Shown here piece by piece: positions 1-64,000 of a DNA stretch of 64,000 nt. Numbering within the stretch: position 1 is the stretch's first letter; each line of letters begins with the position of its first letter. The notes under the pieces were generated by a model, which had not been told where the DNA came from, made no database searches, and saw nothing but the letters and a program-made list of their open reading frames with translations. This DNA is from Hydractinia symbiolongicarpus (lineage: Eukaryota; Cnidaria; Hydrozoa; Anthoathecata; Hydractiniidae): the NCBI RefSeq assembly GCF_029227915.1, contig NC_079880.1:21266501-21330500 (forward strand). The letters are read 5' to 3'. The position numbers and the translations under genes were made by a program.

Positions 1-685
1 GTAGGCTGTTGGATGTTGCAGAGAGTTGTCTGGTAGAGCGCGGACCCTAATTAGGTTGCGTAACTCAAAACGAGCATTAAATTACTCATACATTGCGTAC
101 AGTATAATTAGCCGCTCATACAACTACTTATACGATAGGTTTTTCTTTAATTTTTCTTCGTTATTTATCTTTATATATCCACATAAAGTCGTGTTTCAAT
201 TAAAACCAATAAAAGGAACAAGAAATGATTGTGCAAAAAAAGTTATTATTTTTACTGTAGCAAGCAGTATGTTGTATTATTAAACAACAACATTATTTTT
301 GATTTCAAGAAAAAACATGGAGAAGACACAGTTAGCTTTAGAGGAGACAAAGAAGCTTTTAACGGCTAATTATACTAAGCGTAGCGTCTAATTATCCTTC
401 ATCGGCTAACTATATATTCTGTTGCATGCTAATCATTAGTTCCCCTTGACTGCTCGGTGCAGGCAAAAATAAAATTTTGTCACGTTTCGACAAATTTTTT
501 GCAAAAAATATGAAAAAAATCCTGTGCGAATGTGTATCTTTTTATCTGATAGAAGTAGCCCCTTTTTCCCATAAAAACAGGAGATGGGTGTCCAGCTATG
601 GAAATATTACACAAAGCACGACAATTTTTTTTTGCTGGCTCTTTAAGGAAAAAAGGCACTCTAATCAAAGCACTATTTTATGTAG

Positions 686-750
686 CTAGTTAGCTGGATA
701 GCTAAGTAATTTTACGACTATAACAATTGAGATAGCTAGCTAGCTAGCCA
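686..750. repeat. TAGC-rich simple repeat tract
   Basis: The tetranucleotide TAGC recurs here in short, partly phased runs (tagctagctagctagcc). The same low-complexity signature recurs at about 7722-7830, 10307-10322, 11560-11582 and 63131-63170. TAGC runs are self-complementary and can form cruciforms. Confidence 0.6.
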
Positions 751-946
751 GCACACTTTTCTCACTTATGTATAAAATAATTCTTACCTGATACAATACA
801 CAAACTTAAAGAATAGTGTTTAGCTTCCCAGCTACATCAATAAAGCTACAACATACGACCAACAACCATACCAGCAAGGGACGAACAACAACATTTTAGT
901 CATGGCCGTACACAGAATGTTCTGGTCACACGAAGAGTACACATTC

Positions 947-988
947 CCAATTTAATGACCAATCTGTTCAGATTGGTCATTAAATTGG
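947..988. repeat. Perfect 20-bp inverted repeat, 2-nt loop
   Basis: Arms 947-966 and 969-988 are exact reverse complements separated by TT. The pairing stops abruptly on both sides (946 and 989 do not pair). It lies in non-coding DNA with no visible target-site duplication, so it could be a tiny fold-back element or a recent palindromic duplication. Confidence 0.9.
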
Positions 989-2223
989 CAATTGTCGAGT
1001 TCATTATAGTTTTAATTAGGTAAAAAAAAAAAATGGCACCAAAGCAGCAGGTTGTCAAGTACGCCCTTTATGTTAAGGCATGAGAACTAAAAATTGGGGT
1101 TGGTATTTTTCTTTCCTGTAGTCAAACCACAATTTTTTGTGGACGCATAATTTTTTTGCTTTTTTGATAAAAGAAATGGCAAAAAATATTGAAAAAAAAA
1201 CCAAGTGGCAAAATTCTCCTGAAAAAGGCGCATAACTGTTATGACTTTCAGGTTTCTAATCCTGTTTTTACAAATTCTTACGTGACTGACGATAATAATT
1301 GTCCCAACATTGACTGAAATTACACTTTAATGTTGTGTAGCAAAATCGGCAAAAGTAGGGAAGCCAAATGCGTGGATCAGAAGGAATCGCAAGTGTCAAC
1401 TGTAGTTTATAGACTCACGCTTATTGCGATATCTCTGTTTTAATAGATAGTGTAACTATCGTAAATTAAACTACTGATTAATTTAATATCCGATGACTTA
1501 ATCTTTCGAGATATCGCTTTAACCTTAACCTGTTTTTTCGTAAAATTAATCCCGGGAACTACATGTTTTCCCACATTACACTTGATAACATCGAAGCTGA
1601 AATTCATAGCTAAAGGACGTTCAAATTCGATGGGAGTTATGACAGGAAAAACTTGATCTGACCCTTATCACCACCCACTTAATTTCGCAGAATTTATGTT
1701 CGCGATCTCTCAGGCTAACTAAATTGCACTGAACAGAATAAATCGGTAAATTAGATCCTGTAATTGTAAAACTGGATCATGTTAAACTCCAAACAATAAT
1801 TTCTGAAAAGTTTTATGAATTTGCTGCGATGTGGATCTTTGCATGCCATTGACTAGTTAAAAATATTTCCTTTTGAAATCCACTGTTTTACATGGTGTTT
1901 TATAGATGCATTAGAGCGAGCTCATTACGGCAAGTGAAGGTAGACAGATTGCGTCTCCCAACAATTATTACAATTTTTCAGGCTTAAACTAATTTTGTAG
2001 ATATGTCAATTTAAGGGGTATATAGGAAAAAGTCATCTAAATTGGTTTAGTATGACATCATGAAAATATATACATAAAAATACCACAGCTAAGTAAACAA
2101 AAAATCACAAATAGTCGTTTCACTGTTTTGTTAGATAAGGTTTTTAAGACGTTTAAACGGAAGACTAGAAAACGGTGTAACGTAAGATAAACACTCGGCA
2201 TCGTCCTTTGCAAGTGTTAAGAA

Positions 2224-5200
2224 TCAACGTTTTTTCTTTAATCGACGATTACGTCGTTCATACTTGAGTCTGATCTGAACTTGTAGAATCGTGTATTTCT
2301 CCAAAATAGTATTACCAATATCGGTTTGCGATAGGCTCTCAATTACTCTTTCGGCTGATATCGCGCCAGCCTTGATTATGTGCGCACATCTTTCTTTTAT
2401 TTCTTGGCTTTCTAAGCTATCAAAAACTTTTTGTTTGCCACTTAGGCCGGACGACATTGTAGGCGGTATGACATCAGTGGAAATGGAATTACTTTCGTCA
2501 TCTTTTTGGCTACACTCTTTTTTAAACCATATGGAGTTTCCTTCTTCGCTACCGCTTTGTCCTGGTAATTCCAGTTGAAATTTTTCAGCTTCATTGCTTG
2601 AAGCGGCATTGTCTCCGTGAATGTCTTCAAAAGTAAAGTATGAGCGAATTTTGTCATCCACCTGCTTTTCTGACTTTTGCATATTTAGTGAAGGTAGTTT
2701 TTCTCTAACTTCGATAATATTTATTTCTGTCGTTCTATCTCCTTTTCAAAGTACTGCAGTACCTTCGCCTCGTCGTCCTTCTCCCACTTGGGCTTCTTCG
2801 GTGCACAGGATTCTGTAGACGCTATCGGTCTTTTAAAAGCAGCGTTAATTATTTCCACCGCACTTACAGCTTGTTTTTCACGTTTCGGAATTCTGTAAGT
2901 TTTTTTGGCTGTATCTAGCGAATGAGCTAGAAGGTCGGCAACGGGTTGTGCACCGTCTGGAATATTATCATGCACACGTGTGGTAACTGACTTCCGAATT
3001 ATCGTGGTATTTATATTCCCTTTGGGGAATTCGTTGTCATCATAAATGCCAGAGCGGGTCCAGATCGAGTTGATCTGCTTACTGACAGCACCGGACTCCA
3101 TAGCTTTCCCTGTTTAAGACACAAAGACTTCCTGCGCTTGTCCGGATATTTGTGGCCGAACAAACTCTACAAAGAGATCCAACAATCTTGCTTTCTGTAA
3201 TGGGAGGCAAGTAACTGCGGGGCCATGGTGTACCTTCGTTTTATGGTCTGCAACTTTTATTAGAATGTTTTCTTTTTTATCGTCCTCTTTTCTATTTTTA
3301 TATTGCTCGAGCGTTAAATTTGCTGAGACTCCAGCTCTATGCGCGTTTTGTAAAGCAATGCAGGTTATTAAATAATCTTTTACACAAGTATACTCTGACA
3401 TTGATACAATGTGACCGTCTGAAACCCTGCCCAATAGCTTAACAGCATTTCCGGCAAGATTGCCGGACTCAAACTTCACCCATTGCTCAGGGGAAATGAG
3501 GAGATCCATTTGCTTTTCTTCCCTTTCCCAACGCTCTGCTGCTACTTCTTTGTTGTATGCTTTTCTCCATTTGTGCAAGAGAAGTTTGGTTGTGATGAAA
3601 TCATCCACGGTCAATCCTGACAGAGATAAGCCATCAGATATTGCAAATTCCATTAATGAAATAAGTGAAGACATATAGTGCTTTGAAGTATCAGGTTTTC
3701 GAACTTTGTCAAAGTAATTCACAAAAAATCCGTCTCGGACTTTGTTTTTGTTGAAGAGATTCACAACATTGCCACTAGGAAAAGATACAATTGTTCTAAC
3801 TTCAGTGACTACTTGCAGAGAGCTTTTTCGCTCGCGCCTACCACCATCTGGTGACATTAGGTAGACAAGAAAACGTTGCATGATGGCGTTGGTTTGGATG
3901 TCATACGTTTCATTCTCATTAGCTTCTGAGTCAAGTCGAGACAGAATCGGCTGTGAATCATCTTTTTCAAAATCTATTTATTCTATTCCCGGTTCCGATA
4001 AAGACTCCTTCTCCTTTGTCACCCGTCTTGTAACTCGCAATAAGGCATGATATGACTAGTCTTTCTCCAGCTTGTGTTGTTTCTGCAAGTGTTCCGATAA
4101 CTTTTTAACCACTTTGGAGCACCCTGACATAGGGCAATGGCGGTGGACGTGATAATCCGGATATGTTTTCTTTGTTTCATCTGATTTACATTTTACTGGC
4201 TTGTCTTGAATCCAAGAATATAGTTTTCGTAACCCATGACTAACGACTACATTTTTTCTTGGCCCACTTGTGTTTGTCTTCCAAGTGACGAGGTAAGTTA
4301 AACTTTTCTTCCTTGCACTCTGGGCATATTTTTTTCTCTTTCCGATATATAGTAGAAACGTTCTAAAACAAAGAATACAATTATAAAACACACATGTTAA
4401 AAAATAGCATGACAACATGTTTCCCTACTCAATAAAAAGGTAAGCGTGTAAGTAATACCTTTTTAGTACCGCCTTGGTCTTTTTCTTTTAACACTTTGTC
4501 ATCCAGTTCACCAGTCGAAGTCAACTTTAATTTTCCAGCTGCAAGTCGTTTTTTAACTAAAATATTACACGCTTAGTTAGATGTATATAAATGTGTAACT
4601 GACATCACGTAATTGACATTTCTGACACTTTTTATAGCAATTCTCACAATTTTTCAGTGATGATAATTTCAAAATAGACATTACTACCAACAAAGTGATT
4701 ATCAAACTCATAAAAGACATGGGTAGATTATTTATTTTGGTTCGAGGTATCAGTCACAACAGGGTACTAAAACCAACAAGTTTTCTTACCTTTCCGTTCG
4801 AGCTCGTCATAAGCTTCTTGGCCTCTATCTTTACCTCCCTCAGCCAGGTAAAAACGTGCCACTGAAGGGCTAACTTCGCAAAAACCAATAGTAGTCCACA
4901 ACACCACTATGTACTGTAAAACATCCACAACAAGTCTCTCTTGGTTATCACAGTTCACAAATTTGTTAAGGACCACCTTCATCGAATCTAATTGGGTGTT
5001 TTTAAAATTACCATAACCACATTCAACATTATGGTACATCAGATGGTGTGGCATCAATCTATGTCCATCAATTTTAACTACTTTGTGTTTGAAGACATCA
5101 AGGCGATAATTTGGTCTTTTCTCCAACAGCACTTGGTGGAGATATTTATCACACAACTCTGCAAATTGTGTTATGGATTTGTCATGTAGCTCGTTTATAA

Positions 5201-6587
5201 TATCGTCCATTTTACTCAACATAGATTCGTCAACCTTTTCAACTGAAATCAATCGATAGAATTAAGGGTATTAAAATTTTTTTAAAGGTACTACACAAAT
5301 AGCAATATAGCAAATTAGAGCTACTGGCATATATGGAAAAGAGAAAAAAATATGAACAGAGTGCAACGAAGACAAGTTTAACTTATAAAGGCACTACACA
5401 ACTAGAAATATAGAAAATTAGAGCAATAGATAACGTGTAAAATTGATACAATTTTTTAACACCAAAAAATCATAGAGAATATCATGTTCAAAAAAGCATG
5501 ACAACATAATCTAATAATCATAAATATTGGATTGCATAACACTATGTATTTAAATTCACAGGTAACATAAATGACAAGGGGACAAACAATTCTAGGTAAA
5601 AATTATAGGTTTACATTAGCTTTAAGTGATGGAACAAGGCTAACAAAACGTTAATGTTAACCAAAAATCAATTTTGTTATTTTATTTAAGTGTGTGTCTT
5701 TTATATGTTCAAATACACTTTGACATTAATAAATAATTAATGAATAATAAAGTTAACTTTATCCTTGATTTTCCTTATAACTAAGACATATTGAGGCTAT
5801 ACGATGTACTGTATCTTATGACATAATACAGTTATGACAATAGCCTTCAATTTTGACATAGCTCCGTAATGATTGTATGTCATAATTAACTTACTATCCA
5901 ATTTTTTTAGCTGCACATTCAAGGTTTACAGAATTGTGATGAGATAATTCAATGCATTATAGATTAACACAGTTGCCAAAGTATATAAAGTGAAAGATTC
6001 AGACTTACAGAAACTTGATTTTAACTTGAAGACATTGTAGTGTTATAATAATTAAGGATAGTTTGAAACGTAAAACGTAAAGATAATAAAGCAATTGAAG
6101 AATTGTCATTGTCACAATCCGTGAGTTGTATCAAAAATACATTGAACAAAATAAGAATCATTTAGTGTTAATCTATAATTTATCTAAGAACATCTATTGC
6201 TAGTAATATTGCCATGTGCTGTTGCAAGCTGCATTTACATGCATGATGTGAAACTTTAAATCTTCACTCAAAGGTGAATAATAAGTAACTATCTCTACTT
6301 GGTGAACAAAAACTGATGTATCCTCAAGATTCACAATTTAGCAAGAAAGATTACAAAATGAAAATTTAATTATGTCACACAATTTTTAAACATAATCAGA
6401 AAAAAAATTAAAGTTGGTGTTTTTTTTTTTAATTTTACTGAGAATTAATGTATATATATATATAAAAAGATAATACTCAAACAGATTTCTAGAAATGGAA
6501 TGAGATAAAATAAAGCTTACCAGAAAATTCATCAGCATCCTGATCAATCCAATACTTCAATGATTCTAATGCATCACCAACAGACAT
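2224..6587 (-). pseudogene. Decayed C2H2 zinc-finger / tyrosine-recombinase (Crypton-like) gene, four exons
   Basis: By homology in motif pattern this is a tyrosine-recombinase family common in aquatic animal genomes, which would cut and rejoin DNA. Phase-consistent exons on the minus strand: exon 1 6521-6587 (ATG, 22 codons plus 1 nt, donor gtaagc), exon 2 4790-5242 (acceptor gatttcag, donor gtaaga), exon 3 4459-4556, exon 4 from 4362 to 2224. Exon 4 begins with a CPEC...H...H zinc finger, followed by a second C2H2 unit (HCPMSGC...H). Then comes the recombinase: Arg in HRAG, Lys in DHKTK, Arg in TIIRK, His in LLAHS and Tyr in KKTYR. Disruptions: 1-nt frameshift in the T6 run at 4252-4257, TAG 4056-4058, TAA 3978-3980, TAA 3114-3116 and a frameshift around 2721. 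The splice-phase agreement is seen; the Crypton-like label is inferred, and a domesticated host gene that later died is possible. The exon 2 domain (residues about 24-174) is not recognised. Confidence 0.6.
5243..6520. other. Intron 1 of the recombinase-like gene
   Basis: This AT-rich interval lies between the ATG exon at 6521-6587 and exon 2. I see no further ORF or repeat of note beyond poly-T and TA dinucleotide runs near 6420-6470. Confidence 0.5.
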
Positions 6588-7721
6588 GTTTTTATTTATT
6601 TTATTGATATAATTAGAATGATATATTCTAAAGAATAACTATATATATAGAACAAGTATTTTATAATATTCTGGGTTAGTATAATATATTGTTGGTGGAA
6701 TGACATGATGTCCAATACTCAAATCCTAAGAAATAAATATGAAATATATACATACTTTAAATTTAAAAAAAGAATGTATAAATACTTTGTGAATACAAAA
6801 TTATTTTTTACGTTTACTAAATTAATCTAGAAGCAACCCATATGCTACAGTTAAACTTTTTGCCAATTTGGATTGTTGCCCGTCTTGTAACTGCAATACG
6901 TAACTAAAATATTTTAGTTTACATACAAAATTAGCTTAAACCTGGTATATAAACTAATAAAATATGTAATATGGCAACCTTTCCAATTCAATTTTTTTAC
7001 ACGTTGTTAAAGATTTGCAACGTGATATGTTACTTTCCTGCGTTCTAACACATTAAACTTTTTAAAAAATTGGAATTTTAAAATAAAGAATTTAAAAAAT
7101 ATCTTTACCATAACAACTAGATTACAATGATTTATAATGGAAACAGCTTCAAACAGTTTTGTTCTACAGAGAATTAATTTTGCAAACTAGCCATGTAAAT
7201 TACAAAAATACACATTCAACTTGTAGTATGACAAAAAAAATTCTTAAAGATAACAAGGATACTTTTCAATTTTATCCTAGAGTCTTCTTGTCCCAGGTGT
7301 TGTATTATTACTTTGCATATTAGCATTAACTAGCTTAAAAGGAAATGTTATTCATTAGATGCCAAAGTCAACACATGCAGTAAAAAAGTCGTATATTTAT
7401 TAACCTAAAAACATGCACTACATGACCTACCACTAATAAATGTTGCACGAATATTCAAAAATATATAACACAGAGTTTAAACGAAAAGTGGTGGCTTTCT
7501 TCTTAAAAATTAAAAAGAAGTATTCGTGTAGCAAAAGGAATATATAATCACCAACAAAACCTAAAAATACACACTGATATGAGCACAGAAGTCCTATATA
7601 CTTTCGACTTTTTCGATAAAGTTAATTAGAAAAAATAAAAGAGTAATTCAAAAAGGGAAAATTTCAAAGTTGTTTCCAGCTCATTAAGATTATAAACAGT
7701 ACTGTAACTACATCAAAAGTA

Positions 7722-7830
7722 CATTTAGCTAGCTAGCTAGCCATAGCTAGCTGCATCTATCTAGATTAGCTTGCTACCTAGCCATAGCTAGCTACTATAT
7801 GGTAGAAGACCTATAACTAGCTAGCTAAAA
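7722..7830. repeat. TAGC-rich simple repeat tract
   Basis: Repeated tagctagctagc blocks are broken by catagctagctgc and ctacctagccatagc variants. The same motif recurs at four other places in the window. Confidence 0.7.
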
Positions 7831-7984
7831 TGTAAAGCAAAACAAAAGAATTCCTTCTTTGCAAAGCTATTAGTCAAATAGCTAGAAAAATAAAGATTGG
7901 GAAAATTTCTAAAAGGTAAAGACTGTCACAAATTAAAAAAATAAGCCACATAAATACCCATAAACTTAATAAATAACGCACTGG

Positions 7985-8105
7985 CTATTCATACGTGACC
8001 GTACTTTAATATTTTTTTTCTATTCGTACGTAACTCTCACGTACTTTATTATTTTTTTTCTATTCGTACGTGACACTCACGTACTCACGTACTTTATTAT
8101 TTTTT
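7985..8105. repeat. Three tandem 35-46-bp repeats with TACGTGA core
   Basis: Units start at 7985, 8020 and 8060, each opening with CTATTC[AG]TACGT and closing with a GTACTTTATTATTTTTT tail. The third unit has an internal duplication of CACGTACT. Probably a slippage-expanded minisatellite. Confidence 0.75.
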
Positions 8106-8307
8106 ATTTTTTTCTATATCTGCGATTTTATATATCTTTTCTTCGTACGTAAAATCTTTTCTTTTTCGTTTCATAAAAAAAAAGATTTTTTTTACTTAGC
8201 ATGAAATTTCAATTTGTTATGGGGAAAGTTTTAGTAGTAGAAACCAGCCTTTTCAACTTCATTACAATTTCAAATGCAAAAAGGCGCGAATAGGACTTGT
8301 ATGCTGA

Positions 8308-9580
8308 AGGAAGAAGATAGAGGTCGGACAGAGTTTTTCGAGCTTCGAGCAGTTAAATGAAGCAATTTGTAGTCATGAAAAATCTAATTATATTCAACTT
8401 TATGTCAGGAGTTCTCGTTCTATAGAGAGTGCAGCTAAACGTGCAACGAAAAAAAAGTGTAATACAAACCTAAAATTCTCCGAGATTGATTATTGGTGTA
8501 TTAATGGTGGCAAGAAATTTTTATCCATTTCAACTGGAAAACGTCCAAAACAATCGTGAGTATTATAGAACTGAATCTATATGCGTCGTAATCAAGTTCT
8601 ATTTTTTAAGATGGGTATCTCGATGATAGTCGATGATTTTCGTTTCATAGTAAAATTAAAAAAATAAATTTCTTTTACATAACATTTATTTATTGTTTAG
8701 CTAACTTGATATCAACAACATCTTCGTCAGCAGTTGTACGTAACTGCGGTATTGTAACTTTTTCTTTACTTGTTTCTAAAAAACGTAAGTTTGTTTTTGA
8801 TTGGGTGTCCCTACTCTCCTGTGGAGGATTCAAAGTATCGTTTGTAGAGAAAGGATGTTGTGTGGGTAAAGGGATGACCTAAGAAACAAGGGCTTCATCA
8901 GACGGACAGGCCTTGTTTCTTATACCGCTTTCTGCTCGAGTAGTGAAATTGATCCATGATAGAATCAAAACCACCGACCTGGCGTAAGCGGTCGGTCATT
9001 ATGAAGGGTCTGTTTATAACGAATGGGTTACTTCTATATAATTCTTTCTCGGTTTGTTTGTTGGCCATGTTTAACAGACTTGATTAGTGATTGATAACAA
9101 ACCACGTGCGATTATTAGCGAGGAGAAAAAGGAAAGGGAAAAAATGTGCTGTCTTGTTGCTAAAGAAGACTAAGTCACGTGATCTTATGGGTAAATATAA
9201 TTGGTAGGTGACAGGCACCTGTAATGGTGAGATTTTAATTGGTTGAGAGCACCACTGTTACTTGTTTTTTATTCAGCTCCAACTATTTCAAACACCTTTT
9301 GTGAGGTGAAAGGTGTAAAAAGCCTTGTTGAATCGAAGCCATTTGAGGATAATAACGATTTGAAATTTAACCGTAAGTACTATAGTCTATAATTCTCTGC
9401 AATTTTCTAATTTTAGCGTATTGTTATATAAAAAATAATTCTTAATTTAGGGTTCTCCCTCATAAAATTGCCCCAAAAATGTGCAAAATAGGAAGACCGA
9501 AAGGGCTTTATACGGCTATTGGCCCGCCCAACAGAAAAACAAAAGAAAAGATGGTACCAATGATAAAATTAATTCTCTGA
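8308..9580 (+). CDS. Zinc-finger (FAR1/ZSWIM3-like) gene fragment, two exons
   Basis: Exon A, 8308-8555, is open from just after a TGA at 8305-8307. It encodes a pattern resembling the N-terminal zinc-binding domain of ZSWIM3/FAR1-type, MULE-related proteins: QLYVRSSRSIE, then a basic stretch, then WCINGGKKF and a TGKRP tail. It ends at donor gtgagt (8556) leaving two nucleotides. Exon B starts after acceptor ttaatttag at 9451, accepts exactly two nucleotides and encodes a GRPKG...IGPP basic motif seen near the end of related proteins, stopping at 9578-9580. The phase match supports the pair. No start codon is seen, the zinc ligands are incomplete and there is no transposase core, so this is a fragment or an exapted short protein. 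A second open candidate exon with good splice signals (9277-9372) does not fit the phase. Confidence 0.35.
8690..9068 (-). CDS. Small unknown ORF pair (56 codons + 62 codons)
   Basis: An ATG at 9066-9068 (context caaccATGGC on the sense strand is favourable) opens 56 codons ending at TGA 8898-8900, rich in Arg, Lys and aromatic residues. A second open stretch in another frame, 8690-8878, follows directly after CTTAG and ends in TAA. It is a low-complexity, Thr/Gln/Pro-rich but clearly non-random protein sequence. Joining them in frame would need removal of exactly 25 nt (GT...TTTCTTAG, 8879-8903), too short for a normal spliceosomal intron; a frameshift or different 5' exon is equally possible. 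A 12-bp inverted repeat (TAAGAAACAAGG / CCTTGTTTCTTA) brackets the junction. The pair sits inside the intron of the plus-strand zinc-finger fragment. Family not recognised. Confidence 0.3.
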
Positions 9581-9977
9581 AGAATAATCAATAAGAAAAA
9601 ACGCATTAGTATAGCTGTTAAGAGATATATGTTTGTGTGTTTTGCAGAAATAGTATTGATCCGTATTAATCAAATGTACAAGGTAAGATTTTAACACAAA
9701 AATCTTTGTGGATCTTCTAAGTGTTCGGCTACATATAACACAAATATGTATAATAAACCACAGAAAATTTCAGATTAGAAATTCTGCACACACTTATCAT
9801 AGAGCGGTGAATTCGCACGAGGGACAACTTTTTGACAAGTTTGGTTCAGTTTAAGGAATTGTTGCTTTGCTTGTACTTTATTTTTCGTTGATTTAAAAAG
9901 AAAAGTTGGGGATACTTTTTAACTAATAAAGAGACGAAAAATTTTTTCTCTCTTTATCAGATCGGTGTTTTACTTAA
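9581..9977. other. Non-coding interval
   Basis: No gene recognised. A short open segment (9648-9681) has a good acceptor (gtgttttgcag) and donor (gtaaga), but nothing else supports it. Confidence 0.4.
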
Positions 9978-9987
9978 ACATGCATCC

Positions 9988-12070
9988 CACCCTCGTCCCC
10001 AGGGTTTTTTGTCTTTTTGATGTGAGAAAAGATGACCAATATGCCCTAGTATCGTTGAGTGATTTTTTACCATATATGGCCAGATTATGCGAACGCGTCA
10101 TCCGTTAATTTATGCAACCAACAATGGCGGAACTTTAGCGGGCAGAATTTATGTTCCAGCTTCAGAAACCGTACTAACATATTGCATTGTCCCACGACCA
10201 AAATATATAAGAACAATTACCTTGGTAACTCCAATAAGCGTCTTTGAAGTTTGGCGAAAAGGTGTACTGTTTTATTAGAAGGTTAACATAATGCTGCAAT
10301 ATAGTTTAGCTAGCTATAGCTAGGTTTCTTTGAAAGACTTACTGAATAAAACTTTTCTTTTGCGTAGATAGTTTATTGTTAGATTTTCAAATCCAGTTTT
10401 TGGAAAAAGTTTTAATTTTAATCCTTTGAAAAGAACATGCAAGTGAAGAAAGGGCAGACTAATTTCTGGATATATGTCGACAGCTTTAAATATTATAAAA
10501 GCTTGCCTTAGACATTCAGACATTCTGTTATGTAAAACGTAGAACCATTAAGGAATATTTTAGCACTATTTTTTGCCAGAACTAATTTTGAAAGAAAATT
10601 TCCCGCGGAATGAAAAATAAAGGAACAGAACATTTTGTGTTTATGTTATGCATACTTAAATTGTTCACATCACATGAAGAGAAATTTTTTTGTCTGTTCT
10701 GAGCAAAGTAGAATTAAGTTCAAATTTTTCTTTGTGTTGCATACAGAAAAGACAAGTACAGAATTATGTAGCCAATCAGATTATTTTATTTTGTGAAAAT
10801 TGTGCAAAGTGTGTTTTCTTTCTGTATAAAAATGTGCGCAATTTATGAAATAGAGATTACAAGTAGAAATTTTTCTGTTCTGTTCCTGTCCATTCCGTTC
10901 CATGAAAAATATAAACAATAAAAAATACTTCGTGTTCGAAAGCGTACTTTTTGCTAAAAGTAAAAATGAAATAAAGACTTGAACTTGCTATAATATGTTT
11001 TTGGGTTGTTTTGAAAATTTGATTAAAAAAAATATTTCCACTATTATTATAGTTCCTGAGTTTCTGAATTTAGTCGTTTTCAGGGACACCGATAAACGAT
11101 TTTTACATACATCAATTTTGACAAATATACATGCGCAAAAAACATTATAAGCAATTCTCATGATTGAAATTGTCAGATACAGTCTAAATAAAAATTTGTG
11201 CTATGCTTGATTGGTGCAGCCCAGTTTCCTATTTTTTATATAACAGAAAGCTACTCTGTCAATACAAAACGCACCAAATTTCAATTCAAATTGGTCAATT
11301 TTTTAACATAGTTACAGTGTTTTTTAAGCTGCGAGTGAATTGATTTTACCGGCCTCTTAATACGGTTAAGGTATTATTGAAATTTCTCAGATTTTTAAGT
11401 AAATGCTTTATAATTTTTTGAAAATAGGGTCAACAGAAGTAAAAATATTTATAGGATTCTTTCTTGTGCATCTGATTTTAAACAAATATGTTGTTATTGC
11501 ATTTTACTGAGGAATAAAGTCTCTAATCCTGTTGTAATTTGCGAACGTTGAAAATGTTGAGCTAGCCAATAGCTAGCTAAATGTAAACAAAGTACCAAGC
11601 TAAAATACAAAAGATAGCTGTTGTCAGCACGTCTGCAGTAGGTTTTTCATCACCTACTACATGCTATGCATATTAACAACCTTGTTATACCTAGCTATTG
11701 CCTAGATTGCTTGTAGATCTATACAAACACTGACACTTACTAAGACAGATCTGTTTTTTTATTATTTCAGACGTCTACTATCTTTCTTAATGTATATACA
11801 ACGAAGCACCAAGACCGTCAGTTATAATTTAATAAATCTAACGAAGTAGACCTAAACATTTTTTATAAATTTTGCTAGCTTTATAAAGTTTTGCTTACAA
11901 AACTGATGATTATATTATTAACCTGAAAAAATGCTAACTAAGGAAAAAAAATCGTCATAATTATGCGAAATGTGAAAGCCAATAATATTCAAAATCCGGT
12001 CAACGATACCAGGGTATTTTTCGACGTCATCTTTCATATCAAGAAGTCAAAAAACCTTGGGACGAGGGTG
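9988..12070. mobile_element. Non-autonomous DNA transposon with ~75-bp TIRs and 10-bp TSD
   Basis: The ends are imperfect terminal inverted repeats of about 75 bp, 9988-10060 against 11998-12070. Both begin CACCCTCGTCCC and share GAAAAGATGAC / GAAAGATGAC and CCCTRGTATCGTTGA blocks. The element is bordered exactly by the direct repeat ACATGCATCC at 9978-9987 and 12071-12080, a perfect 10-bp target-site duplication. The 2083-bp interior has no ORF above about 70 codons and no transposase motif. A 10-bp duplication and long TIRs point towards a Mutator-like (MULE) or similar family; that is inference. Related CTCGACCCCAGGG sequence occurs at 17127 and 17666. Confidence 0.75.
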
Positions 12071-12080
12071 ACATGCATCC

Positions 12081-14198
12081 GGTTTGTTTCACAAAATTCA
12101 TTTGGTAATTTGACGTAGTGAACTTCTTACTGTACCACATTTTTATGTGATAAACTCATGTATACGTGAAAAATATAAGCTGACACTGAAAATATATTCT
12201 CAAGTTTTAAAATCAAAGCTTTTCTAGCTGGATATGGTTCGCGAAATTGCTTTCAAGCATGTGAATCAATAACAAAACATATCGCAAAGTGCTAATGATA
12301 TGATGGAAAAACAATATTCCTCACAAAAACCAGTATGCTCACATGATTATGGTTTTGAGACAAATTATTACAAATTCCGACAGGCAATTAGATTCAAGTG
12401 TGCATCAAGCCAAAAAATTTTGCATCGTCGATGAGATCTGAACTTGTACATTCTCAATGATAAATATTCTAGGCAATTCTGGACAGGATAGAAATTCTGT
12501 GCTCCCTGTTGCTTGATAGAGTGCATTTCCTTGTCTGATATTATACTCTAGATAATGATAGTTCCAATGACTAACATTTTTAAATGCAGAAAAGGTAGTA
12601 CAAAACAAAGATATGCATGAGCATTGATTGCTTTTCCTTTGTCTGATTTCTTCGTTGTCCTGATGGAAAGATGCCTCGATAACACTGAGAGGTTTATGGA
12701 AAATGTAGGTGGCGGTGGAATTTGCAGGTGTTGGGTAACATGACATTTTACAGTGTCGTATAGCAACAAAAAAACGTCCAATTGCAAGTGGCGTTATCAC
12801 GTGAGTAAACTTTAGAAAGATTCCTTTCCGCTGTACATAAAACTATAAAGAAGGTTCTTTGTAAGAAAGAAAATAACCAGAAACTTGTATTACATGCTGC
12901 TGGATTCCAAAACTGGATTTCCCCCAATTTATGGGCATGCTATTGGAGTGCCATAGCTGACAAAAATAATTACTTTGGGCGAAACATTCTGGTATAATAT
13001 GATTCACTTCTAAAAAAACTAATATTTCTATAACTAGCTGAGTTGGAGGCCTCAATAACTTCTTTTTAAATTTGTATTGAGTTGGTCTCTTGTTTAAAGT
13101 CGTTATCAAGTGTATGCATTCAAAGTTGAATCTTATTTATTAATTCCCTTGCGTAAATAAAATTGTTAGTCCACGACACGCAACTCATGGGTCACTTCCT
13201 TATGACGTGGCCGTACGCTAAAATTTACTAAAAAAATAAGTAAGCCGCCAAATAAGAAAACAGGGGTCCATTTGTCATTCTCGGTCGTTACGGTTAAAAT
13301 AATTTAATTTTACCCCCGGTTTACCATGTGCGCGCCAGCAAGTTGTTTATCAACTGAAAAAGAAAACCGAAGCGAAGAAAGTTGTCTGTTTTCCAAGTTA
13401 ATCCTAAAAAAGTTACTTCAAACAAAGCATGCCAATGTTTACTCATCATGAGGTTAGCTTAAAGCTTATATGTTTTTCTACATTTTACATTTTTGTTTTC
13501 TGGAACCGAGGTTGTATCGCATTCAAATATGACTATAAGTCGAATCTAAAACAAAACAAAAAAACTGTTGTTGTCGAAAGAAGTTAATAATGTTGTCAGA
13601 ATATTTTTTAAAACGAAGAAAAACGTACGATGATATAACGTCACAAAAAGAACTGATTGGAAATACATCAGACAATTGTAGCTATACATTTTCCATTCAT
13701 TCTCTTTGAGATGAAGCGAAGTTTAGTATTCACATGAAAAAACTGATTGGACTTTTATTCAGAGAACCCTGCTAGCTAGCGACCTTCTGGAAAGCTGAAG
13801 AAAAGCAAGTGTGTAGTTTAGATTATTAGTACAGAAATGAATTTAGGTGTATAACGATTTTTTAGGCGTTTCTTTCAGAGCTAAATTTTCCTTAAATATT
13901 AAGTTTGTTGTTGTGTCTTGAGCCGGAAAAGATTCTCTTTAAGCACTTATTTTACAAGAATATGCTCTGAAAAATGGGTCCGATGTTTAAAATATCCTAG
14001 ATATATGCCTAAGCTTTTTTTAGCATCATAAAAACAATTATAACATTTGGCCTGTTTATATAGCGAAAGGCCACCGCTTCACAAGATTGTACATTCCTAT
14101 TCACTGACAATAACAATATTTTATAAAGGATTGATTAAATAAATTTAGAATTGTCAGAATCGATGTTACACTCTGATACAATACTCTGAAGATTAACG
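12081..14198. other. Mostly non-coding interval
   Basis: Apart from two unexplained minus-strand open frames (12405-13109, listed separately) I see no gene. A GC-richer patch near 13190-13340 with TGACGTGG and CGCGCC motifs could be a promoter, but no transcription unit can be attached to it. Confidence 0.4.
12405..13109 (-). other. Two adjacent open frames of unknown nature
   Basis: Frames of 131 codons (12405-12800) and 88 codons (12843-13109) are long for such AT-rich DNA and lie on the same strand 42 bp apart. An overlapping 79-codon frame (12548-12787) is also open, so the composition itself may be permissive. No domain, signal peptide or splice structure is recognised. They may be remnants of an old transposon protein or chance. 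Confidence 0.2.
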
Positions 14199-17017
14199 TC
14201 ACTCATTATCACATTTGTTGCCTGTTCTTGTGCCTCGAAGACATAGTAGGCAGCTCCTCAACAAAGCAAAATTTAATCTCGTCTTAATCCATAAGCTGGA
14301 CATGCTTTTGGTAACCTTTCTTTTTGCAGCTAGATGTTCGGCCGCTTGAGAATAGAAACGACTACATTCCCGACTCATTCCACCAAAACACGTAAAAACA
14401 AGAGGGGTGAAAGACCCGTGTTCAACCTGCAGTATACGTTGGTTATACTGTCTTTTCTTTTCATTTTTGTTCTTCTTGTGTGCAGCTGGAAGACTCTGAT
14501 TCAAATTACATTTGGCAATCGGGTTGAAAACCCTGACGTCGCAAAAAGCCGTTTATTCTCTGATCCAGAATTCTCTGCTGACACATCAGCCCTTGCTTCA
14601 TTTGATGTGATTGCTGAGGGGTGTACAAATTCTTCACCTGTCAATTGGGTGAGCGTTCAATAACAACATGTGCACCTATCTCCCCAAGTATCTCGGGAGT
14701 CATATTTCTTAGTTCGTTATGCCATGATCATGCCACCTTTTGCACACGAGAGTGCATGCTGGAGGTCAAAGGGACTGCCGCATGCACATGTTGTAGGCAT
14801 TCTTTCTAAAGGTACGTTGTATCTAATTCTAATCGCATCCCAAAATGCTTCGTTTTCAAGAAAGAAGCCATATCGTTTTAAGGGAATAACTGTCAGCCGT
14901 ATTGATGCTCCGTTTTCTCCAGCAGCTTCTACAGATCTTAGTTTAAATTTACAGTTCATGTTCCTTTTAAGTTCTTCTAGGATAGCGGTGCTTTGTTTTC
15001 TCTTCTCGTTTTTGATTTTTGCTTTCAGCTTACTTATTTCTTTACTGCCGTCGGTGAAGATTTTCGTTTTACCGATTACGTTCAAGGTGGTAGCTTTAGC
15101 AACATCCCGCAAGTTTTGATATTCCTGGTCACTGATTTTTGATGGAACTATCAGACCCATCCATCCCACGAAGTCTTGCTGTTAATGAAAAGAGTGTTCT
15201 TTCCTCCTCAATAATGCATACGCTTGAAATAACACTTTAATAAACGTGTTTATGGCAAGATCAAGTGGCTCGAATAGGTTAGAAATATCCGTAATTGTTC
15301 TCATCACGTAGGTGTACCGATGTCTCAACCCATGGATGAATGCAGAAAATGCAGCATGTGGTTGAGTGCATGCAAATTCTGAGAGTTTGTTGACTTGTCT
15401 GACCCATTCGATAACTTTTTCCTTTACAAAACACTCTTTGTTGTCTCGAGCACCCACCACAGCACCTAGGTGACGATGGCCATCTGTATTAATTTTGATG
15501 TTAAAATCTTTAAACGTTTCCCTAGCGAAATCAAGGTATTCTTCTTTTATGACTAGCTATGACTTGGTTTCGTTTACGTGATAACCTAGATAAGGTCCAT
15601 AATTTAGTACTTTCATCCACCATTTCTTTAATTCAATTATTGTTCCAACGCCAGTTTAGTCACCGGCAAAGGCAACTTGAAAAAGATTTGTATTCTCTTC
15701 ATCCATAATCGTTGAAAGTAAGGGCATTAGCCTAAGAGCATACATGTCTATCGCTATGGGATCTCCTTGTGTGGTTCCTTCGTTTGAACATATCTCTTTT
15801 CCACCTGTTATGAACAACCGAGCTGGTCTTACATAGCAGTTGTTGATATATGTTGAAATTTCAGGACATAATATCTTTACATTGTGAAGAAGCAATTTCC
15901 GATTTATCGAATTGAAAGCGTTGCTTGCGTCTATTTGGATAAACCCATGTGTGGAATCACATTCAAACAAATCATGTACCGCATGTATTGACACTTCATA
16001 ACCGGCTTCTTGACCTGCACACATTTGCTCGTAACCCGTCTAGGTTAAAATGTCAGGTTTCACTATTAACATGACAGCTTTTGCCATAATTCTGCGGAGT
16101 ACTTCTTCTACTCCAATCGGTCGTACACCAGGACATTTATCAATAGTAATTAGGCGACAGTTTATCAGTGTTTTAACGCTTTCTGGATCTTCTAAGGTCA
16201 GTGTGCATAGTTGTCTGGTCATATTTGCTACAGCATGGCATAGATCATCGGAAGCATTTCCGTAGGTTGCATTACTCGTGATTTGTCTGCAGGAATCTGC
16301 ATCCAGACCAGATGGACCAAGAGAACCTTTTGTATTCGTACCACACTTTCTGATAAGCTCTGCGTTTATACCGTCAAAAGCAATGTCGTTAACGGGTTGA
16401 AGAGGTTCGTGCAATATCATGGTATCATTTACAGGACTGGCGTCAGGGTGTTTTTGTTTCGGATTTTTTATAACGTTGTCTGACAATGGCAGAAGTCCCC
16501 CATTTGCCTCTTCATCTAACAAACGTATAGCAGAGTTTATTTTGCCTTCCAGTATGAAGTAAGCAAACCTTCTAGCTAATTCTTTCGTGTTCTTTTGCTT
16601 ATTCAAGTTTCGGGGAAGTCTTTTTTGGATAGTCTTTGCCTCGTGAAGTTATGCATCAATGTCTCTTTTCTTCCATAGTTCAATTCGTCGTTGTAAATGT
16701 TTTTTAATTTCTGATGCTTTACATTTGGTTGAGGTCTTCTGTAGCATGAGAGATGGGAGGACCATCGCTGCTTTTAGACAGATGTCTCAATTTGGTGATT
16801 TTAAAGACCATTCATTAAAAAGTTTGGTAAGCTCATTAATAAATGATTTACCAGCAGCCCCTTTCGGAAGATCAAACAGGTTTCGTTTCCAGTACACTAA
16901 GAGATCGTATGCTTCAGAAATTTTATTCATTTCAAGTTCCTCATTTTCAATACCATTGTTATTTCTGTCATTTTTTGCGAAAATCCCCGTTAAGGCACCT
17001 TTGATTTTTTTGGACAT
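14199..17017 (-). pseudogene. Dead non-LTR retrotransposon, RLE-type (R2-like) reverse transcriptase
   Basis: One reading frame runs on the minus strand from ATG 17017 to about 14717 and then shifts by one base into 14504-14199. Recognisable RT blocks are the RPIGVEEVLRR segment, the IDASNAFNSINR palm motif, EGTTQGDP, and AFAGD where an active enzyme would have A-D-D. The thumb region (HRHLGAVVGAR) follows. Next is a CxC...H...C zinc motif (CACGSPFDLQHALSC), and then remnants of the restriction-like endonuclease region. In-frame stops lie at 16787-16789, 16649-16651, 16040-16042, 15656-15658, 15557-15559, 15182-15184 and 14717-14719. The element cannot encode an active protein. The zinc motif downstream of RT is typical of RLE-class elements (R2, NeSL, Hero, Utopia); the exact clade is not resolved. 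Confidence 0.85.
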
Positions 17018-17312
17018 TTTCCATTTTTATTTTACTATTTTATTTATTCATTTTTTTGTTGCACATGCTTATATTTTTAGACGTTTGGTTTCAGCGGTTA
17101 TACACGTAGAATAATGCAGGTTGTGAGCAACCTCGATCCCAGGGCTTTTTTCTCTTTCTGCCATTCCCTTATAAAAGGGACAAGAGCCCACGGTCGAGAT
17201 TGAAATGTGAGTTTTGAAAATTTAAATTACTGTGTTGTATGTTTTTCTTGATATCCCTTACTTCGGTTTAATGAGAGATTCAATGGATTCTTCCACGGGA
17301 ATTTAGATAACT
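17010..17312 (-). repeat. 5' end of the retroelement, copy 1, with hairpin
   Basis: This segment carries the start codon region of the retroelement and the sequence upstream of it, closing in CCACGGGAATT. It contains a roughly 75-bp imperfect hairpin at 17127-17205 whose arms read AACCTCGATCCCAGGGC and the inverse. The whole segment is repeated at 17557-17855 in the same orientation. Confidence 0.6.
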
Positions 17313-17556
17313 GTTAATTTCTTATATTTTGTGTGAAACTTTGAAAGGGTTGCTGTATGCAATAGACTGAATATCTGATTTTGGTATGACGTCCTACAAA
17401 CTGTACTGTGTGGAAATTTTGTAATAACTTTTTTTGTATAACTTGGCAAAATATGTTGAATTTTTTAAATGTCTGATATACTTTTTTCCCTGGTGTACTT
17501 CTGGCATGGCGAAGCAAGTACAAATTTTAGCAGATTTCGCTTTTTAAGTAACGGTT

Positions 17557-17855
17557 GTTAGACGCCTTTCATTTTGTTGGACATTTTGCATTTTTATTTT
17601 TTGCTTATATTTTCAACGTTTTGGTTTCAACGGGTATAAATATAAAATCATGCAGACTGTGAGCAACCTCGACCCCAAAGCTTTTTTTCTCTTTTTCCGT
17701 CCCGTTATAAAAAGAGAAAAAGAAAGAGCCGAGGTTTAGTTGTACGTTTTAAACATTCAAATTACCATGCTGTATGTTTTTGTTTGGTATCCATTCATGC
17801 ATGCATTCAATGAGAAATTTAGTGGATTTTTCCACGGGAATTCGACTAGTAGGGA
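17557..17855 (-). repeat. 5' end of the retroelement, copy 2, truncated
   Basis: Collinear with 17010-17312: the same ATG-TCC-AAM start, which here meets a stop after seven codons, the same GAGCAACCTCGACCCC hairpin arm at about 17663, and the same TTTTTCCACGGGAATT end. It is a second, 5'-only copy of the same element. This suggests a tandem or nested insertion, or a local duplication. Confidence 0.6.
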
Positions 17856-19885
17856 ATTACTTCAATAACCTTGTATATTTATTTGAGTTGTGAAGGAGTC
17901 CAGATTATTATCAGATGACTTCAATGAGAAACAATTCGAAAAGAACGAAATTTAAAAAAAAAAGGAAGTTGGCCCAAAAATTCACTTTGTTGAGCAAGAT
18001 TAAAGCAATGGAAAGAATTAACAGTTTAAACTAATCGTAATATTAAGTTTTTAGTTACAAAAACGTACATCATTAGGATGAGCCCAGGTAGTTAAAGTTA
18101 GCTACAACCCTGAACATAATATTTGTCGATGCTGTTTTAATTTGTTGTTTCTTAAAATGACTAAACAACTTCACTTGGCGAGTATCCTGCTGAAAATTTT
18201 ACATGACGGGGGTGTAAATCAAGTGTACAACGTCGAAAATAAACTAGCTGTATTTTTTTATTTGAATTTAGCGGCATTTGTGTTGTTATGTTAAGATTTT
18301 TTCATTTACTTGATTCCATCCTCGCCAAAATTTGTGTTATTTATGTGTTGCAATGTAGTTCTTACGCTACGTTCTTAAGCTACAGCTTGAGTTGTGTGCT
18401 TACTTAGCTATGGTTGACCGCAACAAAGCTTGGTCTTAATTTCATTAAATGTAGCTAGGTAACTGCACCTTCAACTGTATTATTAACTTGGGTGAAGATC
18501 CAAATTTATTAATATAATGCCAGGTATTCTGTCCATATGCAATAATAGTTTCGGGGATTTCTCATGTTTCCACAGGGCGTTAAATTCTTCTTACAATTAT
18601 TTTTTCGAACTTTTACAACAACTTCGATAAAAGACAGGTTTGGTAATTGTTTTAGCGAGGCGAGGTAACAACAGCTTAAAACAAGGTTTTTATTAAAACT
18701 GAAGTTTGATGTGGTTATATTTTATAACTTTGTTTTTAGTTAGACTAGGTTACCGTAAATGCTCAATTATGCACCCACTAATAAATACCTACCTTTTTGC
18801 AATGCTTTTTATAGGTTCCCCTTGCCAAGGGGCGGTTATTTGAATATATCACTAGAGCCAAAGGAGGCGCTTATTCAAATAATTTTGGAAGAACTAGATT
18901 ATTACTCAATAACAACTTGGTTCTTATATCCAGCATGTCAAAATTGTTCTTTTTATTTAAGCACTTAAAGGAAATTTAACTAAAAGCATTTACGCTCACG
19001 TATATGATCTTTATAAGCGCCCCTCTCAATTTACCGCCCTTCTCGAATTAAGGCTAAGTCTAAAAATCAAAATGTGCGCTAAATCGAGCATCTACAGTAG
19101 GCGAGGAAGTTTTTTCCAATTTAAGTTTTTTTCAGGAAGTCTGACATTTCGTGGATTCTTTCACAGGACAAGGACCCGTCTTTCCAAACATAGGTGAACT
19201 CTATAATACTGCATATTTTTTGGAATTTTTAGGCAAATCAGACAAATATAAATATCTTCCCTACTAATACGTGCACCAAAATAGCAAGAAAAAAATCTTT
19301 GAGGTCAGATGTCTTGCTGAATTTCTTAGAAATAAATTGTAACGAAAAAAATATTAAAGATAATTCTTTCTGTATTTTCTTCTCAAAACTTTGTAGAAAG
19401 ATCACTGCGAAGCATTCAAGCGAGCATTCTTTCCAACATTTTTGATACTCTTTTAGATGTTATGCTCAATATGCTCAATTTTCTAATTCTATCATGCTCA
19501 TTGTGATGCATATGTATATTTGAAATTCGAACGCAGCTATATGTGCTCAATGCACAGATATACATATCAAGTAACAGTCGAAGTTATCAAACGGTTATAA
19601 CTTTTGTTACAGTTAAACGCTTTGGAATCATTCCGAATATGTGATCTACTGTGATTTTTTCTTCGATTAAAATCTATTATTGATTGATAAAACAAGAGAA
19701 AAAATCAATTGACGGTATTAGCAAGGCAATGTGAAGATGGAGTTATTTGTGTAGAATATACTGGAACACTGCTTGTAATTTGGCTTTCCCAACATAATAA
19801 AAGAAATTGAGGAAAATATTTAGAGAAAAAAGGCAAATATCAAGAGATTATACATCCAAGTTTGAGGTGCATTCTGTAACAGAAG
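17856..19885. other. Intergenic region upstream of JUN
   Basis: No coding feature is seen. The interval includes a MITE-like element at 18751-19099. The roughly 780 bp after it would carry the JUN promoter and 5' UTR; no clear TATA box or AP-1/CRE site could be assigned. Confidence 0.45.
18751..19099. mobile_element. MITE-like element, TACCGTAAATGCTC termini
   Basis: Left end TACCGTAAATGCTCAATTATGC and the reverse complement of the right end (TACTGTAGATGCTCGATTTAGC) match at most positions over about 26 bp. Internal GGGGCG/GCGCCCC blocks are also inverted. The termini abut TA dinucleotides, which would suit a TA-duplicating family, but no longer target duplication is evident. Related debris occurs at 51150-51285, about 58390-58440 and 62085-62460. 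Confidence 0.45.
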
Positions 19886-21013
19886 ATGGCATTAGCCCAC
19901 AGTCGTGAAAATCTAACGTTAGAATTTGGTGATGATATTTTACCTCCCTGTTTCAATTCATTTCTTCATGATCGTAATAATGTGACAATAGATTCTCCTC
20001 AATTGGATTTGCTTAAGCTAGAGCCATGTAGGCAACGACAATTTGTTTATGAAAAATACGAGTTCTGTGAAACTGAACTAGATAGAAATTTAACTGAGGA
20101 ATTCAGGAATGAAAACATTATCAAGGAAGAAGAATGCGAAGGGAGGAGAGGTAAATTTTCTTCGACTCAAGACATCATGATATCTCCCATTATCTCATCA
20201 CAAGATTTACAATTTATCAATGAGACTGATAACAGATTCAAATCAATATTACCTACCACACATGATATAGATGCTGATGATATGCAATTAAAGGGAAAAT
20301 ATTTTCAGGATAGTCATAGTTTCTCTAAAAAACAAGACGTTTTAACATCCAATAATAACAACAACTTGAAATTGGATGAAAGAAAAAATGTATTCTTCAG
20401 TGAATTCGCAAGTTCGACAATAACAGCACTGTGTTCGGATGAGAATCAATTTTCGAGTAAAGATAGCTCGCCAAGTGGCATTGCTAGCTTCACTTGGAAT
20501 GATAACGATTCTAACAATAGACATGATTCAAAGAAAAACGATTCAATGCGTCACAAAAAATCTAAATTGGATTATACAAGAAATCGTCAGCTGTATATGG
20601 AGGAAAGGGTAAAAGACTTTTCGAAGCAAGATGAGCGTTATTTTAAACAGGCATTAACTTTATTAGAAAAAGAAGAGGACCTATGTTCAACTAACCCGCT
20701 TGATCAATCATACATCGACCTGCAAATGCAAGAAGCTATTAAACGCGAACGGAAGAAGTTAAGAAATCGCCTCGCAGCGTCTAAATGCCGTCGAAAAAAG
20801 CTTGAACGTGAAGCGCAACTTGAAGTTCGAGTGAGTCAATTACAGAAACGAAAGGAAGACTTGATTTTAATGGCACAATCATTACGCAACCAAGTCACTA
20901 ACTTAAAACAGGAAGCTATTGAGCATATAAACGCTGGATGTCAAATTAACGTGAGCATAATTCCTTCACAAAATCAGTTATATATCTGTGGAAAAAATAT
21001 TGATCAACTTTGA
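19886..21013 (+). CDS. JUN: Jun-type bZIP transcription factor (AP-1)
   Basis: This intronless 375-residue nuclear DNA-binding protein is expected to dimerise through its zipper with Fos/ATF/Jun partners and bind TGASTCA or CRE-type sites. The basic region at about 286-306 holds N294, A297, A298, S/C positions and R302, the N-x7-R signature, in the Jun-specific form RNRLAASKCR. The zipper has leucines at exact heptads: 312, 319, 326, 333 and 340. The segment after it (INAGCQ, 348-353) matches the characteristic Jun C-terminal tail. Near the N terminus, residues 37-48 (SPQLDLLKLEPC) resemble the Jun delta/JNK-docking region. S37, S100 and S205 precede proline and are candidate kinase sites. 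The middle 180 residues are Asn/Ser/Asp-rich and poorly conserved. Lack of introns is also usual for vertebrate and many invertebrate Jun genes. The start is the first ATG, with an upstream purine. Confidence 0.92.
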   Translation: MALAHSRENLTLEFGDDILPPCFNSFLHDRNNVTIDSPQLDLLKLEPCRQRQFVYEKYEFCETELDRNLTEEFRNENIIKEEECEGRRGKFSSTQDIMISPIISSQDLQFINETDNRFKSILPTTHDIDADDMQLKGKYFQDSHSFSKKQDVLTSNNNNNLKLDERKNVFFSEFASSTITALCSDENQFSSKDSSPSGIASFTWNDNDSNNRHDSKKNDSMRHKKSKLDYTRNRQLYMEERVKDFSKQDERYFKQALTLLEKEEDLCSTNPLDQSYIDLQMQEAIKRERKKLRNRLAASKCRRKKLEREAQLEVRVSQLQKRKEDLILMAQSLRNQVTNLKQEAIEHINAGCQINVSIIPSQNQLYICGKNIDQL

Positions 21014-22089
21014 ATATATCTTTTATTTTATTTTAAATAATTAATTTATTTCCTTGTATACACCATCTGTCATTGATTTCGTACATTATTCTCTCCAAAC
21101 CTTCTTCCTGGATATGACAGAGAAGTAAATTAACGCGCTACTGTTAATTTTATACCAGTAAAATTAAAAGAGTGTAATTTTATGCGATGACTGATCGTAA
21201 TATGAAGAACAGCAGTCGTTGACAAATTTAATGAGGCAAAAATGTTAAACGGTCCAATGCTTATTGCTTAAGATTACACATAGGCCAGTTAGAGAAAGCA
21301 CTTATTGGGACACGCAATTTATACATAACTGTATGAGATATTCTATATAAATTATAACTGAGCGTTCACGGTATCCGGTTAGTTTAACATAAAAGGTAAG
21401 ACACGCGCATTCACGCATTAAATTTCACATCAATACAACTATTTGAACCGAAGTTACCATAGCCTCTAAAAATAAGGCTGAAGGACAAAACTTGCGACAA
21501 AACATGTACTATCAGGTTGAAAAGGGATACAAAGAAACTTTTGTGGTTTAGAGTTTACCGTACACGCTTGCGAACTTGAGCACAAGAAGGGTATTAAGTT
21601 TGATAAGAAGTGGAAATGTTTGTCTCAAAAAACATATAGATGTACCGGATGTACTTTCATAAACTTTACATAGAAAACCGCCACTATACTTACTTTTATA
21701 TAACGTTTTTTATTAAGTTTACTTTAAAGGGGCTACAAACCGGTTAAAATGCTCACGTTCGGTATATCCGGCGCAAACATTAAAAAGCCGGCAAAAGTGT
21801 TTTGCGCAATTAACAGACCAGCGCACTTTGTTCGCTGGTTCAATATTTTTTTCAAAAAGTATATTACAAAGAAATATTTTAGCGAGACTCATTTTGGATG
21901 AAAACATGACCAAGGCAGGAGAAGATAAAACTTCTAGATATATCTATATGTTCGAGTCTGTAATATACACACATGCCGGAAAAATAGCCAGTTTGTTTTT
22001 CGCCGCCATCAGCTCGACTTTCGTGTAAGTCACTAAAGTCGAAAACCAACAGCCGTTCCGTAGCCATTTTAAAGATATAGAAAACATGT
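21014..22089. other. Intergenic region between JUN and the beta-helix gene
   Basis: This is the JUN 3' flank and the 3' flank of the convergent minus-strand gene. Short overlapping frames at 21719-22067 include an ATG in good context, but they conflict between strands and show no domain, so no gene is called. Confidence 0.4.
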
Positions 22090-25000
22090 TCAGATGTTCG
22101 TTTTGCATCTCCTTAATAAAAAATTTGCAATTTTCTTAAAGGAGACATAAACAAATCCAAATATAAGCAATAACAAAGGAAACGTCAGAAGGATATCTTC
22201 GGTCCATGATAAAGCAACAGAGATAACTTGGTGCGCTGGCATTTTTGTGAGATCATTCATATAATTGATCGCCCAAAATAAATCTGCAACGCCAAGATAC
22301 AACAAAAGCGATAAAGAAACAGTTTCCATACGATTCAGAAGTGGGGTACAAAATGGTAAGACATACAAATGGTGCAGAATAAACATCAGTAGAATGGGTA
22401 TTAAATCAACATTCTGGAAACAGGATTGATGATATAAACGCATAGTGCTGTTACGACAAATCGTCGAAATAAAATGGTAACTTCCCAATTTATACCATTT
22501 CCAGTCTCTTTTTCCTTCCTGTATGATCCTGTAAACAAAGCAATAATGCTGTTTCTTTCTACACAGTTCGCCATACCGAAGCTGAATTCTTTATTTTTTA
22601 ACCAATATCTGGTTAACACGTAATTAATCAATGCAATTGGTGGGAGAAGAAAGAGCACGTAAAATTTTATTAAAGAAATCTGATTTGATTGCAGCAATTG
22701 ACAGGACAGATAAGTTGTGACTGGGAACGGAACAATCCAAATGCCGATAAAGGTTATCATTGAGTAGTGCCACCATGTGTAGCAACGCACGTCTCCTTGG
22801 ATGTACAGATGATGTTTCCCATTTATATCAACGCAATTCGTCATTTTAAAACAAAATGCTGACAATCTGGTATAGCTGAGAAGAAGTAAATGAATGAACG
22901 TGATTCTGGCTCTTGCTGAAAATGGTAACTTCTCTTTAAATGTTTTGCTATTTTGTTGCCTTCCTTTCCGCAAGAATTTAAATGTGCATTTAAAAATAAC
23001 AGGGAGAAAAAGAACACACATGGCGACAATAATCAACGCTAATTGTGTAAGCTCTTTACCAATCGTTGTTAAGCCTTCACTCGGACAAAGTGAAGAAACT
23101 CCAATTGAAATATATTGTAGATTTATCAGTGACGATAGAGTTGTTTTTAGTTTTGTTAAGTACCCCCTGCCAGTGTTATTCAAGTGGTCTTCGATGCTTA
23201 TCAAAATTTCCATTTGATAAAAAAAGAATAGAATAGTCTTAATGCCGCTGATATGTGTTTTTAAGCTATTTTCTGTGATAGCATCTGTATCTGGCGTTAC
23301 TGATGGTCTTGTTACACACTCTTCCAGCCATTCCCTTTCAGCATTGGATTCTTCTTTCGGATTTATTAAGCCATCGGAACTATCTTCATCATCAACAATG
23401 AGTAGAGGCTCGTTAAGAGAAGTTACAGTTCTTCGAGACATTATTTTTGTTTTTGTTTTTTTTAAAGTTTTCAACACGAGTATGATCAAATCTTTGTAAT
23501 ATAAAAACATAACAGCGTAAAATATACCATACAATGTAAAAAATGTCCAGAACAATCCTTTCTTACAATTTGAAGCTTCAACACAATGTTCATTGAAGTA
23601 GTTCAACCTGTATCCTCGTTTGCACGAGCTGCACAGTATTCCTTCTCGGTTAGCGTTGCATGTGTTGTAAGACAAACATTTGTTTGTCTTATATGAACAG
23701 CAGTATTCAGATGGACACGCTAAAAATTTAATTTCATTGTTGTGTGTTCTGTAACCCCAAAAGTTTCCCTTGCTAATTATAATGGACTCACAGATTCCGC
23801 CCGTTGGACATTCCTTGCATTCCATGTAGTTTTTGGTGACATTATAAACAGAGCAATCAGGCAGTATGTTAGCTTTTATTATTTGTAATATAAAACTGTA
23901 AGTTCCTCTCGGACATTTATAGCATCGTAATGAAGACAAGCTTGAATCTTTTGAAACCTTGGCTGGAAGATACGTTGCAATGTAATTTTCTGCGCATGTC
24001 AATTGTAAATTGTTGAAACTTGAAAATTTTTCCAAGCAATCTTCTGTGCACAGAAGTCCATCAATCACATCTGCTTTGGATAAGGAGGCTTTTAGAGTTA
24101 TAGTGACATTAATTAGTGAAATTTTGGCTACAGCGTACATAAAATAACCATAATTTATGTTGCTTACTGCATCACCAATAACATTAACGTCTATTAAGCT
24201 CATTGTCGATGGGAACCATTCCTTACTTTCTCGACTGAAATAAACATTTCCTCCAATGCCGTTGGCGGTATTTGAAATAAACTTTGAATTTCTCACATAA
24301 ACACTGGAACTCAGGCCTCGATTATATATAGCACCTCCAACGTTGGCGAAGTTCTTCTCAAATAGACAATGATCGATGACACCACTACTTTGTTGGATGT
24401 ACAAAGCTCCTCCTTGCACTCCTTTGTTTCGTTTAAATATTGTGTTTTTCACTAGAAATATGACGTCGTTTCAATTGAGACAGCTGACTTTAAAAATCCA
24501 GAAAATGAACAATTATCGATAAAAACTTCATGCAATTGACGTGCTACAAGGGCAGGTTTTGATCCTCCCACAAGCATATTTTTGAATACTGTGTGTTTTA
24601 TGGTTAACCTGTTAATGCCTTCTTCACTTTGTTGTCGTATTGACATAAAAACCGGGTAGCCACTGGTGTTGAAAAAATAACAATTTTCAATGGTTAGATG
24701 AACCGACACAATGGAAAGAGTCATTATCCTGTCCATTGTAGGAACTCCTTTGATAACACAATGTTGGAAAGAAACATTTCCTGTGCAATTTGATGAAAAC
24801 GAAATTATATTGGTTCCATAAAAAAAGCATTGTGATATATTTATGTTGACACTGCATGCCATCTTGATAAAGTTTCTGATCATAGCTTTGTTGCTTCCAA
24901 TAAACCCACATTTTCTAATCAGCAAAATAAGGTTATCACTTTGTTCCAATGCAATTAAAGGCATGTTAATAAAATTTATATTAGAAATTTGAAATGTTAT

Positions 25001-27217
25001 TTTGCTGCCAACATGAAACATGTATTGATCATGTTGAACTGTGTCCTTCCAAACTACAATTGGACGAGGAAGTGTTTCATTATAGTTAGTTATTGTTAAA
25101 TTTTTGTTTATGTATGGCATCGTTCGGTTAAAGATGTAGGTAAAAGGTTTGCCTTTTCTTGTTCCAGCATCTAGCCTTATAGCATCGTTAAGTTTTGCTA
25201 TATGTTTCAATGAATATTTCAATGATGCACATGGTGTGACAACGTTGCCACAAGAAGCAGTATCATTGCCATTAAACTGAGATACGAATAAGTCAACTGC
25301 ACCTTAAAGAAAAATAAAATCAGATAATAAAGTACAATTCTACTGTAGCTGCATGAAAATATGTTAGCGAGAGTACTTTTGTTAACAGTTGACATCATGG
25401 TTTTTTTGCCAGCCCGTATGAAAAAATTGTTGGTTGTTGACACCAAATAAATAAACAATGTCTATCACAGAAAGCATGCTATTAGAAATGAAATTCTTAG
25501 GTAATGAGTCACTACTTTTGTCGTCTTGACTTATGACCACTTTTTTAGACACCTTAAAGGTACTATATCTATAAATGTTAGTTTTCACTGCTACAATACA
25601 TTGTGCACAATTAATTGTACAAAATTGTATATTCTTGTACAAAATATTGTACACATGTAACCACGACGTACAATATAATGTGACTTCACAGATCACAAGC
25701 GTTTTAAAACACATCAGTTTTATTCGAAGAAACTACTAGCAGGTCCCTATTCAGTCAATATCAAAAGAATTAAATAATCCTTTTGTTTTTGTAAGCATTA
25801 TCGAAACAAAAGTGTGAACTACTTATATCCTTCTTGTATATAATTGTACAGAATTGTACACCAGTTTCTACAATTAATTCCACAGTATTGCATAAAATAT
25901 ATTTTAACAGTGAAAACTACTCTTTACCACAATCTCAAGTAGATAACCAACTAAGATATCAATCCTATTCATATGCTAAACGCTGTGTAGAAAGGATAGA
26001 TTCACACTTTTATAGTCTCTGGCATGACCCGGTCAGGAATTGAACCCAAGACCTCCCGCACTTGAAGCGAACGCTTTACCACAAGGCTATCAGTCGGTAT
26101 GCAGAGCCTTAATGTTAGATGGCTATGAAGATATCTTGAACCATCATCAGCATATTAACGTTTTTACGTAATACTACTTCTCAGAGTATTGTTTTTAATG
26201 ATGTAAAAAATTCTAATAGGTTTGTTACAGTTCTAGGAATGGAACATATACTTTTCTAGTAAGAGAATGAAATCTGCAAATTTTGGTTCTGTAAAGTGTT
26301 CAAATCTATTCTTTTAGATATTAAATTTAAGGCTTCCACAAAAAGCTTTGGAGGCCTGCGCGTAATCTGAAATGTTACAGTGGCTGATAACATAGCTATT
26401 AGCCACTCTAATAGCTATATTATTTTTATAGCTTTAATATTTCATCATTATTTTATTGTATTTTATCTGTAATATATTTCTAGTTTATTTTATCGGGATG
26501 AAAAGCCATTTTATCATAAATGGATAAGCCCTGAAAATATATGCTACTCACTTACTTCATTACTTACTTACCCGACCTTATAAAACAAGATATCTCGACC
26601 ATTATAACAAGGTTATTCTTTTGTTTTGCAAATAAACAAAGTGAAAGATGTTGATAAATTGTTTGATCCTTTGAATAATTTTAAGCAATTAATAGAACAT
26701 GTTAGTCAAGTCATGGTATTTAATCATGTACAAGAAAGTAAAATGATGTGTTTGTAGGAATTAGCATTATAACGAATAAAGAAACGTTAACTTTAAATTT
26801 CTTGAAAAGAAGAAACACGTTTAAGAGTTTGACGTCTTTATTAGAGAAACGAAAGTAAAACTTAAAAAAATTTGGTTGTACGGATAATCATGATTTTGAC
26901 TTCATAATCTTCATGATCAATTTCGTCATGATTTGTTCATTACCAAATTTCTGCCATAATGTAAAAAGTGTCCGGAGATAACTATTTGTTAGTGATTTAA
27001 ACTCGCATTGTTTTGCTTTTAATTTACTACGGAATTCGGTCTAAGTACATGATATGTTCTAACTTTTTATCAAATTATTACAGTCGACATTTTTCTTATG
27101 TGTTACATGTATTCAAGAATAATGTCTACTTCTAAAGTTAAAAGAGAAATTCTACTTACTAGCTAATCCGTAAATATTCCATACGATAGCAAAAACATAA
27201 GTGAATCCTTTAACCAT
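22090..27217 (-). CDS. Secreted beta-helix / polytopic membrane protein (two frameshifts)
   Basis: Exon 1, 27160-27217, has ATG, a hydrophobic signal peptide (MVKGFTYVFAIVWNIYGLA) and donor gtaagt, leaving one nucleotide. Exon 2 begins at 25296 after acceptor ag, accepts two nucleotides in frame and runs to 22090. Its order is: a Cys-bounded opening (ASCGNVVTPC); about 400 residues of short hydrophobic/Asn-rich repeats typical of right-handed parallel beta-helices (GGALYI, GGAIYN, GIGGNVYF); a Cys-rich stalk (CNANREGILCSSCKRGY); and roughly ten hydrophobic segments with a charged cytoplasmic loop. It would be a large surface protein with an extracellular sugar- or ligand-binding-like solenoid; its function is not known to me. 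Two one-base losses, at about 24450-24470 and about 22425-22435, shift frame, yet sequence on both sides is coherent. This is either an assembly error or recent pseudogenisation. Confidence 0.75.
25297..27159 (-). other. Intron 1 of the beta-helix protein gene
   Basis: This intron separates the signal-peptide exon from the body exon. It contains a tRNA-like SINE head and inverted-repeat sequence at about 25540-26110; otherwise no feature is recognised. Confidence 0.6.
25540..26110 (-). mobile_element. tRNA-derived SINE-like element with internal inverted repeat
   Basis: On the minus strand, 26100 to 26029 resembles a tRNA. A TAGCCTTGTGG segment is close to a pol III A box, and GGTTCAATTCC (26036-26046) matches the B box consensus GGTTCRANNCC. 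The clover leaf is not intact enough to call a functional tRNA. Downstream, TTAGTTTTCACTG (25578-25590) and AATTAATTGTA (25609-25619) recur inverted at 25908-25918 and 25869-25879. Exact ends are uncertain. Confidence 0.4.
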
Positions 27218-27972
27218 TTGAAGTTGCTTCTTTCTTTGTGTTGTTAAAAAAATACATTTAAAGTGGTTTTAGCGTATGACTACTTACGCTAGCTAATTGT
27301 TTAACTTTCGCTTTTATTTGTCTTTTCAAGCAAAGCTAATCGTGTTTGTTTTTGTCTTTCAAAATTGTCATGACTAAGTAAGTTTCGTTACTTGCGTCTG
27401 ACAAAATGCTTATCGGTGCAAAAAAAAATTAGTTTAGTCTCATATGATATTTTTATCAAGTGATAAGCCATTCTAACTTTTTTATTATTAACCCTATTCA
27501 ATTGGAAGAGGTAAGGGAAAGACATCTTACCCCCGTGTTTCCTGTCTATAATTCCTGATTATTTTGCAAGATTACCTTTAAATTAAAGTTTGGCTAGCAT
27601 AAATGTAAAATTCCACCACCATTTATGTCAACTGAGAGAGAAAGTGGGAATTTATTTTCTTGATTAGCATACTCGAGGAAAGGATGTTCTTCTTATCTTC
27701 CGATTAACATCCAAAGTAGTGCATTATGGTGGTTTCGGTACTTAATTAAACAAAACAAAGGCTAAAAACAGAAGGAAGGTTTAAAGGAAAACTAAAAGTC
27801 TCGCAAAAAGCAAGTTGTAAAACGTCATAAAACTTTGTTTATATATTACAGAGCGGCTTAAAGAGAATTTTTGTTTAAAAAAGTCTGGCCTTCCAGCTGC
27901 TAATAAATACGTACTTATTTTCAATAAACGAAGTTTTTGTTAAAAATCCGGTAAGAGGAAGTAAATATTTTT

Positions 27973-28245
27973 ATGGAACCTGGATTGTTTTTTGTTCTGT
28001 TTTTATTTATTGTTCTCTATACACACATTGTTTTTTCATCTAACACTTCTAATACTTCTAAAAGTCACATAAATTTGCTGACAAAATTTATAAAATCTTT
28101 TTTCATTTCTATACAGAAAATCAAGCTCTCTCTCTTCTTAAATCACTTTAAAAAAAAACACATGTTTATTAAAAAGAAGTCAGCTCAGTTAAAAGACTGG
28201 AGCTATGATTTTAAGAATTTTTCAGCACGCTTAGCTGAAATGTAG
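27973..28245 (+). CDS. Possible small secreted basic protein
   Basis: A 90-codon frame starts with a strong hydrophobic leader (residues 4-22, LFFVLFLFIVLYTHIVFSS), followed by a Lys-rich region and no cysteine. The leader is compatible with a signal peptide or signal anchor. No family is recognised and no intron or poly(A) signal supports it. In AT-rich DNA, Phe/Leu/Ile-rich leaders arise by chance, so confidence is low. Confidence 0.28.
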   Translation: MEPGLFFVLFLFIVLYTHIVFSSNTSNTSKSHINLLTKFIKSFFISIQKIKLSLFLNHFKKKHMFIKKKSAQLKDWSYDFKNFSARLAEM

Positions 28246-30024
28246 TTCCGCAAACCGAGATTTCTGGAATTTTTACTGACTGGACTCTTATGTGATTGCA
28301 TTTAGTAAAATGATGAGACATTTCTAATGAAAACAAGGACGTCTTGCGAGTCAATTAAAGTGCCTTAAATCAACCCCTTCAATTTGACCTAGCGAGGTTG
28401 GACAAAATTATCCATGATATGTCTTGAGAGATCTACGTGTGTAACTTTCTTTCAGTTGGTATTTACTATACTTTTAAAAAAAAGTATTTTGTAGCGGTGC
28501 TTTCTCCTTTAATTTAAAAAAGTTAAACCCTGATAAAAAGTTGTATTTTTCCAGTAATGACATTGATAGCAGAGAAAATCTTTGTTCTTCAAGAGCAAAA
28601 TAAAGTAACAATTTAACTTGGATGGATATTTCTGAAGCGTGACACGAAATAAATGGACGGTCAAAATGTCAAGGTGAAAGAAATTATACACGCTTTTCTA
28701 CTTACATGGACATCTAGACAACCTATTAATAAAGAATTATTTTTGTATGATAAGTTTACGACTTTCAAACTGATATCTTCTCAAAAATAAAAACACCCTG
28801 TCGAAAAGGAAGTTACAGTCTGCATAATATACAAATATCAGTAGATTTGAAAGTAGAGGTTCATCTGTTGTGCTATGTTCTGTGTACTAATTGTAAAAAA
28901 ATAATAATAAATACATCTAAAAAGATTATACGGTCATTGTTATCTCGACCATCTTGATGTGTTTTGTTCTTGTACGCTTTTACAAAACATTGGATGAATA
29001 TAGTTAGCTGGTTATGCCAAAACGTTTATGAAATTCTTTCCTATAAAAAGATCGGTTTAAAAGTATGGTGAGTGTTAATATGGATTTAATTATAAATACT
29101 AAATATAGAGGGTACAATCATTCTAACTTTTCTGAATGTGAAATATGATTTTTCTGTTTTGCACACCTATTGAAGTAAAATTTCTTATGATAAAAAATAC
29201 TGATTTATTCTTTGGCACAACTGTTCAAATTATGTGATTATTATGTTCAAAAGAAACCTTTTTTAATTAAACAGACATACGATAAATTATTAACGCAGAA
29301 AACAAATCTGCAACGTTTTTGTTTTTTTTAGATGTGGTATAAATCTAGAATTGTGTGACTCTCAGAGAAGAGAAAATTCAGAAAGTTTTATTGCTATTGT
29401 TAAAAGACAAGTGGAATTGTATATTTTCTTGGAGCTGTAAAATGACTTTTTATATTTTTTTCAGCTGTTGTTTTAAGTGTTTTCGTTATAGTCCATTGAT
29501 AGAACTTTCCAGAACTCCATTGACGGGCACGACGAAATACAAAGGAGTAAGCTCAGTGCACGCACGATTAACTTTTAATTGTCAGTGGTAAAAGCTGATA
29601 TTTTTCAAAAAATGGTGGCGTTATAGCAACAATATTGACGTCATTATATTGTAATACCTGTCAATTGATTTCTTTCATGCTGCACGATATTTAGCTGTGG
29701 ATCAGACAGCTTTTAGTTTTGGCCGAAAGCTCACACAAACTCCTGATCTTTTAGGATTTAAGTGAAAATATGCGTATCTCAGACGCGGTGCGTAAAACTG
29801 ATATTAAATTTGCCATTTCAAAAGTTGCATAGCTCAGGTTTGACAAAGATCTTTTTTTGATGTTTTTTCTTGTAAATACTTCGTAGTTTTTCACGTTCTG
29901 TTTGAAGTTTCTGAAAACGAAATAGAAGTTATGTAACATATATTTCGGTTTTAGCATAGTTCGTCAAAAATCCAAGAAATTGCCCGAAAATCCTGTTTTT
30001 GACATAAGGGTAAAATTAAAAAAA

Positions 30025-30200
30025 AACTGGAAATCGGATTAATCACGTGTCTAAAACATACAAGACTTTTACTTGATGAAACAAATTTTTGTTCTAAGTT
30101 ACAAGTTTTAAGGATAATCCTACCAAGAATTATTATATTTTCCCGATTATAAGGATTTCATAGAGATTTTTATATGTAGTTTCGAGTAATAGCCAATAGC
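30025..30200 (+). repeat. Interspersed repeat, copy A
   Basis: This aligns by eye with 44760-44945 in the same orientation. Shared blocks include GGAAATCGGATTAATCACGT, CAAGTTTTAAGG.TAATCCTA and TAGAGATTTTTA. No termini or coding capacity are seen. Probably a fragment of a longer repeat family. Confidence 0.65.
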
Positions 30201-30975
30201 TAAGTTGCTGAACGTAAAAAGTATTAAAAAACGATTTCTATTAATTAGCGTAATATCACCTGTTGCAAATGCTAGGGAAGCAAGGCTTAAGTTTCTTTTG
30301 GCTTGTGATACGTTGATGATTACATGATTAAGTTTCGTGTATTCATAGCAAAAATTCTTCAGAGCTGTACAGTATCTTATTCTACCTAGTTTCATTAACG
30401 TGCCCAAGTCTGTCCGCAAAGTCCAGTTGTTAATAAGAACAGAAACCGATGACAGTTTGCTGAAATAATTATAATAAGGGTGACTAAGCATTGCTCCACG
30501 TGAAACAAGAGTTAAAACCGAAGAGAAATCTAAGAATTTTTACAATTATAACTTTCTTCAATACGTTGACTAGGAAGAAAAGTTTTGTCCACGACACCAT
30601 TCATACGTAGTAAATTGATACAATTTTTTGATTATCACTAGAAAGTTGATATTTCAATTAATATCTATTCTCTGTTTGAATGATCTATGCATTATTTAAA
30701 AGCTTGGCGAAAGTACGTTAATATTAGTATTGAAGCTTTTTTAATAAAATTAAAAACTATTTTCTTGTGAATCGCACAAACATGTTCTTGAACATTTGCG
30801 AAACACGAATGATTACGAGTGGTCCTAATGAGCTGTTGCCAGTAATACTTTAATATGATAACAAACCCTGAATTATTTCGAGAGATCACCTGAGGTAATA
30901 AAATAGTTTTTAAAAATACATCCTTCATTTTCAATTTAATTTTAATATATTTAAAATATCAATCCACGATAAAAG

Positions 30976-32298
30976 ATGGAAGGTATAATATTTAAAGTGA
31001 TGCTTAGCAGCATTTTTATTGCACAAATCACTTCTGTACCAAATGAAACATTCTTCCAAGTCATATATTGGTCAGCAAAACCTTATATCTACAAAGGAGA
31101 GGACGGTACTATGCAGGGAATGATACCAGAAGTATTGGAATTAAGCGAATATTACTGCGGACGTTATTTTCAGTACAATAAGTTTATCGACTATGTATTA
31201 GACACTGGAGAGATGAATGATCACTTAGATTTAATGCATTCTAATGTCTCCTATGGAGAAGGTATTCTGAAGAATGTTTCAGAAGAAAAAGCGTTGTGGT
31301 TACCGTTCATGCAAAATATCAAAGCTGGAGATATGAAAAGATTGTTTAAAGAGCGAAACATAACAACACGAAATTTCTTTACTGTTAAAAAGCTGGTTTT
31401 AATCGTATCCAGTTCATCTATTCATCTAACGCAAAAGTTATGGGTAGGTGTATATAATTGCCGAATGCTGGTTATCACAGTCCTGTTGGCTTCAGTTTTT
31501 TTTGCAATGTTGATTTGGGTAGTTGAACGAACGCAAAACAAATCCAAAACCAGCACTTTCATCGAAGGATTCGGTATAAAAATGTGGTTCGCAATAACAA
31601 CGCTATCAACTGTTGGTTATGGTGATACTATACCAAAAACAATCTTATCAAGATTCCTGACAGCGCTCTGGATGATTTTCGGCATGGTGATGGCGTCAGT
31701 CATCACAGCTATAATCACTGATACGGTTACTAATGACTCCCATATGCAATTCCGTGGAAAACGCATCGCTGTTATAAATAATAGTATGGAAGCTGCATTT
31801 GCGAGACGGGCGTATGGTGATAACATTGTGAACACAAGGTCTAATAAGGAAGCCATTGATTTAGTTCGTAATGAAGAAGCATTTGCAGCTATTATGAATG
31901 CAGACATAGCTGCATGGCATCAGGACGACATACTTGGTGGTGAATTTCCAGTAAGTTATGTTGCAACAGTGCCGGTTCAATTTTCTGTCAATTTATGGGC
32001 TAACGTTAACTCGAAAACAAAGATATGGTTTGATTGCGTGCAAGAAAGATGGATAGAGATTGTGGATTATGTTTATGGTAAACACGTACAAGAGGTTGTA
32101 ACCGAGTCTTTAATAAATACCGAAGAAATATTAACTAAGCCACACAGTATATTTGTGTATGCAGGCGTTGGATGTCTGTTGCTCCTTGGCCTTACTTATG
32201 ATCTGATGAGATTCAAGTTTAGTAAGTGTAAATGTAAAAAACAGAATGAACAAGTATGCACAGAGAATGGGCATGTTAACGAAAACATTGCATTATAA
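30976..32298 (+). CDS. Ionotropic-glutamate-receptor-like channel with K+ selectivity filter
   Basis: An intronless 440-residue protein, predicted to be a plasma-membrane ligand-gated potassium channel. Order: signal peptide 1-20; ligand-binding lobe S1 about 23-140 (KPYIY near 35-39, matching the iGluR KPF[MI]Y region); M1 164-184; pore helix and filter ending TVGYGD 212-217; M2 226-249; lobe S2 about 256-385 with D310 in IMNADIAAW, at the position of the acidic ligand-contact residue of iGluRs; a further transmembrane helix 391-410; then a short basic Cys/Lys tail. There is no amino-terminal domain. The filter is that of K+ channels and bacterial GluR0, but the last helix corresponds to M4 of eukaryotic iGluRs. 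The S1 arginine that binds the ligand alpha-carboxylate is not obvious, so glutamate cannot be assumed. Candidate poly(A) signal at 32404. Confidence 0.85.
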   Translation: MEGIIFKVMLSSIFIAQITSVPNETFFQVIYWSAKPYIYKGEDGTMQGMIPEVLELSEYYCGRYFQYNKFIDYVLDTGEMNDHLDLMHSNVSYGEGILKNVSEEKALWLPFMQNIKAGDMKRLFKERNITTRNFFTVKKLVLIVSSSSIHLTQKLWVGVYNCRMLVITVLLASVFFAMLIWVVERTQNKSKTSTFIEGFGIKMWFAITTLSTVGYGDTIPKTILSRFLTALWMIFGMVMASVITAIITDTVTNDSHMQFRGKRIAVINNSMEAAFARRAYGDNIVNTRSNKEAIDLVRNEEAFAAIMNADIAAWHQDDILGGEFPVSYVATVPVQFSVNLWANVNSKTKIWFDCVQERWIEIVDYVYGKHVQEVVTESLINTEEILTKPHSIFVYAGVGCLLLLGLTYDLMRFKFSKCKCKKQNEQVCTENGHVNENIAL

Positions 32299-32403
32299 TA
32301 TTTTCTTGAGAACATAAAACTTTGAGGAAAAAAGAAATTAAGTTTTAAGAGAAGTTGCCAAAGATAGATGCTACTGAGTGTTTTGAGGAAACATTTGTTT
32401 ATA

Positions 32404-32409
32404 AATAAA
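32404..32409 (+). terminator. Candidate poly(A) signal AATAAA
   Basis: Canonical AATAAA lies 106 nt after the channel-gene stop codon. The motif is common by chance in AT-rich DNA, so only position supports it. Confidence 0.35.
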
Positions 32410-33686
32410 TGCACTGCAAATTACTTAACAACAATTTCTTATTGACACCTTCCTATTGTCACTTACCATTCACTTTTCATAAAAAACTTCTGCTGTGACT
32501 ATTTATTAAGGAAAGTACTTACAGGCAAAAGGTGAAAATGTTAAGGGAAAGGGGAAAAATCGTTTAACCCTAATTTTTACCTTTATATTTTAAAAAATTG
32601 TAAAAGTTTGATTATTTTCCAGAACTTAGAATTTTTTTATCAAACATGTACAATCGTGGACGAAATTAATGGAACAAAGGCAGTGTTTTCATCATGTTTT
32701 ACACATGGCTAAAAGAATCAAATGTTCAATACTCTAAAGCAGGTAGCCTGTAAAATCCCACACGTAGATCTGGTTGCCACCGTTCTAAATATGCTAGTGG
32801 AATTCTCAAGCAATCATGCAAGACGAAATAATTCATTTCGGGGCTAATCAAACTTGATCGCGCTGACGTCAGCAACAATTAGCATTTTTTTGAAAATGCG
32901 AATTCTGCTGTAAACATATCCTTGGAATTCTCACTTTAGAAAAAAACAAAATGGTAGGCACAAGTGAGCTACAACGCTACAAGCTGGCTTTTCTTAGAAG
33001 GGAACAAAGCTGACTTAGACACAAAACATTTTATTTAATTAAAACTCTTCATAACTTTTTACATAAACAGGTAATTTAAAACAAGTGTACGTGTGTGTAT
33101 AAAGCCAGTTACCTAACAAGATATTTCAAAACTTTAGAGCTACCAATTCATTTCTTAAGTTCTGCTTTATCGGTATGTTCACACGTCGCCAATTTTAAAT
33201 TCTTAACTCTTGCTATCAGATCACGTGACTATTTGGTTTTCAGATTCCCAGCTGCTGACACCAGCATGCGAGAGACCTTCATCCCTATACAGAATTGTAC
33301 ATTATCTTTAAAAGAAATTTGCTGAAAAAAAGTATTCCATATCAACCTTAACTTTTTTTGTTCCTAATAATTCTTGAAACGTCGCTTAAGCGATTTAATA
33401 AACTTCAGAAGCTATATACATCAAAATGTTGGTTCTGGTTATTTTGAAACGTCATACTTTGTTCCCAAAATCACTCCTTAGTACATTCATAGATCAGTCC
33501 AGTAAATTCTAGTTCCATCTATGGCTCAAAAGATATGTAGGCAAAAAAAACCTGTTAAGACATTACTAAAAAACTGTATGGCATGACCAAAAGTCCATTA
33601 GTTCATTTAAAAAATCCATGCTGTTATATTCAAATGCAATTGTTTGAATTAGATATCAAAGGAGAAACGAATCTTTGCATTTCATC
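32410..33686. other. Convergent intergenic region
   Basis: This is the tail-to-tail interval between the channel gene and the GPCR. The 76-codon frame at 33095-33325 has no supporting feature. Nothing else is recognised. Confidence 0.45.
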
Positions 33687-34523
33687 TCAACAACGATAAA
33701 AGCAGTAACTTATTTTCTGCAGGAAATCCCTATAATGTGTTCTCAGCTCAGACATTGTCATTGCGTACACAAGCGGATTTGTCGTCATGTAAATTAATAT
33801 GATCCCACCTATAACACCACTGTATGTTTCATCCGGCGCCCACTGTTCGTAATATATTCGAAATAAATTCGGCAACATTATCAACAAAAAAGTTATAATA
33901 TTCAAATAAAAAACGTCTTTAACGCTTCGTTTAAGATGTCTCAACATTCCAAGCCTTTCTGAAGTTATTCCAAAATAAATTCGCATCGAAGTTATATGCC
34001 GAATGTGTTTGTTACGCAAATGCATTGTGTATAAAGCCAGCAAAAGTAAACCTATTGAACATGCAATGGTGATAAAATAAGTGATCCATTGCTTTAGCTT
34101 CAAATATAAATCATCGTTTCCTGCAAATGTATTACATATCAAAGGAAACATATTGGCGAAAATGGAAGTAACCCATATAACTATAAATGATAGTTTGACT
34201 CTCTTCTTTGTGACAATCATATGGTAATAGAGACAATACTTGATGGCAATATAACGATCAATTGATATAAAAAGCGTGGTGATAATCGAACAGAAGTAGA
34301 AACAATGAGCAAAGGGTAACAACTTTTCTTCGATATTGTAAATATTCATAAAAAACCCAAATATTACCAAACATGTATCACTGACTGTTAAATTAAGTAT
34401 ATAGTAATACCGCGTTTTATGTAAATTTCTTTTCTTTATAATCAACAAACCGTTAAAGATGTGTAGCAGTAATACAAGAGATGAAATAGCCGTTAGAGAT
34501 ATAAGACTTCCATGAAGTTTCAT
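33687..34523 (-). CDS. Class A (rhodopsin-like) G-protein-coupled receptor
   Basis: A single-exon 278-residue seven-transmembrane receptor. Helices at about 8-29, 39-61, 68-92, 111-130, 147-167, 203-221 and 233-255. Family marks: LNLTVSD in TM2 (43-49); SIDRY at 87-91, the DRY box; W117 in TM4; P218 in TM6; NPLVY at 249-253, the NPxxY motif; and C74 and C130, which could form the TM3-ECL2 disulfide. The extracellular N terminus is only a few residues and the C-terminal tail is short, so large peptide or glycoprotein ligands are unlikely. The subfamily cannot be assigned from sequence inspection; short single-exon receptors like this are strongly expanded in cnidarians. It should couple to a heterotrimeric G protein. 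Confidence 0.87.
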   Translation of the reverse strand: MKLHGSLISLTAISSLVLLLHIFNGLLIIKKRNLHKTRYYYILNLTVSDTCLVIFGFFMNIYNIEEKLLPFAHCFYFCSIITTLFISIDRYIAIKYCLYYHMIVTKKRVKLSFIVIWVTSIFANMFPLICNTFAGNDDLYLKLKQWITYFITIACSIGLLLLALYTMHLRNKHIRHITSMRIYFGITSERLGMLRHLKRSVKDVFYLNIITFLLIMLPNLFRIYYEQWAPDETYSGVIGGIILIYMTTNPLVYAMTMSELRTHYRDFLQKISYCFYRC

Positions 34524-37500
34524 ATTTTACTAAATCACCTTCTATATATCCTTCGTTTCTAGTAGATGTTTGTTTTTTGTTGTGTTTTCCTAAAAAAAAT
34601 GATCCACAATTTATTACAATCTTTAAATTTAAAAAATTATATAATTATGCAATAGTAATACACTTTCTAATTAGTGTAATTTTAAAATTTGCGTTTGGAA
34701 ATTTTCGCGAACTTTGCGAATTGGCAAGTTACTCACGAAATTTTGTTTTGTCCTTCACGATGTCACTTTAAAGATATTGCTATGTTCATACCAAACGAAA
34801 AGCGAGGGACAGAGTTGATTTAAGTGTTAGAGTTTTAATTATTTTGACCATTGATTCGCGAAAATAAATCTATCAAATATGTAGCGTTGCGCAATACTAT
34901 TCTTGACAATATTGGAAAAACTTCAATACTTGTTAAACTTCTAAAACTGCAGTTATTACTTCTAATAAATTAATATTATCTAAAAAATAAGGATTAATTC
35001 TAAAATTGGTTCACCTGCCTGTTGTTAGTAATTAATCCAAAGTATGTTCAATATTTATGTCATAACAATCGGTGTCCGTCTGTGTCAAAAATATGGTAGA
35101 AGTGAATATGGGCGAATTCCTGTGGATTGTCCACGGCCTGGTAACTAGTTAATAAAAATTGTGCTCTTAAACAAAGAGGTAACTATTTTTGGCAGGGGTG
35201 TATTATTGCTTTTTTGGTGACAAATCCGTAATTTTAGCCTGGCGACGAAATTTGTCAGCCACAATTATATATATACATATAAATATAATGATGAACATAT
35301 TTTATCCGATATATATTTTAAATATATCTTAAATCGACGATTTTAATCCAAAAAATATATCCACCACATCTGCCACTTATTACATTCGGTATGCAAAACG
35401 AGAATACATTTGATAAATATAGAATAAATATAAAAAGAAACAAAAGACTCATAATAAAAATAATTAAAAATATATAAGAACTGAGTAGCAGTTAACATCG
35501 CCATTTACTTTCTCTTCTTCTTCGTGTTTCGTTTTAAACGGAGCTCACGAATTATAGATTACGTGAAGAATTCTTACACAAGATATAAGTTTTTAAAATG
35601 TAAATGACGTCAGAAAAAGTAGACGACCATCAGATAAGCAATAAAGGAAAAAGTCTTATCAAGCCTAAATCACATCTTCACTTGATTATGGGAAACTGAA
35701 AAACATAACGCATGCAAGTCATCATAGCTTTGAGAGTTTCCCGATTTTTATTTTTTTGTTTTATTGTTACCTTTTTTTTTCGCAAATATTTTGTTTATTG
35801 GAAAGGCTTGCTTGTAACATAGGAAAACCATCTTGGAGTAATCTTAACTTCCGTTTGACTTGGTGTTTAACTCTAACAAAATTATTTTTAAATTTTTCCT
35901 CCCAAAAAAGGCCATAGTTTTATTACTATTTGTAGAATTGCAGTTATCAGAAAAATGCTCCCAAAAAATTCCTCATTTTTGATGTATTTTAACGTGTTTT
36001 TAAGCAATACAAAAAACACACTTGTTTTAAGTAAATCAGAACCTTATTAAATCAAGCATATCATTTCATAGGGTAGTAAAAACGTAAAGTCTTTAAAACC
36101 ATTTTCAAGAATCGCCAGGGCTGCTACCGAGTTCTCTGTACTCAAACTCTCTGAAATGACAGTGGTACTGTTCATGCATATCTAAGTTGTCCATTAGCTA
36201 AGACATTTTTCTCCATATCGTTGTACGACCCTTTCAAACTACTCTCTATATTTTAAAAGCGTTGATTCATTACTAAAATTTGCGCGTTTAGACCTTGCTA
36301 AGTTTAAATGAAAACTTTTTAACCTATCTTCTTTTATAAAAACAAAACACAACAGCATGATCATAAAACTAAATTCTTTAGAACACAGTATTTCATTTAT
36401 ACTTCTATCTTTTTCCGTGTGTTTAAACCAGTATATTCCCAAATATAAATAGCTAGCTGTATGTGCGTAATTATTTAGTAAAACTGTTAATACATCTGTA
36501 AGAAACTCGCTTTATTAATAACAAAACATCCATTAACTATTATGATTCTATTCAAGTACTTACATTTCTGTCAGGAAATCGTTATTAGGCGAACTAAGAT
36601 CATTAGACGTTGTGAATCCCGTTCTCTATTAATGTTCTTTCGAAAAGTTGACCTCTTCTAACATAGCGGATGCGGGTGTTATAATAAGGAAAAAGTAGAG
36701 AAATTTTTATTCTCTCAGATAACTTATGTAATACGTTGACGAAAAATAAGTAATGGAAATCGGTAATTTGTTACAATGTGGAAAACAGTGACAATATTTG
36801 CGTGCCAAGTAAAGAGGGAGATTGGAGGAAGTGCTTGGGGATAAATAAACATAACGTCGATAACGTTCAGACTCCATTTTAAAAGCATGTTTTCACTATT
36901 AGCATATCACGTCTTAACACTAGCTGTAAGTTTCATCAAAAATCCACTTAGCCAGACGAGCAATGACAAAATACTAACGTCGCCAATGTAAAAAAAATAT
37001 ATTATTCTAGAATTTTGTTAACGTTTTGCCTTGTTTTGTAAACCTTCTGTAATAAAAATAAAATTATCCAGCTGGGACTAATACGCTAGCGTCACAAATA
37101 GCTTATTTGTCGTAACCTGAAAACATATTCTTTGCAAAAGAAACAGACACACACACAGAGTAAGCGTATTATTATAGACTAGGTGATTTTAGGATGTTCC
37201 CTCACAATCTGCGTTTATAGCAAAAAATTTAAAATTGCATTTGGTATTTCGTGCAGATATAAAAATTTCGTGTTTATGCAACATGGCGCGTATTTCGCGG
37301 GCACACAGATAGAGGACGGCTATTATGAAAAGGAAGACTAGTTGAATAATAAGAAAATTTGCTTCAGTAGAAAGGCAAAGATTTACGGGGACATATTTCG
37401 ATGACGTCATTATTATTTCTTTGTAGTGGGCAATCAATACTGGTAATTAACTTGGTTGTTTATCAATCCAGGTAAATTTAAAAAAAGGCATTTTAAGAGC

Positions 37501-38406
37501 CCTTAAACGAGCCTTTGCATATCCAAAAAAAAAAACAATTATATAAGTCTGTGATGACTCGTTAAATAACTTTAAAAAACAAAGATACAGCTAGCAAAAA
37601 TATTTAGGAAATGCTATATTACTTTGGTTTACCGTTGAATTTACGGTTTATATTGCTGTTGAACTAATGTTAAATTATCAATATTAATGTGAAGTTGAAA
37701 TTTGGGTAATCAATGGTAAAATGTCGTATCAACCACATGTCGACCGGAATACATAAAAAACTTAACCCGTTTCTTCTATTGTGTACAGCATAAAGTATTT
37801 ATGAAAATAATGATGGAAAAGAAAGCTAGCAAGAAATTAGGGTTAAACAAAACACGTTTTTTAATTTGTTTAACTAGTTTAAATAAGACTTGATTTTAAA
37901 GATCTTCATCCCCTGTTGATGGTTTATCTAGCGATGAGAGAGACAAACTTTATAAATATTTTGCACGGCTTGGGTTGCCATATTTGATGAAATTAATGGT
38001 ACCTTTTGTCAGTCAAGACTGCTTTGTTTGTTTCGCTTTATCGATTAAACATTTGATTAACCCCACTTATTTTCTTATTCACTTTGTTCAACCAAACATA
38101 ACAGCATTATTGTGTACGTAATCTCTTCAAGGTTTTTATATTCTCGCTGTTCGAGAAATTTTTCCAGAAGAAACCATCGGTATAAGAGTCTATGTCACTT
38201 AGCCAGTCTTAATATTTCCTCAACTTATAGGGAAGGGTGAGCGGGTCGTCTAACCCGTACGAATAGAATTGACTTGTGAGTAAAATGGGGTGGGAAAGTT
38301 CTATTCACGCATGCGCTATCTTGCCTCGATTACTACGAAAATAAGTTACACTTATAAGAGTAGGATGAGAACCTTAAGTAAGTAGTTTTGGCGGGAAATG
38401 GTATAA
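34524..38406. other. Non-coding interval
   Basis: No well-supported gene. A weak 82-codon frame with one hydrophobic segment is noted at 37189-37437. The rest is AT-rich, with a TA-rich patch near 35260-35480. Confidence 0.45.
37189..37437 (-). CDS. Doubtful small single-pass membrane protein
   Basis: An 82-codon frame with a central hydrophobic helix of about 21 residues (FLIIQLVFLFIIAVLYLCA) flanked by a basic C-terminal half with two cysteines. It looks more protein-like than most short frames here, but there is no recognised family, splice structure or conserved motif. Confidence 0.22.
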   Translation of the reverse strand: MIAHYKEIIMTSSKYVPVNLCLSTEANFLIIQLVFLFIIAVLYLCAREIRAMLHKHEIFISARNTKCNFKFFAINADCEGTS

Positions 38407-38750
38407 TTCTTAATGATAATATCAGGAAAGAATATATATGCAAAAAATCTTCTTTTGTATAGTCAGAATGATGTTAGGGCGTATAGGCGTTAATATAACC
38501 AGAAACTAAAAAATTTGAAAACACATCGTCGAAATATCTGCGATAGAATAACGCCTTCTTACCTCCATAAGGTTTAAATTCTTAATGATAATATCAGGAA
38601 AGGGTAATTATGCAAAAAATCTTCTTTTATATGGTCAGAATGATGTCAGGGCGTATAGGCGTTAATATAACTAGAAACTAAAAAATTAGAAAACACATCG
38701 TCGAAATATCTGCGATAGAATAACGCCTTCTTACCTCCATAAGGTTTAAA
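38407..38750. repeat. 172-bp tandem duplication, two copies
   Basis: Copy 1 (38407-38578) and copy 2 (38579-about 38750) are nearly identical. They share TTCTTAATGATAATATCAGG at the start and TTACCTCCATAAGGTTTAAA at the end, with only scattered differences. Each unit contains GGCGTTAAT and ATAACGCC in inverted orientation. The low divergence implies a recent duplication or ongoing gene conversion. Confidence 0.9.
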
Positions 38751-39752
38751 GGTGACCCATAAATATGTTAGCTAATACGCAGCCAGAATTGAACCAATGG
38801 CTATGCCGTTTATTTAATCACAACAGTGATCAATAGACAAAAAATGAGTCTGAGCAGTATGAAAGAAAAGGAACATTTCAGGTTTTAAAATTTTTATATT
38901 GGGATTATTGTCTATCCACAGTTTCATGTAGAGGTATAATAGTAAACAGACTAGCCTTATTAAATGAAAGAAAATTTCTTTACATTCATATCGAATGTGA
39001 ACGAACCTTTTAGGCGCTAACCAATCAGATCAATTGAAAATAAAATGATTGCATCACCCTTTACATCGTTTGCGGCATTTAAAATAGCCTATGAACCTAA
39101 TGGAAATCGCACAAGCAATAAAATCGCCGTCCCGAAAATGTCCGTCACATTTTCCGCTGGGGCTCAACAATCTGCTTCATGGAAATCCACCTTTAGTGCG
39201 GTACACATTAGCTAATTCACATAACGCTGATTCAAACATCAAGTTTTTCCAACAAAAATCTTGGTCCATTGCTTTATGAAACTATTCTGTTTACTGCGGC
39301 ATAATTCAAACATTCTATTATTCGAACATAATTTCCAATCTCCCTTGTATCCTAATTAGCTGTTGTGTACTGCAGTCAGAGGCGTTGATAAAAAAACACC
39401 CGAGTTGTATGGCTTGTTGTCACTCGTTGACACTCTTTATCACTCGTTGTTACTCGTTGTATTGCTCGTCTGTTTTTTTATCAACGACTCTGCAGCTAGT
39501 ATGTGTGAAGGCACACCAAACTACAGGTGTGTTTTACCGAAACATTAAGATCACATTATGACTAAAATTGATTAACATCATTTTGGTTTCATTATAACTA
39601 ATAAAGTGAAGATATCAATTACATGGTTTTTATATAGCGGTAATTAACGTACTGACAAATTGAAAGCATGTGATCACTTACCACTAGCAGAATTAAAAAA
39701 TGTGAATTACAAGCTTTATTGAGACAATAAAGAATAAGGAACTTACTTTAAT
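38751..39752. other. 5' flank of the chitinase gene
   Basis: No gene is recognised; the short frame at 39091-39279 shows no domain. A fold-back element occurs at 39369-39500, about 250 bp before the chitinase start codon. Confidence 0.45.
39369..39500. mobile_element. Fold-back (MITE-like) element with CACTCGTTG core repeats
   Basis: Left arm 39369-39399 contains CTGCAG then CGTTGATAAAAAAACA; right arm 39470-39500 carries the inverse (TGTTTTTTTATCAACG then CTGCAG). The loop holds four near-copies of CACTCGTTG. Total size is about 130 bp. No clear target duplication was seen. Confidence 0.6.
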
Positions 39753-42700
39753 ATGTTTGCTGTGTTTTATCTGGCTATTTCTTCTTTTTGGCTGCAAGGT
39801 GAGATAATTTTTACAATAGAATTTTTTTTAAGACAAATATGATTATTTTGCACCTTTCTCTAATGACAGTAACATTTTTTTGGACAAGATTGAACTGTGG
39901 AGAATAAATGTTACGTAACACATTCGGTTATTCCAGAACATTCATCATTTTTGTTATTTTCATGTGATTGGTTATTTTAGTCACGTGTTCTCAACCACGA
40001 TATTCTTGACGATGTACATATATTCTTGTGTTAGTTAATAATAAATTTCTAAAGATTTTCCATTTCTGACTCGTCATTATTAGGAATTTCTATGTTAACA
40101 GTATGAAGCCTTTCCTTTACTTTGTATGTAATGTTTTGTAGGTGTTTGGTTGCAAGAGATTGTGACATACTGGGGCCAAAATGGTGTATCGCATGCGGGT
40201 GGGAGTGAAGAAGAGCTGTTGTATTATTGCAGTAACTTTGAGTATGATGTGATTGTTATTGGATTTTTGCATGTCTTTTTTGATTCAAGCAATAAAGGTA
40301 TCATTTTCTTATTTGTTACTTTCATACCTTTGAATTTTCGTCAATACAATCATTGCCAGTGATCTACCGCCAAAGATAATATAAAAGCTTGTTTCCATTT
40401 GAGTTTTTTTGCCGCTGTAGCGCACGAAGCTCAGGAGCTTTTGCGCTCTCGAGCAGAAATCAATTTTTATTCTTTTTCACGTTTCTTATGCACGAAATAG
40501 AATTAACATAATGTGGCAGCTACTGTGAACAAAAGATTGTTTTCAAATATTAAAACTTACTAAAATTCAGGGAATTTGTATCCGAAAAAAGAGGTTAGAT
40601 AATTTGAAATTTGTTTCAAGGAAAACGATTGAGCGTGCCACAACTACAAAAAAAAAATGGGCAAAAGGAAGAATAATAAAAACAAATACACTTCCCGATA
40701 TACTTTCCAACTGGGCTAAACAAAATTTGGAACATATATAAACATGCATAACATGCTTGAAATATTGTCTCAATGAGGAGGCCTCTTACTGGCTAGCGAG
40801 AAGGAATGTTCAAAATTTACATCTACAGCTACATCAACCTCTTTTATGAAATCCTTCTTAATTTGAAAAGCCTAAGTTTGTTCTTTTTTATTATTAATTT
40901 TAACATATACAAAGATACTTTGGTTACACTATCTGTGGTTGGAAGGTTTTTTCGACAAAAATATTAGATTCAGGACAAATTTCTGTGATTCTGGGCATCG
41001 AGGAAATCCCAAAAAGCTTAGAAGATTATGATTCGCTGGGCAATACTTATTTAAACGTTATATAATTACTAGAAAGTGATCAAAACTTAAGTTGGTTTCG
41101 ATGGATGCACTAGCTTAACGAAGCAAGTAAATACGGGAATAGACAACAGGTAGCAAGCAACTGTTTTGAATATGAAGTGATTGTAACCTGTCAAGCATCA
41201 CCAGTCATCATCTAATAAAAACATTCAATAATAATAATACCCTATTTATTATTATAATCAGCCCAAAATCCTTATGTATTTTAAAAAAAAATACTTTATT
41301 TAAAAATTATATGTACGAAACTTTTTTTTAACATTGTTACCTTATCAAGTGATTTACATTATCAAGTGATACTGTAACCCTAACAGTATCACTTGATAAT
41401 GTAAATCTGCTACGAAAAGCTTCGTACAATTTTAATTTTTTAAAAAAAGTTTTTTTTTTTGAAAATAATAATCAACCTTTTCAGCTTTTGGATTGAACAT
41501 GGCAAATATAAACATGTTGCTTCAATTCCTATTCTAGATAAATATCCCTCCATCAATTTATCTAAACATTGTCATGGATCATATTCAAGTCAACAATATC
41601 CAACTTTACTAAACTGTCCAAAGATTGGAAATCAAATTATAGCGTGCCAAAAGAAAAAAAAGAAGGTCCTTATTTCACTGGGAGGTGCTAGTGGTCTATA
41701 TGGCTTTAACTCAAAAGAAGAAGCGGTATCACTTGCTGGTACAGTGTGGAATATTTTTCTTGGAGGCTCATCTACTGCTCGTCCATTTGGTGCTGCAGTA
41801 TTAGATGGTCTAGATTTAGATATTGAAGGTGGAAGCTCGCTTTATTACACAGACTTTATAAAGGAAATACGATCTCTATCATCTCAATCAGGAAAAAGGT
41901 ACATAATAACAGCAGCCCCTCAATGTCCATTTCCTGACCATCGGTTGGGGCCAGGAAAATCTGGTACAGTGTTATACGATATTGGACAAGAGTTTGATCA
42001 TATTTATATACAATATTATAACAATTTTTGTCACCTTGGAAGTGGAAACGCATTTGAAACTAATATTCAGAAATGGTTCGAATACGCTAAGTCAACATAC
42101 GATCTGCACAAAAAAGGGCCACTAATTTTTGTGGGACTACCTGCAAATAAGAAAGCAAGTTCAAAGGATTTATACTATCAAGCACCAGATGCAGTGAAAA
42201 CTGTGTATGATAAGGTACGTAACTTGGTCATTTAAAGCTAAGTGATACTCCTTCGATAAGCATTGAAGTTTTCGTATATGGAAAAAACGTTTTCTCTTGA
42301 TTTTAATTGGAGGAAGATGTCTTTAATTATTTAAACAATTTAGATTGAGCTGGTTCATATGGCCTTCTTAGCTGAACAATCATTTGTAAAAAAACATTTG
42401 GGAGTATAAGCATGTTAATCTTTTCAAGGTGCATGGGTAACATTGTGTAGCATATAAGGGAAGCTGACCACACCTTGGATCAGAATAGACAGTATAAGCA
42501 ACATCGATTAAGTGATCGCATGGTTGTTTAGTCCTGCTTCTGTTTTTTCTGTTTACTCACAGTAATGTTTTTGTTGTTGTTTCAGTATCAATGTCACTTG
42601 TGTAAATGAAAAGACACTTGTTTCTCTTTAGCACTTGAAAGTTAACAAGTTCTTTGGTGGCTTCATGCTATGGGATGCAGGTTTTGATCAAAGTAACATG

Positions 42701-42955
42701 CAAAATGGTAAAACCTACAGCTCGAATCTTCGAACATTTATGAAGCGTTTAGTACCAACAAAAACACCAACAAACTCAAGCAGTGAACACAACACAACTG
42801 ATGACAATTCAAAATCACTACATCCAGGACTGATTGTCTTATTCATACTTGTTCCGGTCCTCATAATTGCTATCTTTCTATCCTCTGGAAAAATTTTAAA
42901 ACGTATGAGTGAACGCAACATTTCTAAGCCCGAAGAAAAGGAAATGACAAATTAG
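39753..42955 (+). CDS. Membrane-anchored class III (hevamine-type) GH18 chitinase
   Basis: Four phase-consistent exons: 39753-39798, 40142-40297, 41538-42214 and 42632-42955, giving 400 residues. Signal peptide 1 to about 16; GH18 barrel from IVTYWGQNG near the N terminus; SLGGASG strand; catalytic DGLDLDIE at 157-164 with E164 as the acid/base; AAPQCPFPD and the QYYNN strand further on; FMLWDAGFD closing the barrel, all diagnostic of the plant/fungal-type class III chitinase branch. After the barrel a Ser/Thr/Asn-rich linker (about 333-357) leads to a transmembrane helix (359-377) and a basic cytoplasmic tail. It should hydrolyse beta-1,4 GlcNAc polymers at the cell surface. Hevamine-type enzymes are usually secreted or vacuolar; the membrane anchor is the unusual part. 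A fold-back element sits in intron 2, 76 bp before the exon 3 acceptor. Confidence 0.9.
40298..41537 (+). other. Chitinase intron 2
   Basis: Bounded by AAAG|gtatca and cctattctag|AT. It contains the long fold-back element at 41283-41461. Nothing else is recognised. Confidence 0.7.
41283..41461. mobile_element. Palindromic fold-back element in chitinase intron
   Basis: A core stem of 25 perfectly paired bases, 41351-41375 with 41383-41407, closes a 7-nt loop (AACCCTA). An outer, imperfect stem pairs 41283-41320 with 41419-41461, with poly-A/poly-T ends and a GTACGAA block in both arms. The element spans about 180 bp. This is the structure of a MITE or fold-back transposon. Confidence 0.78.
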
Positions 42956-43189
42956 CCAGATAATTGTTTGGGCAATGACTCTTTGTTTACCATTTGTGCG
43001 ATGTAAATCACTGTATTAAGACCTGTATTAAGACACTTTTTCGTTTCATTAGTATTTAAAAAACTTAAGTGGTGTTAATATGAGCTGGAATTAGCTGTAT
43101 CTGTAATATGTCTGTTTTGTAGTAAGCTAAACGTACTTGTATATAAGAAGAAAAAAGTAAAGGTAAAATAGAATCTATAACAGAAAATT

Positions 43190-43195
43190 AATAAA
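43190..43195 (+). terminator. Candidate poly(A) signal for the chitinase gene
   Basis: AATAAA lies about 235 nt after the chitinase stop and is followed by an A-rich then T-containing stretch. It is the first canonical hexamer found downstream. Confidence 0.35.
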
Positions 43196-43799
43196 AAAAA
43201 TATACCAACTAACTAATGTTTTTGAAATGCTTTGGCTAAAAAAATAGCCTTTTAACAGTTTTTATAGTCCATTCTCGGGACTTGGTGAACAATAATTGCC
43301 CTATTTACTTGATGCTACCAGACTTCCTCAGTTCAGTTCTCAAAGCATGTTTTATTAAATTCTGCGTTGCGACCTTGTCTTTCTCACGGACATCTTTAGC
43401 ATATGAAAAAGCTCGAACTTTAGTAAAAAAATATATGGTTCAACAAGTTTAAACTAAATTCATCATTCACTGTTGGCTCTACATCATGACAGGCACTGTT
43501 AAATTTTTAAGGGTTTTGTAACACCCTCTGGTCCATGCCAATACATACCAATTTCGTTAAAAAGTTGATGGTAGATGATTTGTTCACAATTGATAAAAAC
43601 CACAATGTTCACAATTGATAAAAACGTATTTTTTGTTCACTCTCCATAACCCACCACGATCACCAATATCAATACAAGTCTGGCAATAGTAGTTATCTAC
43701 GTCGCATGCTTGTAAAAGTTCAATGGATTATGTGCGATTTGTTGAAATAGATTTTAAAAATCAAAACATCGAATGTAGTTAATGAAGAAGAAATCCACC

Positions 43800-44330
43800 A
43801 AATTTTCAGTAATTTTTCAGAAATTACAGCCAGTGAAAATCTTGGTGTGTTCATATCAATGCCTTGTAAATAAGCCATATGATTTGTCACTTCTGCAAGG
43901 AAAATATTGTTGAATCGTGCTTCTCAAATGTTTTTCGTAGGTTATATGTACCAGTAGTAGCCATAAAAATGCATATAAAATTTCCCAGCATCACCAGAAT
44001 ATTTTTCAATCACTTTTTTTCACAGTTCAATGCCATTGTCAGTTAAGAAACTTTCATTTGACAACAAGCATTATGTATTTTTAGACAAGCATAGCTCATT
44101 ACAGCAGAATTCGGCACATGCGTTGACGATCGATTTAAAGGTCAATGGGTGGAGCATTTTTAGAGATCCCCTTTGTTAGCTGTGATACAGTAAGATTGAA
44201 ACTACCAGATTTTGTTGCTGAAGATAACGCATGTTTGGTATAGTGCCTTGTGAGACCACGTTGTAATTTACAAAATATTTTACAATGTTTACAGCAACAA
44301 ACAGCTTTATTTTTTTCATGATGTTCCACC
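43800..44330 (-). pseudogene. Fragment of a C2H2 zinc-finger transposon protein
   Basis: On the minus strand 44329-44135 is open for 64 codons and includes a canonical C2H2 finger, C-KH-C, 12 residues, H-YTK-H. Beyond its stop, degenerate sequence down to about 43800 still shows protein-like patterns (FLTDNGIEL, GKFYMHFYGYY, FLAEVTNH) interrupted by several stops. This combination resembles transposon-encoded zinc-finger proteins that are abundant in cnidarian genomes. The family is not resolved; clearly non-functional. Confidence 0.4.
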
Positions 44331-44759
44331 TAAGGTACAAGAAGTACAAAAATTACCCAATTGGTGGTAACACAAACATCGATCTGATGGCGGTAAACGA
44401 TTTTTTGATCACATAGGACAAAGCACCATCAGAAAACTTAAGAATTGCAAATAGCTGAAATTATACAACATTTGTGCATATTTTTAGCACTTATAATGAT
44501 TTTTGGAACAATTCTACTGCAGAAAGGTATTTTAAGTCAAATCTTTGTAAACCAGACAGCTATCTCTGTCGTTGTTGTTTAACCCTATTCGGTCCAGGGT
44601 TTTTCAAACATATCATGAAAACTTGGCACTCTTACAGTACCTCATAAATAAAGCGAATTTTTACATTCTCTTTGAATTTTTTAATAAAATATATTTAATA
44701 GATTTTCTGCTCTGTATGTAGATCGTATGAAAAACTGCTGATACTTGTCCGAATGTAAA

Positions 44760-44945
44760 AATTGGGAAATCGGATTAATCACGTGTCTAAAATTTACAGA
44801 ATGATTCCCCTTAATGAAATAAAATTGTGTTGTAAAGTTCAAGTTTTAAGGGTAATCCTAATGTAAGTTTTTAAAGTTTCTCAATTATCAGGATTTTGTA
44901 GAGATTTTTAGGAGTAGTTTCAAGTAACAACATATATTCACAGCT
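44760..44945 (+). repeat. Interspersed repeat, copy B
   Basis: Same-orientation partner of 30025-30200; see that entry for shared blocks. The copies differ by scattered substitutions and small indels, so they are not recent duplicates. Confidence 0.65.
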
Positions 44946-45088
44946 AGAGGTATGGGACCCAATAATTTGTCTTACTTACAAGTGTCTTAAGTAATATTAT
45001 TTACAAAACATAGACTAATACATAATAAAAAGAATAAAAAGTATCATAACCATGCAGCCGAGCAAAAAATATTTATTAAAAAAAACCC

Positions 45089-45116
45089 GGGAGGGAGGGG
45101 GGTGGAGGGGGTGGGG
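45089..45116 (+). other. G-rich tract with G-quadruplex potential
   Basis: Runs GGGAGGGAGGGGGG, then TGGAGGGGGTGGGG, give at least four G-tracts of three or more with short loops. It stands out sharply in otherwise AT-rich DNA. No neighbouring gene is seen. Confidence 0.6.
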
Positions 45117-47356
45117 ATCTGCGCAAACATATCCAAACAAAATTATGTTAGATAACCATCAAAACGAACAACACGAAATTCTTTGGGATACTGAAATAGC
45201 ACATTAGCCACCCTGTGAAAAAATTATTTCAAATATTTTGTATAGCTTAAATAATAAAAATTTCGGAAAAATGTTTTCAGACTGAACAGCATTACTTATA
45301 AATATTTTATACTTAACTATAATTTCCCATGTGAGGTTTCTATCACATTTATTTTCTTACATTTTCACTTCATTACTTTTATTTTTATTTCATTCATAAT
45401 ATTAATTTCAATGGGAGGGGTAATTCGTCCCAATTTCTAAAATAACATGCAGTGTCTTTTAAAGTTGTTTTCGATCTTCAAAACATGTTTTGTAAATAAT
45501 ATTAAATTAGTCACGGAAATCTGTAAGGGCTGGTTTACATTAGCGTGAGTACCCTCTCCTTTTACAGGATAATAACCAATATTTTGTTACAAACATCCCT
45601 TGTAGAGAAGTGTTAAAACAATTTGAAAGATTGGTATATTTATTTCGCAACCAACCTCGTCCTTCGTTCGGAATAATTTGCAAATTAGAAAATCTGTGAT
45701 AAGCGCATAATTCATAACTAATTTCGCTGAATCGACCTTAAACTTCATCACAGTTACCGCGCAAAGCTGGGAATACTCAACAAACTATGTCATCCCATCT
45801 TCGTTCGACCCGTATTATGTTAGTCATTAACCTATTCAGAAATTTTATCAATGTTTTTTCTACATATTCTCAGGCTCGCAGTTGCTTAAAAACAAAAGTT
45901 CTTTTATCTAAATAAACAACAACAAACTAAATAAACAAAAGAATGAAATTTTCCAAATGAACTTCCCCGCAGAATATGTTAGCGAATACCTACAATACTT
46001 AACAAAATGTAATAAAACACCCTGAAAAATATTGATGTGATGTCAAAATTCATACTGGACCGACATCATCCCCTTACCCTCTTGTAATGCTGGCGTCATG
46101 CAATGCAAGTTGTTTTAACTCAACCAACACCTTTCCAGCATTTTAAGTCAATACTAGAGTGAGGGAAATGAAAATTAATTAATTTTATTTAATTCCCCTT
46201 TCCTTCACTTCTTTAGATCTTACCCTGTTAAGTAATTGTGGAATTCATCATGTTTGTATTGGTGAATGAGACCATTTTCGTTCAAAACATTTAAGAATTT
46301 CCCGATAATAAAAATGTGAACATATAACAATGGAAGTAACTCATTAAACAGCGAGGTCAGTATTCTGACCGCAGAAAATTCGTTTGCGAAAATTCGTTTT
46401 ACCTTAAGTCCGATAATCCAGTGCAGAGAAAAATTATGCTAAGTCCTGGCTAATTTTATCAAATAACAGAGTTACTCCTGCACCTCCTAACTCTAGTAAT
46501 ACCTTACTTACCGGGCGAAAATTTTAGGATTAGCAAATAATGTTTCCCGTTGCAAAGTTTTTGTCCAGAAGTATTTATTACAGCAATTCATTCTGCTTTG
46601 TCATCGAATAAAGTTTTTTTGTCAGTAAAAGAAAAATAAAGAAAATATTCTGTTTTCGTTAGGTATCAGAAGCTATCCGTGCACTGTCAGACAAAATTAA
46701 GTGGACGATACACAATTTATTTTGTCGAATCCAACTTGCTACATAAACAAATTCCCCTTACCACAGCAGTTTTCATCAAATGAAAATATCGCCTAAGGTC
46801 CAGATCTATAAATATGATTTGGATACACCTGTAGTGGTGAAAAGAAAGTTGGATCTAGTTCTTCTTGGATACATGAATCATTACAGAAAATCTAACCTTG
46901 TATTTATTAATACGCTCAAAATAGTGACGCATTATTTATTTAACTTTATTAGCAGAAGAAATCTCATGTAAATAGACATAACAAAAGATATTTACGACCT
47001 GTGTTTTTTCTCAAATCATTCTGTATCAACACCACAGCTGTCAATTAACTTTTTTTTTCTCTCTTTTGTGCCAACGTCAAAATATTTTTAAACCGCATAC
47101 TAAGTCTTTGATAATAATAAAGCTATTTTTCCCAACTTATAATTACGTTCAAAAATAGTCCATTATCTTTCTTTTGTTGGCTTGATAGTAAAACTATAAC
47201 CTTGTTATGAAGAAGAAGAAAAAACACGCACATATCGACGGAAGAAATGGTAGTTGTAAACAAAATCGGTAAGCTAGCTTCACTCCAAACATTTTTTTTA
47301 AATCAATCATACCTTATCATAAGGAATCCATAATTAAAGGTATATTACTCTGCAGA

Positions 47357-47560
47357 TTTTGTCTTTAGTTCCCTTACTCGATAACAATTCATGTCAAAGA
47401 AGCTAGAAAACGGCTAGGTAGCTTTTGTCTTTAGTTCCCTTATTTTCGCATCAGTACTAATTAAGCAGTAAATATATTTGCTTTTCTGTTTTTTTTTATG
47501 GTTTTTAAATTTATGCAAAAAATAATCTGATAACAATTCATTTCAAAGAAGGTAGAAAAC
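47357..47560. repeat. Small duplicated segments
   Basis: TTTTGTCTTTAGTTCCCTTA occurs at 47357-47376 and 47423-47442, and a GATAACAATTCAT.TCAAAG block with GTAGAAAACG follow-up at about 47380 and 47529. This pattern suggests partial, shuffled local duplication. Confidence 0.6.
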
Positions 47561-50076
47561 GAAGCTTGGTTTTTTAACCGTAGTCACCATGAAAGTCGAG
47601 CTAATGGCAGTAAAAAAAATAATCACTAAGTATAAAAGAAAAATTTAATCCAACTTAAATACCACATTTCACGTCCATCTAATTTCTGTAAAGGTAAGAA
47701 AATTCTCCTATATAAATATACTTTATAAGCATTTGATTGATATAAGCATGCAAATTTTAAAACAATTAATTTGTAAGCAGGTTAAGGCTGGACATAATAT
47801 TTTTGCTAATGGTTAATTTTAGACTTGTTCTTGAAGTAGCCACAGTTTCACTAAACTCTGCAACTGTCAGTCTGCGAAAGCTCAGTTTTTTTAAATCGGT
47901 AGACATCTTGGTTGTGAATGTATAATTCTTTTTTCATCTCGACCATTTTTGGGTGAGTCCATCTATGACATATTTTGGCATGCGCGAACATTGCAAGCAG
48001 TATGAATGACGGGTAGTTTATATAAACCGCTTTCTAATCAAGTTTTTACCGTTTCGTAAAAAATATATTACAAATTGATTGAATGTTGCTGGATGGTGAT
48101 ATGCAGGCGCTGCGGAATTCCAAATAGAGTTCCAATTAATTAAAACAGATGTTTTCTTTGCTATAGGCATCCCTGTGTTTTGGCTCATTTTCTGCACAAT
48201 AATATAACAGGAACCGCATAGTGCGCGATTTTCTCCCTATTTTTTTTGTTTATATTCTCTAATGTGGTAATGCAGAGAGATAAAAAGACAGGTTGTTAAA
48301 ATCTGTGTTCGCAACGTGACATGTTTCGTCCCTAGGTCGGCATGCAAGTGAAAGCAAGTATGACAAATTCAGTTAAGATACCTTGAACAAAGTGTCGGCA
48401 AGGTATCCCTTAATGTTTCTGCTACTATGACATTTAAAAATTTTGTTGAATTAGTATACTATATGACACCGCTGAATTTTGGATTTATTAAAAAATATTG
48501 TACACCGTTACTTGCGTTAAGTGAAAAACTAGTTAAGTGGGCTGTTTTCGGGCTTAAGCTTTCTAGCTACTGTGTTTGTATATGCTAGGGAGGGGGAAGG
48601 ATAATCTCCCTCTCTCTCCTTCTCTTTATGTATTTAGCATTTTTGGTGTTTGAAATGGTCGCAGGGCGTTGGCGTAGGTTGGCGCTAAACAAAAATGAAC
48701 TTCAAATTTTTTGGACATGTTGTGCATTTTTACGTCTTTTGTCTAAGTACCTTTTACAAGGAGATTTCGACTGAAAACCAAGGGGAAATTGCAATATATA
48801 CTATTCACAATGCACTGGATGTTAAAAAATTCTTAATAAATTACATGTTTTTTAAGTAATTGAAATTCCAAAATGAGGCTTAAGGATACTTATGAATGCT
48901 TTATTTGAGTTACAACTTAAATCTCACTAGCTACATATTGGCTAATTCAGACATAAGGAATAAAAAGAAAAAATGCTCACGAAACAAAAAAACGTAAAAA
49001 CTTTACAACATCTTTTTAGCTTTCACATAATGCATATGCTTAAAAAATGACCAAATTTAAAAAAAAATGGTCATTTTGACAAAATGACTAAATTTAATCC
49101 TACGAATGCTTATAAATGTTAAGCTTATAAAAAGAAAAAACATGTATTCTAAAAATTAAAGTTTTGCAAGAAAAGAAAATCTACAACTTATTATCGTCGT
49201 ATCTTGAGAACATAGCAGCTTAAATATTTATTTTTTCTCACCACTTTTCACACATTCTGCATTATAAACTTATATCACAAAAATAATTAATATTTTAGAC
49301 TACTATTTTAATTATAAAATGGGTGTATGTGAGAACACCCATATTACACGATAATACCAACAGTTTTAAAACATATGTCGGTTGACAGTATCCAATAGCA
49401 ACGCTAATACCGATTCATTTGCTTCAACAACTACCAAACACGTTTGGTGTTGCAATAAAACACCAGATGAGAAATATTACATTTAAATATTAGTATTCGA
49501 TGGTGGATTTTTATTTTGCAGGTGGGAAAATATTTGTCGTTTAGATTGAATGGAAAATTCACTGAAACTCCCTTTTTTCGTAAGTGAATATAATTTTGGG
49601 GATTCCATGTGACTTCGATGATAAAATTTTGTTTTGGCTGCAGTTTTTCATTTTGTTGTTGGTGTTTGCATAAAATGAAGGTCAATTTGTGCTACCAAGT
49701 GGAAGTAAGCAGGTTAGGTACGGTACCTTCAACTGGTAATATTGGCGTGATTTGATCATCTCCAGAATCCGTCCAAAACTAGCAACTTACAGAGAATTGT
49801 AAATCGTGAGTGCCGGTTTTTGAATAGGGACCCCAATGTTGTGTACGAACTGATATAACTGGACATATTGTTCTCAGAAAGAAATTAGGCCTTGTTATGT
49901 TTTATGATATATGCCTAAATTGTTTTAAATAAATCATTTGAATAAATTTTAGTACCATGCTCGCCTAATGTTGGATTTTTTATTATTATTTATATGAACA
50001 GAATATGAAGCAATAAAGGCGACATTAACGACAAGATAACACCAACAACGATCAAACCAAGTGTGAAGTTCATAAA

Positions 50077-53000
50077 ATGTCAACAGAACGGCCACGTGCA
50101 GCTCTTAAAATAAAGAACCCAATGAGGAAATCCTCTTTCTTTGACCAAAACACGCTGCCACTCGTACGCGCGAACAAAAGATGTAAAAGTCCGTTGATTA
50201 TCCGCAATCCTAGTCGTGACTCGCGAGTTATTATAAACGTACAAGGCCGGAAGTTCGAAACATATGAAGGTAAGTTTTATTTCCATTCCAAACAATCATT
50301 GTTTTGTGTTTAATGTTTTAGTTCCATGTTTATTCGGTATGATTAACTGAAATCACGTCGAATGACGAAAACTGAATTTAGGAGACTTGACCTTCGTTTC
50401 TTTTGTTTGTGTGTTAAGGTCAGTTTACATTAACATTCAAAGTGTTGAACAATTGTTGTGTAATAGTCACTGTAACAACTTCATTGGAAACACATGTTGT
50501 ACAAAAATAACCGTAAGAGATTTTGCACAACAAATCTTGTAAAAGACATTCTTTTTATCTCTACTGTTGCACAAAGTTTTGAGATTTTAATGGGAACCCT
50601 TCTTTGATTTCCCAAAATAAATCAGGAATGAATAAAGCCCTAAGGAACTGAGAATGAGTCTTGTAAAAAAACATCTTTATCCCATTTGATAGCATCTTGA
50701 AAAGAAATTATAAAATAAGCTAAAAGTCTATGTTTTCATTTCAATTGAGGATGTTATAATAATTCGAACACAGTAAAGACATCTACTGTCTTCAAAAGTT
50801 TGATCTGTTTGATCTGTTTGAAAGAATTAATTTTAGGAGTCGTTTGAATTGAAATTTTCGAATACCTCCTAAGGGCAAACCTACAGCCGACAACTGTGTT
50901 TATTAGATAAGAAAAACAAGTCTCATTTGTGTGCTAAAATTAGCATTTTAAAAGTCGACAGGCAAAAAAATGACAGGAAGGAACAACAAACAAACGTACT
51001 TATTGTTTTCAGAAAAGCAAATTTTTTTAAACTTTATTCTCATGATTTTTATGATTGAAAAATAGAAATACAAGCAAAAAAGAAAGAAAAGCGATAATTA
51101 TAATGTATGTTTTATGTATATACGTTGTTTTTCGTTCCAAATTTGAATAAACGACCCCTTTTTTCGAGGGAGGGGGCGCTTATTAGAGCAGGGACGCTTA
51201 TTTACAATTTTTTTCCTAACCCCGGTGCGCTTACTCGACAGGGGCCCTTTTCGGGCACGGGGCGTCTAATCTGTCCTTTACGGTACCTAAAGATGAGCAT
51301 ATTTGTTATAAACTACAACGATAACTAGTGATATGCACAGTTTTCCCTGTATCAGGAATACTGTAAGCAATTCTGCTATTTGTCACTAAAATATTTTTCT
51401 TTTAATTATAGCAACTTTAAACAATTATCCAGATACGTTGCTAGGTAACAAAAATGCAAGGGAAAGATTATTTAATCCGATAAGCGGAGAAATTATTTTA
51501 TCACGTGACCTGCAAATTTTTGAAGCAGTCTTATTTTACTATCAGTCGAAAGGGATTCTGGGTAGGTATTTTTTGTTCTATTACAAACCAATCTAGAGCT
51601 TGAAACTTAATGTTTTCCATCTTCTAGTTCTTAAATTAGTTTAGAAATATCGTGTCAATTTAGTTAATGCTGACCAATGAGTACAGATTTCCCTGGTGTA
51701 ATGAGTCTTGTCATTGAAAGGTTGGAAAGCTATGCGTCTATTTTTTCAAGCAAAAAAAAAAAAGGAAAACTTGTAAACTTCTAAATATCTGTATGATAAA
51801 TACAAAATAAAACTTTTGAACTTCAGTGTTTTAGGTTATTGTATTTCGTTAACTTAAAAGGTCCACTATATGATACATAAAGCGTTGTGTTGTAGATTTC
51901 CAAATCATCGACGCATGTGCCCTCCGTAAAGACAATCCTAAATATACATTTGTGCAATCTCTTATAAAAGACTCAACTTTTTTCTTCTTGTTAACTTTGA
52001 AGTTTTTTCTATATATTTCAGCTAAACCAGTTTGGGTAAGTGAGAATGAATTCGAACGGGAGTTACAATTCTACCAATTACGTTCGGTTAAAGAAACCTC
52101 GATCCCAGTTCCTAAGTCAAGAAAACTGGCACTCATTTGGAATTTAATGGAACACCCTCACTAGTCCATGTGCGCCATTATACTTTCCGTGTTTAGCATT
52201 TTCACTATTATTTTGTCGACAATCTCCTTTTGCTTGGAGTCAATGCCCAGCATAGTGAACACTGCTGACATTGATGCAAAACGCTATAATAATTTAGTAT
52301 TGTACTACTTAGAAATAACGTTTATAGCCTGGTTTACACTTGAATATTTGTTAAGAGTAGTATCTGCACCGATTCGTTTCAAATTTGTGACTTCTTTTAT
52401 GGGAGTAATCGACTTCACAGTTATTCTACCATTTTACATAGCTTTGTTTATGTCACCCACGCAGAGAGTGTTGAGTTTGCACGTGATACGAATAATTCGA
52501 ATGATTCGCGTATTTCGTATTTTTAAACTGACAAGATACAGCACCGGATTGAAAGTTTTGGGCAAAACGATATTCGAAAGTTTGGGCCAACTTGTAGCTT
52601 TGTTTTTGTGTCTGTTTTTGTCCGCCATTATGTTTGCAAGTTTGATATTCTATATCGAGCATACACCAGGGCATAGCCACGAGAAAAACACATTCGAGAG
52701 CATTCCCGATGCATTTTGGTACGTTGTTATTACAAAGACCACGGTGGGTTATGGAGATGTCATTCCTAAAACTATATTAGGAAGAATAGTTGCGTCATTA
52801 TGTATGGTGTGCGGTATAATTATCCTATTATGTTTACCAACCCCCGTATTTATTACACATTTTGGTCGATTTTATGAAAGGGTTATCCACAAACCTTTTG
52901 ATAACGACGGGGGTGCAGATACAATGTCTGACGTTGTTGAGAACAACCATTTATTAATTCCGACATGGTTGCATGACAGAGAATGGAAAAAAAGACTGGC

Positions 53001-53091
53001 CAATGACTATCAACAAAACTTGTGTCTGAATATCTATCTTAGTAACAGCAGTCTGAAGTCGACAATTAGTAGAGAAGTAGCTTTCTCTTAA
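50077..53091 (+). CDS. Shaker-type voltage-gated K+ channel, interrupted by one TAG
   Basis: Four phase-consistent exons: 50077-50269, 51412-51561, a 30-nt exon 51896-51925 and 52022-53091; 480 codons. T1 tetramerisation domain spans about codons 54-155 (VIINVQGRKFET, YPDTLLG, EAVLFYYQSKG). Then six transmembrane segments: S4 carries R/K every third residue (VIRIIRMIRVFRIFKLTR), pore filter TVGYGD, and S6 has PTP where Shaker channels have PVP. T1 lacks a HxxxxxC...CC zinc site, as in the Shaker (Kv1) subfamily. A TAG at 52162-52164 (codon 172) falls exactly at the T1-S1 linker, with coding sequence in the same frame on both sides. ATG 52168 could start a T1-less S1-S6 protein of 307 residues. 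All splice sites are intact, so this is a very recent lesion, a sequencing error or a polymorphism. Confidence 0.82.
51150..51285. mobile_element. MITE-like fragment in Kv intron 1
   Basis: GGGGGCGCTTATTAGAGC, a repeated GGGACGCTTATT, and right end GTACCGTAAAGGACAGATTAG (read on the minus strand) resemble the element at 18751-19099. The copy is GC-richer than its surroundings and degenerate. Confidence 0.4.
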
Positions 53092-53846
53092 GTCTAAATT
53101 ATAAATAAGAATTTTTGATGATTATGAAATAATGTGACGTATATTATCGCATGTTGCGAGTTAACCAGGATAGGGTTATTTTGTTTGCGAAAAAAAACGT
53201 CTTTGCAACACATTACATGCAGCGAGGCCTAGATATAACTTTAAGATGATTTTAAAATAACCATCCTATTGATAAAAAAAAGATAACAAAATAGCGCGAT
53301 CAATTTTGAAAAAATAATATATTTATTTGGTGCTGCTTTATCAGATATCTGTTACATTCGGTGCAACTACAAATTAAATTTAACCACTAGTGCACAGAGA
53401 CATTTTGTATGTGAAAGGTTCTAATAAAACATATAAAAATTACAATGACTTAAATGAACAAGCAGTTTTAGTAACAATAGGTATTCTTTTTCCTTGCAAC
53501 AGATGGCCTCATTGTTCAACTTTTCGTTTTTAACGTCTACAGGCTATGGTTGCAAATCTTATCCTAGAAAATTAATGAGGCACAAAATTAACGATCAAGA
53601 AATTAACACAAAGGTAATTAACGCGAATGCCAATAACAATTTATAAAAAGAATTTAATTGCATAGACATCTATTCTTCTTTTTCTTCAAACGTCTGAAAT
53701 ATTAGTTGCCCTCGAGCTAGCCTTTATCACATTAGGGTGAACCGTATCAAGGTACCTTTTTAATGTCCTGGATATTAACGTTACACTTTAATAAGACGCA
53801 TATTACGAATTTACAAGATTTGCCTTAATGTTATGCCTTGTTAATT
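53092..53846. other. Convergent intergenic region
   Basis: This is the shared 3' flank of the Kv channel and the minus-strand membrane protein. AATAAA at 53423-53428 is a candidate poly(A) signal for the Kv gene. Nothing else is seen. Confidence 0.45.
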
Positions 53847-56800
53847 TCAAATATCACCGGGTGTTATTTCTCTTCCGTCCGGATTTGCAAGTTCTTCTTT
53901 GAACCAATAGGAAAGCAGTAATTTCTGCCGGTTACAATTTATAGCCCAGAACAGTAGAGCAATGACGATGACAAATATATTGAAACCAAGTAAACCATAC
54001 AACGTTAAATTTAATGTTGAAGTGTATGCTGGTCCCGTGTACGTTGGAGGTGGAGGTGTTATGTTGTAAAAGCCTAAAAAGAATAGTAAATTATACAGAC
54101 CACCTCTTTATTGTTGCTTTTACATTAAAAAGGAAAGGGGCATGACCTTTAACAAAGATCTGCAAGAAATGAAGTATTGCTAGTCGTATCAAGATGGGTA
54201 TACGGTGGGGTTGAGGGGTAGGAGGAGGGGTACAAACGTGCTATCCCAGCCGTTTTCATAAGACAGTCCTTTGGATTTAATTTCGTTTCTTGCTTCAACT
54301 TTGTAGCTTTTGTAATAACTTAAACTTTATAAAAAAATTACTCCATATTTAAGGCAGAGCAAGATTTTTGGTGGATATTTTTTTGCTACTTTCTTGTTTG
54401 TTTGTCCACTGAAAGTTTTTGTTCTTTATTGTACTGAGGTGAATTGTTTAACAACTGGCAACTAACTGAGGATTTAGAATGCTATGAGATACAATATCAC
54501 AACTAGGCACCGCGCTAAAAATTGTGAAAAGTTTGGAAAACTGCAGACAAAAAAAGGGGCAATAAAGTACGCCCATATCACGTTCTTAATGCTTATTTTT
54601 AATTTTTTAGTTTTTTTTGACGCTAGGATGTATTTTTAAACAACGCTGTTGTGTTGAAAAAAGAAAAAAAATTGATTATCCTACTGCTAGATAAATATGA
54701 CGCTGAGATTTTGTATACCTATGATTGCCGTTAGCAACTGATCACGTGACAACACTACTCTTATAAAATATTTTTTCGAACAGAACTACTTTAAGAATGA
54801 GACAGTGCTTCAGAACTTGCAAAAACAGACCATTTCTTGGATATAAACAGAGTTCAAAGTTACAAACTATTCAGTTTAAGATGATCTATTAGTAAATTCG
54901 TTGCTAAGATAGTAAAAAATCGTAGACTGTTGTTTGATCTGCTACAAAAATCGTCATAGCAGCGAAATCTGTCTTGTTTTAGCCAAAACATTTAGTGTAT
55001 AAATTTAAATATAAGATTACAGCCCTACCAAAGTAAGCAAATGCGCCGTCACTCGAGAACATGTTCTTTTCATTTTCAATCACTCCAAACCACTCTATCT
55101 CAAATTTGGTGTAGTTTACGAATGGATCACGAGAAGAGTTGATTTGTGGGTATTTGTAGAGTTGTGCCAGGCCTTGCTGTTGTTTAGGAAATAGGCTAGT
55201 GACAAGGCTTTCGTTCCAGGCTGGCCACGGTAATGTCTTTATAAAATGTAGATCAAAATCAGCAGTGGTATATGTGTCATTCCTGAAATGATTGACCAAA
55301 AATAATTAATTTCTCGTCAGGCGAATCCCTTTCATTAAAATATCTAGACTAAATTATTGATTTGTAATTTTAGGATGCTATTGTCAAAGCGATGTATAAA
55401 TTATGCAAAATAAAATAATAGTTATTTATAGAGACTCAAAGGCCTAACAAAAAGAACAGAGGATGGAGATATGCCTTTTAAAAGATTTGACCTAATATTG
55501 ATAATTTTTGTTCGTACTTACCTCATTCTGAGGATTTTGGCATCTTTGTATTCTTGCTCATAATTTTTCTCGCCGTTATAGTACAAATTCCTCAACTAAA
55601 AGAATTTGTCAGAGTCAAATAATCTCACGAGTAAGTCATGACAGTGAACAAAAAGTTTTTAAGATTAGTCATAAGCCCTTAGGTAAATCGAAGAGAATTT
55701 GCCCTATTCTACATAGGTAATTTTAGTTATTTTCGTAAATTTTTAGTGTACCAATACGTCTGTTGTCGTGATGACTTCTCAGTTAACGGGTGCTCAGAAA
55801 CAAAACACAACCAAAAAAATGTTTTCCATAAAATATCCTTATCAACACTTCAAAGTTATATTTGAGACTTTTTAATGCTGCTATTTATGTAACACGTTTG
55901 AAACAGTTTTTCTTATTACAAAGATTACATTCCACTACTTTGGACTGTTTTCAGGTTTAAAAATATATGATGACGCAATCTTAGGAAAAGACGTCTTCCA
56001 TTTTTTTATTACTATTGTGCACCAATATGCTAACAAACATTCGGGCCTAGTTTTGTGGTAATGCGATGTCTGCTTTCACAATTTTAGGGAAGGGGAGGAA
56101 GGAAGACTTTTCAGAACCCCCAAAACGCCCAGCCTGACTAGGTTTAAAACAAAATTTGCTGCAACCATTTTGCAGAGATGCAGACAATATGGGAACAAAA
56201 ACACGCGGCATAATGTGAGAAATTTATTTAAATGCATGTGTCACTTTGATGAAACTGTCTAAAATACCAATTTTAACAATTTTCCTTTAATGATTGCTCT
56301 ATTTAAAATGTGACAAACTCATACACAGGACTTTTCTACGCTTCTATACCTTAAGACTTACGCGTTTAATATAAACGGGGCGACTGCTTTTACAGCGCGC
56401 CTCAGTTGGGAGTGTCCACTAGACAAGGATATTTGCCCAGCAAATATTTTAAAACTTTGTTTAGAGAAAAAATACTTATTGTAGTGTTACGTAGCTCGTG
56501 ATCAAATATTGGTTTCTACAAGTTATTTTTCGCGTTATAGCGTTGTAGCGACTAGGCATACCAATTAGGGTTTTTATTTATTTATTTATTATTTTAAAGT
56601 ATTTCCATACCCTTCTTCTCAATTTATTGGCAAAACAGTGATAATCATCCGAATCTGGATTCTCAAACTCGTTGTTCCAAGAAATTTTTGGAAATACAAA
56701 TGAGACGAGAAAATCATGGCTCACGTTCTTCGGCAACATTGTGATGTAATCCTTCTCATTCTCTGTTATCTGGATGGTGACGTAATCAAACAATGCTTTG

Positions 56801-56871
56801 TTTGGATCTACAGCCGCATATAGTTCACGTTGAGCCACCATTAGAAGCAAACCAATTATTAGAAAATCCAT
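53847..56871 (-). CDS. Unrecognised single-pass membrane protein, four exons
   Basis: Exons on the minus strand: 56611-56871 (87 codons, donor gtatgg), 55522-55595, 55029-55282 and 53847-54073. Phases agree at every junction (0, 2, 1), giving 271 residues. Signal peptide 1-19; an ectodomain of about 190 residues with several N-x-S/T sites and almost no cysteine (one in DYHCFANK), rich in aromatic residues (FDLHFIKTLPWPAWNE, FEIEWFGVIENEKN); a Pro/Thr-rich stalk (NITPPPPTYTGP); a transmembrane helix of about 24 residues (LYGLLGFNIFVIVIALLFWA); and a 30-residue acidic/basic tail ending GREITPGDI. The terminal residues could be a PDZ-type ligand, but that is speculation. I do not recognise the family. 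Being tail-to-tail with the Kv gene does not imply joint function. Confidence 0.7.
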
Positions 56872-57309
56872 TTTGACATTCAGCGAAAACAGAAGAGTTG
56901 CCGGATAATTTTATTTTTTTGTCAAATCTTCCTTTTCGCGAATTAAATTAAAAAGACATGATTAAAATCAATTAGTAGATAGGCATTCTGATTTTAACTA
57001 AGAGTCTCTCCGTTTTTAAGTTAGGTTATGTCCTTAGATCAAAGAGAACTTCGTTTAACAAGCCACCGGCATGGAGAGCAAATTCAAATTAATCTCAATT
57101 AATTAAGTGAATCAGAATTATATTTTTGGCTGTATTCACTAATTTTGTATCACATTATTGCTCATATCATAAAGAATTAATACCCTTATAAGATGAATTA
57201 ATAAATTAATGATGGATCAAACTACCTTATCTCAAATCTCTCTAAATTATTCAATCTTATTTCCTTTCCCCCAAAAATATTTCGTTTCGTGAATCCTTTA
57301 ATTTGACTG

Positions 57310-57435
57310 AATCGTTAAAAATGCGTGTCTTGTTAGATTTGCGTGTACCGTTAAAAATGCGTGACTTGTTAAATTTGCGTGTATCGTTTAATTTGCGTGA
57401 ATTGCTAAACATGTGTGTCTTGTTAGACTTGCGTG
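57310..57435. repeat. 18-bp minisatellite, seven units
   Basis: Seven consecutive 18-bp units each end in TGCGTG or TGTGTG, for example TCTTGTTAGATTTGCGTG and ACTTGTTAAATTTGCGTG. Because 18 is a multiple of three, an open frame across it reads as hexapeptide repeats of the LLNLRV type, which explains the 68-codon ORF at 57303-57509. Confidence 0.9.
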
Positions 57436-59730
57436 TACCATTTGCAATAATTTTGTTATTTAGAGGAAATTTTACCTCTTGTACAATCCCTTTTCTCCAC
57501 TTTAATTAAATATGCATAAAATTTGTTTTTTCTCATAATGGAGCCTTGTTTGATTAAGTTAGATATTTAATCAAATAAGGCGCCATTTTGAGCAAAAGCG
57601 ATAAAGTTTTTATATAATATGTCACATGTGCATTAAGGTATTCAATGTTTTCTTAAATACATTTTCTCATCAAAAATCGTGTAGTTAGAAAACAGAAGGA
57701 AAATACAAAGTCTCTATGGTTTTCGCCCCAAAATGTAATGTGAGATCTGGAAAATCATAAATGATCGCCCATTTTAAAGAACCCATCGCTAAGATAAATA
57801 TTTACAATACCAGTAATTTTAGGCATTTAGGCCTTGGTATTAGACAGAACGCCAAATAGAACTAGACTGGGACGACGTGTGAGAGACAACACAACTTTAA
57901 TAGATAAACTGTTGCAAATTTTCAAAGCAAGAAAAAAAGGAAAAAGAGAATCTTGATCGTTTTCTTTAATTTCTTTGAATTTTTGATGTAATATCAGTGC
58001 TAAATAACATTCAGATAAAACTACACTTTTTTTTGTCTAACAACTGTGACAAAAGAATGTCATTTAATTCTGTCAAGAAAATACATAAGAGACGACCGAA
58101 AGCTCTTTAATCTTTAGAGCGAAAGTTTTACAGAGTCACAGCAACTCGTTTTTATAGAAAAAGATTTTAATTTTCTCGATGACTTTAAAAGCAAGGACGT
58201 TGATGAGTTGGACGTTATGACTTAGTTTTTGTAATGTACAAAAATATAATTAGAAAAAAACAAAATAAAGATATATAACGTAAGAAAAAAACTTTTTCTG
58301 TTTGTGAGACAACGAATAACCAAGAAAAAATGCCCTTGATTGCCAACTTGTATTTTCATGAACTCTAGTTCTAGATTAACTTTCCAGTCCGATTAAGCGC
58401 CCATCACTAAGACGGAATAAATAAGTGACCCGGGCGCTGAATGGGTCATAGACGATATTCTAAAAAAACATTGAACCGAAGTTATAAGATGAGAGTAATA
58501 AATAAAAAATGCTTTTTTTTGTCTGTCTTTTTGGGTTTTTTTAGAAAAGGCGAAATGTCCTTAAATTAGAAGGATATTAAGTATGGAAGTGAAACCGATA
58601 TTTAACGTCAATTTTGATTTAGGTAGATAGTTTATATGCTTTATTAACGTTTCGGTAAACTTAAAATGGCGGTGAATTAACGGTAGATTATAAATTCGTG
58701 ACAAATAGAAGAAACACTTTAATATATTATTCATTCAAAGTAAAAAAAATAATTCTACAAACGAACAGGCGAATAGTTATAACATGAGACGTTTTTCAAA
58801 CATATTGCATAATTGACATAAAAAAACGCGATAGAATGACCTACGGTTTGCTAAATAATGTTTTTAATTATCTGGATAAATCTTTCTCAAACCACGTGTT
58901 GGTTAACTATAACTAAGCCTCTCTTTCATGCTAAAATTGTTTAAGAAGAATGTCCCGGAATTTTCAACCCTTTTTGCTTTTTTATTATTTTTATTATATT
59001 ATATTGTATTTTATTATTATTATACTATAATTTATTTTCTTATAAAGAGAAGTAAATTTCGCGAGGAAAAAAATTGTTTTTTAACCTATTTTTTGAAATT
59101 TTTATACGCCAAAATATATAATTATATTATCTATATTTTGCGAAACTTTTGTGTGGCAAAATATATAATTCACTCTCGAAAACAATTCCTCACGAAACTA
59201 ACTTGCCAGTATAAACTGGTTTAAAAACTGGAGTATTAAGAGGTCGACAGGTCGGTCAAATTTTTCTGAGAGATATAGGATAGTAGTGAGGAAAGATAAT
59301 CGCAAAATGACATGATTGTAGTAAAATTATTCTCTTTGTTTATATTCACTTCCGAAATCTAATTCCCGCGAAAATTTTGTAAACAACTGATTTGCGAAAA
59401 GCAGTCCTTTTTTATGTTTTGTATTTTTATACAGCTACCATCAACTTCATACAAAGTTTTATCTGCACGTACATTATACACAGATTTAGCAACCAGACTC
59501 ATATCTTAAAGATATTAGACATCCAGCCACCACCCTTAGCCTTCCTTTTTAAATTTTATCGATTCTTGATATTAAAATTCAATTCAAAACTCTTTCAAAA
59601 CAATATGTTGGTTTATTTATTTATTTATTTGCAGCTACAAAAGAATTTAAGTACGCTCTATATCAAAAACGCCTGGAATTGTTCTCATGCTACTTTAAAG
59701 CATTGTTTACACTAACTTATTATATAAACT

Positions 59731-59747
59731 TACCAGGTCACCTGGTA
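59731..59747. other. 17-bp palindrome TACCAGGTCACCTGGTA
   Basis: Two 8-bp arms flank a central C. It contains an E-box-like CACCTG on both strands. It could be a dimer-binding site, but no promoter is nearby. Confidence 0.35.
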
Positions 59748-60053
59748 TCTTTTTCTGGCAATAGATCGGTGAGCCTTCAGGTATGAAACCCTGGGGACAT
59801 GGTTGATGGAATTGAAAATGTTCGAACAACCCTGATACTGAACTACAATGTGCGTTACTTGTAATTTTGAATTATTTCAACGTTTAGGACCGGATTGTTG
59901 TACTTATTGTTACTTATGATGGGTTAAGGGGAGGGGTGATGAAGGGAGGGCAGGGCATTATCTCTCCTGTTTATGAAAACTACATTGGTGGCTGTTGCAG
60001 CATATTACGCTTCATATTTTCTCTCAACACAACTCGTTAACTTTATTTTGTAG

Positions 60054-60140
60054 CTCAAATGGGAACTTTGAATGTGCTAGGATTCGTTCACAGGACCCTC
60101 GTTGATAACAGTACCAATAGGACTAATGATGCTATCCTGG
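60054..60140 (+). CDS. Weak candidate internal exon
   Basis: Acceptor ttattttgtag and donor gtaaat bound 87 nt that are open in one frame with a reasonable residue mix (MGTLNVLGFVHRTLVDNS). No neighbouring exon of matching phase could be found, so it may be chance. Confidence 0.18.
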
Positions 60141-60473
60141 GTAAATAATTCCAATAATAATAATAATAATTATAAAGGTTGTTAGTCGATAACGTTGGCA
60201 AAATTTCGACAATTGAGAAGTATTGATTGTCGCAATATGCAATTACCATAAAAGCTCCAAGGAACGTATTTTACAAATAACTCTTTTTAATTTGTTTTCA
60301 AGCTTCTATAATACGGTTCAAAATAAACACAATTTCATTTAATGTTAGTACAGTCAAATTGGGAATAATCTATCCAAAAGAATATATACTTTACAAGATC
60401 TCGCACGTAAGAAATATACACTATGGATTTGTTGTAGCAATAATAAACAGAAAAAAAAGTTTAATAAAATTGT

Positions 60474-60558
60474 GAAGTGCACCTAGTGGCGTAATATGAG
60501 GTGCAGGGGCGTAATATGAAGTGCACCTAGTGGCGTAATATGAGGTGCAGGGGCGTAA
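60474..60558. repeat. 44-bp tandem duplication
   Basis: Two almost identical 44-bp units, GAAGTGCACCTAGTGGCG followed by TAATATGAGGTGCAGGGGCG, begin at 60474 and 60518. Each unit itself contains two GTGC...GGCGTAA half-repeats. Confidence 0.9.
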
Positions 60559-61802
60559 AGAGGGCTTAATAAGAAAGCTAATTAAATAACAAACAACCAT
60601 ATATTATCCACAAATTAAATACAACTCTTTTGAATAAAAACAAGTTTTAAAATAAATTTATATATGCAAAAAAGGAGACAACAAAATGCATCTGAGCCTA
60701 GCTTGTAAGAACATTAAGGCTGAGATTTTACTAAGAATTAAGCTTCAGACTATTAGAATTCAGACGTTTTTATAAGAATACTAATTTACAAGAGTTTTTT
60801 ATCTCAAAATAATAATCATTGCACGCACGCATAAATGTTATTAATGCTTTCTGGATTCATGCAACTAAGCTATGCTGCAACCTTAGCAAATATATTTTGG
60901 GAAATGCGATAAGAACATTTGAAACTTTTTTGAACTGATTAGAGTAATATAAAGTGCCAATGAACGTTATTAAAAGCTGTAAAAGTCAGCAGATTGTAAA
61001 TACATTCTTTAAAATTAACCAGCATCCCGAAATTAGCTCATAACTAATCTCGCTTTCATGTTATTCTGCTTTTTGTATACGTATTTCGCGAAACGAAAAT
61101 GGATATTGAAATAGGTCTACTTTAATGATTTAATGATGAAATAATTCTTATAAATCTATTCAAAAAAAATAACATTATGTTAAATTTTTTTGTTTGTTTG
61201 TTTATTTGTTTGTTTATATATTTTTTATTTCTGCTTTTTGCGCACATACCAGCCCTGCATTTCCGTTGAAACATTTTTTCCTGATGTGTTCTCAGCCTTA
61301 TAATTAAGGATGTATTGTTGTGACTTGAAATCTATTGAAAAAAAATAAGAATACAATATTGATATAAAGATATAATGGTTTTAATACAAAAATCACCTGC
61401 CGCGTATTTTGAAAGTTAAACCTCTTTCCTTTCCATTCACTATATTGAAGAAGAGAATTAGTTTTCGCCGTTTTTTTATCAAAAAATGTTTGCCGTTAAT
61501 AATTTATAAAAAAAAACTTTCACTCAAAAAGTTGCGGCTGAAGGTTTTAAAACATTTATTTAGAATTTGTGATACCGAATATTTAGTTGGAAAAGTAAAG
61601 CTATCGTTTTCGCGTGTTTTGATAGACAGGAAAGGAAATAGAATTGATAAGGAGAATTTTTGGATAGCCCGACCTGGGATATAGTGAGGATTATATGCAA
61701 TCTTGAGAGAATGATATTTGGAAGTGGTAGTTTAAAATGTCTTTTTTTGTAAAGTTTAAAGTTCGGAGAGAAAAACAAAATGGTATGTTGTGTTTTAGTT
61801 TT

Positions 61803-61952
61803 ACGATTAAGAAAAACTTTTAAAGTTTTTTTCGCCACTGCGAAGGAACTCGACTGCGCTCTTCTGCAGCAGTTAGTTTCACGAATTAGAAAAACTTTTA
61901 AGGTTTTCTTTTTTTGCCACTGCGAAGGAACTCGACTGCGCTCTTCTTCAGA
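61803..61952. repeat. ~80-bp tandem duplication
   Basis: ACGATTAAGAAAAACTTTTAA at 61803 and ACGAATTAGAAAAACTTTTAA at 61881 are each followed by GCCACTGCGAAGGAACTCGA and CTGCGCTCTTCT. Units differ slightly in the poly-T run. Confidence 0.85.
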
Positions 61953-64000
61953 TAAGAAAAACTTTATTGTGATTTCTTTTATTCTGTTACTTCTGATGAT
62001 CTTTTTTTTTGGTGTCCGAATTTTAATTTAGTTGTTAATAACACTGTAAACACTCGATTAAGTGCCTTAAACCCTTTTTGAAAATTTTGACTTGAGAGGG
62101 GCGGTAAGTCTAGAGGAGTGCTTATAAAAACATCTTATTTTTGTGTTATGTAAAAGCTTTTTTTTTAAGTAAATATAATGTTGGTAAAATATAAAAACAG
62201 AAGATATATATGTAATATATATATAAATAACATGTCTTTCAGCGTAATTGTTTGCATAAAGAAATTAAGAGGTATTCTTAATAGTCAATTGCCTAAAAAA
62301 GACGAATATGAACATTTTGCTGTCGATGATTTTAAGAAGAATACTTTTTTTAGAGTAAAAAGTCGTATTTTCTAATTTCCAAAATATTTCAAGAAAAACT
62401 CCATTGCCTGTAGTAATTTATCTAAGTAACGCCCCTGGGCCGTCTATCCGAGAGGGGCGTCTTTAAAAGAAATTACAAGAAAACAGGGGGGGGGGCTTTT
62501 TGAGTATGGGCACTCAATCAAACAATTTTTGCGGTATTTTGACATGATCTGTCGTTTTAGGATCTTTTTAGGTTTTTTAGTCATGTAACAACAAACGTTA
62601 AATTTTCTTTTTGATACAAAACAGTGTCTCATTTATTTATGTTTTTAGTATATTCTTACTTGATGAAAACATTTCCATTGGTGCCATTTTCGTGACCTAT
62701 TTGGAGAATTGAAAACCAAATATTTTTAAGTATAGTTTAGTCGCCTGTAAAAAAATGTATAAATGTAAAAATATATGTACAAAAAACAAAATTTTCCAAC
62801 CGCAAAATTGATAATAAGGAAATTTAGTGTTTAAAAATAAATAACGACAGTTGGACAAGATGTTCTAACGACACACATCGTCGCTTAAATCACAAACAAT
62901 TCGGTCTTTCCAACAAGACATATCATTCCTAATCGTGTTTTAACATCCCAAACAAACAAAAGAGATTATTAAAAATTTATGTTCGCATCAGACATCATGA
63001 TCTTAGTAGCTGTCTCCTTTCTTTCCTTCGTCACATTTGCTTTGTTTATCTTTGATGGGCCATATAACTAGTAGTAATCTTTCAGACAAAGAAGGAAGCT
63101 AATGAGCGAAGGCTGTGGGTTGGAGACGGCAGCTAAGTTAGCTTTTTTAGTTAGTTAGCTTTTATTGAAAAATGACAACACTTGTGTTGTTAAAAAATTT
63201 TCTTTTCTGCTGAGCAGACAAAATTACTGGCATAAATTAATTTTCGACTAATCAGAATAGCGAAACGTAAGGGCTAAATTATTCACCTGCGTGTTCTGTT
63301 TGATAGAGATCTGGTTTCAAAGCGCCTTAGAAGTTGATGATTGCGATTTTTTGTTTGTTTGTTTGCTTGTGAGTTACCCGTTGCAAGTTGTCGATCACAT
63401 ATTTCTTTTTTTGAGCTTCCTTTGACCAGACTTCAAAATTTCTGCTGTAAAAGAAGGTATCAATACTTTTATCAATATTTCGAGAGAGTTGGAAGCGAGA
63501 TGTTTCATACCAATCTGGTAGAATTTATGCGTCTAGTAATCCAATTATGATGGAGTCTTATAAGATTATTTTCCTGAAAAGCTTCAGATCTAACGATAAA
63601 AAGGGGAACAAAAGATTATTAATATGATTCTTGTAAGGACCGTTATGTACAAACACAATTCAAATGGGCAAGTCACCATTTAGGCTACACAGTTACCATA
63701 AAGCTGAGTTCAGTTCTTCTTTGGTACGGACAATGTGTGCTTATATGAAACACCCAAATCGTTACTTTTGTCAATATTTTGATTTTTATATCGTTGAAAA
63801 GATTATAATTCATAGAATATTTATTTTTGAATCAAAAATATAATTTTTTAACAATTTTTTAAAAGATCAAAAGAGAGAAAATATAAAATAAAAAACATTT
63901 TTTTCTCAGTTGTTTTTACTAGAAATTAATTTCTTCACAACATTTAAATCTCTATATCTCAAAAACAATTTTTGCTTGATACACCCCTACGGTTTAGACT

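Follow-up and report, generated by a model that had tools for sequence, protein, structure and literature searches.

Genes for GluR0-like receptors with a K+ filter and an M4 helix form a multigene family in the genome of Hydractinia symbiolongicarpus

The 64,000-nucleotide stretch of DNA analysed here (the window; C6:21266501-21330500 of the host genome) contains an intact gene for a glutamate-receptor-like protein with a potassium-channel filter and a fourth membrane helix (M4). The gene belongs to a multigene family whose members are mostly single-ORF genes, so that what has to be explained is a receptor repertoire and no longer an odd receptor. We consider it rather probable that the gene product is a subunit of GluR0-like, ligand-gated K+ channels that lack an amino-terminal domain (ATD), carry M4 and have been expanded like chemoreceptors.

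The window gene and its protein

The ORF (Table 1) is closed directly upstream by several in-frame stops, and its product matched its own locus in the host genome identically (G000:C6:21297476-21298795, E 1.1e-298). The original prediction had proposed the order S1-M1-TVGYGD(212-217)-M2-S2-M4, the lack of an ATD, and the joint occurrence of K+ filter and M4 in an animal genome; all three proposals were borne out. The layout is supported by the intact ORF, by hydropathy peaks at residues 3-22 (signal), 155-187 (M1), 222-252 (M2) and 389-411 (M4), and by profile homology of the S2 lobe, that of S1 being weak. An ATD was absent from the ORF, which leads from the signal peptide directly to S1 behind the upstream stops; the related protein P0006 (see below) starts likewise. 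The host was taken to be an animal because the window also holds genes for a rhodopsin-type GPCR, a bZIP protein, a GH18 domain and a Kv channel. The pore of the latter is 37% identical to that of the receptor over 75 residues.

Table 1. Features of the window, numbered from its first position
Feature	Position	Strand	Remarks
Single-ORF gene	30976..32298	+	440 aa plus stop; identical genome match
Signal peptide, about residues 1-21	30976..31038	+	Hydropathy peak 3-22; passes 1.6 threshold
S1 half of extracellular lobe domain, residues 22-160	31039..31455	+	KPYIY...GMIPE start; 4 N-glycosylation sequons
M1 helix, residues 163-187	31462..31536	+	Hydropathy; structure model
Pore helix and K+ filter, residues 195-217	31558..31626	+	Sequence, Pfam, model
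TVGYGD filter, residues 212-217	31609-31626	+	Within pore segment
M2 (= M3 of iGluRs), residues 223-252	31642..31731	+	Hydropathy; model
S2 half of extracellular lobe domain, residues 254-388	31735..32139	+	
M4 helix, residues 391-411	32146..32208	+	Hydropathy; model helix 392-417, pLDDT ~50
Basic cytoplasmic tail, residues 412-440	32209..32295	+	Charges +6/-3
AATAAA, possible polyadenylation signal	32404..32409	+	106 bases past stop
Kv-type voltage-gated K+ channel, TTVGYGD	52168-53088	+	Further piece ~51411-51566
Rhodopsin-type GPCR, one ORF, 278 aa	33690-34523	-	Adjoins receptor gene, opposite strand
Reverse-transcriptase fragment, probably transposon remnant	15659-16039	-	PF00078, below cut-off
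Long ORFs, 683 and 256 aa	22404-25222	-	First: weak polymorphic-repeat matches; second: none
172-base unit, two tandem copies	38405-38750		94% matching

In Pfam searches the protein matched the K+-channel pore profile Ion_trans_2 (PF07885) at residues 165-252 with E 1.4e-11, and Lig_chan (PF00060) below the cut-off (25.9 versus 30.8 bits, E 9.5e-6). With S1 alone and S2 alone as queries, no Pfam model was matched even at E 10, and the S1/S2 assignment therefore required proof of another kind. The motif SYTANLAA, defined for M3 of eukaryotic iGluRs in passages of PMC3483616, was not present in the window protein, which has VITAIITD instead. The AATAAA downstream is weak as a signal, since 247 such sites occur in the window. 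No Rfam family was matched in the window at gathering score, and ARAGORN (bacterial code) returned no genes.

A gene family in the host genome

With the window protein as query, 57 places in the host genome (480.9 Mb, 76 contigs) were matched at E 0.001 or better, and some of these are Kv-like. In all, 33 stretches (30 + 3) were retrieved; two places inside the window and 14 weak places were left out, and because of the latter the family size is a lower bound. At least 20 further intact, full-length single-ORF paralogs were found, giving 21 intact members with the window gene. C13 carries six of the paralogs (7.74-7.85 Mb) and C5 carries three (21.36-21.37 Mb). Three more are found on each of C11, C4 and C7, with a neighbouring pair on C7 and a short copy adjoining one gene on C4; C12 has two.

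The K+ filter (.VG[YF]G[DE] after T) was kept in all 21 intact members, as were M1, M2 and M4 by hydropathy and a net positive charge in the 20 residues after M4. At least one sequon in S1 was present in 20 of the 21, and the signal-peptide hydropathy threshold of 1.6 was passed by 15, the window protein included. The protein sequences of the paralogs are under constraint: dN/dS was 0.205-0.473 in nine paralog pairs at about 55% identity or more, which are not independent of each other and do not include the window gene. Single-ORF-type copies outside the intact set were L096 3067-4089 (N-terminally short), L101 1064-2437 (no clear start), and L103 and L109, both broken by stops or frameshifts. 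L121 was kept outside the counts, L061 was kept out of the alignment with bacterial rows (A4) as a near copy of L060, and L115-L118 are Kv channels in appearance (by eye). Several paralogs (e.g. L096:911-2335, L105:669-2216) have longer charged C-terminal tails that look coiled-coil-like by eye and may assemble or anchor subunits.

A collection of 5.8 billion predicted proteins was also searched, with ranking by shared short words. Three relatives sharing S1 were obtained, none of them named: P0002 (94% identity, 440/440 residues, gapless), P0003 (53% identity, 280 aa, stopping early in S2) and P0006 (30% identity, 189 aa, stopping just after M1). The small number of matches does not indicate a rare gene, because the ranking uses shared short words and the host paralogs were not returned. 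The window protein and P0002 differ at 25 positions, all of them outside residues 127-256; the chance of this under an even spread is 0.00016 for a stretch that was picked post hoc. The window gene is not a chance ORF, given this 94%-identical copy of 440 residues and 20 intact paralogs with the same layout.

Five relatives contain introns (L108, L110, two in L111, and L112), and in all five a phase-2 intron splits the first Gly codon of GYG. The GT...AG borders were set by eye on the sequence, the donor of L111a being the least certain. P0006 ends approximately where the first exon of the intron-bearing genes ends. A pore tree placed 30 animal rows, namely seven intron-bearing genes and 23 single-ORF rows that include P0002 and P0003, in one group (96/85), which is weak because of its 87 columns; single-ORF and intron-bearing genes were intermixed within it. 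From this mixing, the single-ORF genes probably descend from intron-bearing ancestors through intron loss or retroposition, and this may have happened repeatedly. In flies, divergent IRs are mostly single-exon, and retroposition has been proposed for them in passages of PMC2924276; many chemoreceptor groups are described as intronless in parts of a review (PMC11526382). Family members in other animals may be recognisable by the phase-2 intron in the filter codon.

A recent bacterial gene or an assembly contamination might be suspected from the single ORF and the likeness to GluR0. This explanation has a negligible probability in our judgement and was rejected: the locus is part of a 481-Mb animal genome, with GPCR, bZIP and Kv genes as neighbours, its kin carry GT-AG introns, and the protein has M4 and an S1 rich in sequons. 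The 20 bacterial K+-filter loci found, in contrast, end 160-168 residues past the filter, with no room for M4.

Relationship to bacterial GluR0 and to K+ channels

The S2 lobe is, by profile comparison, homologous to that of bacterial GluR0 with a K+ filter. An S2 profile including the 20 host paralogs matched the bacterial GluR0 S2 with an HHalign probability of 95% (E 1.7e-8, score 51.7), and none of 80 column shuffles reached this score (best shuffle 16.8). With the first four sequences, two of them complete in S2, none of 200 shuffles did so. The same S2 profile also beat its shuffles against the wrong lobe, GluR0 S1 (28.8, 0/80), and, compared with S2 lobes from two mammalian iGluRs, gave no match (48/80 shuffles reached the score). 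An S1 profile of 23 rows matched three mammalian S1s weakly (0/80 shuffles reaching the score) and each bacterial GluR0 set weakly (2/80); with four sequences S1 did not beat its shuffles (123/200, 166/200 (GluR0 S1), 20/100 and 12/100 reached the score). Over all these comparisons, homology of S1 is tentative.

Whether a structure model would show a Venus-flytrap fold had been named as a check in the original prediction, with a divided result. An AF2 model built with bacterial GluR0 relatives had Venus-flytrap topology at a mean pLDDT of 64, with low values (41-56) at residues 81-140 and 321-350, and the best 50 Foldseek matches listed were all iGluRs (E 2e-9 to 9e-8). A VIA search with this model gave amino-acid-binding proteins and GluR0 cores in the top rows; rows spanning both lobes fitted only to about 8-12 A. 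The model from the family's own four sequences, without bacterial rows, had a mean pLDDT of 34.7 and was rejected; since this version failed, the good model leans on the bacterial rows supplied.

Pore profiles favoured GluR0 over K+ channels in 20 of 23 rows, among them all 20 paralogs, with a mean over the 23 of +20.8 bits. The three rows of the window subfamily (P0001, P0002, P0003) favoured the K+-channel profile by about 5 bits, the window protein's own pore by 5.5 bits. An early reading of the pore as equidistant between GluR0 and K+ channels, made with a K+-channel set that was drawn by likeness to the window family and so is biased toward it, was dropped when the paralogs were included. 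Two P0005 pores with very long branches were left out of the profiles and of the later trees. In the pore trees, which are unrooted, the animal family, GluR0 and K+ channels formed separate groups with no sister relations shown; one tree did not hold the GluR0 group together, and in another this group included GluR0s without a K+ filter and GluA2. The placement of the family with GluR0 by the first pore tree was withdrawn in favour of the three unrooted groups.

According to one rival explanation, the protein is an ordinary two-TM K+ channel with unrelated flanks, its N-terminus inside and its filter facing out. The missing Pfam matches of the isolated lobes agree with this, as does the slight preference of the window's own pore for the K+-channel profile. 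In PDB sequence searches, moreover, the best 60 of 289, 357 and 466 matches were K+-type pores (Kv, KcsA, K2P, Kir, cyclic-nucleotide-gated), and the closest solved structure was that of the K+ channel Lmo2059 (E 1.7e-8), with a match confined to the pore. A best match of this kind had been foreseen as an argument against a glutamate-receptor assignment; that part came true for the pore, yet the S2 flank is not unrelated in view of its GluR0 homology. The sequons in S1, the basic tail after M4, the GluR0 preference of 20/23 pores and the iGluRs among the Foldseek matches listed also speak against a two-TM channel, which we regard as very improbable.

Slightly less improbable is an independent fusion, in which an animal iGluR or IR exchanged its pore for that of an animal K+ channel and the likeness to GluR0 is convergent. 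The separate groups of the unrooted pore trees, which do not decide which two are sisters, are compatible with such an event. It is opposed by the match of S2 to bacterial GluR0 and not to the two mammalian S2s tried, and again by the pores that favour GluR0 in 20 of 23 cases.

Prokaryote genomes were scanned with an alignment, and 292 relatives were obtained among 446 pattern matches. The best 80 were kept; 20 of them, plus P0010, have a K+ filter. When a single bacterial protein was the query, the 24 pattern matches in prokaryote genomes included no relative, and a scan of viral contigs with the family gave none among 151.

The window protein shares with bacterial GluR0 (Synechocystis GluR0; Group 1 of PMC2950845) the order S1-M1-P-M2-S2, the TVGYGD filter, the lack of an ATD and the S2 lobe by profile; the 20 paralogs also resemble it in the pore. 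The animal family differs in M4, the basic tail, the sequons and the absence of a conserved Arg, whereas the bacterial rows keep the Arg and the S2 acid. Because M4 is present in 21/21 members, the window protein is called GluR0-like and is not classed as GluR0. It resembles animal iGluRs (AMPA, kainate, NMDA, delta, epsilon, lambda) in M4, in the order S1-pore-S2 and in the fold of the model; unlike these, it has a K+ filter in place of the Q/R/N site, lacks SYTANLAA, ATD and ligand Arg, and its S2 profile did not match the two mammalian S2s tried.

Topology, ligand site and possible function

Four sequons are located in S1 of the window protein versus 0.87 expected (p 0.005), and S1 sequons were enriched in three proteins (4, 4 and 5 versus about 0.8; p 0.005, 0.003 and 0.0002). 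The S2 sequons of the window protein were not enriched (1 versus 1.02 expected). Its loops are weakly basic, with charges of +3/-2 between M1 and P and of +2/-1 between P and M2. Taken together, S1 sequons, basic tail and weakly basic loops suggest a topology as in GluR0 and iGluRs, in which S1 is extracellular and the filter faces the cytoplasm. A contrary point is the sequon N188 in the M1-P linker, where it would be unused under this inverted topology.

The ligand site was analysed in alignment A4, which includes 20 bacterial rows. The Arg of the ITAER motif is present in 20/20 bacterial rows, and the window protein has K105 in this column. The absence of an evident S1 ligand arginine, as predicted originally, was thus confirmed at a place where the local S1 alignment is uncertain; among the 21 members the column contains K, E, N, R, T, S, D, A or Q. 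No conserved basic residue was found in the ligand part of S1 among the 21 members, the only one in S1 being K154, which adjoins M1. The S2 acid is D in 19/20 bacterial rows and N in one; the window protein has N308, and the 21 members have N in 14, S in one and D in six cases. Because the Arg is not conserved and the S2 acid is mostly changed, classical amino-acid binding appears unlikely for most family members. The ligands are probably diverse and not plain amino acids, by analogy with chemoreceptors, since the clamp residues are changed and the genes are many, mostly single-ORF, and partly clustered or decayed.

In the favoured interpretation, four subunits would form an inverted K+-channel pore whose filter faces the cytoplasm. 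Closure of the extracellular S1/S2 clamshell on a ligand from outside would pull the M2 gate open; K+ would leave, and the cell would hyperpolarise. A ligand-gated, hyperpolarising and possibly chemosensory function of this kind is the reading that we infer to be best supported. The family may thus let an outside chemical quieten, and not excite, an animal cell, and the repertoire would give direct ligand-gated K+ inhibition a molecular basis.

The same architecture could belong to proteins other than ligand-gated K+ chemoreceptors. These might be orphan or modulatory subunits, as delta iGluRs can be, they might be gated by protein partners, by pH or by ions, or they might be constitutively leaky K+ channels. 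In favour of this, none of the basic residues in the S1 ligand region is conserved among the 21 members, and the S2 acid column has N or S in 15/21. In the opposite direction, the sequons and the S2 lobe are kept, dN/dS stays below 0.5 in the nine pairs tested, D is retained at the S2 acid column in 6/21 members, and IRs have lost the classical ligand residues yet are receptors. We regard this alternative as unlikely on the whole, though as the most serious of those considered.

IRs are not known to carry a K+ filter. Protostome IRs are, by description, otherwise an evolutionary parallel in having many single-exon genes, clusters and decayed copies (sections of PMC2924276 and PMC11526382), and according to passages of PMC2924276 they were not found in Cnidaria. 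Only tentatively do we go further and propose an inhibitory animal chemoreceptor family, undescribed in the open-licence literature searched: some dozens of K+ channels, derived from GluR0 and mostly encoded by single ORFs, which have M4 but no amino-acid clamp and which would answer diverse non-amino-acid cues by hyperpolarisation and would parallel the insect IRs with opposite electrical sign. If chemosensory, the family suggests what such animals may use in place of IRs. A repertoire in one animal would also mean that the K+-selective GluR0-like design was expanded and diversified and did not merely persist, and its many natural variants could be used to ask how non-selective glutamate receptors evolved from K+ channels.

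In 2010 the combination of a glutamate receptor with a K+ filter was known in bacteria only, according to passages of PMC2950845. In the portions of the open-licence literature searched (PMC12332018, PMC11479355, PMC12226733, PMC3483616), AvGluR1 of the rotifer Adineta vaga was the sole natural animal K+-filter glutamate receptor named, and no K+-filter class was among those listed in parts of a metazoan survey (PMC6307864). Like the window protein, AvGluR1 is an animal receptor with a K+ filter and four membrane passes (passages of PMC12332018 and PMC11479355), and it is reported to respond to glutamate and several amino acids (passages of PMC12226733). In contrast, most of the window family is without the amino-acid clamp; AvGluR1 was compared by its published description only.

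At two further loci in the host genome, L119:4893-7365 on C1 (about 21.98 Mb) and L120:5564-7535 on C4 (about 17.49 Mb), there is a gene split into pieces that has a TTVGYGDRAPKS filter. S1-like and S2-like pieces were recognised by eye in both, and an M4-like piece in L120. They make up a putative second, more distant class of K+-filter receptors, which may be the proper counterpart for a comparison with AvGluR1.
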